NCBI GenBank assembly: GCA_947455705.1
Contig: CANGPO010000010.1
Span: 1 to 53,766 of the forward strand
Origin: Actinomycetota bacterium
Lineage (GTDB): Bacteria; Actinomycetota; Actinomycetes; S36-B12; CAIYMF01
Direction of reading: 5' to 3'
Length of the DNA: 53,766 nucleotides
The position numbers were made by a program, and so were the translations under genes. How positions within the stretch are numbered: the stretch's first letter is position 1; each line of letters opens with the position of its first letter. Positions 1-53,766 of this stretch are shown here, one piece after another. Below the pieces are notes generated by a model. The model was not told where the DNA came from and ran no database searches. It saw nothing but the letters and a program-made list of their open reading frames with translations.

Positions 1-31
1 GTGCGGTGACCGCCAACGTAGCTGCGGAAAC

Positions 32-69
32 AACAGGTGGGGCCCGTCACAAGACGGGCCCCACCTGTT
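32..69 (-). terminator. Strong hairpin downstream of the collagen-like gene
   Basis: A perfect 17-bp inverted repeat (32-48 against 53-69) encloses a 4-nt loop. It lies about 20 bases beyond the stop codon of the minus-strand collagen-like gene, which suits a transcription terminator. The uridine tract on the minus strand is short, so termination by this hairpin is inferred; it could also act from the other side on a gene left of the window. Confidence 0.6.
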
Positions 70-90
70 TACTTATAACCAACTACGCGC

Positions 91-1812
91 CTAGGCGACG
101 CAGACCACGTACAGCGTGACGTTCTCCGAAGAGCCGGGATTGTTAATCGCAAAGTGCCACGTGTCACCCGTCGTCAAATCGGGAGCACTGCCGATCGTCG
201 TAAGCCCGGAGTTGTAGGTCCAGCCGCCGCTCATGGCGTACATGCCATCAGCACATGTGACGTCGATGCTCGTCGTCACTCGAGAAGCTGCAATCAAAGG
301 CAATGTGACCACAGTCCTGGATGCAGCGACAGATGGACCCGTTGCTCCGGTATCACCCTTGGGACCCTGTGCTCCGGTATCACCCTTGGCACCCGGCAAA
401 CCAGTCGCACCGGTATCACCCTTGAGACCCTGTGCTCCGGTTGAGCCCGTATCGCCCTTGGGACCCTGCGGACCCTGTGCTCCGGTATCACCCTTGGCGC
501 CCGGCAAACCAGTCGCACCGGTATCACCCTTGGCGCCCGGCAAACCAGTCGCACCGGTATCACCCTGAAGACCTGCAGGGCCTTGCGAGCCAAGAGCACC
601 TTGGATTCCTTGCGGGCCTTGTGGACCAGTCGCCCCTGTATCACCCTTTGGTCCCTGAGCTCCGGCAACACCCGGAATACCCTGAAGACCCTGCGGGCCT
701 GTGGCACCGGTTGCCCCGATAGGACCTTGAGTTCCACTTGCCCCTTGCGGACCAGTGGGACCAGGGCGACCATCGGCTCCCTGGGGGCCAGTCTGGCCAA
801 CCGCACCGGTCGGTCCCACCGGTCCCTGAATGCCAGCATCACCCTTGTCGCCCTTAGCGCCTTGTGGACCCTGCGGTCCAGTCGCGCCAGCCGCACCGGG
901 GATCCCCTGGATACCCTGCGCGCCTTGTGCTCCGGTGGCTCCATCCAGCCCGTCAAGGCCGGGGGCACCAGTTGGACCCGCAGGACCTACCGCTCCATCG
1001 ACACCGTTGGTGCCATTAGTACCCGGCGCGCCCGATGGACCCGCAGGACCCGCAGCGCCATCCTTACCGTTAGTGCCATTGGTGCCGTTAGTGCCGTTAG
1101 TACCCGGCGCGCCCGATGGACCCACAGCACCCGCAGGACCCGTGGCGCCATCCTTACCGTTAGTGCCATTGGTGCCGTTAGTGCCGTTAGTACCCGGCGC
1201 ACCCGATGGACCCACAGCACCCGCAGGACCCGCAGCGCCATCCTTACCGTTAGTGCCATTGGTGCCGTTAGTGCCGTTAGTACCCGGCGCGCCCGATGGA
1301 CCCACAGCACCAGTGGCACCAGTGGGACCAGTCGCGCCCGGCAGACCGTCCGTACCGTTAGCACCCGGCGCACCCGGGGCGCCATCCTTACCGTCAGTTC
1401 CGTTGGTACCCGGCGCGCCCGATGGACCCACCGGACCCGTGGCACCATCAGCACCATTAGCGCCCGCCGGACCCGTGGCGCCCGTTGCACCAACAGCGCC
1501 CGCAGGACCCGCGGGGCCTGTGGCGCCCGTGGCGCCCGTGGCGCCCGTTGCGCCCGTTGCACCAACAGCGCCGTCAGCACCAGGTAGCCCGGTTTGATTC
1601 CACGTGATCGTTGCGTCCCCTTCGCGACATTTACGTGGTGTCGCCGGCGACTGCGTTACGTAATAAATCTGACCATTCGTCGATGTAATACAGGCCGAGA
1701 AAACCGACGAAACAACTTGTACTTGCGGGCGGGGGGACGCAACCGCGACGCCCGTTACAGCGACCGCACTTACCGTCGAAATCACTAACACGGTGGGGAG
1801 CGCTCTGAGCAT
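91..1812 (-). CDS. Secreted collagen-like (Gly-X-Y) repeat protein
   Basis: The 573-residue product opens with a hydrophobic signal-like segment (about residues 5-25, ending near VAVAS), followed by a short region with two cysteines (about 40-65). Some 400 residues of uninterrupted Gly-X-Y triplets follow, rich in GAT, GPA, GTN, GKD and KGD triplets. A globular tail of about 80 residues with two further cysteines closes the protein. The ATG at 1812 was chosen over the GTG six bases upstream because AGGAGG lies 8 bases before the ATG. There is no LPXTG signal or C-terminal membrane helix, so it is probably secreted rather than sortase-anchored. Bacterial collagen-like proteins form triple helices and often act in adhesion or surface structure; that role is inferred. 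Repeats inside the gene are strongly duplicated at the DNA level. It has no partner gene nearby and sits outside the conserved core. Confidence 0.85.
1021..1322 (-). repeat. 90-bp coding tandem repeats in the collagen-like gene
   Basis: Nearly identical 90-bp units start at about 1102, 1192 and 1282 on the plus strand, preceded by an 81-bp shorter version from 1021. Each encodes a 30-residue block built from GTN triplets, GKD, GPA and GPSGAP. Differences between units are one or a few bases, so the array expanded recently and is likely to vary in length between strains. Confidence 0.85.
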
Positions 1813-1891
1813 TGACACTTCCTCCTAGATTCCGTCTGACTAGCAGGACGGCATGGGAATGAAACCTAAATTCTGCGGGGAAGCATTTGGC

Positions 1892-1920
1892 ACTTTAGCC
1901 CAAACGAGTGACGCCAACAA
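1892..1920 (-). promoter_or_regulatory. Possible promoter of the collagen-like gene
   Basis: Read on the minus strand, TTGTTG (1915-1920) and TAAAGT (1892-1897) are separated by 17 bases. This resembles a housekeeping sigma promoter and would give an untranslated leader of about 75 bases. Only the spacing and partial consensus support it. Confidence 0.3.
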
Positions 1921-2159
1921 TAGGCAAGATCATTAACTTTTGGTGTACACATTTACAATTCGCGGATGACTCGTCGCCAGCCAGCCGTTGCGGCATCGGA
2001 TCACCTCGGCGTACACAGAAGATTTGGCCACAGAACTCATGAATAAGGGGTACACCGACTCATTCACAATTCGATGTATTCCGCTTCAATCAAGATAATT
2101 GCGACATTTGGTCAACAATCCCCTCGCACTGGATCTCGTAGCTTGAATGTGCGCGGGTG
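1921..2159. other. Intergenic, no gene seen
   Basis: The whole gap is 1813-2159. Apart from the possible promoter, I see only GTACAC cores at about 1944, 2011 and 2050 and a repeated CACAATTCG-like string. No convincing ORF or structural RNA is present. The stretch is more AT-rich than the flanking genes. Confidence 0.4.
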
Positions 2160-2693
2160 CTATCGCTTCGCCTGACCATTGCGATGAACTAGCAGGCCGG
2201 CGGTGATAAAAGCCCAAGCAACCGGCCCCGAAAAGAGCACAGCCGGATAAAAGACCGTTGAGCCGGCGGAATCTGACGAGAGGCCCAGGATTTCACCTTT
2301 GAGTGAAGCAAGGAAAGGGACGTCGTTTGTGACATCGCCGATCACGAACATGAACACTGCCAGCACTGACGTGGTGAGCGCGACGAGCGCAAAAGTGACA
2401 CCTTGGCGTCCTCGGTCAGCAACGGCGAATCCGAATGCCACAGCTGTCGCCAAGAAGGCTGATAGCTCCAAAATCCAAGCGGCTTTCCACGTCAAGAGCG
2501 ACAAAGACGTAAACGTCGAAACGCCCTGACCCCAAAGGTTGACCTGCGTACCTGTTTGACATAACAGAGCGAGTGCAAGAAGTCCGCTAAATATCCATCG
2601 AACTGCGTCATTAGATTCAGGTTCAGCAGGTTCGATCGCACGCGGTCGCCGGTAGCGTGCAAAGGGATCCTCGTCGTCGATATTGGTCGACAT
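2160..2693 (-). CDS. Four-helix membrane protein of unknown function
   Basis: I do not recognise this 177-residue protein. It has a charged, acidic-then-basic N-terminus (about 1-30, with DEDPFARYRRPR) and then four likely transmembrane helices at about 34-50, 70-92, 100-121 and 148-170. The third and fourth helices flank a short polar loop. ATG 2693 is preferred to GTG 2699 because GAGAG lies 7 bases upstream. The gene stands alone: about 350 bases separate it from the collagen-like gene and more than 360 bases from tRNA-Leu. It may be lineage specific. The coding call rests on the intact frame and the hydrophobic pattern. Confidence 0.7.
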   Translation of the reverse strand: MSTNIDDEDPFARYRRPRAIEPAEPESNDAVRWIFSGLLALALLCQTGTQVNLWGQGVSTFTSLSLLTWKAAWILELSAFLATAVAFGFAVADRGRQGVTFALVALTTSVLAVFMFVIGDVTNDVPFLASLKGEILGLSSDSAGSTVFYPAVLFSGPVAWAFITAGLLVHRNGQAKR

Positions 2694-3059
2694 TGTCACG
2701 CTCTCAATCTCGTATTGACTGCTGCAACGGAGAATAGAGGTCCAACATCATGGATGACCAGATCGTTCGCAAAACTGACATAGCCCGCAAGTGCCCCAGG
2801 CGGTGGATCCGCAGTTGTCCCGAAGCCAAGTGCAAACTCGAAATCTGGGACAGGAAAAGTCACCCATCGCCCAATTATTCCTTGACCGGCCGACTACATG
2901 TATAGACGCCTCTTGCGCGCTAAGCACTTCTCAGGGCGTAACTTGTGTTGGTCGCCAGCTGGCGCGTTGAGGACACAATTCGTCGTCACTCAGCAATGAG
3001 TCGAACATTGGTCAGCGATAGGCAACCACAAACCTGCAGTTGCGTCTCCGAACCTGTTG
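2694..3059. other. Intergenic, no gene seen
   Basis: About 365 bases between the membrane protein gene and tRNA-Leu. No ORF with a plausible ribosome site or conserved look, and no tRNA-like or strong hairpin structure was seen. Promoter elements for the membrane protein gene must lie here, but none stands out. Confidence 0.4.
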
Positions 3060-3143
3060 TGCGCGAGGGGGGAGTTGAACCCCCACGCCCTTTCGGGCAC
3101 ACGGACCTGAACCGTGCGCGTCTGCCTATTCCGCCACTCGCGC
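3060..3143 (-). tRNA. tRNA-Leu (anticodon CAG)
   Basis: The 84-nt minus-strand sequence folds as a class II tRNA. The acceptor stem is GCGCGAG pairing with CTCGCGC, the anticodon arm CACGG-TTCAGGT-CCGTG gives anticodon CAG, a variable arm GCCC-GAAA-GGGC is present, and the T arm carries GGTTCAACTCC. CCA is not encoded. A leucine tRNA beside fhaA is also found at this place in Mycobacterium, so the locus is conserved. Confidence 0.95.
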
Positions 3144-3309
3144 GCGCCGGAGAAGGCTAACACGCGAAGGCCCAGAGGCCCACATTCACGCGTGCAGATC
3201 AGATCCATACCCAACATTCATCCCGAGCGCTCAGGGTGCATGCTCACGGCGGGTTACGATCATCTCGGGGCATGCGGGACTCGTCCGCACCGCCGGTGGA
3301 GGGTATGAC

Positions 3310-4020
3310 GTGGGCTTGTTAGACCGGTTCGAACAGCGGCTAGACCGCATGGTCAACGGCGCATTCGCGCGCGCATTCAAGGCCGAAGTACAGCCCGTTG
3401 AGATCGCCGCCGCCCTCCAGCGCGAAATGACCGATCACGCCGCCGTCGTCAGCCGGGGACGAACAGTCGTTCCGAACGTGTACAGCGTCGACCTAAGCCC
3501 ACACGATTTCGAACGCCTCTCCGTCCACAAGGACACTCTGACCAACGAGCTCGGTTCGATGGTCAATGAATTTGCCGAGGAACAGCGCTACACATTCCTT
3601 GGCGGCACGCAGATCACCCTGCGCCGTGACGAGGCGCTAGAGACCGGGCTTTTCCGGGTCCACAGCGAGTCCAAGGCCGGCGTCGCAAGCACCCATCAGA
3701 GCATCCAAGCTCCCGCCACCGCATCCACCTCCTCAGCCACCGGCTCGGGTCAACCACGGTTGGTCACGGACGACACGACGCATCCGCTTGGGCGCGCGGT
3801 CACGCGGCTCGGCCGCGGCACCGATGTCGACATCCGGGTCGACGATCCTGGTGTGTCCCGTCATCACGCTGAGATCCTGCTCGGCCGTGAGGTCGTCCTA
3901 CGCGATCTACGCTCCACCAACGGAACCTACGTCGACGGTGTTCAAGTCGGCGAGGTCGTTCTCAGCGAAGGCAACGTGATTCAAATCGGGGCAACTCGGC
4001 TGACATTCCGAGCGGGTTAA
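3310..4020 (+). CDS. fhaA: FhaA: DUF3662 and FHA domain signalling protein
   Basis: The 236-residue protein has an N-terminal DUF3662 domain (about 1-115, starting GLLDRFEQRLDRMVNGAFAR), a short Ser/Thr/Ala linker (about 125-150) and a C-terminal FHA domain (about 160-236) with the phosphothreonine-binding signatures GRGTD, SRHHAEI and STNGTYVDG. It is cytoplasmic, with no membrane segment. Start GTG 3310 has GGAGG 7 bases upstream. FhaA in mycobacteria binds the phosphorylated pseudokinase domain linked to MurJ and restrains peptidoglycan synthesis. Here that pseudokinase is a separate gene at 40198-41670. It is shorter than mycobacterial FhaA because the linker is much reduced. First gene of an operon running to pknB. 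Confidence 0.93.
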   Translation: MGLLDRFEQRLDRMVNGAFARAFKAEVQPVEIAAALQREMTDHAAVVSRGRTVVPNVYSVDLSPHDFERLSVHKDTLTNELGSMVNEFAEEQRYTFLGGTQITLRRDEALETGLFRVHSESKAGVASTHQSIQAPATASTSSATGSGQPRLVTDDTTHPLGRAVTRLGRGTDVDIRVDDPGVSRHHAEILLGREVVLRDLRSTNGTYVDGVQVGEVVLSEGNVIQIGATRLTFRAG

Positions 4021-4022
4021 CG

Positions 4023-4556
4023 ATGTCCGAACTCGTTCTCACCCTGTTTCGCCTTGGGTTTCTTGTTGCACTCTGGGCATTGGTCATCGCTGCGATCCTG
4101 GTGCTGCGACGTGATCTACGAGCTCCCAGAGATGCCCGTCCGTTGGTAGCGGTGCCCACCGTGCGAGCTGGTTCCACTGCTGACGTAGCGGCAACTGATC
4201 GTGGCAACGGCAAGTCCGCCAATGCGACGAAGCCTTCTAAGGCCAAGACGAAGGCAGCTAAGAACATGCCTAAGTCCCTCGTCGTCATCGAAGGGCCGCT
4301 CAAAGGCACGGTCATTCCGCTCGGCCAATCGGATATCACTATCGGTCGCGCAGGGGATTCCACCATCGTTCTCGACGACGATTATGCAAGTAGCAACCAT
4401 GCACGCATCTCGTTCGTTGATGGGTCATGGGTAGTTCAGGATCTCGGCTCAACGAATGGCACGTGGATTGATCGTGCCCGCATCACCACGCCCGTCACAC
4501 TTACCCCAGGGCACCACATCAAGGTGGGGCGAACCGTCCTTGAATTGCAGCGGTAG
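4023..4556 (+). CDS. fhaB: FhaB/FipA: membrane-anchored FHA protein
   Basis: This 177-residue protein has one N-terminal transmembrane helix (about 6-28), a basic stretch, a Lys/Ala-rich linker (about 58-85) and a cytoplasmic FHA domain (about 90-177) with TIGRAGDS, SSNHARI and LGSTNGTWID motifs. The start lies 2 bases after the fhaA stop, so the pair is translationally coupled. In mycobacteria FhaB/FipA binds phosphothreonines on FtsZ/FtsQ-linked partners and helps division under stress. Assignment rests on domain order and operon position. Confidence 0.9.
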   Translation: MSELVLTLFRLGFLVALWALVIAAILVLRRDLRAPRDARPLVAVPTVRAGSTADVAATDRGNGKSANATKPSKAKTKAAKNMPKSLVVIEGPLKGTVIPLGQSDITIGRAGDSTIVLDDDYASSNHARISFVDGSWVVQDLGSTNGTWIDRARITTPVTLTPGHHIKVGRTVLELQR

Positions 4557-4559
4557 ATC

Positions 4560-5885
4560 ATGACGCTGCGGTTGCGCTCATCAGCGCGCTCAGACATTGG
4601 CCTTGTTCGAAGCGGTAACGAGGACTCAGGCTACGCGGGCCCCGATCTACTTGTCGTGGCCGATGGGATGGGTGGTCACGCCGCCGGAGAATTGGCGTCG
4701 GCCGCGGCAATCTCGACCATGTCCGGTGTTGAGCCCGGTGCCTCCAATGAGGCCGACACCCTCGAGCGCCTCGCTGATGCTGTTGTAACAACCAGCGAAC
4801 GCATTGCTGACGTTGTCTCAGCCCACCCGCAGTTCGCGGGAATGGGAACAACGCTTACTGCCTTGGCTTGGCTCGGAAACACACCACCACGTGTTGCCGT
4901 TCTACACGTCGGTGACTCACGCGCCTACCTATGGCGAGATGGTGAACTGACCCAGCTCACGCGCGACCACACCTACGTGCAATCCCTGATCGATACCGGT
5001 GAGCTCACCCCCGAGGAAGCCGCCCACCACCCTCGGCGGAATTTGCTCATGCGCGCTATCGATGGGGTTCACCATGCAGAGCCTGATCTGTCGGTGCGTG
5101 AGGCACACCTCGGTGACCGCTTCTTGGTGTGTAGCGACGGACTCTGCGGATATGTCGACGATGCCACGCTAGGAACTCTGCTTGCCTTGCCCGATCAGAT
5201 TGCGGCCGTCACTGCAATGGTGGACGCCGCCCTAGAGGCTGGCGCACCCGACAACGTGACCGTCGTTATCGCGGACGTCATCAACGACGAATCAACTAAC
5301 CAAGCCGCACCGGTTGTCGTCGGTGCAGCCGGTGAACCCCGCAACCGTGCCCGGCTACCCGGCATGGCCTTCCCCGCCGATGAACAACCCGATCCACGCG
5401 CCGGCGTCGTCAAAGTCAATTCACAACCTGAGCTGTCCGCATCTGACATCAGCGCACTCGCAGCGGTTTACGAGGAGGAGGATCGACGACGCAATCGACA
5501 TCGCCTCTTGCGCATCGGCGCAGTGGTCATCCTCTTTGCCGCAGTCATTGGCACGCTTGTTGGACTCACTAACCTGTGGGCGAACAACCAGTACTACATC
5601 GCTGCCAACGATGGGTACGTCACGATCTTTAGAGGAGTTCCTGGAACCCTCGGGCCCATCCACCTCAGCGCGGTTGAGCAGCAGACAACGTTGGCGGTCA
5701 GTTCGCTACCCGACTTCGAAGCGATGCAGGTGTCAGCCACCATCAACGCCGAGTCATTGCCTGCCGCCCAGCAAGTGGTTCAACGCCTCGGCGAACGTGC
5801 TCAACAGTGCGTGTCGGTTCCATCGACCCCAGGATGCCCATCCACATCGGTAAACCCAACGCCACTTCCGGTGTCCACACCATGA
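4560..5885 (+). CDS. pstP: PstP: PP2C-family serine/threonine phosphatase
   Basis: The 441-residue protein contains a PP2C catalytic domain (about 1-240) with metal-binding motifs in order: GNEDS, ADGMGGHAAGE, GMGTTLTAL, HVGDSRAYLWR, CSDGLCGYV and PDNVTVV. A linker leads to a single transmembrane helix (about 318-340) and an extracellular tail of about 100 residues. PstP removes phosphates from PknB and its substrates, so it opposes the kinase encoded later in the operon. The start is 3 bases after fhaB's stop and the gene's stop overlaps the rodA start (ATGA). Length is somewhat below the mycobacterial protein because the extracytoplasmic part is shorter. Confidence 0.93.
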   Translation: MTLRLRSSARSDIGLVRSGNEDSGYAGPDLLVVADGMGGHAAGELASAAAISTMSGVEPGASNEADTLERLADAVVTTSERIADVVSAHPQFAGMGTTLTALAWLGNTPPRVAVLHVGDSRAYLWRDGELTQLTRDHTYVQSLIDTGELTPEEAAHHPRRNLLMRAIDGVHHAEPDLSVREAHLGDRFLVCSDGLCGYVDDATLGTLLALPDQIAAVTAMVDAALEAGAPDNVTVVIADVINDESTNQAAPVVVGAAGEPRNRARLPGMAFPADEQPDPRAGVVKVNSQPELSASDISALAAVYEEEDRRRNRHRLLRIGAVVILFAAVIGTLVGLTNLWANNQYYIAANDGYVTIFRGVPGTLGPIHLSAVEQQTTLAVSSLPDFEAMQVSATINAESLPAAQQVVQRLGERAQQCVSVPSTPGCPSTSVNPTPLPVSTP

Positions 5886-7282
5886 GCCTGACCGCGGCCG
5901 CAATGCCTCGGTACCGGCAGCCAACCAGGCGCAACACCGAGCTTGCACTGATCGCCTTCGCATTTGTGGTGTGCGCTTTTGGTTACGTTCAATGCGATTT
6001 GGCCGTTCTTGGGCATCTGGCAGACAACACAATTCCCGTCCTATCTGCGATTGCTTCCATAGCGCTCGTCGCACATGTGGCCATTCGCTTGCTGGCGCCG
6101 AATGCTGACGTGGTTCTGGTGCCCGTAGCTCTTGCCATCAACATGATCGGCTTGACGATGATTCATCGTCTGGATCTGGCAGAGGCTCAACGAGCAGCAC
6201 GCAACGGCACCACTCCTCCATCACCCGACGTCTACAGCCAACTCACGTGGACGGCTCTGGGCGTCATCTTGTTCATCGCCATCCTGTACTTCGTAAGAGA
6301 CCATCGGATCCTTCAGCGATACACATACACCGCAATGCTGATCGGTTTACTACTGCTGCTACTCCCTCTCGTCCCAGGTATCGGCGCAACGATCAATGGC
6401 GCAACCCTGTGGGTTCGACTAGGTCGGCTCTCATTTCAGCCGGGTGAAATCGCGAAGATTATGTTGACGATCTTTTTCGCGGGATATCTGACGCAAACGC
6501 GAGATTCATTAGCTCTTGTGCGAACTAAAGTCCTCGGGATCGAGTTTCCACGCGGCCGGGATCTTGGCCCTCTGTTGGTCGCCTGGTTCATCTCACTTGC
6601 CGTATTGGTTTTCGAACGAGATCTCGGTACCTCACTTTTGTTCTTCGGTCTGTTCGTCGCGCTGCTTTACGTCGCCACGCAGCGCCGCAGCTGGCTAGTC
6701 ATTGGCGCAATCCTGTTTCTCACCGGCGCGGTCTTCTCCTATCTCGCCTTTGGCCATGTGCGGCTTCGGGTAAACGTATGGCTCAATCCCTTTGGTGATG
6801 AGGCAAACACGGGATACCAAATCGCACAGGGGCTTTACGGCTTCGCTAGCGGGGGAATGTTTGGCTCCGGCCTGGGGCAGGGCTATCCACAACTCGTTCC
6901 CTATGCCAAGAGTGACTTCATCATTGCCTCACTTGGCGAAGAGTTAGGTCTCATCGGACTGTTCGCAATCCTGACGATGTACGCCATCATCGTCGAGCGT
7001 GGTCTACGCACAGCCGTCGCCTGCCGCGATGTTTTCGGTACGTTGCTGGCGAGCGGTCTTGCCATCGTGATGGCCCTTCAGGTGTTCATCGTCGTTGGCG
7101 GTGTGACTCGACTCATCCCTCTGACTGGTCTTACAACGCCGTTCCTCGCACAGGGCGGATCGTCCCTCATCTCCAACTGGATCGCAGTCGCACTCATCGT
7201 GAGGATCAGCGATACCACCCGACGCCCTGAACCTGATGTCGTCGCACTTGAAGACGCCATGACGCAGGTGATCAGTCGATGA
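5882..7282 (+). CDS. rodA: RodA/FtsW-family peptidoglycan glycosyltransferase
   Basis: A 466-residue SEDS-family membrane protein with about ten to twelve transmembrane segments. Characteristic stretches include GATLWVRLG and FQPGEIAK (about residues 195-215), FERDLGTS, and the C-terminal TGLTTPFLAQGGSSL. SEDS proteins polymerise lipid II into glycan strands together with a class B penicillin-binding protein, here the next gene. ATG 5882 overlaps the pstP stop by the ATGA arrangement; a longer in-frame reading from 5807 lies inside pstP and is not preferred. RodA is favoured over FtsW by position in the pknB operon. Confidence 0.92.
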   Translation: MSLTAAAMPRYRQPTRRNTELALIAFAFVVCAFGYVQCDLAVLGHLADNTIPVLSAIASIALVAHVAIRLLAPNADVVLVPVALAINMIGLTMIHRLDLAEAQRAARNGTTPPSPDVYSQLTWTALGVILFIAILYFVRDHRILQRYTYTAMLIGLLLLLLPLVPGIGATINGATLWVRLGRLSFQPGEIAKIMLTIFFAGYLTQTRDSLALVRTKVLGIEFPRGRDLGPLLVAWFISLAVLVFERDLGTSLLFFGLFVALLYVATQRRSWLVIGAILFLTGAVFSYLAFGHVRLRVNVWLNPFGDEANTGYQIAQGLYGFASGGMFGSGLGQGYPQLVPYAKSDFIIASLGEELGLIGLFAILTMYAIIVERGLRTAVACRDVFGTLLASGLAIVMALQVFIVVGGVTRLIPLTGLTTPFLAQGGSSLISNWIAVALIVRISDTTRRPEPDVVALEDAMTQVISR

Positions 7283-8736
7283 TTCGTTCCATACGTCGAC
7301 TGGCTGTCGTGATGAGCGTCTTGCTTATCGCGCTGATGGCCAACGCCACGTATTTGCAGTACTTCGCAGCATCCAGTATTCGCAATCGACCGGCCAACAC
7401 TCGAGTCCTGCTTGAGGAGTACTCGCGTGAACGCGGACCGATCCTGCTGGGCTCCACCGCAATCGCTCAATCCGTGCGCACGGCTGATCAGCTCAAGTTC
7501 CTACGGACGTACGCAGATGGTCCGATGTACGCGCCGGCCACCGGGTACTACTCGCTCGTTTACGGAGCAACGGGAATCGAGCGTACTGAAAATAGTGTGC
7601 TCTCCGGTTCGGACGATCGCTTCTTCGTAGATCGCTTGCAGCATCTTTTTGCAGGCCGCGGAGTCAAAGGTGGGGCCGTACGGTTGACCCTCAACCCCGC
7701 CGCGCAGAAGGCCGCCTACGACGGGCTCGCCGGCCGGACGGGGGCAGTCGTCGCCATTGATCCGCGTACCGGCGCGATTCTCGCCCTTGCCAGTTCACCC
7801 TCATTCGATACGAATCTGCTCAGTAGTCATAAGCCAAGCGATATCCGGGCCGCGTACGCCGCCCTCAGCGCCGATCCCAAGCAGCCGATGTTGAACCGTC
7901 CCTTGGTCATGACCCTGCCACCTGGCTCAACCTTCAAGTTGGTCACGGCGGCAGCTGCTTTAGAAAGTGGCCGCTACACCGCAACGACGCAGGTGCCCGG
8001 ACCGAAGGAACTCAAGCTGCCCGACACCACCAAAGTCCTTCGCAACTGGTCGGGCACAGCATGTGGACCAAACGAAAAGACCACGCTTGAGAACGCACTG
8101 GCGATTTCATGCAACACCGCATTCGCATCTATTGGCATGGACCTTGGCGCAGATGTACTGCGACAGCAGGCACAGAAGTTTGGGTTTGATACCAACTTCG
8201 ACATCCCGCTGCACGCGGCAAAGAGCCGATTCCCTGACATTCTCGATGCACCGCAAACCGCCATGGCGGCGATCGGCCAATATGACGTGAGCGCAACTGC
8301 GCTACAAATGGCCATGGTTGGTGCCGCCATCGGAAATCACGGCCAGGTCATGTACCCCTATCTGGTGTCCCAGGTACTGTCACCGAATCTCACTCCCCTC
8401 GATACGGCACAACCAAGCGTCTTTTCACAAGCCATGTCACCGGCCAACGCCGCGACTCTGCTGAACATGATGGTGACCGTGGTAGATCGGGGTACCGGCT
8501 CAAACGCAAAAATTCCCGGCGTGGTCGTCGGCGGCAAGACCGGAACTGCACAAACGGCACCGGGCCTTCCCCCACATGCATGGTTCGTGAGCGTGGCACC
8601 GGCTGATCCCGGCGGAAACTCGTCGATAGCGGTAGCCGTTGTTCTACAAAACGGTGGTGGTGCCGCCGAGGTAAGCGGTAACAAACTTGCCGCGCCGATT
8701 GCGCGTGCGGTGATGCAAGCAGTGCTGACGCCATGA
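7279..8736 (+). CDS. pbpA: PbpA: class B penicillin-binding transpeptidase
   Basis: The 485-residue protein has an N-terminal membrane anchor (about 7-27), a small dimerisation-type region and a transpeptidase domain. Active-site motifs are S217-T-F-K, S277-C-N and K420-T-G, all in the expected order. It cross-links peptidoglycan during growth, working with the RodA encoded just upstream, with which it overlaps by 4 bases. Length matches actinobacterial PbpA. The SCN second motif is normal for this group. Confidence 0.94.
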   Translation: MIRSIRRLAVVMSVLLIALMANATYLQYFAASSIRNRPANTRVLLEEYSRERGPILLGSTAIAQSVRTADQLKFLRTYADGPMYAPATGYYSLVYGATGIERTENSVLSGSDDRFFVDRLQHLFAGRGVKGGAVRLTLNPAAQKAAYDGLAGRTGAVVAIDPRTGAILALASSPSFDTNLLSSHKPSDIRAAYAALSADPKQPMLNRPLVMTLPPGSTFKLVTAAAALESGRYTATTQVPGPKELKLPDTTKVLRNWSGTACGPNEKTTLENALAISCNTAFASIGMDLGADVLRQQAQKFGFDTNFDIPLHAAKSRFPDILDAPQTAMAAIGQYDVSATALQMAMVGAAIGNHGQVMYPYLVSQVLSPNLTPLDTAQPSVFSQAMSPANAATLLNMMVTVVDRGTGSNAKIPGVVVGGKTGTAQTAPGLPPHAWFVSVAPADPGGNSSIAVAVVLQNGGGAAEVSGNKLAAPIARAVMQAVLTP

Positions 8737-8776
8737 GTGCCCATACGATCAGTTGTAGGACGAATGAGGAGGAACG

Positions 8777-10549
8777 GTGACGGACGATGTTCGCCGACTT
8801 GGTGATCGCTATGAGCTCGGAGATGTCATCGGTCGCGGTGGCATGGCCGAGGTTTTCGCGGGGCGCGATATGCGCCTTGATCGTCGCGTCGCGGTAAAGA
8901 TCCTGCGCCCTGACCTGGCTCGTGATCCAAACTTTCAGGAGCGGTTCCGTCGCGAGGCACAAAGTGCGGCCTCACTTAATCATCCGAACGTCGTGGCCGT
9001 TTACGACACCGGTGAAGATGTCTTGCTCTCAGATGATGGAACTCCGGGCGAGATCGTGCCCTACATCATCATGGAATTCGTTGAGGGCATCACGCTGCGC
9101 GAACTCATGTCCAGTGGCCGGCGACTACTTCCAGAGCGTGCCCTCGAAATCAGCAGTGGGGTTCTGGCCGCCCTCGATTACAGCCACCGGCACGGCATCA
9201 TCCACCGCGACATCAAGCCGGCCAACGTCATGTTGACCCGTGGTGGTGACGTTAAGGTCATGGACTTTGGTATTGCGCGCGCCTTAGCTGACGCAGGCAA
9301 CACTATGACGCAAGCCTCGGAAGTGCTTGGTACGGCTCACTATCTGTCACCTGAGCAGGCTCGCGGCGAAATCGTTGATAGTCGTAGCGACATATATTCA
9401 GCTGGATGTCTTCTATACGAACTCCTCGCTGGTCGACCACCATTCACCGGAGATTCGCCCATCTCAATCGCGTACCAGCACGTCAGCGAAATGCCCACGC
9501 CCCCATCACAATGGGACGCCGCTGTGTCGCCAACGATTGATGCGATTGTGCTGCGAGCAATGGCCAAGCGGCCTGAGGATCGCTACCAATCTGCCGCGGA
9601 GATGCGCGATGATCTCGAGCGCGCGATTAGCGGATTTCCCATCACCGCACCAGTTCCTGTCGTTGGCCAAGACACCGTCGTCATGGCACCAGTCGGCGCT
9701 GGTGCAGTTGCCGTCGCAGACGAGGAAGAGCGTCGACGCGGGCCCGGTTTCTGGGTCGCCCTCACCCTGGGGGTTCTTGCAATCGGCCTAGCTACCTTCT
9801 TCATCGGTCGTGCCCTGTTTGGCCCGTCGACAGTCGATCAGGTCTCCGTCCCGAACCTTTCCGGTCTGACGATCCAGGCTGCGACAACTCTTCTTGAGCA
9901 GCAGGGCCTGGTTCTTGGTAATCAAACTCCGCAGCCATCCCCGGATAAGCCCAAGGACACGATCATTGGTCAGTTGCCAACCTCTGGTGACACCGTCGAC
10001 AAGGGTTCCCGGATCGACGTCACTGTATCCACTGGCAAGGAGCAGGTTTCTGTTCCCAACCTGGTTGGACTGACCTCGAGTGATACCGCACGTGCCGCAC
10101 TGGTCTCAGCTGGGCTGGTGTTAGGCAGCATCAATCAGGTTGATTCTGATCAACCCGCAGGTTGGGTTGTTGCGCAGAACCCAACGGCCAACTCGACGGC
10201 CGACGCAGGCGCAACCGTTGACATCTCGGTGAGCAGCGGCAAGACGACCGTGCCATCGGTGGTCAATGAGAGTGAAGCTCAGGCCAAGAGCGATTTGGTC
10301 AATGCGGGCTTCACGGTCAATGTGGTGAATCAAACCGATTCACAGGTAGCCGCAGGCACCGTACTGGCACAATCCCCAACAGGCGGTAAGACCGCCGCTA
10401 AGGGAAGCATGGTGACGATCACAGTCGCCGTGGCGCCAAGCCCAACGCCGACACCGACACCGACCCCAACCCCGACACCAACGCCGACACCGACACCGAC
10501 ACCGACCCCAACACCAACGCCGACACCAACGCCCACACCGACTGCGTAG
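8777..10549 (+). CDS. pknB: PknB: PASTA-domain serine/threonine protein kinase
   Basis: A 590-residue transmembrane kinase. The kinase domain (about 10-280) keeps GRGGMAEV, catalytic Lys41, HRDIKPAN (Asp145) and DFG (163-165), so it should be active. A juxtamembrane linker precedes one helix (about 325-346). Three extracellular PASTA units follow (about 355-550), each opening with a VPN/VPS-type strand. The last 35-40 residues are an almost pure Pro-Thr dipeptide repeat. PknB senses muropeptides or lipid II through PASTA domains and phosphorylates division and cell-wall proteins. Start GTG 8777 has GAGGAGG just upstream. Last gene of the operon. Mycobacterial PknB has four PASTA units and a neighbouring pknA; here there are three and pknA is absent. 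Confidence 0.94.
   Translation: MTDDVRRLGDRYELGDVIGRGGMAEVFAGRDMRLDRRVAVKILRPDLARDPNFQERFRREAQSAASLNHPNVVAVYDTGEDVLLSDDGTPGEIVPYIIMEFVEGITLRELMSSGRRLLPERALEISSGVLAALDYSHRHGIIHRDIKPANVMLTRGGDVKVMDFGIARALADAGNTMTQASEVLGTAHYLSPEQARGEIVDSRSDIYSAGCLLYELLAGRPPFTGDSPISIAYQHVSEMPTPPSQWDAAVSPTIDAIVLRAMAKRPEDRYQSAAEMRDDLERAISGFPITAPVPVVGQDTVVMAPVGAGAVAVADEEERRRGPGFWVALTLGVLAIGLATFFIGRALFGPSTVDQVSVPNLSGLTIQAATTLLEQQGLVLGNQTPQPSPDKPKDTIIGQLPTSGDTVDKGSRIDVTVSTGKEQVSVPNLVGLTSSDTARAALVSAGLVLGSINQVDSDQPAGWVVAQNPTANSTADAGATVDISVSSGKTTVPSVVNESEAQAKSDLVNAGFTVNVVNQTDSQVAAGTVLAQSPTGGKTAAKGSMVTITVAVAPSPTPTPTPTPTPTPTPTPTPTPTPTPTPTPTPTPTA
10441..10545 (+). repeat. Hexamer-type microsatellite encoding a Pro-Thr tail
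   Basis: The 3' end of pknB is a run of CCGACA, CCAACG, CCGACC and CCAACC hexamers, about 100 bases long, encoding alternating Pro and Thr. Synonymous interruptions show it is not freshly expanded, but the array could still change length by slippage in multiples of six without frameshift. The reverse strand reads Val-Gly, which explains an apparent antisense ORF. Confidence 0.85.
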
Positions 10550-10570
10550 GAGAGCGGGCCGCTGGGAAGG

Positions 10571-11194
10571 CTACTGGCCGACGACTGGTGCTAGGCCAGC
10601 ACTTCGAGCAACGGCGTCGCCGTCACCGCAAGCGGCTAGCCAATTGGCCAGCATGCGATGTCCGCCTTCGGTCAGAACACTTTCGGGATGGAACTGCACG
10701 CCTTCCACGGCCAGCGTGCGGTGGCGAACACCCATGATGACGCCCGAATCTGTTCGCGCCGTCACCTCAAGGACATCTGGCACCGTCTCCGGCCGGATGG
10801 CCAGTGAGTGATAACGGGTGGCAGTCATCGGATTTGGCAGCCCAGTGAATACGCCAAGACCATCGTGATGAACCAAACTCGTCTTGCCATGTAGTAATTC
10901 AGGGGCACGATCAACGACAGCTCCGAACACCTCGCCAATGGCCTGATGTCCCAGACATACACCAAAAATGGGGACCTCTCCTGCGAGAACGCGAATCATC
11001 TCCATGCACACACCAGCGTCGGCGGGAGTACCCGGTCCAGGGGAGATGAGCACACCGTCGTAACCACGGCCAGCATCGGGACCAATGGAGTCGTTGCGCT
11101 TCACGACCACCTCGGCACCTAGCTGAGCTAAGTACTGAACGAGGTTAAAGACAAATGAGTCGTAGTTATCGACGACCAAAATTCGGGTGCTCAC
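10571..11194 (-). CDS. Glutamine amidotransferase subunit TrpG/PabA
   Basis: The 207-residue class I glutamine amidotransferase begins STRILVVDNYDSFVFN, typical of anthranilate or aminodeoxychorismate synthase component II. The nucleophile is Cys80 in GVCLGHQ, and the His-Glu pair of the triad is in the FHPES motif (about 173-177). It supplies ammonia from glutamine to TrpE or PabB, neither encoded here. GTG 11194 is chosen because upstream residues of the longer frame do not resemble the family. In Mycobacterium the gene at this place is called trpG, in other actinobacteria pabA; a dual role is possible. It converges with pknB. Confidence 0.9.
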   Translation of the reverse strand: MSTRILVVDNYDSFVFNLVQYLAQLGAEVVVKRNDSIGPDAGRGYDGVLISPGPGTPADAGVCMEMIRVLAGEVPIFGVCLGHQAIGEVFGAVVDRAPELLHGKTSLVHHDGLGVFTGLPNPMTATRYHSLAIRPETVPDVLEVTARTDSGVIMGVRHRTLAVEGVQFHPESVLTEGGHRMLANWLAACGDGDAVARSAGLAPVVGQ

Positions 11195-11201
11195 GTATCC
11201 A

Positions 11202-11393
11202 TCATCCACCAGACGGTGTCGGACTCGCGGAGGTGGGCGTGTCGACGGTGACGTCGTTGAACGGCATGCGCGGCTCGAGCCAGGGGAAGACCACGGTAAA
11301 CAACAGGGCAACCACAGCCAAGAAAAGTCCAAGCACTTCCACTAGCTTCACCGGTGTCGGACCCGGAAGCTTGCTCCACAACCATGGATACAT
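11202..11393 (-). CDS. Small single-helix membrane protein beside sortase
   Basis: A 63-residue product with one strongly hydrophobic helix (about 17-40) and a Pro/Ser/Thr-rich tail. A short protein of this kind commonly lies between the class E sortase and trpG in actinobacteria, which supports a real gene despite its size. The motif MPFNDVTVD after the helix looks conserved in style. No function is known. It is encoded between sortase (upstream) and trpG (8 bases downstream) in the same direction, so is probably cotranscribed. Confidence 0.7.
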   Translation of the reverse strand: MYPWLWSKLPGPTPVKLVEVLGLFLAVVALLFTVVFPWLEPRMPFNDVTVDTPTSASPTPSGG

Positions 11394-11426
11394 GTCGTCA
11401 CCTCACCCTCGTTACATGTGACAGCA

Positions 11427-12152
11427 CTACGCGACCGTTCCGGTCAGTCCATCCGGCGGGCCTTCAGAGCGAGGTTGTTGCGCCGTCAAGTCACCCCACC
11501 ATGCCCACCGCCCCGTTGAGCCGTATCTGGGCGTGCAGGTGGTCATAGTGAACAGTCGCTGCGTTGGTTTTGTACCTGGATGCCCCGGCACCGGATCAAC
11601 GACCCACACGTCGTACGGCGTGAGATTCGGGTTGTCCTGACGAAGGGTGTACGTGAACCATGTAGTCGATGTCTGGACGTAGACCTTGTCACCCTTACGA
11701 AGGTCGTCGATATTCGCGAACGGCTCATCGTGAGTTGATCGATGGGCGGCAATCGCGAAATTACCTATCTCACCTGGCATTGCGGAGTTTTCATAGTGGC
11801 CTGCACCACGAGCTAAAACATCCTTATCGGTGCCCTGGCTGATGGGTAACGCCCACACCTTGTCCCGCATCCTTGGGATGTAGAGGAGCCCGAAACCCTG
11901 ACCATGTTTCGGTATCGGCGGGGGCGTCGGTTTAGCCACCGGACCATAGGTCACACCGGGTTCAGGCTTCTCCGCGTGCCACTCTGCGGCAATCTGCGTT
12001 CTGCCTACATCGATGGCCTGCGCACTCTCGACGTTCGTCCACCACAACTGATACACGCACATCAGCAGTAACAGGGCGCCCACCGTAATGAAGATTTCAC
12101 CGATGCCACGAACGACCCACCTGGCACGATCGCCAACGGTCATCGCGCTCAT
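11427..12152 (-). CDS. srtE: Class E sortase
   Basis: The 241-residue protein has a cytoplasmic N-terminus, one membrane helix (about 16-36), a Pro-rich linker (about 72-84) and a sortase domain. The catalytic triad is visible as His137 (AIAAHRST), Cys206 in MTTCTPRY, and a nearby arginine (Arg209 or Arg215). TLTTC-type cysteine motifs and the position beside crgA mark class E, the housekeeping sortase of high-GC actinobacteria, which usually recognises LAXTG-type sorting signals. No substrate with such a signal is obvious in this window. A second possible start lies at the Met 3 codons downstream. Confidence 0.88.
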   Translation of the reverse strand: MSAMTVGDRARWVVRGIGEIFITVGALLLLMCVYQLWWTNVESAQAIDVGRTQIAAEWHAEKPEPGVTYGPVAKPTPPPIPKHGQGFGLLYIPRMRDKVWALPISQGTDKDVLARGAGHYENSAMPGEIGNFAIAAHRSTHDEPFANIDDLRKGDKVYVQTSTTWFTYTLRQDNPNLTPYDVWVVDPVPGHPGTKPTQRLFTMTTCTPRYGSTGRWAWWGDLTAQQPRSEGPPDGLTGTVA

Positions 12153-12403
12153 GTACCGATCTCCACCTCACCTGATTAGCAGCCGCTACGTACAACGTTA
12201 GACCACGTTTGTGAACCTTCCCCGCTGTCGGTCACCGCAGCACGCGCGATCCACCCACGTCACGGACAACGCTTTCGTCACCGTACAAGGTTCCATTCGC
12301 TACACAATCGGAGTACCGAAAAGCACATCTGGCCCAATCGGTCGCTACTGTTGGTGTAACAAGCTCGACTACCACTACCCGCATTGCAATCTGGAGGCAT
12401 CAA
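12153..12403. promoter_or_regulatory. Divergent intergenic region, sortase/crgA
   Basis: These 251 bases separate the minus-strand sortase gene from plus-strand crgA and must contain both promoters. I see no motif clear enough to assign individually. The short ORF readable across this region has no ribosome site and an unconvincing composition. Confidence 0.35.
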
Positions 12404-12658
12404 GTGCCCGAGTCCAAGAGTCGTAAGAAGAAGGCCTACACACCGCAGGCCGTGGCTCAGGACACCGTGCGTCCGGTCTCACCAAATTGGTGGGCACCTG
12501 TCATGGTCACCCTGTTCATTCTGGGTTTGATCTGGATTGTTGTGTACTACATCGCTGGCAACGATCTTCCCATCATGAAAAACCTCGGCTGGTGGAACGT
12601 GGTCGTCGGATTTGCATTCATCGCCGCCGGCTTCGGAATGTCCACTCGCTGGCGCTAG
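12404..12658 (+). CDS. crgA: CrgA cell division protein
   Basis: An 84-residue protein with a basic N-terminus (PESKSRKKKAYTP) and two transmembrane helices (about 32-51 and 62-80), the CrgA/UPF0233 layout. The motif SPNWWAPVM before the first helix is typical. CrgA is an actinobacterial divisome membrane protein that contacts FtsZ, FtsQ, FtsI and CwsA. Start GTG 12404 follows a GGAGG-like site. Its place between sortase and the rhomboid/cyclophilin pair is conserved. Confidence 0.93.
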   Translation: MPESKSRKKKAYTPQAVAQDTVRPVSPNWWAPVMVTLFILGLIWIVVYYIAGNDLPIMKNLGWWNVVVGFAFIAAGFGMSTRWR

Positions 12659-12739
12659 AAGCTAACCGGACTGTGTCCTGCATGCATAGGACGCATGTGA
12701 ATAGTGCGAAATTACAACCATGTAGTTCTATCAACAGCC

Positions 12740-12760
12740 TGTGGATAACCTTGTGGACAT
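12740..12760. promoter_or_regulatory. Tandem DnaA boxes outside oriC
   Basis: TGTGGATAA at 12740-12748 is a perfect DnaA box (minus strand TTATCCACA). A second, weaker box, TGTGGACAT, follows at 12752-12760. They lie in the gap between convergent crgA and rhomboid genes, about 12 kb from the origin, where no promoter is needed. A DnaA titration or regulatory role is inference. Confidence 0.45.
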
Positions 12761-12825
12761 CTGTCCCAAAGTCTCGGCTTCACGCTCATTCGCACCAGGG
12801 TTGACCTGTGGGTAGTCACAAAGAC

Positions 12826-13686
12826 CTACGCAAGCATGCCCGCAAGCTGCGCAGTCAGGACCTGATCACGAAGCACGGTCAGTGCCACCAAAACCACACA
12901 CACACCGAGCACCCCAATGACCTGCCATAACACCCGGTTGCGGGTCGGTGCATAGGCCATGATCGCCGCGACCGCAGCTCCCGTTATGAGGCCCCCGATA
13001 TGGGCGCGCCAGTCCACTCCAGAGATGACAAAGCCCAGAACGAGGTTAACGCCGATCAATCCGATCGCTTGCCGGGTGTCCATACCCAACCGCTTGCCGA
13101 CGACCGCATAGGCCCCCATCAGACCGAAGATGGCACCGCTGGCACCTACCGACAAGACATAGGGATCAGAGAACCAGAACGACGCGATCGAACCGCCAAG
13201 GCCGGCAAGAAGATACAAAATGCCGAAACGAACGTGACCCAGCACGTTCTCCAGTTGCGGACCGAAGACGTAGAGCACGTACATGTTGAAGCCAATATGG
13301 ATCAACGAACCATGTAGGAACATGGCGGTGAAAAGCCGGTAGTACTCGCCGTTAAGAGCAATCGCCGCCGGAAACATGCCAAAGTCGCCGGCCGAGTTGT
13401 TAATACCGGTGACGTATTGCCAGAGAAACGCAACGACGCAGGCCCCGATAAGGCCAATCGTGACGAACGCATTACTCGGGATACGGGCGCCAAGGCGGGT
13501 ACGCGGTTCGCGCACCGACGCCTGGCCTTCTGCAACACAATCAGGGCATTGAAACCCAACCGACGCACTCGTCATGCAATCCGGACAGATGTGCCGATCA
13601 CAACGAGTACATCGAATGTAGGTTTCACGGTCCGGGTGCCGATAGCAGACCGGTATAGGAACCCCGGAGGATTCAGGCGTTGTCAC
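12826..13686 (-). CDS. Rhomboid-family intramembrane serine protease with zinc ribbon
   Basis: This protein of about 286 residues begins with a cysteine-rich zinc-binding module (about 10-50: [24 protein letters not shown]), then about six or seven transmembrane helices. The rhomboid catalytic Ser is in GASGAIFG and the His in AHIGG. It cleaves membrane proteins within the bilayer; substrates are unknown. The start is uncertain: a TTG at 13692 and a GTG at 13686 are both in frame and both overlap the end of the cyclophilin gene. GTG is preferred. It is downstream of, and likely cotranscribed with, the cyclophilin gene. Confidence 0.9.
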
Positions 13687-14197
13687 TCTCAACCGTCACG
13701 GACTCTATGACAACCGGCGTAGTCGGTCGATCCATGTGACCAGTCGGAGTAGCTCCAATGGCGTCAACAACCGCCCGGCTTTCCGCATCAGCAACCTCGC
13801 CGAAAATGGTGTGCTTGAAGTTCAGCCATGAGGTTGGCGCAACGGTGATGAAGAACTGGGAACCGTTCGTGTTCGGTCCGGCATTGGCCATCGCCAACAA
13901 GTACGGACGGTCGAATGAAAGCTCAGGGTGGAATTCGTCACCGAACTTGTAGCCCGGGCCACCAGTACCAGTGCCGAGTGGATCACCACCCTGAATCATG
14001 AAGCCAGGGATGACGCGATGGAAGACCACACCGTTGTAGAGCGGGTCGTTGGACTTCGCACCCGACGTGGGGTTCGTCCATTCCTGAGATCCATCAGCCA
14101 AGCCCACGAAGTTGCGCACAGTCTTCGGTGCGTGATCTTCGAACAGCTGGATACGGATATCGCCAAGGTTCGTATGCAAGGTTGCGTATGTGGTCAC
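13673..14197 (-). CDS. ppiA: Cyclophilin-type peptidyl-prolyl isomerase
   Basis: The 174-residue protein is a single cyclophilin domain with the active-site arginine and catalytic core in [14 protein letters not shown], the GSQFFI strand, and the conserved tryptophan in TSWLNFKH. It catalyses cis-trans isomerisation of Xaa-Pro bonds and is cytoplasmic, with no signal peptide. An equivalent gene (ppiA) sits at this position in Mycobacterium. The 3' end overlaps the rhomboid gene by about 14-20 bases. Confidence 0.93.
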
Positions 14198-14224
14198 GGG
14201 AAGATCCTCGCATGCCCGGCATTT

Positions 14225-14869
14225 CTACGCCTGCGCGGCACCCTTAGTTTGTCGCCATTGATTCGCTCGGCGACCCCGTGCAGCCTCATCGACGGTGGTT
14301 TGGATTCGCTGAGCTCGAGTTTCTGGCTTCTTCGCAAGGAAAATCCATTCGAGGATTCCGCGCTTCGCGCTTCGAGGAAACCCATCCCAGGCTTGCCTAG
14401 CGACCGGCACAGCATTCAGTGCAGTCGCCAGATCATCAGGTTCAATGAGGTTCTCAATATCGTCGAGGGCCGTCCACGTTCCCTGTTGCTGAGCAAGCTC
14501 GACCATGGCCATTCCCCGGGGCTGCATGCGCCCTTCACTGATGAGTCGCTCAACCCGCTGCTTATTCACCCGAGACCACGCACTCTTTGGTTTGCGCGGC
14601 GCAAACCACAACATGGAGCGCTGCTCATCAAGTGATCTGGTCAGCGAATCAACCCAACCAAAGGCAATCGCTTCATCAACGGCTTCGTCATACGTGATAG
14701 TGGGCTTACCCGAGGACTTCTTCCACGAAATCAGCCAGACACCGTCGGGGTCAGCTTGATGTTTGCCCAGCCATGTACGCCATTGGGCGACGGTCGTCGG
14801 GTGGAACTCGCGTCGACCTTCAAGAACACGCTTGGACGACCCAGATTCGTCCGCACTCCGATCAGCCAT
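14225..14869 (-). CDS. YdeI/OmpD-associated family protein
   Basis: The 214-residue protein fits the YdeI/OmpD-associated family: HPTTVAQWRTWL near the start, ITYDEAVDEAIAFGWVDS, FAPRKPKSAWSRVN and the C-terminal KRGILEWIFLAKKPETRAQRI. The first 17 residues are polar and variable; a later start cannot be ruled out. Members have been linked to stress and envelope polypeptide resistance, but the biochemical role is unclear. It is transcribed towards the cyclophilin gene with a 27-base gap. Confidence 0.85.
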   Translation of the reverse strand: MADRSADESGSSKRVLEGRREFHPTTVAQWRTWLGKHQADPDGVWLISWKKSSGKPTITYDEAVDEAIAFGWVDSLTRSLDEQRSMLWFAPRKPKSAWSRVNKQRVERLISEGRMQPRGMAMVELAQQQGTWTALDDIENLIEPDDLATALNAVPVARQAWDGFPRSAKRGILEWIFLAKKPETRAQRIQTTVDEAARGRRANQWRQTKGAAQA

Positions 14870-14936
14870 GTCTCACTACATCTCCACTAGAAAATCGCAG
14901 CCCAGGCCCAAGAATCCCCTTTGAGATACAGAGCTA

Positions 14937-15182
14937 GGGTCCCCTACTGGCTCACGCCAGCGGGGGCCCACGAGATACCCCTTTGAGATACAGACCGTGG
15001 GTCCCCTACTGGCTCACGCCAGCGGGGGCCCACGAGATACCCGCCATCATCCACAAAGAGAAAAGACCACCCAAGGGTGGACTCAACCCCCGTGGAGCTA
15101 GGGTCCCCTACTGGCTCACGCCAGCGGGGGCCCACGAGATACCCGCCATCATCCACAAAGAGAAAAGACCACCCAAGGGTGG
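14937..15182. repeat. Three REP-like hairpin repeats in nested tandem duplication
   Basis: A 44-bp element starts at 14937, 14999 and 15101. Each contains a hairpin with stem CTGGC/GCCAG, loop TCAC, extended by GGGTCCCC against GGGGGCCC. Copies 2 and 3 also share the following 38 bases, which include a CCACCC-AA-GGGTGG stem, so the duplication unit between them is 102 bp (14999-15100 and 15101 on). Copies 1 and 2 share a CCCTTTGAGATACAG lead. The array fills the gap between the YdeI-like gene and tRNA-Ala. Confidence 0.85.
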
Positions 15183-15191
15183 TCTTTTCTC
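15160..15191 (-). terminator. Terminator of tRNA-Ala
   Basis: A perfect 15-bp stem (15160-15174 against 15177-15191) with a minimal AA centre starts 4 bases beyond the tRNA-Ala 3' end. On the minus strand the distal arm ends in a U-rich run (TCTTTTCTCTTTG). This is a textbook intrinsic terminator. A degraded copy of its proximal half occurs at 15058-15080 within the duplicated repeat. Confidence 0.85.
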
Positions 15192-15195
15192 GTTG

Positions 15196-15268
15196 TGGAG
15201 CGACGGGGACTCGAACCCCGGACCCCCTGCTTGCAAAGCAGGTGCGCTACCAACTGCGCCACCGCCCC
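15196..15268 (-). tRNA. tRNA-Ala (anticodon TGC)
   Basis: The 73-nt cloverleaf has acceptor GGGGCGG paired with TCGCTCC, D arm GCGC-AGTTGGTA-GCGC, anticodon arm CCTGC-TTTGCAA-GCAGG giving TGC, and T arm CGGGG-TTCGAGT-CCCCG. CCA is not encoded. Downstream of tRNA-Ile in the same direction, as in other actinobacterial origin regions. Confidence 0.96.
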
Positions 15269-15328
15269 GGAACCGCTTCGCGGGCTTACATCGTACCGGC
15301 CAACCGCTCCGGTTACGAAAATCTTCAA

Positions 15329-15454
15329 CTAGCGCAGATCAGGTGCGGCAGTCGCTTCCGACCACAGATCCTGTTCGGCCTTGCCAGACTGAACTTGGTT
15401 GTAGACGACGTACCCCACTGCAGCCAACGCCGCTATGAGTAGCAGTTTCTTCAC
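15329..15454 (-). CDS. DLW-39-type microprotein
   Basis: A 41-residue ORF starting GTG with sequence opening KKLLLIAALAAVGYVVYNQV, followed by EQDLWSEATAAPDLR. The N-terminal hydrophobic helix and the central DLW..E motif match the DLW-39 family of tiny actinobacterial proteins, which typically lies exactly here between tRNA-Ala and tRNA-Ile near gyrA. Function is unknown; a single-pass membrane peptide is likely. It is too short for default ORF thresholds but position and motif make it convincing. Confidence 0.85.
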   Translation of the reverse strand: MKKLLLIAALAAVGYVVYNQVQSGKAEQDLWSEATAAPDLR

Positions 15455-15487
15455 CAGAACATCCAATCACAGCAACGAGAACAACAG

Positions 15488-15561
15488 TGGGCCTAGGAGG
15501 ACTTGAACCTCCGACCTCTTCCTTATCAGGGAAGCGCTCTAACCGCCTGAGCTATAGGCCC
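15488..15561 (-). tRNA. tRNA-Ile (anticodon GAT)
   Basis: The 74-nt cloverleaf has acceptor GGGCCTA paired with TAGGCCC, D arm GCTC-AGGCGGTTA-GAGC, anticodon arm CTTCC-CTGATAA-GGAAG giving GAT, and T arm GGAGG-TTCAAGT-CCTCC. CCA is not encoded. It lies just downstream of the DUF3566 gene, as ileT does in Mycobacterium. Confidence 0.96.
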
Positions 15562-15619
15562 GTTGTGGTGCCGGATGAGGTTACCTCAGTAACACCAGTC
15601 CGCCCAAACTGAGGTGGGT

Positions 15620-16561
15620 TTATGACTCTTCCGAAAGGGTGACTTCCACCCCGCCGGTTAACCCAACCGACAGGTTATACAGAAATGCAAACAGCGTCGA
15701 CAGAGCAGATGTGAGCACGATTTCCAGGGCGGCGATAATCAAAGCCACCCCCATGACTCGGCCAAAACCGACCAAACTAGCAAAATTGAAGTTGGCTGAT
15801 CCGCTGCCCGCGAGGTCGTTAACCACCTTACCGATTGCCTCAAAAACACCCGTGGCATCGAGTGCGTACCAGAGCACCGCTGTAGCGACCAGCATGACGA
15901 TGGCCAGTGACACCGCGAGCATAAATGCGGTTTTCATCACTGACCATGGGTCAAGTCGCGACACCAGGAGTCGTGCGCGGCGTGGACCCACCGGCCTCGA
16001 CGGTGCCACGGGAGCTGGGGCTACTGCACCAGAGCCTCGTCGATCCTCAGCAATAGGGTCGAACGCTTCCGTGGGAGGTCCTGAGACGGCAGCGGACTTG
16101 GGCTGCGCACGGTACTGGGGTGCAGGGGACGTCTTGGTCGGTGCGGCCGTCGCGGCAACCACCGGCTGGGGGGCCGTTCCCGTTCGCGGCGGAGCCGACG
16201 GAGGTTGGCTACGAACAGCTGCCGACGATCCGGCGGCACCCGCACTCGTACCCGAGCTAGGCTTCGACGGCGTTGGAGTCGATGACGATGGCTTGGTCGG
16301 CGACGGTGTTGAGGCCGCCGGTTTGGTTGCTGGCTTACCCTGCGTCTGCCCCGCGGCCGCGCCGGTATTGGGTGAGACCGGCTTGGCAGCGGACGGATTC
16401 GGGCTCGCCGGTTTTGCCCCCGAACTTGATCCCGATCCTGCCGGGGTAGCCGGTGTTGAGGCGGGGCCCTTGGTGGCGTCCGAGCCAGGCTTCGCCGATG
16501 ACGGGCTCGGCTTGGCTCCTTCGGAATCCTTCGGGGGCGTGCGGTCGCTACTCACCGACAA
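15620..16561 (-). CDS. DUF3566 membrane protein
   Basis: A 313-residue protein with a long low-complexity N-terminal half (about 1-190, rich in Pro, Ser, Ala, Thr, Lys) and a C-terminal DUF3566 domain (about 190-313) starting RARLLVSRLDPWSVMKTAF. Two transmembrane helices are predicted at about 208-235 and 270-296. It follows gyrA by about 22 bases and is probably cotranscribed. Mycobacterium Rv0007 is the positional counterpart. In mycobacteria related proteins (CwsA neighbourhood) associate with the cell envelope, but the function here is unknown. Confidence 0.88.
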   Translation of the reverse strand: MSVSSDRTPPKDSEGAKPSPSSAKPGSDATKGPASTPATPAGSGSSSGAKPASPNPSAAKPVSPNTGAAAGQTQGKPATKPAASTPSPTKPSSSTPTPSKPSSGTSAGAAGSSAAVRSQPPSAPPRTGTAPQPVVAATAAPTKTSPAPQYRAQPKSAAVSGPPTEAFDPIAEDRRGSGAVAPAPVAPSRPVGPRRARLLVSRLDPWSVMKTAFMLAVSLAIVMLVATAVLWYALDATGVFEAIGKVVNDLAGSGSANFNFASLVGFGRVMGVALIIAALEIVLTSALSTLFAFLYNLSVGLTGGVEVTLSEES

Positions 16562-16583
16562 CGCTCCTTCGTCTCACTCATCG

Positions 16584-19229
16584 TCACTCATCGGTTGATT
16601 CCGATGGCTCATCAACAACCGTATCCGACGAATCGTCGCCAACCCCGTCTTGCCGACCTAACGCATCATCCGGGGATTCGGCACCCTGCGCACCAGCGCC
16701 TTGCGGACCATCTGAATCTGCACCGGCCGACTCGACCTCATCGAGTTCCTCATCCTCAGGGCTGGCCTCGCCGCGCGCCACTGCAACAATTGCGCGATCC
16801 TCGCCGACATCCATCAGTGCCACACCCATGGTGTCGCGACCGGTGGCACGAATCTCTGCAACGCGGGTTCGAATGACAACGCCATCAGAGGCGATGGCAT
16901 ACACCTCGTCATCTTCGGCTGCGATCAGCGCGCCGACCAGCGACCCGCGCTCTTCCACCAACTTCATCGCTCGCACGCCATAGATGCCGCGCCCCGATTG
17001 ACGCCATTCGTCAACGAGTGTGCGCTTGGCGTATCCGCCGTCGGTAACGGTCACCAAATACGAACCAGGTGAGACCGAACTCATTGAGAGCAACTGATCG
17101 CCCTCACGGAAACGCATGCCAATGACACCTGAGGTCGCCCGGCCCATTGGTCGCAACGTCTCGTTGTCCGCGGTGAAACGAACCGACATGCCCTTGCGAC
17201 TAACGAGCATCACATCTGCATCCTCGTTGACCAACTGAGCACTGATTAGCTCATCGTCGTCACGAAGATTGATGGCAATGACACCACCGCTGCGATTGGA
17301 GTCAAACTCGTCGAGGCTCGTCTTCTTGACCATGCCGTCACGGGTGGCAAGTACCAAGTACGGAGCCTGCTGGTAATCACGCACATCAAGTACCTGAGCG
17401 ATTGACTCATCAGGCTGGAATGCCAAGAGGTTAGCCACATGCTGGCCGCGAGCATCACGACCCGTATCGGGTAACTCATAAGCCTTGGCCCGATAAACCC
17501 TGCCCTTGTTGGTAAAGAACAGCAGGTAGTGATGCGTCGTGGTTACAAAGAAGTGCTCCACGACATCGTCGCCGCGCAGGGAAGCGCCGCGTACACCTCG
17601 TCCACCACGCCGCTGAGCACGGTAGTTATCCGTACGCGTTCGTTTGGCGTATCCACCATGTGTGATGGTGACGACAACATCCTCTTCGGCAATGAGATCC
17701 TCGTCGGTAACCTCGCCATCCCATGGGATCAGAATGCTGCGACGTTCATCGGCGTACTTCGCCGTGATCTCGGCAAGTTCTTCACTGACGATGGTGCGCT
17801 GACGAACCTCGCTGGCAAGAATGTCCTCGTAGTCAGCGATCTTCACCTGAAGTTCGTCGTACTCGTCGATGATCTTCTGCCGTTCCAATGCAGCCAGGCG
17901 CCGCAGCTGCATGTCGAGGATCGCTGTCGCTTGAATCTCGTCAACCTCAAGCAATTCCATCAAACCAGTACGAGCTTCCTCGACAGTCGCACTCGCTCGG
18001 ATCAACGCGATCACTTCATCAAGTGCATCAAGTGCCTTCAGGTAACCCAACAGAATGTGGGCACGCTCTTGGGCTTTGCGCAGGCGATACCGGGATCGAC
18101 GAACAATCACTTCGATCTGATGGGCGATCCAATACTTGACGAATCCGTCGAGGGTAAGTGTTCGCGGCACACCATCGACGAGGGCGATCATGTTGCACGA
18201 GAAGTTGTCCTGCAGGGCGGTGTGCTTGAACAGATTGTTCAGTACAACCTTGGCGACAGCATCACGCTTGAGTTCAATAACCAAACGCATACCCGTGCGT
18301 GACGACGAATCGTCACGAACATCGGAGATACCCGCGATCTTGCCTTCGCTGGCAAGTTCAGCGATGCGCAACAACAAATTGTCAGGATTGACCTGATAGG
18401 GCAGTTGCGTGACGACAAGAAGCACGCGGCCGCGGTTATCTTCCTCAACTTCGACCTGAGCGCGCATCATGACGGAGCCGCGTCCGGTTCGATAGGCGTC
18501 CTCAATACCCTTACGGCCGACAATCATTGCGCCCGTTGGGAAATCCGGTCCCTTGATTCGTTCGAGCAGCGCCTCGAGGAGCTCTTCACGTGATGCCTCG
18601 GGATGGGCCAATGCCCACTGCACACCTTCGGATACTTCACCCAAGTTGTGTGGCGGGATATTCGTGGCCATACCAACGGCGATACCGGCGCTGCCATTGA
18701 CCAACAGGTTGGGGAAGCGCGCCGGCAGAATCACCGGCTCTTGCGTACGACCGTCATAGTTCGGGGTGAAATCGACGGTGTCTTCGTCGATATCTCGCAC
18801 CATCTCCATGGCAAGTTGGGCCATGCGCGCTTCGGTGTAGCGCATAGCCGCGGCCGGATCGTTACCAGGTGAACCGAAGTTTCCCTGCCCCTGAACGAGC
18901 GGGTAACGCAACGCCCATGGCTGGGCTAGTCGAACCAACGTGTCATAGATGGCACTGTCACCGTGCGGGTGATAGTTACCCATGACGTCACCGACGATGC
19001 GGGCGCACTTGGAGAAACCACGGTCGGGGCGATATCCACCGTCAAACATCGCGTAAAGAACGCGACGATGCACCGGCTTGAGACCGTCCCGAACGTCAGG
19101 CAGTGCACGCGACACGATGACGGACATCGCGTAATCCATGTAGGACCGCTGCATCTCAACCTGAAGGTCGACCGCCTCAATGCCACGCGTACCAGAAGGT
19201 TCGTCGGTGCTCACGATGTCGTCAGGCAC
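16584..19229 (-). CDS. gyrA: DNA gyrase subunit A
   Basis: The 881-residue protein carries the breakage-reunion domain and a C-terminal beta-pinwheel. The catalytic tyrosine is Tyr131 (MRYTEARM). The quinolone-determining region reads [12 protein letters not shown] with Ser92 and Asp96, the usual drug-sensitive residues. The GyrA box QRRGGRG is present (about 560). The last 50 residues are acidic and low complexity. With GyrB it introduces negative supercoils ahead of replication forks. GTG 19229 has AAGGA about 7 bases upstream. It follows gyrB after 56 bases. Confidence 0.97.
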
Positions 19230-19285
19230 AAATCATCCTTAGTAGATCTCTTGATTGAATCTGTCACGAGTGGGTTTCGTCGTTA

Positions 19286-21256
19286 CTAAATATCGAGGAA
19301 GCGAACGTCACGAGCATTGCGTTGGATAAAGGCTCGACGCGCCTCGACGTCTTCGCCCATCAGCACACTGAACATTTCGTCGGCCTGAGCAGCGTCATCG
19401 ATCGTTACTTGGAGCAAGACGCGACGATCTGGATCCATCGTGGTTTCCCACAACTCGTCTGCATTCATTTCACCAAGACCCTTGTAGCGCTGAACTGCCT
19501 CTTCCTTCGGTAGGCGCTTACCGGACGCAACGCCGGCTGCAACCACTGCTTCGCGCTCGCGTTCGGAATACACGTATTCAGGCTCTTCACGGCTCCACTT
19601 AATTTTGTAGAGCGGCGGCTGAGCCAGATACACATGGCCCTGCTCAACAAGTGGCTTCATAAATCGGAACAGCAGTGTCAGGAGAAGTGTGCGGATGTGC
19701 TGACCATCGATATCTGCGTCAGCCATCAGCACGATCTTGTTGTATCGCAGCCGATCAATATCGAATTCATCGTGCACACCGGTGCCGAATGCAGAGATGA
19801 GTGCTTGGACTTCGTTGTTCTGAAGAACCCGGTCGATGCGCGCCTTTTCGACGTTAAGAATCTTCCCGCGAATCGGCAGGATCGCCTGGGTGCGCGGGTC
19901 GCGACCACTGCGTGCCGAGCCACCGGCCGAATCTCCCTCAACGATGAAGACTTCACACTCATCGGGGTTGTTCGATGAACACTCGATCAACTTGCCGGGG
20001 AGCCCGGCACCACCCATGAGCCCCTTGCGATTACGCGCCAAGTCTCGAGCCTTGCGAGATGCAATGCGAGCTGCCGCGGCCTGAACCGACTTACGAGCAA
20101 TGTCCTTGCCCTCACTCGGATTTGCCTCAAACCACGCACCGAGTTGATCGTGCACGAGCTTCTGAACGAAGGTTTTGGCTTCAGTGTTACCGAGCTTTCC
20201 CTTTGTCTGACCCTCGAACTGCGGTTCACCGAGTTTCACCGAGACGATGGCCGTAAGACCCTCGCGAATATCTTCACCCGCAAGATTGGTGTCTTTCTCC
20301 TTGAGAATGTTCCATTCGCGGGCGAACTTGTTGACCAAGGTCGTCAGGGCTGAACGGAAACCTTCCTCGTGAGTACCACCCTCAGTGGTGTTGATGGTGT
20401 TTGCGAAGGTGTAGACCGACTCGGAGTATCCCTCGTTCCACTGGAGCGCCACTTCAGCAGAAATCCGTCGCTCCTCATCCTCTGACTCCACGTGAATGAC
20501 GTGGGCATGCGCCGGACCTTTGCTGGCGTTGAGGTGTGACACGAAGTCGGCAATTCCGCCGTCGTAGCGATACGTGACCTGACGAACTGCCGCCTCGAGT
20601 TCAACGGCGTCCTCGGTATCGTCGGTGGGTACTGCCACCTCGCGCTCGTCAGCAAGGCTGATCGTCAAGCCCTTGTTGAGGAAGGCCATTTCTTGGAAGC
20701 GACGTGACAACGTCGTGAAGTCGTAGGTGGTGGTTTCAAAGATGTCACCATCTGCCCAGAAGGTTACGGTCGTCCCTGTCGTCTCCGTGGCTTCACCCGC
20801 TTCCAGTGGAGCGACGGGCACGCCGTATGCGTAGGACTGCCGATAGACAGTGCCATTGCGACGAACTTCAACATCAAGCTTGTACGAAAGCGCGTTAACG
20901 ACAGAGACACCCACACCGTGCAGACCACCGGACACCGCGTAACCGCTGCCCCCGAACTTGCCGCCAGCGTGCAGGACAGTCAGCACAACTTCGACAGCCG
21001 GCTTACCCTCGATGGGGTGAATATCGACCGGGATACCACGACCGTTATCCACCACGCGCACCCCGCCATCGTTGAGCAGCGTGACCAAGATGGTGTCGCA
21101 GTGTCCGGCGAGAGCCTCGTCTACTGAGTTGTCGACGACCTCGTAGACCAGGTGGTGCAGACCGCGCTCGCCGGTGGAGCCGATGTACATTCCGGGACGC
21201 TTACGAACAGCGTCGAGGCCTTCGAGAACTTGAATAGCGCTCGCGTCATAAGACAC
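19286..21256 (-). CDS. gyrB: DNA gyrase subunit B
   Basis: A 656-residue ATPase subunit. The GHKL domain shows [19 protein letters not shown] and [13 protein letters not shown]; the TOPRIM region shows [14 protein letters not shown] and [12 protein letters not shown]. The length is normal for actinobacteria, which lack the enterobacterial insert. GTG 21256 is chosen because AAGGAAGG lies about 8 bases upstream and the family start [13 protein letters not shown] follows; the longer frame to 21301 adds unrelated residues. Confidence 0.96.
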
Positions 21257-21536
21257 GGGTGGACCTTCCTTTTGTGGATACCTGTGCGGAGTGCAAACCA
21301 CCGCAGCGGACCCTCGTGTGCGTCTGAGACCGGTTAACCGATCAGGACCGGCTCGGGGGTTCCCGAACCACTTGCCTAATGGGCCTTATTCTACCCTCTC
21401 AACGCCGTAGATCGTTGTTTCGACCCCCTATCGTCAGGGGATATGTCGAAGGGGGTTACGAGGCTGTGGATGCCGATCTCGACGTTCCAAATGGGTACCG
21501 ATCTACGATGTGGCCGCGCCCGAGCGTCGAGCCGGG

Positions 21537-22085
21537 CTATCCGTAGGTGTCTCGCGGGCCACGGCCTTGGACGGTGAACTTGCCGTGCCTCCACGACGGA
21601 GCGGCGGGGCCAAGAATGCTGATATCGCGCACGGTCCCGACTCCAATTTCAGCGTCAATACGGGCTCGCACCGCTGGCAGCATGAGGCGCAGTGACGTCG
21701 CCCAGGCCGTGGAGTCAGCCCGCAAGACCAAGACCATCCCGTTGCCATCCGGAGCTGGCTGGAAGCTTTCGGGCACTACGTGCTCGGCAATATCCGCGCC
21801 GACGATCTCATGCCAGCGACCTGTCAAGCCCCCGACGGCTGTCTGCTTCTCCCATCCGCGATCACGTAAGAGATGGGAGATGGCTGCACTTACCAGGGTT
21901 GGATCACGCAGATCCGGGCCCGACGAGGTGGGCCCCGAACGGTTCGAGTTCCGATTGTGTTGGGTCTGCGGGTTTGGCTGACTTCGACTGCTGTTCCGTG
22001 CCCGAGTTACGGCCTCGGCCGCCGCATCCACCCGATCCACCGGTTGATCGGCCGACCGGTCGCTTACCTCGTCGTCAGGATTCAT
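21537..22085 (-). CDS. dciA: DciA (DUF721) replicative helicase operator protein
   Basis: The 182-residue protein has a disordered polar N-terminus (about 1-60, Asn/Arg/Ser rich) and a DUF721 domain (about 65-165) with [28 protein letters not shown] and [14 protein letters not shown]. DciA proteins load or assist DnaB in bacteria that lack DnaC/DnaI, which fits its place between recF and gyrB (Rv0004 in Mycobacterium). Its start overlaps the recF end by 11 bases. Confidence 0.88.
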
Positions 22086-23223
22086 CGCGGCTCACCTGGC
22101 CAGACCTGACGAACAAGCGATCACCAGACAGCATCGACGGGATATCAGCTTCAACGGCAGCGGTTATCAACACCTGCTCGGCGGGGGCGACCAATTCAGC
22201 TAACCGAGTTCTTCGTTGGACATCCAACTCAGCAAAGACATCGTCAAGAATCAGCACTGGTTCACCATCAGCCAGCGCCTCACTGCGCAGGAGCTCATAT
22301 GACGCCATGCGTAGAGCAAGTGCGAACGACCACGACTCACCATGGGAGGCGTAACCCTTCGCAGGTGCTTGGCCGAGGGTGAGGAGCACATCATCACGGT
22401 GTGGGCCCACCAGTGAGACACCCCGATCAAGCTCCTCACGACGCTTGTCAGCCATCGCGGCTAATAGGACGTCAATGAGTTCGGCGCGTTCATGTGGCAA
22501 CTCGTGCTCGTGGCCAAGGTTCGACACATAACTGCACGATGCCGGGCCGCCGCCAGAGCTCACAACCTCGTACGCATGCGTAACCAGCGGCTTAAGTTCC
22601 TCAAGTATGTGAAGGCGGGCAGCTAACAGTTCGGCACCTGTCGTGGCGACATGGGTATCCCAGACGTCCAAGGTATGAAGAACATCGGGTGACTTACCGC
22701 CGGAACGCCGAGCCTGGGCCGCAGTTTTTAGCAGTGCATTACGTTGCTTGAGTACACGCTCGTAATCAGCTCGAACCGCTGCCAATCGGGGCCAACGAGT
22801 CACAAGTAGTTCGTCAAGAAAGCGGCGACGCTCACTTGGGTCTCCCTTGACCAAGGCAAGATCCTCAGGGGCAAACAGGACCGTTCTAAGAATTCCGACG
22901 ATTTCGCGTGGCCGTGGCACCGGGCTCTGATTGATGCGGGCGCGATTCGCGCGACCGGGATTGATTTCCAGTTCGATCAGCGTAGGTCTGTCATCACGAA
23001 CTACTCGACATCTAACAGTTGCCCGCTCGGTATCGAATTTGACCAGTGGAGCATCAGTAGCAACTCGATGACTATCGAGAAGTGCGATATAGCCGATGGC
23101 CTCGATGATGTTGGTCTTACCCTGCCCGTTGGCACCAACAAGGGTCGTTACACCCTGCGAAAACTCAACATCGGCCTGCGAGTACGACCGAAAATTGTTG
23201 AGCCCCAGCGCGCTTACGTACAC
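22075..23223 (-). CDS. recF: RecF recombination and repair protein
   Basis: A 382-residue SMC-like ATPase. Walker A is GANGQGKTN (about 32-40), the ABC signature region is around [19 protein letters not shown], and Walker B is [13 protein letters not shown]. RecF binds gapped duplex DNA and helps RecOR load RecA. It begins 19 bases downstream of the dnaN stop and is part of the dnaN-recF-dciA-gyrB-gyrA series. Confidence 0.95.
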
Positions 23224-23242
23224 AAGTCAACCGAGTGTGGCG

Positions 23243-24364
23243 TTAGGACGACAGACGAACGGGCATGAGCAAGTAACGGTAGGTCGGTGCATCAGCTTGC
23301 GAACCACCCGTTAGTACCGCTGGGCGGGTTGAGGTGGTGAACGACAGATGCGTCGTGGCATCGTCCAACGCTGACAACCCATCCTGAAGGTACTGCGGAT
23401 TGAAAGCGATTTCGATGGCCGCACCGTCAACCGAACACTCCAGCGACTCATTCGCTTGAGCTTCATCACCTGTGCCCGCTCGAAGTTCGACTTCACCGTC
23501 TGCGAAGAGAAGTCGGACCGGGGTATTTCGTTCTGCCACAAGGGCTACACGCTTAACAGCCTCAACGAGTGCGGCGGTATCAACGGTTGCTGTTGTGGCT
23601 GACTCTGCAGGCAGTAGTGCACGGTACTTCGGGAACTCACCGTCCAGTAGTCGCGTTGTAGTACGGCGACCATCACCTTCGAAGCCCATTAAGCCGTCAC
23701 TGGCACCAGAGGCAGCAAGTGCCAGGTGGATCTCGTCACAGTTGGCAAGTGACTTAGCAGTATCGGCCAGAGTTCGGGCGGGAACCAATGCCTGAACATC
23801 AAGACCCGTACTTGCCGGGGTCCACGGGAATTCGCGGACTGCGAGTCGGTAGCGATCTGTAGCCGCCAACGTGATGGTGTTGTCGAGAATCTCGACCCGC
23901 ACACCAGTCAGGGTTGGGAGAGTGTCGTCACGTCCAGCGGCGATTGCTACTTGAGAAACAGCGTGCGCGAAAACCGAGCCTGGCACGGTGCCTGAACTTC
24001 CCGGCATATCGGGAAGGGTCGGATAATCATCAACCGGCAGGGTGGGCAATGTGAACGACGACCGTCCGCAGGTGACCTCAACTCGACTGCCCTCAACGGA
24101 AATCGTCACAGGAGCCGCGGGTAGCGATCGTGAGATATCGGCAAGTAGGCGACCTGACACCAAGATGCGTCCTGGCTCGAGAACATCAGCCTCAACTGAA
24201 ACGCGGCCGGAAACCTCGTAATCAAAACTGGACAGCATCAAGTGCTGGTCGGCTGCCTCGATGAGCAGGCCGGCAAGCATTGGCATCGACGGACGAGTCG
24301 GCAACGTTCGGGCCGTCCAGGCCACTGCATCAGCGATGACATCTCGCTCAAGCCGGAATTTCAC
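23243..24364 (-). CDS. dnaN: DNA polymerase III sliding clamp (beta subunit)
   Basis: The 373-residue protein has the three repeated clamp folds, starting MKFRLERDVIADAVAWTARTLPTRP and ending YLLMPVRLSS, the conserved terminal pattern. It forms a dimeric ring that tethers polymerase III to DNA. It is the first gene on the dnaN side of the origin. The last residues overlap no other gene; recF follows after 19 bases. Confidence 0.96.
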   Translation of the reverse strand: MKFRLERDVIADAVAWTARTLPTRPSMPMLAGLLIEAADQHLMLSSFDYEVSGRVSVEADVLEPGRILVSGRLLADISRSLPAAPVTISVEGSRVEVTCGRSSFTLPTLPVDDYPTLPDMPGSSGTVPGSVFAHAVSQVAIAAGRDDTLPTLTGVRVEILDNTITLAATDRYRLAVREFPWTPASTGLDVQALVPARTLADTAKSLANCDEIHLALAASGASDGLMGFEGDGRRTTTRLLDGEFPKYRALLPAESATTATVDTAALVEAVKRVALVAERNTPVRLLFADGEVELRAGTGDEAQANESLECSVDGAAIEIAFNPQYLQDGLSALDDATTHLSFTTSTRPAVLTGGSQADAPTYRYLLMPVRLSS

Positions 24365-24589
24365 TGTGCGCTCCTGTCAGACAAGGTCTGAACGATTTAG
24401 AAAAAGTTCTCATCAACGATCGGTGTTAGCAGGGGTCATGTTTCCACGAACCACCGACTCGTGCGTGGTGGACCCCACAAGATCATGGAATTACAAGTAC
24501 GGCGTAATCATGTCTCATGACCACCTTCCACGACCAGAGTGTGGTTCATCCCCAGATCATGGACCACTAATGGTGTGTAGAAGATTTCT

Positions 24590-24639
24590 TAGTAGGTATA
24601 GGTAGTAGTAGTAATAGGGGCTGTGGATGCTGTGGATAA
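24590..24639 (-). promoter_or_regulatory. Basal unwinding element: tandem DnaA boxes plus DnaA-trios
   Basis: Read on the minus strand: TTATCCACA (24631-24639), an adjoining GCATCCACA, a short GC stretch (GCCCC), then trinucleotides of the TAC/TAT type running from 24617 to 24590, then AT-rich DNA. This is the order described for the DnaA-trio unwinding module of Bacillus subtilis, with the trios pointing to dnaN as there. The DnaA oligomer would spread from the boxes onto the trio strand and open the duplex at about 24570-24617. Confidence 0.75.
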
Positions 24640-24684
24640 CTACCAACGTCGCAGTTCACGTGGTTGACGAAGCTACGTCCTAAC

Positions 24685-24693
24685 TGTGGATAA
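24685..24693 (-). promoter_or_regulatory. DnaA box (perfect)
   Basis: TTATCCACA on the minus strand, 46 bases on the dnaA side of the unwinding element and in the same orientation. Confidence 0.85.
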
Positions 24694-24842
24694 CACTCGT
24701 CAGTCGGGGGATGAGAGTGGAGAAGTCTCCCCTTCGCGAACACATCTGCGACTTATCCCCACCCAAGGACATGTTTCGGCCCCGAGTATCCCCATGTCAT
24801 CCTCAGGGCAGGACGTCGTCAACGTCTAAGTCCGACCCCTAT

Positions 24843-24851
24843 TTATCCACA
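24843..24851 (+). promoter_or_regulatory. DnaA box (perfect, opposite orientation)
   Basis: TTATCCACA on the plus strand, about 70 bases from the dnaA stop codon. Its orientation is opposite to the boxes near dnaN, so the origin is flanked by facing boxes. Confidence 0.85.
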
Positions 24852-24862
24852 GTCTGTCCCCA

Positions 24863-24878
24863 ACCTGTGAACACAGGT
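24863..24878. repeat. Short perfect inverted repeat beyond dnaA
   Basis: ACCTGTG and CACAGGT arms are separated by AA, 45 bases downstream of dnaA. It could be a weak dnaA terminator or a protein site within the origin. No U tract follows on the minus strand, so a binding site is at least as likely. Confidence 0.4.
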
Positions 24879-24922
24879 GCTGACGTTTCGTGTGTTTCGG
24901 TGACTCCAGGTGAGATGTTCAC

Positions 24923-26377
24923 TCAGTTGGCGGACTGGCGAGCCGTGCTCTTAATGCGCGCAGTGAGATCGGTCACCTGATTGTACAAACTGCGACGTTC
25001 AGCCATGAGTTGACGGATCTTGCGATCTGCATGCATGACCGTGGTGTGATCACGTCCACCGAAGGCTTGACCGATCTTCGGAAGTGACAGATCGGTCAGC
25101 TCGCGGCAGAGGTACATCGCAATCTGACGAGCGGTCACCAGGACGCGTGAGCGACTTGACCCACAGAGGTCATCAACTGTGACACCAAAGTAGATAGCGG
25201 TCTGCATCATGATGATCGATGAGGTGATCTCTGGGCCGGCCTGATCGGTGATGAGATCCTTGAGCACAACCTCAGCAAGGCCTAAGTCGACCGGTGAACG
25301 ATTCAGACTGGCGAATGCCGTCACGCGAATGAGGGCACCTTCGAGTTCGCGAATATTGGACGAAATCTTCGAGGCGATGAACTCGAGCACTTCAGGTGGA
25401 GCACTAAGGCGTTCCTGGGCTGACTTCTTACGCAGGATCGCGATACGTGTCTCGAGGTCTGGTGGTTGAACGTCGGTGATCAGGCCCCACTCGAAACGAG
25501 AGCGCATCCGATCTTCGAAGTCCTGCAACTGCTTTGGCGGCATATCGCTGGTGACGACGATCTGCTTATTTGCATTGTGCAGAGTGTTGAAGGTGTGGAA
25601 AAACTCTTCTTGGGTCTGGACTTTGCCACTGAGGAATTGGATGTCGTCAACGAGGAGAACGTCGACATCGCGGTAACGGCGCTGGAAGGCAGCGGCCTTG
25701 TCATCACGGATCGAGTTGATGAATTCGTTGGTGAATTCCTCAGAGCTCACGTAGCGCACACGTGATCCGGCGTACAGGGTTCGGGTGTAGTGACCAATTG
25801 CGTGCAAGAGGTGAGTTTTGCCAAGCCCTGATTCGCCGTAGATGAATAGGGGGTTGTAGGCGCGGGCGGGTTGCTCAGCAACTGCGACGGCTGCGGCATG
25901 GGCGAACCGGTTACTTGAACCGATGACGAAGGTATCGAAGTTGTACTTCGGATTGAGACGACTGGACTCTTCACCGCGAGTGCCCGGTGAGCCGGTACCT
26001 GGTCGCGATGACTCCATCGCTGGTGCTGATGGGGTTGGGGTTGGTGTGAACGTGACCGGCTCAGCGTAGGTGGAGTCAGCTAAATCGTCGGTCGCGTCGT
26101 CGTCCAAAGTCGGGGCGATGGCCGGATCAATGGTCACCGCAATGCGAACTTCGCGACCGAGGGTGCGCGTAAGAGCGTCGACAACCAGTGGTCGTAGCTT
26201 CGACTCGAGGACGTCTTTGGTGAATTCATTCGGTGCGGCGACCAGAGCGGTGTCTTCAACGAGCGCCAGTGGTCGAGTCAGCGAGACGAATGCTCGCTGC
26301 TGGGGCGTCATACCTTCATCGCCCAGTGACTCCAAGGCACGTGCCCAAACATCTGTGAGGTCTAGTTCCTCAGCCAT
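24923..26377 (-). CDS. dnaA: Chromosomal replication initiator DnaA
   Basis: The 484-residue initiator has domain I (about 1-90), a Pro/Ser/Thr linker (about 95-145), an AAA+ domain with Walker [10 protein letters not shown] and Walker [10 protein letters not shown], and the C-terminal DNA-binding domain with [15 protein letters not shown]. It binds DnaA boxes and opens oriC. ATG 26377 is preferred because GAGGGG lies 6 bases upstream and the reading [11 protein letters not shown] matches the family; the frame extends upstream to 26407 without support. Confidence 0.97.
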
Positions 26378-26422
26378 ATGCGTCCCCTCGTCGTACTTCA
26401 CGTTCACGTAACGTCCACACCG

Positions 26423-26578
26423 TCATCCACAGGTGTGGAGCGGAGTCTTACCTAGCGCACCCCCACGGCACCTTTGTCCGGTTTGCCCTCGATTCCATGG
26501 TGCGGAACCGACCTAGTGCGGGGGTGGACTGCCGACCGTAGTCCTGTGGATAGGGCGGCCGTCAAGCCGTTGTCCACA
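26423..26578. promoter_or_regulatory. DnaA-box cluster upstream of dnaA
   Basis: Three boxes with one mismatch each lie upstream of dnaA: TCATCCACA (26423-26431), TGTGGATAG (26545-26553) and TTGTCCACA (26570-26578, a form common in high-GC actinobacteria). They may autoregulate dnaA or form a second origin cluster, as in bipartite origins. A CCTAG-centred direct repeat (26450-26458 and 26511-26519) lies between them. The whole gap from 26378 to 26937 contains no gene. Confidence 0.55.
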
Positions 26579-26720
26579 GACTGTGTGGGTACTCTGCCAC
26601 AACCTGTGTAAGTCGTCCGCGTGTCGCTACAAATTTTTGAGATCTGGATAGGCGATGATTGGCGATTCGCCTCAATCGTGGATGAAGGCGTTCAAACTAC
26701 AGGTCCGCGGCCGCGACGGT

Positions 26721-26750
26721 TTGACCCTTTGTGGGAGATGGCCGTACCTT
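26721..26750 (+). promoter_or_regulatory. Possible rpmH promoter
   Basis: TTGACC (26721-26726), an 18-base spacer and TACCTT (26745-26750) give a moderate housekeeping promoter, with the TANNNT -10 form frequent in actinobacteria. It would yield a leader of about 180 bases before rpmH. Only consensus and spacing support it. Confidence 0.3.
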
Positions 26751-26878
26751 TGACCTGCCGACGTTTCGTCGGACTCTGCCGTATGCCCGCGCTCAGGTAA
26801 CTTAGCGTTGGTGTGCGGTGGTGACACTGGCGGTGAATTCCGTTGGTACACACAGGGTGAGTCCACACAGGTGGCATG

Positions 26879-26919
26879 TGAATCCTTGGATTCATATTCG
26901 TTAGGTCAGGATTCTGACC
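26879..26919 (+). promoter_or_regulatory. Two small hairpins in the rpmH leader
   Basis: TGAATCC-TT-GGATTCA (26879-26894) and GGTCAG-GATT-CTGACC (26904-26919) are consecutive perfect inverted repeats ending 18 bases before the rpmH start. They could fold in the leader RNA and affect stability or translation of rpmH-rnpA. Neither is followed by a U tract, so they are not terminators. Confidence 0.4.
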
Positions 26920-26937
26920 AGACTTCGGAGCTGATCG

Positions 26938-27075
26938 ATGAGTAAGCGCACCTTCCAGCCGAACAACCGTCGGCGGGCCAAGACGCACGGCTTCCGTTTG
27001 CGCATGCGTACGCGTGCGGGCCGATCCATTCTTTCTGCACGGCGCCGTAAGGGCCGTACAGAGCTTTCAGCCTGA
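26938..27075 (+). CDS. rpmH: Ribosomal protein L34 (bL34)
   Basis: A 45-residue highly basic protein: [19 protein letters not shown], then [19 protein letters not shown]. This is the standard L34 signature, part of the large ribosomal subunit. The ATG is preceded by CGGAG at 26926-26930. It is the first gene of the rpmH-rnpA-yidD-yidC-jag-rsmG-parAB series. It is below the size of most ORF lists. Confidence 0.97.
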
Positions 27076-27082
27076 CGCACAC

Positions 27083-27451
27083 GTGCTGCTCCGTCGCGCT
27101 ACGCGGATGCGACGTAGCCGTGATTTCCGTGAAACGGTTTCCACTGGAAACCGTGCCGGGCGTCCCCGGCTGGTAGTGCACGTCCTAGAAGGCGGCGAAT
27201 CTTCAGATTTGTCACCAAATGTCGGTTTTATTGTTAGTTCAGCAGTTGGTGGTTCAGTTGTTCGCCACCGGGTGACTCGTCAGCTCCGTCACATCATGTG
27301 GCAACAGGTGGAGAGCCTCCCTGAGGGCATGCGCGTTGTTGTGCGCGCCCTTCCGGCGGCTGCCACGGCTACGTCAGTCGAACTCGAAACTGATGTGGTC
27401 AAGGCACTGAAGCGCCTGGGAGTGACTCAGGGGGTGACGGCCAATGGGTGA
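27083..27451 (+). CDS. rnpA: Ribonuclease P protein component
   Basis: The 122-residue protein starts VLLRRATRMRRSRDFRETV and contains GGSVVRHRVTRQLRH, the RNase P protein core helix motif (usually VxRNRxKR; here His replaces Asn). It binds the catalytic RNA and aids 5' maturation of tRNAs. GTG 27083 is chosen, 7 bases after the rpmH stop; a longer frame would lie within rpmH. It overlaps yidD by 8 bases. Confidence 0.92.
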   Translation: MLLRRATRMRRSRDFRETVSTGNRAGRPRLVVHVLEGGESSDLSPNVGFIVSSAVGGSVVRHRVTRQLRHIMWQQVESLPEGMRVVVRALPAAATATSVELETDVVKALKRLGVTQGVTANG

Positions 27452-27839
27452 GATATCCGCGCGCGAAGACTCGCACGTCACCGTGTCCGATGCCGGCACT
27501 GCGTCACGTTTATCTCGGGTAGTGGCGCGAATCCTGACTGTGCCCATCAACCTGTACCGAACATGGATCTCGCCGATGAGCGGGCCGACATGTCGGTTCT
27601 ATCCATCGTGTTCGCAGTATGCGGTAACCGCGCTATCGGTTCACGGCGCCGGTAAGGGATCCCTGCTCGCGATAGGACGAATTTGCCGGTGCCATCCATG
27701 GACGCCGGGCGGAGTAGACGCAGTACCGCCGGTTGGACGTTGGCGCTCCGAGCCTTATGTACGTGAAGAACTACGGGTAGGCGTTGAGTCCGATGCTTCA
27801 CCCACGACCCCTGTTATGGAAGCGCGGAGTGCTGAGTGA
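27444..27839 (+). CDS. yidD: YidD membrane protein insertion efficiency factor
   Basis: The 131-residue protein contains the YidD/UPF0161 core (about 35-100): YRTWISP, CRFYPSCSQYA, GRICRCHPW and GGVDAVPP. A predicted N-terminal amphipathic helix attaches it to the membrane near YidC. The N-terminal 25 residues and C-terminal 30 residues are extensions beyond the compact family core. It overlaps rnpA upstream and yidC downstream (GTGA), so translation is coupled. Confidence 0.92.
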   Translation: MGEISAREDSHVTVSDAGTASRLSRVVARILTVPINLYRTWISPMSGPTCRFYPSCSQYAVTALSVHGAGKGSLLAIGRICRCHPWTPGGVDAVPPVGRWRSEPYVREELRVGVESDASPTTPVMEARSAE

Positions 27840-28750
27840 ACGTCAATCCCCTGTCCTGGCTCGAGGTCGCCGTCTCGTGGATTCTCGTTCAATTCCACAA
27901 TCTCATCGGGGCCCAACTCGGTATGGCGTCGGGCTGGTCGTGGATCCTGTCCATTGTTGGACTGGTGATCGTGATTCGTATTGCCCTGATCCCGCTGTTT
28001 GTGCGGCAGATCAAGAGCCAGCGCAACATGCAGATCCTGCAGCCGAAAATGAAGGAAATCCAGACCAAGTACGCAGGTGACCGCGAGCGTCAGAGCCAAG
28101 AAATGATGGCTCTGTACAAGGAAACTGGTACGAACCCACTCTCCAGCTGTATCCCGCTACTTGCACAGGCTCCGATCTTCTATGCGCTCTTCCGGGTACT
28201 TCAGGGCATCGCTATGGGTATCCCCTACGGCGTCCTTACCCAGGCTCAGGTAGATCAAGCCCATAACGCGACCATCTTCGGGGTGCCGATCTATGGCGTG
28301 TTCATGCACGCTGATGAGACTCCTAACCCGCTCAACACTCGGGTACTGACCCTCATCCTGATCATTTTGATGACGATTACGACCTTTACAACTCAGCGCC
28401 AGCTGATGGTGAAGAACATGGCGCGGGATAACCCGATGGCCCAGCAGCAGAAGATCATGTTGTACGTCTTCCCATTGTTCTTTGCTGTTACCGGTATTAA
28501 CTTCCCGGTCGGTGTCTTGGTGTACTGGCTTACGACAAACCTGTGGTCCATGGGGCAACAGTTCTACGTCATTCGAAACAATCCTCAACCGGGCACCCCT
28601 GCGTTCGATGCGTATGAGGCACGTAAGGCTGACAAGGCGCGGCGCAAGAGCGGGGAGGCACCAGCGGTGCCGGAGGTGCCCGAGATTGCTCAGGCAACAC
28701 CGCGTGAGCAACCGAAGAAGCAGTCACGGAGACAGCGTAAGAAAACCTAA
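27836..28750 (+). CDS. yidC: YidC/Oxa1 membrane protein insertase
   Basis: A 304-residue insertase with about five transmembrane helices. Hallmarks are the positively charged loop RQIKSQRNMQ, the PLSSCIPLLAQAPIF stretch and the conserved C-terminal TNLWSMGQQ. The tail (about 255-304) is strongly basic, which suits ribosome contact. It inserts membrane proteins with or without SecYEG. Start GTG 27836 overlaps the yidD stop. Confidence 0.94.
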   Translation: MNVNPLSWLEVAVSWILVQFHNLIGAQLGMASGWSWILSIVGLVIVIRIALIPLFVRQIKSQRNMQILQPKMKEIQTKYAGDRERQSQEMMALYKETGTNPLSSCIPLLAQAPIFYALFRVLQGIAMGIPYGVLTQAQVDQAHNATIFGVPIYGVFMHADETPNPLNTRVLTLILIILMTITTFTTQRQLMVKNMARDNPMAQQQKIMLYVFPLFFAVTGINFPVGVLVYWLTTNLWSMGQQFYVIRNNPQPGTPAFDAYEARKADKARRKSGEAPAVPEVPEIAQATPREQPKKQSRRQRKKT

Positions 28751-28758
28751 TCTGCACC

Positions 28759-28772
28759 GTTTCCCGTGAAAC
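28759..28772. promoter_or_regulatory. parS-like site 1 (variant centre)
   Basis: GTTTCCCGTGAAAC differs at one position from the common parS core GTTTCACGTGAAAC. It lies between yidC and jag, near parAB, where origin-proximal parS sites are expected. The same variant recurs exactly 120 bases away, which argues against chance. Confidence 0.65.
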
Positions 28773-28815
28773 ATCGGGAGGCGGTGGCTTTCACAGTCCC
28801 ACTATGTTCCGCAAC

Positions 28816-28828
28816 TTCCACCGTGGAA
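28816..28828. repeat. Split palindrome between the parS-like sites
   Basis: TTCCAC-C-GTGGAA is a perfect 6-bp inverted repeat around one base. It resembles the TTCCACGTGGAA form of parS with one inserted base, and lies between the two parS-like sites. Whether ParB uses it is unknown. Confidence 0.4.
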
Positions 28829-28854
28829 CGATGATCAACTTGGAGAACGACGAC

Positions 28855-29358
28855 ATGACTGAATCTTCCCCCGCTGAGGTTTCCCGTGAAACATCGGCCG
28901 TTGAGCGCCTAGAGCGCGAGGGTGACGTTGCTGCTGATTACCTCGAAGGCCTGCTTGATATTGCCGATCTCGATGGTGATATCGACATGGATGTCGAGGG
29001 TGAGCGCGCCCTGGTGAGCATTGTTGGCGGTGACCTTGAATCGTTGGTGGGTCCCCATGGCAAAGTTCTGGACGCCCTTCAGGAATTGACGCGGCTGGCC
29101 GTGACCAGGGAAATCGGTGAGCGCTCCCGCCTCATGCTCGATGTGGCCGGTTTCCGCGCCGACCGTCGCACGTCACTTCACGCCTTGGGCCTGGAAGCAG
29201 CTGAGCGTGCTGCATCGTCAGGTGAGCCTGTTCGCCTCGAGCCGATGACACCTTTTGAGCGCAAGATCGTGCATGATGCCGTAGCCGAGGCCGGCCAGAC
29301 CAGCGAGTCCGAGGGTGTCGAGCCACGTCGATTCGTCGTCGTCATTCCTGCCAAGTAA
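28855..29358 (+). CDS. jag: Jag/KhpB-like KH-R3H RNA-binding protein
   Basis: This 167-residue protein has an acidic N-terminal stretch, a KH-like domain (about 35-105, with VGPHGKVLDALQEL as the GXXG loop region) and an R3H domain (about 105-165, with LEPMTPFERKIVHDAV). Jag/KhpB binds RNA and affects cell elongation and division in Firmicutes. ATG 28855 follows GGAG at 9 bases; in-frame starts at 28804 and 28834 would be longer but lack support. Its codons 9-13 (VSRET) encode the second parS-like site. Confidence 0.88.
   Translation: MTESSPAEVSRETSAVERLEREGDVAADYLEGLLDIADLDGDIDMDVEGERALVSIVGGDLESLVGPHGKVLDALQELTRLAVTREIGERSRLMLDVAGFRADRRTSLHALGLEAAERAASSGEPVRLEPMTPFERKIVHDAVAEAGQTSESEGVEPRRFVVVIPAK
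28879..28892. promoter_or_regulatory. parS-like site 2, inside jag
   Basis: The same GTTTCCCGTGAAAC as site 1, located in the jag coding sequence where it encodes Val-Ser-Arg-Glu-Thr. The VSRET reading is a familiar sign of parS embedded in actinobacterial genes here. Confidence 0.65.
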
Positions 29359-29386
29359 TGCACATGCTGCTCGCGGTGGTGAGCTG

Positions 29387-30043
29387 ATGACCGCCGATGA
29401 TCTGGCCGTTCGAGCGGCCCTGCTCGGTCGTTACCCGGATGCCGCCGCGGGGCTCGATGAGTTTGTGGGGATTCTGGGCACCGATGGACTCACCCGTGGC
29501 TTAATTGGTCCGCGAGAGGTCGATCGGCTGTGGAGTCGCCATGTGGCCAATAGCGCCGTTGTTGAGGAACTTGTTCCAGTTGACTGCTCATTGGCTGACG
29601 TGGGCTCTGGTGCTGGACTCCCTGGGTTACCAATTGCCCTAGTTCGTCCGGATATTTCAGTAGTGTTGATCGAACCGCTCCTTCGTCGCTCGACCTTTCT
29701 CACCGAAGTGGTGGAGCGGCTTGGTCTAGCGGATCGGGTGAGCGTGGTTCGTGGGCGTGCAGAGGAGGTCAAGGTGGTCACCGATGTTGTGACGGCACGT
29801 GCTGTTGCCCCCATGGGGCGTCTGGCCGCGTGGACTCTCCCGCTGGTGACCCTTGGCGGAACGGTACTTGCGCTCAAAGGCGATAACGCTGCGGCCGAGT
29901 TAGCCGAGGCATCTGATGAGCTCGAACGGCTCGGTGGTGGCGCAGCGGAGATCATTATGGTGGGTAGTGAGATTGTGGATCCGCCGACCACAGTCGTGCG
30001 AATTGTGAAGATGAAATCACCGAGACGGGCTGGTCGACGCTGA
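29387..30043 (+). CDS. rsmG: 16S rRNA (guanine-N7) methyltransferase RsmG
   Basis: A 218-residue SAM-dependent methyltransferase with the GidB/RsmG signatures RLWSRHVANSAVV, SAM-binding LADVGSGAGLPGLP, SVVRGRAEEV and TARAVAPMGRLAAW. It methylates G527 (E. coli numbering) of 16S rRNA; loss is linked to low-level streptomycin resistance elsewhere. ATG 29387 gives the family start; the frame extends upstream into jag. The stop overlaps the next small ORF as TGATG. Confidence 0.93.
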   Translation: MTADDLAVRAALLGRYPDAAAGLDEFVGILGTDGLTRGLIGPREVDRLWSRHVANSAVVEELVPVDCSLADVGSGAGLPGLPIALVRPDISVVLIEPLLRRSTFLTEVVERLGLADRVSVVRGRAEEVKVVTDVVTARAVAPMGRLAAWTLPLVTLGGTVLALKGDNAAAELAEASDELERLGGGAAEIIMVGSEIVDPPTTVVRIVKMKSPRRAGRR

Positions 30044-30192
30044 TGAGTGCACAGATCACTGTCGCGCTGGGTCTTGGGTGGCCCGGCACGGGTAACGATG
30101 ATGTGGTCGGTCTTGGCTGGCCACATGACGTAGAGGCCACGGCGTCCGCTCAGGTGGCCACGAGCGCACCGGCGCAACAGGAGTCTGTATGA
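30043..30192 (+). CDS. Unrecognised 49-residue protein, coupled to rsmG and parA
   Basis: An intact ATG-to-TGA frame fills the rsmG-parA gap exactly: its ATG overlaps the rsmG stop (TGATG) and its TGA overlaps the parA ATG (ATGA). The product contains two GLGWP units (about residues 9-14 and 23-27) joined by an Asp/Asn-rich link, then an Ala/Gln/Thr-rich tail. No signal peptide, membrane helix or cysteine is seen. I do not know a family for it. Both junction types are the usual marks of translational coupling, which makes a spacer by chance less likely. The alternative is a leader that only keeps ribosomes moving into parA. Too short for default gene finders. Confidence 0.55.
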   Translation: MSAQITVALGLGWPGTGNDDVVGLGWPHDVEATASAQVATSAPAQQESV

Positions 30193-31076
30193 GCTTCGAC
30201 GACACTCCATTGGCTCGGGCGGCCGAGGCTGCTGTTCAAGTTCAGCAGCGTCGAGTCGGTTCGCTGCCGGCGCCGGCGCGTACCCGCATCATGACGATCG
30301 CTAACCAAAAAGGTGGCGTAGGTAAGACGACGACGACCGTCAATATTGCGGCAGCCCTTGCGCTACAAGGACTTTCGGTTCTCGTCATCGACCTGGACCC
30401 GCAAGGAAACGCGTCAACCGCCCTCTCGGTTGAGCATCATGCGAACGTCCCGTCAATTTACGATGTGCTCATAGACGGCCGTCCGATGTCCGAGGTTGCA
30501 GTCCCGGTACCTGAATTCGAAGGTCTCTGGTGTGCACCAGCGACGTTGGATTTGGCCGGTGCTGAGATTGAGTTGGTGTCGGTTGTCGCGCGTGAGTATC
30601 GCCTTCGCAAGGCGGTATCGGCCTACTTGGCCGAGCATGAAGCCAAGCATGGGCGCCTGGACTTCGTTTTGATCGACTGTCCGCCAAGCTTGGGTCTGCT
30701 GACGTTGAACGCTCTGGTATGTGCCGAAGAGGTGTTCATCCCGATCCAATGCGAGTACTACGCACTTGAAGGGCTTGGACAGCTCATGCGTACGGTCAAT
30801 CTGGTGGCGGAGGACCTTAATCCGACACTTAAATTGTCGACAATTCTGCTGACCATGTTTGATGCTCGCACCCGATTAGCTGCACAGGTGGCAGATGAGG
30901 TGCGCAGTCACTTCGGTGACCGGGTACTCCCCACGGCTATTCCCAGATCCGTCCGGGTGTCTGAAGCCCCGTCGTACGGCCAAACCGTCATCGCCTACGA
31001 TCCTGGTTCATCTGGCGCCCTGTCCTACCTTGAAGCGGCGCGCGAATTAGCCCGACAGACACCCAGTGCGGTTTGA
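30189..31076 (+). CDS. parA: ParA (Soj) chromosome partition ATPase
   Basis: The 295-residue ParA has a short N-terminal tail (DTPLARAAEAAV), the deviant Walker A KGGVGKTTT (about 41-49), DLDPQGNAST, and DCPPSLGLLTLNAL. It binds DNA nonspecifically as an ATP dimer and moves ParB-parS complexes. ATG 30189 overlaps the upstream 49-residue ORF. ParA and ParB are separated by 56 bases. Confidence 0.95.
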   Translation: MSFDDTPLARAAEAAVQVQQRRVGSLPAPARTRIMTIANQKGGVGKTTTTVNIAAALALQGLSVLVIDLDPQGNASTALSVEHHANVPSIYDVLIDGRPMSEVAVPVPEFEGLWCAPATLDLAGAEIELVSVVAREYRLRKAVSAYLAEHEAKHGRLDFVLIDCPPSLGLLTLNALVCAEEVFIPIQCEYYALEGLGQLMRTVNLVAEDLNPTLKLSTILLTMFDARTRLAAQVADEVRSHFGDRVLPTAIPRSVRVSEAPSYGQTVIAYDPGSSGALSYLEAARELARQTPSAV

Positions 31077-31132
31077 TCGGTCAGCACGAATCCACAGTAG
31101 GTAAGTAACTTTTTGACGTGAAAGAGGTAGGC

Positions 31133-32140
31133 GTGAATCAGCGACGAGGACTCGGACGTGGCCTGGGCGCGCTTATCCCAGGTGCGCCGAGCAATGATGA
31201 CGTCAGCAACGGTTCTGCCGAGGTTGAGGATCCGCGCGTTGAAGTGACGATGCCAACGATGCCGATGGGAACATCCCATCGAGCTGTGGACGCCTTCATG
31301 TCACCCGAGCTCGCCGAGGTGGATGGGGTTCGCTACGCCGAACTTGAGATCGACAACATTCGCCCCAATAGCCGTCAGCCGCGCACCGTTTTCGACGAAG
31401 AAGCGCTCGCTGAACTGGTTTTTTCGATCCGTGAAATCGGACTCCTGCAACCGATCGTCGTGCGGCCGAGCACCGATGACGATGGTGGCCCCGAATATGA
31501 ACTTGTCGCCGGTGAACGTCGCTGGCGAGCATCTCGCGCCGCTGGCCTTACTGCGATCCCCGCGATCATTCGCGATACGGCCGATGACGTCATGCTGCGC
31601 GATGCCCTGCTGGAGAACTTGCACCGGTCGCAACTCAACGCCCTCGAAGAAGCGGCGGCATATCAGCAGCTGTTGGATGATTTCGGATGCAGCCAAGAAG
31701 AATTGGCCACCCGCATCGGACGTAGTCGCCCGCAGGTCACCAACACGATCCGGCTTCTGCGTCTGCCCCCTGCCGTCGCGCGCCGGGTCGCCGCTGGAGT
31801 GCTTTCGGCTGGTCACGCCAGAGCGCTACTCGGCCTTGACGATAGTGACGCGATGGAACGCCTAGCCACGCGCATTGTTGCTGAAGGTTTGTCAGTGCGC
31901 GCAGTTGAAGAAATAGTTGCCGTTGGTGACGGCGATGGGCGTGCGCGCACTCGCGTTGCTCGCCCGCGTCAACCGATTGCACCTGGACTTTCTGATTTGG
32001 CCGAGCGACTCAGCGACAAACTTGAAACCCGCGTGCGCGTTGAGGCTGGTAAGAATAAGGGCAAAATCAGCATCGAGTTTGCGACTCTAGACGACTTGGA
32101 AAGGATTGTTGCCGTACTCGACGGCAACAGCAATCGATAG
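31133..32140 (+). CDS. parB: ParB (Spo0J) chromosome partition protein
   Basis: The 335-residue ParB shows the N-terminal ParA-stimulating motif RRGLGRGLGALIPG, the CTPase/arginine patch GERRWRASRAAG, the LLENLHRSQLNALEEA helix, a helix-turn-helix (LATRIGRSRPQVTNTIRLL) and a C-terminal dimerisation domain with KGKISIEF. It loads at parS and slides as a CTP clamp. GTG 31133 is preferred, with AAAGAGG about 5 bases upstream; the GTG at 31118 has no good ribosome site. Confidence 0.94.
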   Translation: MNQRRGLGRGLGALIPGAPSNDDVSNGSAEVEDPRVEVTMPTMPMGTSHRAVDAFMSPELAEVDGVRYAELEIDNIRPNSRQPRTVFDEEALAELVFSIREIGLLQPIVVRPSTDDDGGPEYELVAGERRWRASRAAGLTAIPAIIRDTADDVMLRDALLENLHRSQLNALEEAAAYQQLLDDFGCSQEELATRIGRSRPQVTNTIRLLRLPPAVARRVAAGVLSAGHARALLGLDDSDAMERLATRIVAEGLSVRAVEEIVAVGDGDGRARTRVARPRQPIAPGLSDLAERLSDKLETRVRVEAGKNKGKISIEFATLDDLERIVAVLDGNSNR

Positions 32141-32185
32141 ATCCCAGTATCGCTACGCCCGAAACCCCTTTATTTACAGACACTT

Positions 32186-33133
32186 TCAGCCGCGTTGAAT
32201 TGCCTGCTTGATCAAAGTTTCGACGATGTCACCCATGTGCAAACCCGCGGCATGAACAGCCTGCGGGTACGTTGATGTTTCGGTCATCCCCGGTGCGACG
32301 TTGGCTTCAAGGAACCACACTCGGCCTTGGCTGTCGGCAATCAGATCACTGCGTGACCAGTCACGAAGACCCAACGCGTGATGAATGGTGACTGCAGTGC
32401 GTTCACATGCCGCGAGTGTTTCGGCCGGAAGATGGGCAGGGACGGCAAACTCAGTGGACCCAGCGGTGTAACGAGCGTGATAGTCGTAAATGCCACCGTC
32501 AGCGCGGATCTCGACCACGGGAAGGGCCTGTGCACCGTCACCGGTGTCGAGCACGCTGACTGCCACCTCGGTTCCTTCGATAAATGACTGAACAATTGCG
32601 TTGTCTCCGTACGCGAATGCGCTCACCATGGCGGCTGGTAACTCACCTTCGTCGCGTACAACACTGACGCCAAGTGAACTGCCACCTTGTGATGGCTTGA
32701 CGATCAGGGGAAGTCCGATGTGGGCCACGGCCGCGGCTAAAACCTCGCGGGCACCTTGTTCGCGAACCGTGGAGTGTGCCAGCACAATGAACTCCGGAAC
32801 AGCGACACCGGCCTCATGCACATGACGATTCGCCGTTGGCTTATCAAATGCCAGGGAGCAACCATCTGCCGTTGAGCCCACATACGGCAGGTTGAGGCCA
32901 CTAATCAATCGGTGCAATGCGCCATCTTCTCCAACTGCACCATGTACCAGCGGTATCACGCACGATGGCCCCCGATCGCGCAGGTGAGCGGCCAGATTCT
33001 CGTCGACGTCCACCACATCCACCTCGACGTCCCGGCGACGAAGTGCTTCGGCTACTCGTCGACCGGAGCGCAGTGAGACGTCGCGTTCGGGTGAAAGTCC
33101 ACCGGACAGAATGATGATGGGCCCTGTGTGCAT
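32186..33133 (-). CDS. D-alanine--D-alanine ligase-family ATP-grasp enzyme
   Basis: The 315-residue protein follows the Ddl pattern: GGLSPERDVSLRSG, HGAVGEDG, PYVGS, KPSQGGSSLGVS and the C-terminal FLEANVAPGMTETS, where Asn and Glu bind magnesium. Ddl joins two D-alanines for peptidoglycan precursors. The usual VNTLPG reads ANVAPG and the acidic residue before it is in RSDL, so substrate preference may differ slightly. A gene of this type commonly follows parB in some actinobacteria. It is convergent with parB and 12 bases downstream of the aminotransferase gene. Confidence 0.85.
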   Translation of the reverse strand: MHTGPIIILSGGLSPERDVSLRSGRRVAEALRRRDVEVDVVDVDENLAAHLRDRGPSCVIPLVHGAVGEDGALHRLISGLNLPYVGSTADGCSLAFDKPTANRHVHEAGVAVPEFIVLAHSTVREQGAREVLAAAVAHIGLPLIVKPSQGGSSLGVSVVRDEGELPAAMVSAFAYGDNAIVQSFIEGTEVAVSVLDTGDGAQALPVVEIRADGGIYDYHARYTAGSTEFAVPAHLPAETLAACERTAVTIHHALGLRDWSRSDLIADSQGRVWFLEANVAPGMTETSTYPQAVHAAGLHMGDIVETLIKQAIQRG

Positions 33134-33145
33134 GGGGTTCAGCTC

Positions 33146-34474
33146 CTAGGCCATGTCCGAGGTTGGTGCGATGGGTGGACGATGCGATGAAAGGGCGTCC
33201 GTGGTTCCGAACAACTCAGCCATGTCAGCTTCTGCGCTCACCACCTGCCCGAGCCGTCGCACACCCTCGACGATGCGGTCAGGTTCGGGATAGCAGTACG
33301 ACAAGCGCAATGAGTGTGCACCTTGGCCATCGGCAAAGAACCCGGTGCCTGGCACGTAGGCAACACGCGCGGCTACCGCGCGGGGCAGCATTGCGGTGGC
33401 ATCCACTCCGGGCGGTAGATCGATCCACGAGTAGAAACCACCCGTCGGGACGGTCCAGGTCGTGCCGGCGGGCATGTACATGGCGAGTGATTCGATCAGA
33501 GCGTCTCGCCTTTCGCGGTAAAGCTCGCGGAACACCTTGACCTGATCTAGCCAGGGAGACGTCGACAGATACTCAGTGATGATCATTTGAGTCAAATTGC
33601 TCGGGCACAGCATGGCCGTCTCGTTGGCAAGCACCAACTTTTCTCGCACGCCATGGGGGGCCACGGCCCAGCCCACTCGAAGTCCGGCTGCGATCGTCTT
33701 AGAAAACGTCCCAAGGTAGATCACCGCCTCAGAGTCGTCAGCACGAATTGCTCGTGGCACAGTGCCATCAAAACTGAGTAACCCGTAAGGATCGTCTTCA
33801 AGTAGAAGCACGTTCTCGGACGTGACAACCTCGAGAATTTCGCGGCGTCGTTGCGGTGGTTGGGTGACCCCGCCGGGATTTTGAAACGAGGGAATCGAGT
33901 AGACAAGCTTGACTCGTTTACCCTGCGCGCGAACTCGCGTGATTGTGTCACGCAAGGCATGTGGCTCAAGGCCATGCTCATCCATGGGCACATGGATGAC
34001 CTCACATTGGTACGACGAGAAGACGCTCAGTGCGGTGATGTACGTCGGTGCCTCCACCAGAACGACATCACCCGGATCGCAGAAAACTCGTACCACCAGA
34101 TCAAGGGCCATTTGTGAGCCAGCTGTGACGATGATGTCGTCTGGATGGGATTCGACCCCGACAGGTGCCAGCACCTCGAGGATTTGCTCTCGTAGCGCGG
34201 GGTCACCCTGGCCGGAGCCGTACTGGAGCGCGACGTTCCCACGTTCGCGGATCAACCGCGCCGTGGTTTCTGCAATCGCGTCCATAGGGAGAGCGGAGAC
34301 GAAGGGCATTCCGCCTGCGAGTGAAACAACCTCAGGCCGTGAGGCGACGGCAAAGAGTGCTCGCACGGCTGAAGACGACAACCCGCGAGTTCGCTGGGCG
34401 TACTGCTCGAGCCACGGATCGAGACGGGTCGTGGCGGACAGCCCGGCCATGTCGTACCGCTTATCTGAGCTCAT
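33146..34474 (-). CDS. PLP-dependent class I/II aminotransferase
   Basis: The 442-residue enzyme has the fold type I aminotransferase motifs: YGSGQGDPALREQI, TAGSQMALDLV, EAPTYITAL, SIPSFQNPGG, DDPYGLLSFDG and the PLP lysine in YLGTFSKTIAAGLRVGW. It resembles 2-aminoadipate/MocR-type aminotransferases without the GntR DNA-binding domain. Substrate is not deducible. It is upstream of and adjacent to the Ddl-family gene, and divergent from the GNAT gene. Confidence 0.88.
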   Translation of the reverse strand: MSSDKRYDMAGLSATTRLDPWLEQYAQRTRGLSSSAVRALFAVASRPEVVSLAGGMPFVSALPMDAIAETTARLIRERGNVALQYGSGQGDPALREQILEVLAPVGVESHPDDIIVTAGSQMALDLVVRVFCDPGDVVLVEAPTYITALSVFSSYQCEVIHVPMDEHGLEPHALRDTITRVRAQGKRVKLVYSIPSFQNPGGVTQPPQRRREILEVVTSENVLLLEDDPYGLLSFDGTVPRAIRADDSEAVIYLGTFSKTIAAGLRVGWAVAPHGVREKLVLANETAMLCPSNLTQMIITEYLSTSPWLDQVKVFRELYRERRDALIESLAMYMPAGTTWTVPTGGFYSWIDLPPGVDATAMLPRAVAARVAYVPGTGFFADGQGAHSLRLSYCYPEPDRIVEGVRRLGQVVSAEADMAELFGTTDALSSHRPPIAPTSDMA

Positions 34475-34623
34475 AGGTCACCGCCAACCTCGTCGAGGAC
34501 GTCTTGGTTTCTGTCGTCACTGATGTACGTCGGCGGCCCTGACGAAGTACCGTGTAAACGTATCTAAGGATGCCCTATTGACGATGGGAGCCACGATGAG
34601 GGTCGTACGAACGACAATCGCTC

Positions 34624-35250
34624 ATGGCTAGTTCCGCCCATGTTCGAGCGCTTACGCGCGACAACGTCGAACATCTTGCGCTCAACTGTCGTTCTTGCAC
34701 GCGATGGGAATTGGATGCCGTACACAGCGCCCGGGCGTCGCGTGCTGGGGCCGGAGCCGCAGCTAAGGCGCAATGGTTATCCACCACCCTGCTGGAGTGG
34801 GGTTCATGTGGGCAGGTGAGTTATGTCGATGATCAGCCCGTCGGCTACATCACATACGCGCCACCAGCATTCTTACCTGGCCTAGCGGCTTTTGCGACGT
34901 CGCCCGTGGCCCCTGACGCGGTAGGTCTAGCCACCGTATACATCGACCCGATGTATCGAGGTCGCGGTTATGGACGGGTCTTGGTGCGCGCAGCGGCCGC
35001 GGATCTGGTGCGTCGAGGTGTGAGAGCGATGGAGGTCATCGCGACGGAACAGTCCACGTCATGTTTGGTTCCGGCAGAATTCGTACGCGCCGTTGGGTTC
35101 ACTACCGTTCGATCGCATCCCATGACTCCGAGACTTCGTTTGGATCTGAAATCAACGGTGAGTTGGCGCGAGGATGTTGAGGCGGCACTTGATCGCATTC
35201 GTAAACGCGCTCCCGCACTGGGAACGGTTCCACGCAACGACCTGAACTAA
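34624..35250 (+). CDS. GNAT-family N-acetyltransferase
   Basis: A 208-residue protein with an N-terminal NCRSCTRWELD motif and a GNAT domain whose acetyl-CoA loop is RGRGYGRVLV (about 117-126), preceded by ATVYIDPMY. This Cys-containing form is often found near parB in actinobacteria. The substrate is unknown. Its TAA (35248-35250) overlaps the stop of the convergent CwlM-like gene. ATG 34624 gives a plausible short lead before the motif. Confidence 0.85.
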   Translation: MASSAHVRALTRDNVEHLALNCRSCTRWELDAVHSARASRAGAGAAAKAQWLSTTLLEWGSCGQVSYVDDQPVGYITYAPPAFLPGLAAFATSPVAPDAVGLATVYIDPMYRGRGYGRVLVRAAAADLVRRGVRAMEVIATEQSTSCLVPAEFVRAVGFTTVRSHPMTPRLRLDLKSTVSWREDVEAALDRIRKRAPALGTVPRNDLN

Positions 35251-36377
35251 GTGATCTGTGGCTCCAACGCGACCGGATCCGGGGCGAAGAATCGCACCAC
35301 TGCGCTTGCGATGCCTTCTGCAACCGCGTCGCGGAAAGACGGATCAGACAAGCGCTGAGCATCTCGCGGATTCGATAGGTAACCGCATTCGATGCGGACG
35401 GCCGGCATGCGCGTGAGTCGTAGCAGATCCCATGTCATCGCATGCGTACGGCAGTCGGTGAAATCCGTTCGCGCACAGATCTCTTCCTGCACCATGTCGG
35501 CGATGCGAGCCCCCAGCCGAGATCCGGTGCCCACCAGAGGATCGCCGTAATAGAACGTGGCACACCCGGCGGCATGCGGCGTGCCTACGGAGTCGACGTG
35601 CACAGACAGCACAAGATCTGCGCCCGTGTGGTTCGCGAAAGCTGCGCGCTGGCTTTCGTCCATGCTGCGGGTTGAATCCACCGATCGCGTGAGGAGCACT
35701 TGTACGCCAAGAGCGGCAAGTCGACCTTCCACGCGTCGGGCTAGATCACCGGCAACCGTTGATTCGGTCAACGCCCCATGGGTAAGGCCAAGATCATCAC
35801 CGCCATGACCGGGATCGATGACCACGACTTTGTTGGCAACACCGGTGCATAGGGACTCCAGTGCCGTGAGCTCTCGCAAGGTCGTCGAACTGACCGCGCC
35901 ACCACTCATCGTTCGGGCGAGCCGGGCAAGTGCGCGATACGTCTCTGGACCGCAGGTGCCGTCGGAATCGACCCCAACGCTGCGCTGAAATTCCCGCAGG
36001 GCCCGATCCGTCTGAGGTCCGAAGATTCCGTCAACTCGGTCGACGTGAAAGCCCAAACTGGCAAGACGTTGTTGAAGTGATCGGACATCGTCGCCTGAAA
36101 TCAGCCAGCCTGCGCGAAACGACAGAATCCGGTCGCCGAGCTGCCAGCGGGCTTCTTCCAGATGGCGAAAGGTTTGTACGCCAACTACGCCGTCGACGGT
36201 GAGCCCGCGCTGTTGTTGAAATGCGCGCACTGCTTCGTCGACGGCGTCATCGAATGTGGCCGGCGAGGAGTCCGGGGTTGTTCCGGGCTCGGGAAGGAGT
36301 CCTAAGCGGTGCAATCGATCGCGGATCTCCGCGACCGCTGCACCGGAATCCCCGCGCCGTGAGGCGGGAGAAGACAT
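35247..36377 (-). CDS. cwlM: CwlM-like N-acetylmuramoyl-L-alanine amidase family protein
   Basis: The 376-residue protein has two peptidoglycan-binding domains of type 1 (about 10-75 and 85-155, with VDGVVGVQTFRHL and VDGIFGPQTDRALREFQ) and an amidase_3 domain (about 180-365). Expected zinc and catalytic positions appear kept: His in DPGHGG, Glu in LTESTV, His in LSVHVDS and Glu in RIECGYLSN. No signal peptide or membrane helix is seen, as with mycobacterial CwlM, a cytoplasmic PknB substrate that stimulates MurA. That regulatory role is inferred from position (trxB-trxA-cwlM) and architecture. Confidence 0.88.
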   Translation of the reverse strand: MSSPASRRGDSGAAVAEIRDRLHRLGLLPEPGTTPDSSPATFDDAVDEAVRAFQQQRGLTVDGVVGVQTFRHLEEARWQLGDRILSFRAGWLISGDDVRSLQQRLASLGFHVDRVDGIFGPQTDRALREFQRSVGVDSDGTCGPETYRALARLARTMSGGAVSSTTLRELTALESLCTGVANKVVVIDPGHGGDDLGLTHGALTESTVAGDLARRVEGRLAALGVQVLLTRSVDSTRSMDESQRAAFANHTGADLVLSVHVDSVGTPHAAGCATFYYGDPLVGTGSRLGARIADMVQEEICARTDFTDCRTHAMTWDLLRLTRMPAVRIECGYLSNPRDAQRLSDPSFRDAVAEGIASAVVRFFAPDPVALEPQIT

Positions 36378-36383
36378 TCGGGC

Positions 36384-36710
36384 CTACAGGAATTCGGCGA
36401 GATCTGCCAGCAGAGCTGCCTTGGGCTTTGCTCCAACGATCTGCTTAACGAGTTGACCACCCTTGTACACATTCATGGTCGGAATCGACATGATGCGTTC
36501 GTTGGCAGCAATCTGAGGGTTCTCATCGATGTTGAGTTTGGCAACGATCAACTTGTCGGCGTTATCGGCTGCAATCTCTTCAAGCACCGGAGCGATCATC
36601 TTGCATGGGCCACACCACTCGGCCCAGAAGTCAACGAGTACCGGCTTTTCGCTCATGAGCACATCGTCGGTGAACGTTGCGTCGGTCACGGTCTTAGTTG
36701 ATGTCCCCAT
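36384..36710 (-). CDS. trxA: Thioredoxin
   Basis: The 108-residue protein is a single thioredoxin domain with the WCGPCK active site (about 31-36) and the cis-Pro motif SIPTMNVYKGG. It reduces disulfides in cytoplasmic proteins. ATG 36710 is chosen because AGGGA lies 6 bases upstream; the longer frame lacks support. It sits 6 bases before the CwlM-like gene and 212 bases after trxB. Confidence 0.95.
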   Translation of the reverse strand: MGTSTKTVTDATFTDDVLMSEKPVLVDFWAEWCGPCKMIAPVLEEIAADNADKLIVAKLNIDENPQIAANERIMSIPTMNVYKGGQLVKQIVGAKPKAALLADLAEFL

Positions 36711-36922
36711 CTTGTTCCCTCTCTCATTGCCTAACTTGCCTGACGTGCGATGCCTATCGATCAGCCTGACTGCGAACGCTCCGTGCGATGTCGAGCCCAC
36801 TGGTACTCGATAACGTACGCGGTAGGTCTGACGCGAGCCACCCGTTCATCCCAGTATCGGCCATTTGTCTTGCGATATCGGGTGATCGGCGCCTGTGGCG
36901 TGCCCTTTACCGGCCTATGTGC

Positions 36923-37855
36923 TTACGACTCGTGGGCGGCGAGCCAACGCTCGGCATCCAAGGCAGCTGAGCACCCTGAACCGGCGGCGGTGATTGCCTG
37001 CCGATAGGTGTGGTCGACCACATCTCCGCAGGCGAATACTCCGTCAACGTTCGTACGAGTGCTGCGGTCTTGGACGATCACGTAGCCCGATTCGTCCAGG
37101 TCGACCTGTCCGACAACTAATTCAGATCGCGGATCGTGCCCGATTGCCACGAAAACACCCGTTACCGCGAGCTCGCGTGTGTCACCGGTGACGGTGTCGC
37201 GCAAGACGACACCCGATACGCGATCCTCACCGAGGATTTCAACAACCTCAGAATTCCACGCGAAGGTGATCTTGGGATCGTTCATAGCGCGTTCCTGCAT
37301 GATCTTGCTGGCACGCAGTGAGTCACGACGGTGAACCAGGGTGACGTTGGCAAATCGGGTCAGGAAGGTGGCCTCCTCCAAGGCGGAGTCGCCACCCCCG
37401 ACCACGATGATGTCTTGGTCACGGAAGAAGAAGCCGTCGCAGGTCGCACACCACGAAACCCCGTGTCCGGAGAGGCGCTTTTCATTCGGTAGGCCGATCT
37501 CGCGGTACCCAGAACCCATTGCCAAGATCAGGCTGTGGGCTTGGTAGGTGTTACCGGCTCCGTCCTTGACGGTCTTAATTGCACCGCTGGTGTTGATCTC
37601 GACAATGTCATCGGTGATCATCTCGGTGCCGAATCGCACGGCCTGAGCACGCATGTTCTCCATGAGTTGCGGGCCCATGACCCCGTCTTCGAAGCCGGGG
37701 AAGTTTTCGACCTCGGTGGTGTTGATCAGGGCTCCACCAGCGGTTACTGCACCCTCGAACAGCAATGGTTCAAGTTGGGCGCGCGCGGCATAGATGGCAG
37801 CGGTGTATCCCGCTGGACCTGACCCGATGATGATGACGTTACGAACATCGCCCAC
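36923..37855 (-). CDS. trxB: Thioredoxin reductase
   Basis: The 310-residue flavoenzyme has an FAD-binding [16 protein letters not shown] at the N-terminus, the redox CATC motif in [11 protein letters not shown] (about 133-136), NADPH-binding [12 protein letters not shown] and C-terminal [10 protein letters not shown]. It transfers electrons from NADPH to thioredoxin, encoded next. GTG 37855 has AAGGG about 8 bases upstream and gives the family start [11 protein letters not shown]. Confidence 0.95.
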
Positions 37856-37965
37856 GACGAAAACCCTTCTTCGGCGGGCCGGTTGGCCCAATGGCGCTGT
37901 GGTGCACCTGCGCAACGATCTTAGGCCGGATTACATTCCCATCCGTACCGCGGGTGCCCACGAAC

Positions 37966-38772
37966 TCAGCTGGTGGCTGAGATGACGCGGTGATCCAGGA
38001 GCTTGGTCTGGTTCGCCGAGCAACCAGGTTCAACAATCCACACGTCGAGGTGGGTGATGTCACCGGCGACGGGACGGATGACCAGATCGGCGGCCCGCGC
38101 CACAAGCAGGTCATCGGTCTGAACGGAGTAGCTAACTCCGGTGATGACGGCGGTGGGTGGGTTACCGGCGGTGCCCGTGATCGTCGCCAGGCACTCAGCC
38201 CAGCTGTTGGCTTTAGTAGTGACGTCGTGGGTCATGGACGGGTCTGCCGCGCTCATCGATGTGTCCATGGGTTGAGCACTGGCCAAGATGGTTGTCACCT
38301 GGGCGGCAACGGTGGCTTGACGAACCATCGCGTTCGGAGCGTTGACGACTCGGGTCTCGGATGCGAGTTGAGCACTCGTGGCGTTCTCGGGGGCAGATGC
38401 GGCCACGTAACTGGAATCTGCCGTGCCAGTCGACGGCCCATTCGACGTCGTTGGTTGCTGGTAAAGCCAGGCGCCACCAATCAACACCACAGCCGCAGCG
38501 GCGATTGCCAGCCAGCGAGGATTCCAACGGGTGTCCGAGGTTGATGCCGACTCGGTTGCGGATCCTTCCAAGCCGGTGCTGCGGTGGCGCTGCTCGTCAG
38601 CCAGGGCTTGGTCGATGCTCGCCGCGATGGTGGCTGGAATCTGCTGATCGGTGGCGGCCAGGCGACCAAGTAGGCCCGAAATCCATGCCTGGTCCTCAAT
38701 GCTGGCCACAGGTTCGGAAGTGGAACCCAAGGCAGAGTTCTCACCAGAGGGTTCACCCTGATGGTCTGTCAT
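37966..38772 (-). CDS. Probable membrane-anchored anti-sigma factor for SigM
   Basis: A 268-residue protein with a cytoplasmic N-terminal part (about 1-80, including a LLGRLAATDQQIPATIAAS helical stretch), one transmembrane helix (about 93-112) and an external Ser/Thr/Ala-rich region. Its start overlaps the sigM stop by 4 bases, the usual arrangement of sigma and anti-sigma. The HXXXCXXC zinc motif of ZAS anti-sigma factors is not present. Counterpart of the gene after sigM in Mycobacterium (Rv3912). Confidence 0.72.
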   Translation of the reverse strand: MTDHQGEPSGENSALGSTSEPVASIEDQAWISGLLGRLAATDQQIPATIAASIDQALADEQRHRSTGLEGSATESASTSDTRWNPRWLAIAAAAVVLIGGAWLYQQPTTSNGPSTGTADSSYVAASAPENATSAQLASETRVVNAPNAMVRQATVAAQVTTILASAQPMDTSMSAADPSMTHDVTTKANSWAECLATITGTAGNPPTAVITGVSYSVQTDDLLVARAADLVIRPVAGDITHLDVWIVEPGCSANQTKLLDHRVISATS

Positions 38773-39521
38773 GGGTTACCTCCTTGATCGTCACGTGTTG
38801 GGTCGTTAAGGGGCTGCGGTTGTCTTATTGCGGTAGCGGGGCTTGGCGACGTGTTCGCGGTGGACGCACCTGTTGGCACTGTGGACTCAGCTGTTGGGAC
38901 TGTGACGCCTGAATCGAGGTCTGGGTTCCGTAGGCCGGCCAATGCCTGGGCGAGGCGGGTTCGCCCGCGTGCACAACGGCTCTTCACCGTGCCCTCGGGG
39001 ATCTCCAGGATAGCTGCGGCCTCGATCACCGACATTCCCTCCACATCGACGAGCACGATCGCTGCGCGCTGGTCGGCGGGTAGCGCTGCGAGTGCCTTCT
39101 CGATTTCGTGACGCAACTCGAAACTGTTGATGTCGTCGCGGGTGTCGGCGAGGCCTCTGTAGCCGCTGTCTTCGCCTTCATCGGGCAGCGGCACGGTGGG
39201 CCGGACCTTGCGTCGGCGCAATCGGTCGAGGCTGGCATTGACCACAACGCGATGTAGCCAGGTGGTTACGGCTGCCTCACCACGAAAACTGGCGGCATTT
39301 CGGAACGCGGAAATCAACCCGTCTTGCAGGGCGTCGGCGGCTTCTTCAGCGTCACCCGTGGTGCGCAGGGCTACGGCCCACAGACGGTCGCGATGTCGAA
39401 TGACGAGGTCGTTGAACGCCTGCGGATCTCCAGCGACATGTGCGGCCAACAATTCGGCATCCGTGGCATGCATGCCAGCGTCGTTCGACCCGGGGATGAT
39501 CACGGGTGGCTCGCTGCTCAT
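38769..39521 (-). CDS. sigM: ECF RNA polymerase sigma factor SigM
   Basis: The 250-residue sigma factor has region 2 (about 30-100: FNDLVIRHRDRLWAVALR, DALQDGLISAFRNAASFRG) and region 4 (about 125-185: LPADQRAAIVLVDVEGMS, EGTVKSRCARGRTRLAQ). A Pro/Thr/Ser tail of about 60 residues is longer than usual. The trxB-trxA neighbourhood identifies SigM. A GGAAC string at 39560-39564 (minus strand) may be part of an autoregulated promoter, but no clear -10 follows. Confidence 0.9.
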   Translation of the reverse strand: MSSEPPVIIPGSNDAGMHATDAELLAAHVAGDPQAFNDLVIRHRDRLWAVALRTTGDAEEAADALQDGLISAFRNAASFRGEAAVTTWLHRVVVNASLDRLRRRKVRPTVPLPDEGEDSGYRGLADTRDDINSFELRHEIEKALAALPADQRAAIVLVDVEGMSVIEAAAILEIPEGTVKSRCARGRTRLAQALAGLRNPDLDSGVTVPTAESTVPTGASTANTSPSPATAIRQPQPLNDPTRDDQGGNP

Positions 39522-39607
39522 GGTGACACCAGCCTACGGCCCTTCTCCTGCGCGACGAGGTTCCTGCGCACATGTGATCGCGTCGACATGGCCCGCGCCG
39601 TACTCTC

Positions 39608-40189
39608 GTGGGTGTGGATATGACGACGGCTGTTCTGACCGGGCTTGGGTTGGCGGGTGCCGCGGGCCTTAATGCTTACATCCCGTTGCTCGTTGTTGGT
39701 GTGCTTGTGCACTTGGGTTACCTATCAGTTCCGGCACCCTTTGATTCGCTCGGACAAACGCCGATCTTGATTGTGTTGGCGGTGCTGTTGGCGGTGGAGT
39801 TCTTTGCGGACAAGGTGCCCGGGGTCGATTCCGTTAATGACGTTATCCAAACCGTCATCCGGCCGGCGGCTGGCGCATTTTTGGCCGCTGGCAGTTTAGG
39901 TACGTTGACGAATCTTCCGCCGTGGGTGGGCGTGGCCGCCGGCATCATTACTGCCGGCTCGGTTCATGGTGTGAAAGCGGTCAGTCGTCCGGCCATCAAC
40001 GTGGGCACCGCCGGAGTGGGTGGGCCCACTGTGAGCGTGGTCGAAGATGTTGTTGCCCTCGTTGCGAGTTTCTTGGCCATCGTTGCGCCCATCGTGTTGG
40101 CGATACTGGTCGCGATCGGCCTGTTCGTTGGTTTGCGGTTTTGGCGTAAACGTCAGAAGAAGTCAGCCTTGCGAGCGTCTGTCAGCTGA
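39608..40189 (+). CDS. DUF4126 membrane protein
   Basis: The 193-residue protein matches DUF4126: LGLAGAAGLNAYIPLL near the N-terminus, FFADKVPGVDSVNDVIQTVIRP and GSVHGVKAVSRPAIN. About four or five transmembrane segments are visible (about 7-32, 50-66, 82-120, 148-176). The function is unknown. Start is GTG 39608 or ATG 39620 (TGGA precedes the ATG closely). Divergent from sigM and convergent with the pseudokinase gene. Confidence 0.85.
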   Translation: MGVDMTTAVLTGLGLAGAAGLNAYIPLLVVGVLVHLGYLSVPAPFDSLGQTPILIVLAVLLAVEFFADKVPGVDSVNDVIQTVIRPAAGAFLAAGSLGTLTNLPPWVGVAAGIITAGSVHGVKAVSRPAINVGTAGVGGPTVSVVEDVVALVASFLAIVAPIVLAILVAIGLFVGLRFWRKRQKKSALRASVS

Positions 40190-40197
40190 CGGGCGGG

Positions 40198-41670
40198 CTA
40201 TCCCACGATCTTGATCTCGCTGATTCCGCCTTGGTATCCACCAGAATCGGCGGCAGGTAGTTGGGTGAACCACACCAGCACGTATTGAGTTCTCATCGGC
40301 TTAGGAAGTCGGAGCCGGAGTTCAGATCCAGCAGCAGTCGCTTGGGCGAGTACCTCGAACTTCTCCGGTGCCAATGTCGGGTCGTTCGAGGCGCCGACGG
40401 TGACATCGGTACCGCTCCCAACCAGATTCAGCTGAACTGCGGTGATTTCTCGAACCGAGCCGAGGTCAAACATGAGGCCCACGCCCTGTTTGCCAGACAT
40501 ATCCGCGCGTCGGTACACCACCGTGTGCCATGCGGTGGCGGGGTCTCCATCGAAGGCGAACGGGGCTTCGGCGACGTTTTCGCTGTTGTTGCCGTAGGGA
40601 TCGACATCCTTGGCAGACAGAATCGCAAGCGACTTTTCGACGGTAGGTGTCACGGTGGTTGGTAAGGGTTTGGGCGATGCGCTCGATACCTGCGGTCTCG
40701 GTACCAAAAGGGGGCCACTTCCCAAACCGAGCATGAGACTGACGCCGAGTCCCGCTAGGCCAATAGCTGCCGCGGTGAAGAGTACGACGCTGCCGATCCG
40801 CAGGAACGTGCGTCCAGTGCGCACTGGGCGCCGCTTTGTTCCGGGTAGTGCGACAAGAGTTGAGAGCTCTTCGACGATTTCGTCGACATTGTCGAATGGG
40901 GTTTCACCCTTATGCGTTGGCGTCGTTAAGAGCGCTCGCGTACAAATCTGATCGAGAGGCTCAGGTACGTCGGCGACGACGCGGCTGGGCCACGGTGCGT
41001 GATGTTCGACCATAGGCACACCGGGCAGGCCATCGACGGCCTCGGGTTCTGGCCATCGATTGGTCAACGTTGCGTAGAGAACCGCGCCCGCAGCGTGTAC
41101 ATCAGCAAGCTCTGGGCTGGTCTCGGGATAGATGCCGTGCAGAGCAAGATCGACACCGAGACCACGAACCCGCACCTCGCCATCCGCACCGATCATGACC
41201 GAATCGGGACGCAGGTGCCCATGAGCTTGACCGGCGGCGTGAACCGCGCTGAGGTAACGGGCGACTTCCAGTGTCAACGTGGCCGCTTCGACCGGTGGCA
41301 TGGCCAGATCTCCGCGTGCAATGAGGAACTCGCTAAGAGTCGCAGCGTCCACCCATTCGGAAATAATGATCAACAAGCCACTTGATCGGTCTTCCACAAC
41401 GTCCAGAATCGGGACTGCTCGCCGATCAAATACTCGCGCTGCCGCTTGGGCTCGTTCTCGAAGTTCTTTGGCTCGATCATCACTCAGTGGGAGTAGGCGC
41501 ACACTCACTGGTCGTTTCAACCGCTCATCAGTTGCGTGCCAGACCGAACTTCCGGCCCCGTCCCCAACCCGATCGACCAGCCGATAGCGGTCGAGTAGTC
41601 GCGTGTCGGGCGAAGGCATCGCACCACTGCGCGACTTCTTACGCTGACGCGCTAGGGACGAGGTGGTCAC
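40198..41670 (-). CDS. Membrane-anchored pseudokinase with discoidin-like external domain
   Basis: A 490-residue protein: a kinase-like domain (about 25-270), a transmembrane helix (about 290-315) and an external region (about 345-490) that reads like an F5/8 type C or galactose-binding fold. Catalytic motifs are lost: the HRD loop reads HGHLRPDS, DFG reads GLG, and the ATP-lysine region reads SVRLLP. It should not phosphorylate. In Mycobacterium the same pseudokinase is fused to MurJ and, when phosphorylated by PknB, recruits FhaA. Here it is a separate gene near murJ. A regulatory role on MurJ is inferred. Confidence 0.85.
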   Translation of the reverse strand: MTTSSLARQRKKSRSGAMPSPDTRLLDRYRLVDRVGDGAGSSVWHATDERLKRPVSVRLLPLSDDRAKELRERAQAAARVFDRRAVPILDVVEDRSSGLLIIISEWVDAATLSEFLIARGDLAMPPVEAATLTLEVARYLSAVHAAGQAHGHLRPDSVMIGADGEVRVRGLGVDLALHGIYPETSPELADVHAAGAVLYATLTNRWPEPEAVDGLPGVPMVEHHAPWPSRVVADVPEPLDQICTRALLTTPTHKGETPFDNVDEIVEELSTLVALPGTKRRPVRTGRTFLRIGSVVLFTAAAIGLAGLGVSLMLGLGSGPLLVPRPQVSSASPKPLPTTVTPTVEKSLAILSAKDVDPYGNNSENVAEAPFAFDGDPATAWHTVVYRRADMSGKQGVGLMFDLGSVREITAVQLNLVGSGTDVTVGASNDPTLAPEKFEVLAQATAAGSELRLRLPKPMRTQYVLVWFTQLPAADSGGYQGGISEIKIVG

Positions 41671-41750
41671 TTTCCCATGGTAGGTGAGGATTTGTCGGGA
41701 ACGCGCGCCTGAAAGGCCGATGGCGCATTGTCTGAATGGTGAAAAGTTAT

Positions 41751-42167
41751 TTAACTGACGGGGTCGATACCGGTCACGGTTGCCCGTGGGAGCGCATAGG
41801 TGCGTAAGGGCGCAATGAGCCCCACCACGATGGTGGGCGCTCGACGCTCGAGTGTGACCTCGATGGAATGGTGATCGCCTGTCATCACGCGAATGGATAC
41901 CAGTCGGTCAGGTGTTGTTTTCACGAATGACTCGACGGCTCGGATGGCCGCTGCCTGTGAGGCTGAATTCCTGAAGGCCTCGTTACCTAGTTGGGCTGCG
42001 GTGACAGCATCATCGTGAACGTGAACCGATGCGGACGTCATCGACATTGCGTCGAACATGACCGCACAGATGATTCCGATGACGAGAACAGTTCGAGTGA
42101 TGCTGCTCAGCAGGACGGTGCCGCGGTCCGAAGATCGCAGCCCGCTCATCGATCTGAGTACGCCCAC
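41751..42167 (-). CDS. Small TadE-like single-helix protein, function unknown
   Basis: The 138-residue product begins with a short basic segment and SSDRGTVLLSS, then one long hydrophobic helix (about 23-45), and a predicted alpha-beta external domain with no cysteines. The pattern of a charged segment, a polar helix start and a 20-residue helix is reminiscent of TadE-like pseudopilins, but I cannot confirm homology. GTG 42167 and ATG 42149 are both possible starts. It lies between murJ and the pseudokinase gene in the same direction, so a connection to envelope function is possible. Confidence 0.6.
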   Translation of the reverse strand: MGVLRSMSGLRSSDRGTVLLSSITRTVLVIGIICAVMFDAMSMTSASVHVHDDAVTAAQLGNEAFRNSASQAAAIRAVESFVKTTPDRLVSIRVMTGDHHSIEVTLERRAPTIVVGLIAPLRTYALPRATVTGIDPVS

Positions 42168-42231
42168 TCGTTAGGTATCGGGTTATCGCCCGCTCGTCCC
42201 CATGCTGCGTGGTAACGAATAGCCGAATGGG

Positions 42232-44016
42232 CTAACGTCCGACTCGCTTTCGAATCATGCCGACGACCTCGTTGACCTCGGAGATCCGCATGGTGTGTGC
42301 GGCGGCCAGATAGACCACACCACCGATGACTCCGACTAGGGCGATGTCCAGCAGGGCACTGATGCGGGGACTACCGGGTAGATGATCGGCAAGAAACAAC
42401 TGTGCGCCCCGCATGACGATGAATGTGGCCAGCCCGGCCAGACTCATCCGAACCAAAGACCTGACGGTTCGATGGGTTTCGAGACCACCGAGCTTGCGCG
42501 AAATGACGATCCACGCCACGACCAGGGTGATCCAGTAAGCCGCCACGTAGCCGATGGCCAGTAACCCGAGTGCGGCCGGACCAGGATCGCGCGAGAAGTA
42601 AATCTCGAACAGCGGGACGGCGATGGCCAAGTTCAGGACGTTGAGAACCACGGTGACCCAGAAGGCGGTTCGAGTTTGTTCGAGTGCGTACCACCCGCGA
42701 AGGATCACGTAATACAGGGTGAAGGGGAGAAGTCCAAGAGCAAAGACCGATGCTAGGGCGCCTGTTACGCGGGCAGATTCGGTGGACGTCTGGCCGTAGT
42801 TGAACAGCAGCACACCAGCTTGAGTTCCGAGCACCATGAGCGCTACGGCTGCCGGAACTATCAGGGCACTAGCCGAGCGCATCCCGGCCGACAGGTCTTT
42901 GGCTAGATCACGGTAGTCGCGATCATGTGCGGCGCGACTCATCCTCGGCAGGAGTGCGGCAACAATCGAAACCGTGATGACTGAGTGCGGCAGGATGAAC
43001 ATTAAGTGTGCGTTGGTGTACGAGGTAAGACCGGCTGCGGTCAGTCCTTGATCCTGGGAAACGGCGTTGACGCCGGTCGCTAATCGAACGATGACCGCAT
43101 AGGCGACTTGATTGACGGCGACCAAGCCGATAGTCCAAAACGCAAGCGATCCCGCGGTGTTGAGTCCAGCCCCCCGAAACTTCAGCGTTGGGTGATAGAC
43201 GTAATCGACTTTACGTAAGACGAAGATCAGGACGAGAGCTTGGCAAACCACACCGAGGGTCGTACCGACGCCCAGAAGGGTGACTTCATTCGGTTCGAGT
43301 CTTCCGTCCGCACCGGCGGTCGGACCAGCCACAACGATGAACATACCGAATGTGATCACTGCGACGATGTTGTTGACGATCGGGGCAAACATGGGCATCG
43401 CGAAGTGGCCGCGAGCATTCAACACTTGCGACAACATCGTGTAGACGCCATAGAAGAAGATCTGTGGCAGACATAGGCGGGCGAATGCCGTGGCAAGAGC
43501 CAACTGTTCAGGGGTGTAGCGCGGGCTTGCATAGATCCTCACGATGAAGGGCGCACCGATCACCGCGATCACGGTCAACACCAACAGCAAAAGTCCTACA
43601 AGGGTGATGAGCCGATCGGCATACCCATCACCGTTATCGGCGTCGTCTTTCATGTGACGCACCAACTGAGGAATGAATACCGCGTTGAGCGCGCCACCGA
43701 TGACCAAGATGTAGACGACATTGGGCAGCGTGTTTCCGAGGTTGAACATATCGGCGACGGTGCCCGCGCCCAGGGCAGCTGCCAGAACAATGCCGCGAAG
43801 GACACCGCCGGTTCGCGATAGAACTGTGCCCGCACCCATGACCACGCTGGATGCCATGGCACTGTTTCGGCCTGTGGTTGTACCTGGCGACTGGCCCGCA
43901 GCCACCGATACTGCGGCCGGTGCATCCGTGACGAGGTCACCGGTTAATTCCTCGGCGAGCTCTTCGACAAACTCGTCGTCGTTGAGACTTCCGTCATTCG
44001 GGGGGGTCGTCGTCAT
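42232..44016 (-). CDS. murJ: MurJ (MviN) lipid II flippase
   Basis: The 594-residue protein has an acidic N-terminal cytoplasmic tail (about 1-45) and about fourteen transmembrane helices typical of MOP-superfamily flippases. The conserved VLSRTGGVLRGIVLAAALG opening and the RMSRAAHDRD region are visible. MurJ moves lipid II to the outer face for the PBPs. Unlike the mycobacterial protein there is no fused pseudokinase; that is a separate gene 560 bases downstream. It is 6 bases downstream of the DUF6049 gene. Confidence 0.94.
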   Translation of the reverse strand: MTTTPPNDGSLNDDEFVEELAEELTGDLVTDAPAAVSVAAGQSPGTTTGRNSAMASSVVMGAGTVLSRTGGVLRGIVLAAALGAGTVADMFNLGNTLPNVVYILVIGGALNAVFIPQLVRHMKDDADNGDGYADRLITLVGLLLLVLTVIAVIGAPFIVRIYASPRYTPEQLALATAFARLCLPQIFFYGVYTMLSQVLNARGHFAMPMFAPIVNNIVAVITFGMFIVVAGPTAGADGRLEPNEVTLLGVGTTLGVVCQALVLIFVLRKVDYVYHPTLKFRGAGLNTAGSLAFWTIGLVAVNQVAYAVIVRLATGVNAVSQDQGLTAAGLTSYTNAHLMFILPHSVITVSIVAALLPRMSRAAHDRDYRDLAKDLSAGMRSASALIVPAAVALMVLGTQAGVLLFNYGQTSTESARVTGALASVFALGLLPFTLYYVILRGWYALEQTRTAFWVTVVLNVLNLAIAVPLFEIYFSRDPGPAALGLLAIGYVAAYWITLVVAWIVISRKLGGLETHRTVRSLVRMSLAGLATFIVMRGAQLFLADHLPGSPRISALLDIALVGVIGGVVYLAAAHTMRISEVNEVVGMIRKRVGR

Positions 44017-44022
44017 AGGGGG

Positions 44023-46119
44023 CTACCGTGCCCGTTCGCTAGTTCGACGTGCAAGTGCGCCACGCACCATGAGTAGAACGAGGGCGGCGAAGAATGCGAT
44101 GACGACCCATTGAGCAGTGTGCGCGTAGGCCGCTGACCGAACCTGCGTTGAGACGGGTTCACCGAAAGAGGACCCGTCGGGCGTCAGAAGTTGGATGTTG
44201 ACGTCCACTGGTCCAGTTCCTACAACGCGGGCGTTCACTTCTAGGGTTTGCTTCTGGCCAGGTTGCAGCGTGACGGTCGGAACGTCTGGCGCTTGAAATC
44301 GGACCGACGGTGTCGAACTCAACCGCACGCCGACGCGAGCCGGCCGATTGAGATCGTTAGCTAGGGTGATCGGTATGACGCCTTGATCGCCGGGCAGTGT
44401 TACTGGTGCTCGAGACAAAATCCGAATCCTGGCCATGTCGGCATGAATCGAATTCTGGCTGGCATCGACGAGTCGCTGTCCGGTTGCTGGCGTCGCTCGC
44501 CAACTAGCTGACTCCGCCCTCGTCAGAGCCGCTTCCACACTTGTGGCGGAGTCTCCGACGGCGTCGGGAGCAACGGCACGGATCAGTGCTAAATCAGCGC
44601 GGGCCGAGCCGATATCTCGCAGATAGCTTTGTCGAAGCTCGTGGCTTTCCGCTTGAGCGGAATAATCGAGCCGATTCCTCGGCACGTCGCTCGGTGGACT
44701 GGCTAGAAGGCCGCTGAGAGTCTCGGCGCGGGCAAACTCCGAGCCTGCAATCGTGTTGATCAATGTGGAGCCGGCGGTGCCGATCTCCCAGTTAACTGGC
44801 GGTGCAATCACCAAGCTGCGCGAGACCGAGGGTAATTCAAGGGCACTCACCGCGAGTTCAGCGAGAAACTCCTGACCTTGAACGGTGCTGCCAAAGTAAT
44901 TGGCGGGTTTCTTACTTGGTTCGGTGGACGAGAAGTAGGTCAACTGTGGATCGCTGACCACTGCGCGAAGTGGTGAAACACCGGCGGCGAGGTCAACCGA
45001 ACCACTTGGGGTGTAGGTCAACGAGGGATCGAAGACGAGCTGCGTTCCTGACAGCACGATCGCCCGCGAGCCGGCCGCACGCATCACGTTGAGAGCGCCA
45101 TCGTCGGTGACAGCACCCGGTGGCCAGGCCAGACCGTTGGCAACGCCACGACCAAGAATGCGTGCGGGCAGAGTTGCCGCCGTCGTTGTTGCGAGTGATA
45201 CGTCCACGTCGAGCCCGGCTCGGTGAAGGGCAACGACATCTGGATTGCCGTACGGGATGGCCGTGACTTCGGCCGATGCGGTGAGTTGTCGCAAGGTGTT
45301 TAACCAACGGGCTGCGGCCAATTGACCAGCACCGGCGCTAGTTGTGCCAGAGGAGTCCTTGACCTGGTACCCGTCGGCCATGTCATTGATTGCTTCGAGC
45401 AGGGCGGGATCAACAACCCAACTCACGACCTGCGGGTGTAGTGCGGCGGCTTTCAGGATCCGCGTCAGGCGTCCCGTTGGACTCAATTCGCCAGTGAGGT
45501 GGTCGTCGAGGAAGATCCCATCGCGAAGGCGGGCCGGTGCTGATGACAAGGGATACAGCCACACCACCTTGGTTGGCTTCACTGCCCCCGGAACCGGAAA
45601 CCACGGTATGAAACTACGAACGAAATCCTGTTCGACGGGACCGGCACCGTCACCAGGGGTGTCAACGAGTGCTTCGACGCCGATCACGAATACGGCGGCA
45701 TCGCGTTGAGGTAGGCCAAGGTTTGCCACCGGTACGGAGATGACGAAGTGGTGCCGCGTCCCAGGCACGAGTTCGTCCGCGAACTCGACGGTCGAATCGG
45801 TTACGACGACCCCGGTTCGTCCAGCGTCACCGGCCAAAATTGTGGGGATTTCAGATCGCGAGCGAACGGGTGTTGGGGATACTCGAAGACGAACAGAAGC
45901 TCCGGATACCGTCGCATTCGTGTCGTTGACGACGTCCCCTGCGATGACCAAGGTGTCAGCGGCCGTCGGAACCGCCGGGGTCTGACTCCTGATGTCCACC
46001 CAGACCTGATCTACATGTGTGGCGGTTCTGGGGATTCCGGCGGCCGAGCTCGACGCTGAGCCGGCAAGCAAGAAAGCGCCTACCGCCATGACGCCGATCA
46101 GCTGAACGGGTCGCTTCAT
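44023..46119 (-). CDS. DUF6049 secreted/membrane-anchored protein
   Basis: The 698-residue protein has an N-terminal signal peptide (about 1-28), a large external part with [18 protein letters not shown] and [19 protein letters not shown] motifs, a [22 protein letters not shown] beta-rich segment and a C-terminal transmembrane helix (about 668-690). This fits DUF6049, found directly beside murJ in actinobacteria (Rv3909). A role with MurJ in the envelope is likely but unknown. The start overlaps the NUDIX stop by 4 bases. Confidence 0.88.
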
Positions 46120-46661
46120 TGGGCATCGGACTCGGGTGCTGACCCCGCGTGGTGAACGACGCCGTGCTCGGCGAGAATTTCATGAGCGCGAATCAGTAAC
46201 CGTCGCTCGTCTGGGTAGGCGAGGCGATTACTCACCTGGTCTAGCGGAACCCACTCCACAGCATCCACTTCAGCATCGTCATCGCTCAACTCGCCACCGG
46301 TGGCGAACATGAGGAAGTGATGCACGGTCTTATGGATCCTTCGATTCTCGGCAATGAACCAAAAGTTAATGACTCCGAGGGGTCCGGCAATGTTCCCTAG
46401 GATCCCCGTCTCCTCGTGTACCTCGCGTAACGCGGCGTCTTGCGGGGTCTCACCGGCTTCGACGTGGCCCTTGGGTAGCGACCACACAAGTCGACCCCGA
46501 CGATCGTGACGTGCGATGAGTGCGGCCGGTAATTCGGGGTCGTTGAGATCGAGAATGAGCCCACCGGCGCTGGTTTCATCGACCCGAGTGAGGCGACTTG
46601 GCGGGGTTGCCGGTACTGGCCGACCCGCCTGTGGCGGAGTTGGACGCGGTGTACCGGACAT
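46116..46661 (-). CDS. NUDIX hydrolase
   Basis: A 181-residue protein with a Pro-rich N-terminus and a NUDIX domain (about 28-165). The NUDIX box reads [20 protein letters not shown], matching GX5EX7REUXEEXGU. These enzymes hydrolyse nucleoside diphosphates linked to other moieties; MutT4 is the counterpart here in Mycobacterium. Divergent from the CCA-adding enzyme gene with a 44-base gap between starts. Confidence 0.9.
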
Positions 46662-46705
46662 GTCATGAGGATACCCGGGTGCAAGGCCACGTAGGCTGTC
46701 TCGAC

Positions 46706-48187
46706 GTGGCCACTACCTCAGACAGCGACCGCGGCGCAGCCCCTGTCGAATCGCTCCCCGCGACGGACTATGTCCAGCGAGCGGTGGATTCGCTGCATTC
46801 GCGCGCAGGGATTGCAATCGAACTCGGTGAACGGTTTGCCGCTGCGGGGTATGAGTTGGCCCTCGTGGGTGGCCCGGTGCGTGATGCCCTCATGGGACGG
46901 CTCGGAGATGATCTTGATCTGACCACCGATGCCCACCCTGATCGGATTCTGTCGATCGTGTCTGGGTGGGCGGATGCGGTGTGGGATGTGGGTATCGCGT
47001 TTGGAACGGTGGGGGTGCGTAAGGGTGAGCACAAACTAGAAATCACGACGTATCGAGCGGAGTCCTACGACGCATCCTCACGCAAGCCCGAGGTTGTGTA
47101 TGGCACGACGCTGGCCGCGGACCTGGTGCGGCGTGACTTCACTATCAACGCGATGGCTGTTCGACTTCCGCAGATGGAGTTCGTCGACCTGCACAACGGT
47201 GTTGCCGATCTGGAGGCCCGTCAGATTCGCACGCCGGGAACCCCCGAGCAATCGTTTAGTGACGATCCGCTTCGCATGATGCGCGCTGCGAGGTTTGCCT
47301 CATCCCTTGGCTTCTCGGTTGCACCCAATGTGGTTGCTGCGATGACGGCGATGTCTGGGCGACTGGCGATCGTGTCAGCTGAACGGGTTCGAGATGAGCT
47401 CATCAAACTCGTCCTTGGCCAGCACCCCCGGGTTGGCTTACGGCTCATGGTCGATACCGGCCTAGCGGCATTGGTGTTGCCCGAACTTCCCGCCCTCGCG
47501 CTCGAGGTCGATGAGCATCATCGTCACAAGGACGTCTACGAGCACACCCTGATCGTCCTTGAACAGGCGATTGATCTGGAGACCGCGCACGAGCCCGTGA
47601 TTGAGCCTGATTTCGTACTTCGCTTCGCGGCGCTGATGCACGATGTGGGTAAACCCAAGACGCGTAAGTTCGAGACTGATGGTCGAGTGTCGTTCCATCA
47701 CCATGAAGTCGTGGGCGCCCGGATGACCCGAAAGCGCATGGAATTCTTGCGTTTTCCTAACGACACGACCGATGAGGTGTCCAAGCTCGTGGAGCTTCAC
47801 CTGCGATTTCACGGTTATGGCGATGGTGAGTGGACCGACAGTGCGGTACGTCGATACGTGCGCGATGCAGGTGATCAGCTAAACCGGTTGAACAAGTTGA
47901 CGCGCGCTGATTGCACCACGCGCAACCAACGTAAGGCGCAGCGGCTTGCCGCCACCTATGACGAATTGGAAGAACGCATTGCCCGATTGTCCGCCGAGGA
48001 AGAACTGGCCTCGATCCGGCCCGCATTGGATGGGAACCAGATCATGACGATCCTAGGCATCAAACCTGGTCGTGACGTCGGCGCTGCTTATTCGTACCTG
48101 CTCGAACGTCGACTTGATGACGGCCCGATGTCCGAAGAGCAGGCAGAGGTACTTCTTCGTCAATGGTGGAACGACCGCACCACGTAA
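46706..48187 (+). CDS. CCA tRNA nucleotidyltransferase
   Basis: The 493-residue enzyme has the class II nucleotidyltransferase head ([12 protein letters not shown], then the metal-binding [12 protein letters not shown]), the [13 protein letters not shown] motif and a C-terminal HD domain with [11 protein letters not shown] and [12 protein letters not shown]. It adds CCA to tRNA 3' ends; none of the three tRNA genes here encodes CCA, so it is essential. GTG 46706 is chosen; the longer upstream frame runs into the divergent NUDIX gene. Confidence 0.92.
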
Positions 48188-48208
48188 GTGCGATCAGGCG
48201 GTCCAACC

Positions 48209-49459
48209 TCAGACAGTTGCCTCAGCGTCCGCGTCGACGGCCTCTGGTGCATCAGGTGTTGAGGCGATGGCCGATTCGCTGCGTGGAGCGGATCGAGCGA
48301 GCACCTCAATCGCGATGGCACCGAGTAGCCCGAAGATGAACAGCATGACCACTCGCGTGACGGAGATGGTGTCGGTGAAGAACACCAAGATGACACCCAG
48401 TAGTGAGAGCAGCGCGACGTAGAGCACACCGCGGTGCCGCGCCACCCATGCGCCAGCGGCGGCCACGGGGCTTTCACTGAGTGCATCGCCAGCGGTGTCT
48501 GTTGCCTGCGCGGCCAATGCTCGGGCCTTACGCCCTGTAGAGCTGTTGCCGAGGAACCAGCCGACGGCAATCAGGACAAGTCCGATGAAGAACATGGCCC
48601 GGGCACCGTCGATGAGGAACACCGTCAAGATGGAATAGAACGCCTGCTGCCCGATTGCCAGTGGTGTTCCGGCCAGGGTGTCGGTCAGTGCACTTTCACC
48701 AAACGCGAGTCCGGTCTTGAGCACGATCGCGGTGATCACTGCGGCAATGCCCATACCAACGATCATCCGTGGCTTGTTGCGGACCAAAATCAGAGCTAAG
48801 ACGAACAACCCGAGCACGAGGAAAATGAGCCATTCGGCAACTGGCTGGCCGATGGCGTACGCGGTGCGAGCCGTCTGTAGTTGCGGTGACGTGAGTAGAA
48901 CGACCTCGCGGTCGGCCTTGGCCGGAATGGGGATATCCGCGGCAAACGGAACACCCCTGTCGACCAGCCGTTGCTTCACAGCTGTGAGCGCCTCACCCGT
49001 GTCAAGAATGACCTGATCGCCCTGGATCGTCACTGGGCCTGTTGGATTACCGGACAACGCCGCGATCGTCGATCTTTGAATCGAGGTGTTGATCAAAACC
49101 CAGAGGTCGTGGAACTGGGGGCTGGTCAGGAATGCGTTGATAGCTCTCGTGACGAGGGTGGCCACTCCACCGGCCAAGATCGGGCCGAGCTGTTCGAGTT
49201 TGGGCGGAAGGATCGCGTCCAGTTTGTTTTGAACGTCAAGTTTGGCGACCGCCTTGTCTGTGACAAGGGTGCCGATTGCCTGCTGGATCGTTGGGTCCTG
49301 CGATAGCGGAGCAACAGTTGCGACGTATCGCTCGGTGTCTGTCAAGGTGCGCTGGCCCCAGAAGGCCGTCAGTGAGATCGGTAAAAGTATTGCCGCAATG
49401 GTGAAAATCACCCAGGCTGCGATGCCTCGTCCACGACCAGGCTTTGACTCAACTGACAT
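48209..49459 (-). CDS. Conserved actinobacterial membrane protein, function unknown
   Basis: A 416-residue protein with an N-terminal helix (about 13-33), a large external segment (about 35-205) containing TDTERYVATVAPLSQDPTIQQAIG, and about six C-terminal transmembrane segments (from about 210). Similar proteins occur across actinobacteria but have no assigned function. ATG 49459 has GGAGG 5 bases upstream. It is convergent with the CCA-adding enzyme. Confidence 0.82.
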   Translation of the reverse strand: MSVESKPGRGRGIAAWVIFTIAAILLPISLTAFWGQRTLTDTERYVATVAPLSQDPTIQQAIGTLVTDKAVAKLDVQNKLDAILPPKLEQLGPILAGGVATLVTRAINAFLTSPQFHDLWVLINTSIQRSTIAALSGNPTGPVTIQGDQVILDTGEALTAVKQRLVDRGVPFAADIPIPAKADREVVLLTSPQLQTARTAYAIGQPVAEWLIFLVLGLFVLALILVRNKPRMIVGMGIAAVITAIVLKTGLAFGESALTDTLAGTPLAIGQQAFYSILTVFLIDGARAMFFIGLVLIAVGWFLGNSSTGRKARALAAQATDTAGDALSESPVAAAGAWVARHRGVLYVALLSLLGVILVFFTDTISVTRVVMLFIFGLLGAIAIEVLARSAPRSESAIASTPDAPEAVDADAEATV

Positions 49460-49524
49460 GACGACCTCCGATAAGCGGCGCCAGATGTGTTGGCAAAGAT
49501 CCGCTGCGCTTGAATCCTAAGTGA

Positions 49525-50850
49525 TCAATGCCCGTCGGAGGGACCATCTGCGCTTACAGCATCCACATCGATCGCGTAACTCTTGGCTGGATCCCGCTTA
49601 TCGCCCCATAGCGCCCACGCCGAGCCAAGAATTCCCAGGATCGCCATGACGATGGCCATCGCCACGGACCGGCCGCTGGCAGGTGTCACCAGTGCGCACA
49701 TTGTCAGCCCAGTGACGATGGATACGTTCACGGCTACGTCATAAAGAGCAAACACCCGGCCACGACGGTCGTCGTCGATATCGGCTTGGACGATCGTGTC
49801 GGAGCAAACCTTGACCGCCTGTCCGGCAAAGCCCACGAAGGCGGCGTTAAGCAACAGTGTGGCCAGGGTGCCGATGCTGACGACGAGGGCCCCGATGGAT
49901 ACACCTGTGACCAGTGCAAGTGCCGCCCAACGCACCGTCCCGAGTCTGCGGGATAGCCCTGGGGTGAGGATGGCGCCGATGAATGCCCCCGCTCCGGCTG
50001 CCCCGGTCGCGAGAGTTAGTGCACCGAGGGCGGCCGTCGGATCGTTCGGATGCAGGGTGCCGCGCGCTTGAAGGACGGTCATCGCTAGGGCAATGCCGAA
50101 CACGACGCGGTGAATCATCACCAGGCCGATTGCCCGCGCGGCAGGGCGCCGCTCACGCAGGTGTCTCAGACCGTCAACCATGCCGGATGCAATTCCGCGC
50201 ACGGAGTCACGCGTGGTTGTGTCATCGGGTCCTAGCTGCCCAGGTGCTAGGCGACTAGCGATCGCTGAAGCAACCACGTAGATGCCGATCGCCCCGACTA
50301 GTACGCAGATCGATCCTCGGGTGCCACCACCGACTGCATCATTGACCAGGACGCCGGTAAGACCACCAAGTACTGAGGCCATCGTTCCCGCAGTGGGTGC
50401 TATCGCATTTGCCGTGACGAGCTCGCGACCTGAGACGACGTGCGGCAAGCTCGCCGATAAGGCGGCCAGAATGAATCTGTTGACCCCGAGGACCACGAGA
50501 ACTGCGATCGCGAGTACGGCATCGTCGCGACCTACGGCCACGATTGAGGCCAACCCGATGACCAGTACTGCGCGAATGAGGTTGGCGAGGATCAGAATTG
50601 TGCGTCGGGGCCATCGGTCGATGAAGACTCCGGCGAATGGTCCGATGAAGGAATAGGGCAGCAGCAGAATCGAAAACGCGATCGCAACCTTGATCGCGCT
50701 TGGCTGACGTTCGGGTGAAAACAGCACGTATGTAGCCAGTGATGCCTGAAGTAGTCCATCGCCGAACTGACCGGCTAGCCGAGTGCTCAGAAGGAGTCGA
50801 AACCCTCGTACTCCGAGCAAGGTCTGCCAGTTGACGACGTCATCGGCCAT
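49525..50850 (-). CDS. MFS transporter
   Basis: The 441-residue protein has about twelve transmembrane helices with MFS-type features such as LSTRLAGQFGDGLLQ at the first helix and the charged DRWPRRTILILANLIRA loop between helices 2 and 3. The substrate cannot be assigned. It ends with an Asp/Gly-rich tail. Same direction as the 416-residue membrane protein (65 bases) and 136 bases downstream of ino1 with a hairpin between. Confidence 0.88.
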   Translation of the reverse strand: MADDVVNWQTLLGVRGFRLLLSTRLAGQFGDGLLQASLATYVLFSPERQPSAIKVAIAFSILLLPYSFIGPFAGVFIDRWPRRTILILANLIRAVLVIGLASIVAVGRDDAVLAIAVLVVLGVNRFILAALSASLPHVVSGRELVTANAIAPTAGTMASVLGGLTGVLVNDAVGGGTRGSICVLVGAIGIYVVASAIASRLAPGQLGPDDTTTRDSVRGIASGMVDGLRHLRERRPAARAIGLVMIHRVVFGIALAMTVLQARGTLHPNDPTAALGALTLATGAAGAGAFIGAILTPGLSRRLGTVRWAALALVTGVSIGALVVSIGTLATLLLNAAFVGFAGQAVKVCSDTIVQADIDDDRRGRVFALYDVAVNVSIVTGLTMCALVTPASGRSVAMAIVMAILGILGSAWALWGDKRDPAKSYAIDVDAVSADGPSDGH

Positions 50851-50874
50851 AGGAAAACCGTACCCGCATAAACA

Positions 50875-50909
50875 GTTGAGGCCGGACCCGCAGGGGATCC
50901 GACCTCAAC
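50875..50909 (-). terminator. Terminator of ino1
   Basis: On the minus strand an arm GTTGAGGTCGGATCCCC pairs with GGGTCCGGCCTCAAC through G-U wobbles, giving a stem of about 15 pairs with a short loop, followed by TGTTTATG. The wobble pairs favour minus-strand transcripts, and the hairpin lies between ino1 and the MFS gene, so it most likely terminates padR-ino1. Confidence 0.7.
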
Positions 50910-50986
50910 ACAGTTTGGTGTTACGTCGAGCTGGTGGTGCTTATGCCCGGGGTTCGGACGGACACAACCACCGACCGAGGAATGTC

Positions 50987-52066
50987 CTAGCGCTCGATGG
51001 TGCCGGCGATGAAGTCTTCAACAGCCTGCTTTGCCTGATCGTCGGTGTACTGAACCGGCGGGCTCTTCATGAAGTACGAGGAGGCAGACAGAATCGGTCC
51101 GCCGATACCGCGGTCCAGCGCAATCTTCGCGGCGCGAATCGCGTCAATGATGATGCCGGCTGAGTTCGGTGAATCCCACACCTCGAGCTTGTATTCGAGT
51201 GAGAGCGGAATGTCGCCGAAGTTGCGGCCCTCAAGACGAACGAATGCCCACTTGCGGTCGTCGAGCCATGCGACGTAGTCGGACGGACCGATATGCACAT
51301 TGCGTGCGTCGATGCCGTTCTCCAACTGTGAGGTCACAGACTGCGTCTTGGAGATCTTCTTTGATTCGAGGCGATCACGCTCGAGCATGTTCATAAAGTC
51401 CATGTTGCCGCCGACGTTCAACTGGTACGTGCGATCGACGGTGACGCCACGGTCTTCGAAGAGCTTGGCAAGTACGCGGTGGGTGATGGTCGCACCAACC
51501 TGTGACTTGATGTCGTCGCCGACGATCGGCACACCGGCATCTTCGAACTTCTTCGCCCACTCTGGAGTGCCTGCGATGAAGACAGGAAGGGCGTTGACGA
51601 AACCTACGCCTGCGTCGATGGCGCACTGGGCGTAGTACTTCGCGGCTTGCTCCGAACCGACGGGCAGGTAGCAGACGAGAACGTCAACCTTTGCCTCGCG
51701 AAGAGCGGCGACTACGTCTACCGGCTCGTCGTCGGACTCGGTGATCATTTCGCGGTAGTACTTACCGAGGCCATCGAGCGTGTGACCACGCTGAACGATG
51801 ACGCCGCTTGGCGGTACGTCACAAATCTTGATGGTGTTGTTCTCGCTCGCGACGATCGCGTGGGAGAGGTCTTGTCCGACCTTCTTGGCGTCGACATCGA
51901 ACGCGGCCACGAACTGCACGTCGCTGACGTGGTACGGGCCAAACTGTACGTGCATCAGGCCTGGCACCTTGCCGGCCGGATCGGCGTCCTTGTAGTACTC
52001 GACGCCTTGCACGAGGGATGAGGCGCAGTTTCCAACGCCAACAATCGCAACGCGAATCGAACCCAT
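50987..52066 (-). CDS. ino1: Inositol-3-phosphate synthase
   Basis: The 359-residue enzyme matches the actinobacterial form: NAD-binding [17 protein letters not shown] at the start, the [15 protein letters not shown] catalytic stretch (lysine), [13 protein letters not shown] and [23 protein letters not shown]. It makes inositol-3-phosphate from glucose-6-phosphate for phosphatidylinositol and mycothiol. ATG 52066 has AAGGA 6 bases upstream. It is 17 bases downstream of padR. Confidence 0.96.
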
Positions 52067-52082
52067 GGTGATCCTTCTTTCC

Positions 52083-52715
52083 TTACGTGCGCCGGGCAGA
52101 CGGGACGGTCCCGGCGCCGGTTGCTTTGGTTGCCGAACGTCCGTTAGGGACGTCGGAATCTGTGGGATGCGAGCGCTCGCTCGCGATCAATTCATCGAGC
52201 CAGCGCACTTCGCGCTCGACGCTGTCGAGGCCGTGCTGCTGCAACTCAAGGGTGTACGCATCCATCCGCTCGCGGCCACGTTGCAAGCTTGCGCGCAAGG
52301 TGTCTAGGCGCTCTTCGAGTCGCGAACGACGACCCTCAAGCACGCGAAGTCGGACGGACTGGTCGGTGCGTCCGAAGAATGCCAGGCGGACGCCGAAACG
52401 CTCGTCGTCCCATGCCTCGGGGCCGGCCTCGCTCAACAGTTGCTGGAAGTGTTCCTTGCCATCTGCGGTCAGGTGGTAGACCACCTTCGAGCGGCCGGAG
52501 CTTTGTGCATCGTCTCCGGGCTCCTCAGATAGCCAGCCTCGAGAGGTCAGGTCCTTGAGGGCGGGGTAGAGCGAACCATAGGAAATGGAGTGAAATGCAC
52601 CAAGTACGCCGGTCAGGCGCTTACGCAGTTCGTACCCGTGCATCGGTGATTCTTGGAGCAGCCCCAAGATGGCAAGCTCGAGTACACCACTGCGCCTTCC
52701 AGCACGTGGGGACAT
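52083..52715 (-). CDS. PadR-family transcriptional regulator
   Basis: The 210-residue protein has a PadR winged helix (about 10-90: [41 protein letters not shown]) and a C-terminal coiled-coil helical domain (about 95-190) for dimerisation. The gene leads the ino1 operon as in Mycobacterium (Rv0047c-ino1). ATG 52715 has AGGAGG about 7 bases upstream. A palindromic site over its own promoter suggests autoregulation of padR-ino1. Confidence 0.9.
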
Positions 52716-52776
52716 CGGCTTCCTCCTGATGATTGCGTCGTCGATTCGGGTGTCAGTTCGACGGTAGTACCTCAAA

Positions 52777-52801
52777 CCGATGTATCGAATCGATATATCG
52801 G
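52777..52801. promoter_or_regulatory. Probable PadR operator
   Basis: Arms CCGATGTATCG and CGATATATCGG flank an AAT centre (11-bp arms, one mismatch); its core TATCGA-A-TCGATA is perfect. It begins 4 bases downstream of a -10 box for padR-ino1, so a bound dimer would block initiation. PadR proteins typically bind palindromes of this size in their own promoters. Confidence 0.65.
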
Positions 52802-52804
52802 TGG

Positions 52805-52834
52805 ACTATATGTACCCTTCCGGTCAAAGTGCAA
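52805..52834 (-). promoter_or_regulatory. Promoter of padR-ino1
   Basis: On the minus strand, TTGCAC (52829-52834), an 18-base spacer and TATAGT (52805-52810) form a good housekeeping promoter with a TATANT -10. Its start point would fall within the palindromic operator. The leader to padR is about 85 bases. Confidence 0.6.
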
Positions 52835-52917
52835 ACCCAACATGCGGGATTGGCGAGAGAAATCGGGTTCTAGGCTGAAATCGACCTTGTGCAGGGCCCA
52901 ACGCGTACCCTTATCGC

Positions 52918-53430
52918 GTGGCCGCACCCCGTCAGCCCTCACATCGCGCCTCCCGGATTCGGGGTGAACGCCCGGCTGAACCACGCCGCGAGCCGCTACC
53001 GGCGGCCGAACTTGTCGCTGACCCCGCCCGCCCCCGCTCGGTCGTTGATTACGGACTGACTCGACGTGCGGTTCTGGAGAAGATTGCCGCTGGTGACACC
53101 TTTGCGCGTGCAGACCATCAAGACGCTGATCCGTACCTGATTCGAGCGGCCAAGCACCATGGCGAGCCGACCGAACGTCCCTGCCCCCTCTGCCGCGGTG
53201 GAGCATTGGTGCACGTGACGTACGTGTTTGGTGACGAACTAGGGCCCTACTCGGGCCGCATCAAGAATTCCCCGGATCTGCCCGTCATGGCCTATGAGTA
53301 CGGTCATTTCCGCGTTTACGTCGTGGAGGTATGCCCCGACTGCGGCTGGAATCACCTCACGTTGTCCTACGTGCTTGGCGATGGTGTCCCGCGACGGCCA
53401 CCGAGTAAACCGCGTGATCTTCTCGACTGA
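52918..53430 (+). CDS. DUF5318 zinc-ribbon-like protein
   Basis: The 170-residue protein has a variable Pro/Arg-rich start (about 1-38) and a DUF5318 domain: VVDYGLTRRAVLEKIAAG, PCPLCRGG and a second CPDCGW pair that together could hold zinc. It occurs in actinobacteria beside padR-ino1 and ponA1 (Rv0049 in Mycobacterium). The function is unknown. GTG 52918. It is divergent from padR. Confidence 0.88.
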   Translation: MAAPRQPSHRASRIRGERPAEPRREPLPAAELVADPARPRSVVDYGLTRRAVLEKIAAGDTFARADHQDADPYLIRAAKHHGEPTERPCPLCRGGALVHVTYVFGDELGPYSGRIKNSPDLPVMAYEYGHFRVYVVEVCPDCGWNHLTLSYVLGDGVPRRPPSKPRDLLD

Positions 53431-53766
53431 TGGCCCGCCGACCGATCATGAGCCGCGGTGGATAGGGCACGATGTCACTGTGGATGAAGCGGACGTAGAG
53501 GGTTCACTGGGCGCCAGTGCTGCCGGGGATGTTCTGATGGACGGCAGGCCGCGTCATGCTCATGCCACTGGCGAACCTGACGGTGTGCCGCCCATCGTGC
53601 AGCCTGGTGAGAGCGATCCGATGCTCGTCCCGGCTATCGAACGAATCGGTGGGCCACTTGGTATCCGCGCACGTTTTGCCCGACGGTTCTGGACGCCCTT
53701 GCGAATCTTGATCGTGTTGGCTTCCGCGGCCATGGTCGTCGGGTACGCCGCCAAACTGCCGTGCCA
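53414..53766 (+). CDS. Partial membrane protein, possibly GT87-like (cut by window end)
   Basis: An open frame runs from GTG 53414 to the end of the window without a stop. It has about 90 polar, acidic residues, then RFARRFWTPLR and a helix (LRILIVLASAAMVVGYAAKLPC), whose start resembles membrane glycosyltransferase family 87 proteins found next to DUF5318/ponA1 (Rv0051). The GTG overlaps the DUF5318 end; starts further in (GTG 53480, ATG 53540) are possible. No penicillin-binding protein gene is between them. Confidence 0.55.
   Translation, partial: MIFSTDGPPTDHEPRWIGHDVTVDEADVEGSLGASAAGDVLMDGRPRHAHATGEPDGVPPIVQPGESDPMLVPAIERIGGPLGIRARFARRFWTPLRILIVLASAAMVVGYAAKLPC

Follow-up and report, generated by a model that had tools for sequence, protein, structure and literature searches.

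Inositol feeds phosphatidylinositol lipids and mycothiol, and in Streptomyces the PadR-family protein InoR is reportedly a repressor of inoA that glucose 6-phosphate releases, a result credited to Zhang et al. in 2012. For PadR operators the consensus is ATGT-8N-ACAT. The S. coelicolor operon inoR–inoA corresponds to SCO3900–SCO3899 and encodes the regulator together with inositol phosphate synthase (as a passage of PMC7581861 describes), inoA, where present, generally adjoins inoR (an excerpt of PMC4255298), and a table that collects targets of sigma-E labels SCO3900 as PadR (PMC6767563). In Corynebacterium the LacI-type regulator IpsA likewise acts on ino1 via a palindrome, according to part of PMC3899939, as a member of another protein family with another operator than those considered here. 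The window analysed here (the whole stretch of 53,766 nucleotides, from an Actinomycetota bacterium; GenBank assembly GCA_947455705.1, contig CANGPO010000010.1) has the arrangement described for InoR (PMC7581861, PMC6767563), in which the gene for inositol phosphate synthase is immediately preceded, in a shared operon, by a gene of the PadR family. Regulators of this kind are already known, the one here being the orthologue of Streptomyces InoR, which has been published next to inoA. Upstream of the pair lies a palindrome that, on comparative sequence evidence, we take with a probability of roughly 0.88 to be the operator at which the PadR encoded directly downstream would repress its own gene and ino1.

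Both genes lie on the minus strand: padR (the inoR/napM orthologue; 52083–52715, 210 amino acids from its ATG, with the ribosome binding site GGAGG at 52722–52726) is followed after a gap of 16 bp by ino1 (50987–52066; inositol-3-phosphate synthase, 359 amino acids; TIGR03450 mycothiol_INO1, 691 bits against a cut-off of 638). The padR product matched Pfam PadR (2.7e-18) and Vir_act_alpha_C; in the window scan, run on a 230-amino-acid form of the protein, the winged-helix domain PF03551 scored 66.2 bits (cut-off 27) and PF10400, the helical domain at the C terminus of longer PadR proteins, 24.6 bits (cut-off 22.4). A longer start at the in-frame TTG at 52775 was judged less likely than the ATG at 52715, which has a good GGAGG and aligns with the starts in close relatives. 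Bacillus PadR has the same combination of PadR domain and C-terminal domain (match to PDB 5x11, which we take to be that protein, 1.1e-8), and the two differ in that the gene behind the window padR serves inositol synthesis. A far stronger match (residues 11–186 of 210, 6.1e-55) was to PDB 8jxk, the NapM protein of M. tuberculosis (PMC13340245). Only one Pfam PadR match was found in the genome in total. Divergent from padR is a DUF5318 gene (52918–53430, plus strand; Pfam DUF5318 7.6e-42), which we do not think is controlled by the palindrome. In its own upstream DNA (52906–52920, plus strand), TACCCT stands six bases before the GTG at 52918, as in a leaderless-type start, and the same shape, TACSCT-N6/7-GTG/ATG, was read by eye on the minus strand of four further loci (L008, L024, L025 and L028).

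The putative operator, called as a palindrome and supported by conservation, spans 27 bp (52776–52802, without strand), with arms of 13 nt (52776–52788 and 52790–52802) that are 92% complementary (12 of 13 pairs) around a single base. An earlier sequence-only reading had described a near-perfect 25-bp palindrome with the core TATCGA-A-TCGATA; that palindrome is present at 52777–52801 and can be extended to the 27 bp given here, and the core is exactly as described. Within it, the conserved 21-bp part (52779–52799) reads GATRTATCG-N3-CGATAYATC and contains the core TATCG-N3-CGATA (52783–52795). The palindrome has the ATGT...ACAT ends of PadR operators, but with 11 bases between them. Palindromes of at least 12 of 13 pairs occurred in none of 2,000 dinucleotide shuffles of the 290-bp upstream region; the whole window holds two, and one of five whole-window shuffles likewise reached two, so that by sequence alone this palindrome is notable only for its place. 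It is conservation, not rarity, that decides that the palindrome is real. In a selection of 48 sites, the steps TATC and GATA hardly varied, whereas the centre carried 0.09 bits, with the dyad on a base. Genomes were searched for the inner 21 bases as GATRTATCRNNYYGATAYATC with up to two mismatches, the reversed pattern serving as control; this pattern superseded one first derived from the window's own genome, TATCGATNNATCGATA, in which the dyad was misplaced and which matched only with two mismatches. The genome itself has one site at up to two mismatches; at three, five extra matches appeared, all five within reading frames (one of them acetyltransferase-like, at 34937–34957 of the window).

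The same palindrome was recognized by eye in 30 padR loci (our own and 29 from relatives) cut at the padR start. In 37 of 40 genomes (our own and 39 relatives) the site was found at up to two mismatches, as a single copy in 32 of the 37, and the reversed pattern was found in none of the 40. A PadR orthologue (E ≤ 1e-60) was present in 37 of the 40 as well, each of these with the site just upstream of padR, and the only genomes among the 40 to lack an orthologue (G014, G025 and G038) also lacked the site. Among the best 80 of 587 named loci from relatives, mostly Streptomyces, padR was followed by ino1 in all 80 and preceded by the site at up to two mismatches in 79, the remaining one having three. 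The expectation of the sequence-only reading that relatives with the same gene pair would carry the palindrome upstream is thus borne out. These counts also bear on the possibility that this PadR serves chiefly as a nucleoid-associated protein, with the palindrome as one of many loosely specified places that it occupies. NapM has indeed been called nucleoid-associated (PMC6377630), and ChIP-seq placed it at 573 sites in M. tuberculosis, with broad expression changes on deletion (PMC13340245); however, 32 of the 37 site-bearing genomes have just one site at up to two mismatches, as does our own, and this, together with an abundance of NapM about 800-fold below that of HupB (PMC13340245), makes the explanation very unlikely.

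The palindrome occupies the predicted start of the padR–ino1 transcript. On the minus strand, a –10 box, TATAGT (52805–52810), with a TAnnnT box at a similar place in same-genus loci, follows a –35-like TTGCAC (52829–52834) across an 18-bp spacer, and TTTGC-type letters stand at the –35 position in at least half of 11 same-genus loci by their consensus. Counting 6–8 nt from the –10 box, transcription would start at 52797–52799, inside the palindrome. The sequence-only reading placed the palindrome just after a –10 box; three bases lie between TATAGT and the 25-bp form, and two between it and the 27-bp form. This promoter was missed by a generic sigma-70 scan, whose sole match lay elsewhere (52729–52756); the assignment is backed by similar spacing in relatives. 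The 21-base site is preceded by a TAnnnT box at a distance of 3–7 bases in the 11 same-genus loci (five in the window), and by TATCGT at three bases in the Streptomyces consensus; with such boxes just before the site, the palindrome covers the expected start point. Across Streptomyces and Kitasatospora, the palindrome matched the pattern without mismatch in all 74 loci (S. coelicolor not among them), with a TATCNT-type –10 ahead of it in the rows listed; the InoR operator and that of the window thus follow the same pattern, as judged by genome sequences rather than by the published InoR binding sequence.

Two families have a second layout. In family f9 (termed mycobacteria-like from the resemblance of one PadR, that of G041, to 8jxk at 341 bits over 179 residues, in a set that does not include M. 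tuberculosis H37Rv), the right arm was TACTAT, TACGAT, TACAGT or TATAGT in the ten loci read; in the seven loci read of family f32, TACGAT lies within the right arm and an ATG or GTG follows 6–7 nt on, as in a leaderless message. We infer that these are –10 boxes inside the operator, which would explain why the outer symmetry is gone in both families. A bound protein would obstruct the polymerase in either layout, which points to repression; conservation by itself does not separate repression from activation. In the f32 loci L157–L162 and L165, operator, TACGAT box and leaderless-type padR start codon all fall within about 35 bp. Some loci (L182, L183, L185, L167 and L172, and genomes G260, G269 and G237) have another half-site 13 bp away, which produces overlapping palindromes; in Streptomyces-like promoters the added half-site coincides with the –10 box TATCGT, and other promoters have two or three consecutive sites.

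Across the 197 genomes of the class (our own included), the site was found in 147 and the control pattern in one, and a PadR orthologue (profile A1, E ≤ 1e-25) in 170. Site and orthologue were strongly associated (site in 144 of 170 genomes with an orthologue versus 3 of 27 without; Fisher P = 5e-14). The three sites without an orthologue were in G061, where the site is beside a padR fragment at a contig end, G132, where it ends three bases from the end of its contig, and G202, whose single match is weak. The upstream DNA was read in 24 of the 26 genomes that have an orthologue but no site (G137 and G184 were left out): 23 have a diverged copy (3–5 mismatches) upstream of padR, and the other, G053, has no upstream DNA. 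When one site per genome was taken from among the matches listed, its distance upstream of the padR match was 37–317 bp in all 70 cases (71 sites were taken, G159 having no padR row). At E ≤ 1e-25, every genome with an orthologue match had exactly one, both in the class (170 genomes) and in the phylum (53 genomes).

This distribution extends through the phylum. In 119 phylum genomes (10 of them from the class), the site was present in 46 of 53 with an orthologue versus 15 of 66 without (Fisher P = 1e-12); most of those 15 differed from the pattern at two positions, and 7 of the 119 genomes had a match to the control pattern. Outside the class, 44 genomes had an orthologue, and in all 31 loci read from them the site, padR and ino1 stood in line on the same strand (in L210 with ino1 only as a fragment at a contig end), the site being near the padR start at up to two mismatches in 27 and at three in 4. 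The whole arrangement in 31 of 31 loci suggests that the unit is phylum-wide and probably old.

Genomes in which padR and ino1 part company indicate with which of the two genes the site is inherited. In the class, ino1 (TIGR03450, E ≤ 1e-40) occurs in 176 of 197 genomes, nine of which lack a padR match; one of these is the contig-end case G061, and the other eight have no site at two mismatches anywhere in the genome. Upstream of ino1 at six loci in five such ino1-only genomes, there was no site within four mismatches and no core within one. In family f39, ino1, padR and the site are all missing in 8 of 8 genomes (for some, as judged by absence from match lists). The palindrome is therefore inherited with padR rather than with ino1. 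The proposal of the sequence-only reading that inositol supply is controlled by a PadR repressor at this palindrome is therefore supported at the level of sequence, since the site goes with padR–ino1 pairs and not with ino1 alone.

A rival reading is that the palindrome is no protein site but forms an RNA hairpin with which the transcript begins and which acts on stability or translation. An RNA starting at 52799 would, by inference, open with the palindrome; however, the palindrome is missing where padR is missing though ino1 remains, it is still kept in f32, where the TACGAT box inside it and a start codon 6–7 nt on should leave it mostly untranscribed, the right arm contains a TAnnnT box, presumably the –10, at each of the ten loci read in f9, and the TATC and GATA letters are themselves nearly invariant, beyond what mere pairing would require. 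We therefore regard a hairpin as highly improbable. Equally improbable is that the site belongs to another ino1 regulator, such as IpsA, which regulates ino1 in Corynebacterium and has a site inside the Rv0047c reading frame (in the relevant part of PMC3899939), or the response regulator WhiI, whose DNA-binding domain is reported to bind the inoR–inoA promoter in vitro (PMC4125116), because the site is co-inherited with padR and lacks the central CG given for LacI operators in that part of PMC3899939, its centre being variable (0.09 bits).

We therefore favour the operator of an InoR-type autorepressor. A PadR dimer would bind the half-sites GATRTATCG and CGATAYATC over the start point of the padR–ino1 transcript and, when bound, would block RNA polymerase, so that padR and ino1 would both be off; a metabolite reporting inositol need, for which glucose 6-phosphate, the Ino1 substrate, is a candidate, would release it. 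Under this mechanism, PadR would be devoted to the supply of inositol phosphate and would act at little more than a single site.

Matches beyond the padR–ino1 promoter were followed in 23 genomes, chosen because they showed several matches, strand counts that differed or a site in the absence of an orthologue (a few others whose strand counts differed, G095 and G205 among them, were not included). Second matches were mostly overlaps beside the main site, or weak, and at three mismatches in 11 genomes extra matches outnumbered those of a control pattern that differs in dinucleotide make-up; we claim no wider regulon from them. In G274 (L243 134–154, contig G274:C279), an exact palindrome marks the beginning of another PadR gene, which is followed by an MMPL gene, and ino1 was not found in the 1.9 kb behind that PadR gene. 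The half-site is thus not private to the InoR-type orthologue, and, by sequence, related PadR proteins may share it. In G159, a second site with two mismatches (L199 1047–1067; G159:C12:81646–81666), 9 kb from padR–ino1, is separated by 69 bp from the start codon of the gene downstream, which encodes the substrate-binding protein of a sugar ABC transporter and is nearest to rhizopine-binding proteins (195 bits, under the cut-off of 420); it is possible, from this arrangement in one genome, that inositol uptake there is under the same regulator. The 10.7-Mb genome G162 also has a second exact site, close to where a methyltransferase gene begins (L198 2493–2513, contig G162:C57), and a further match accompanies a padR fragment at a contig end (G102:C69).

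The breadth of this conservation reaches mycobacteria. NapM (Rv0047c, MSMEG_6903) is an orthologue of the window PadR by sequence and because, in those mycobacteria-like genomes that were read, its gene precedes ino1 (for example, at locus L195). Its promoter keeps TATCGnnnCGATA, apparently with a –10 box inside, the outer right half-site being replaced by the four –10-like hexamers listed above for f9. In print, NapM is a nucleoid-associated protein and DnaA antagonist (PMC6377630), and its deletion in M. smegmatis raised the expression of 1,283 genes and lowered that of 229 (PMC13340245); set beside its 573 binding places, so broad an expression change does not look like the work of a single-site regulator. 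InoR of Streptomyces and NapM of mycobacteria nevertheless appear to be the same protein. The name InoR is absent from the main texts of PMC13340245 and PMC6377630, and a search of the available papers for InoR and NapM together gave a single one, on the unrelated subject of chromate reduction, and no link between the two. Tentatively, and with somewhat more doubt than confidence, we suggest that NapM may be primarily an InoR-type ino1 repressor rather than a nucleoid-associated protein, with a single operator of high affinity in which the right arm also serves as the –10 box, and with reported effects on envelope, stress and replication that would stem largely from a disturbed supply of inositol, PIM and mycothiol, and that operator, repressor and ino1 together may be among the older regulatory units that Actinomycetota have conserved locally, predating the separation of their classes.

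Two benzoxaborole-resistant M. tuberculosis isolates carried a stop in Rv0047c together with a change in PgmA (PMC5571309). PgmA acts beside glucose 6-phosphate, and the pairing may fit the InoR-type reading, but the two isolates may be siblings, and added inositol left the MIC unshifted. In the same species, ino1 is reported to be essential for growth and virulence (title of Movahedzadeh 2004).

The locus is ordinary in kind, a putative local autorepressor with its operator, and remarkable in the breadth of its conservation and in its bearing on NapM. An operator that can be read from the genome would make control of the inositol step predictable across the phylum, genome by genome, and the palindrome offers a direct test of what NapM does.
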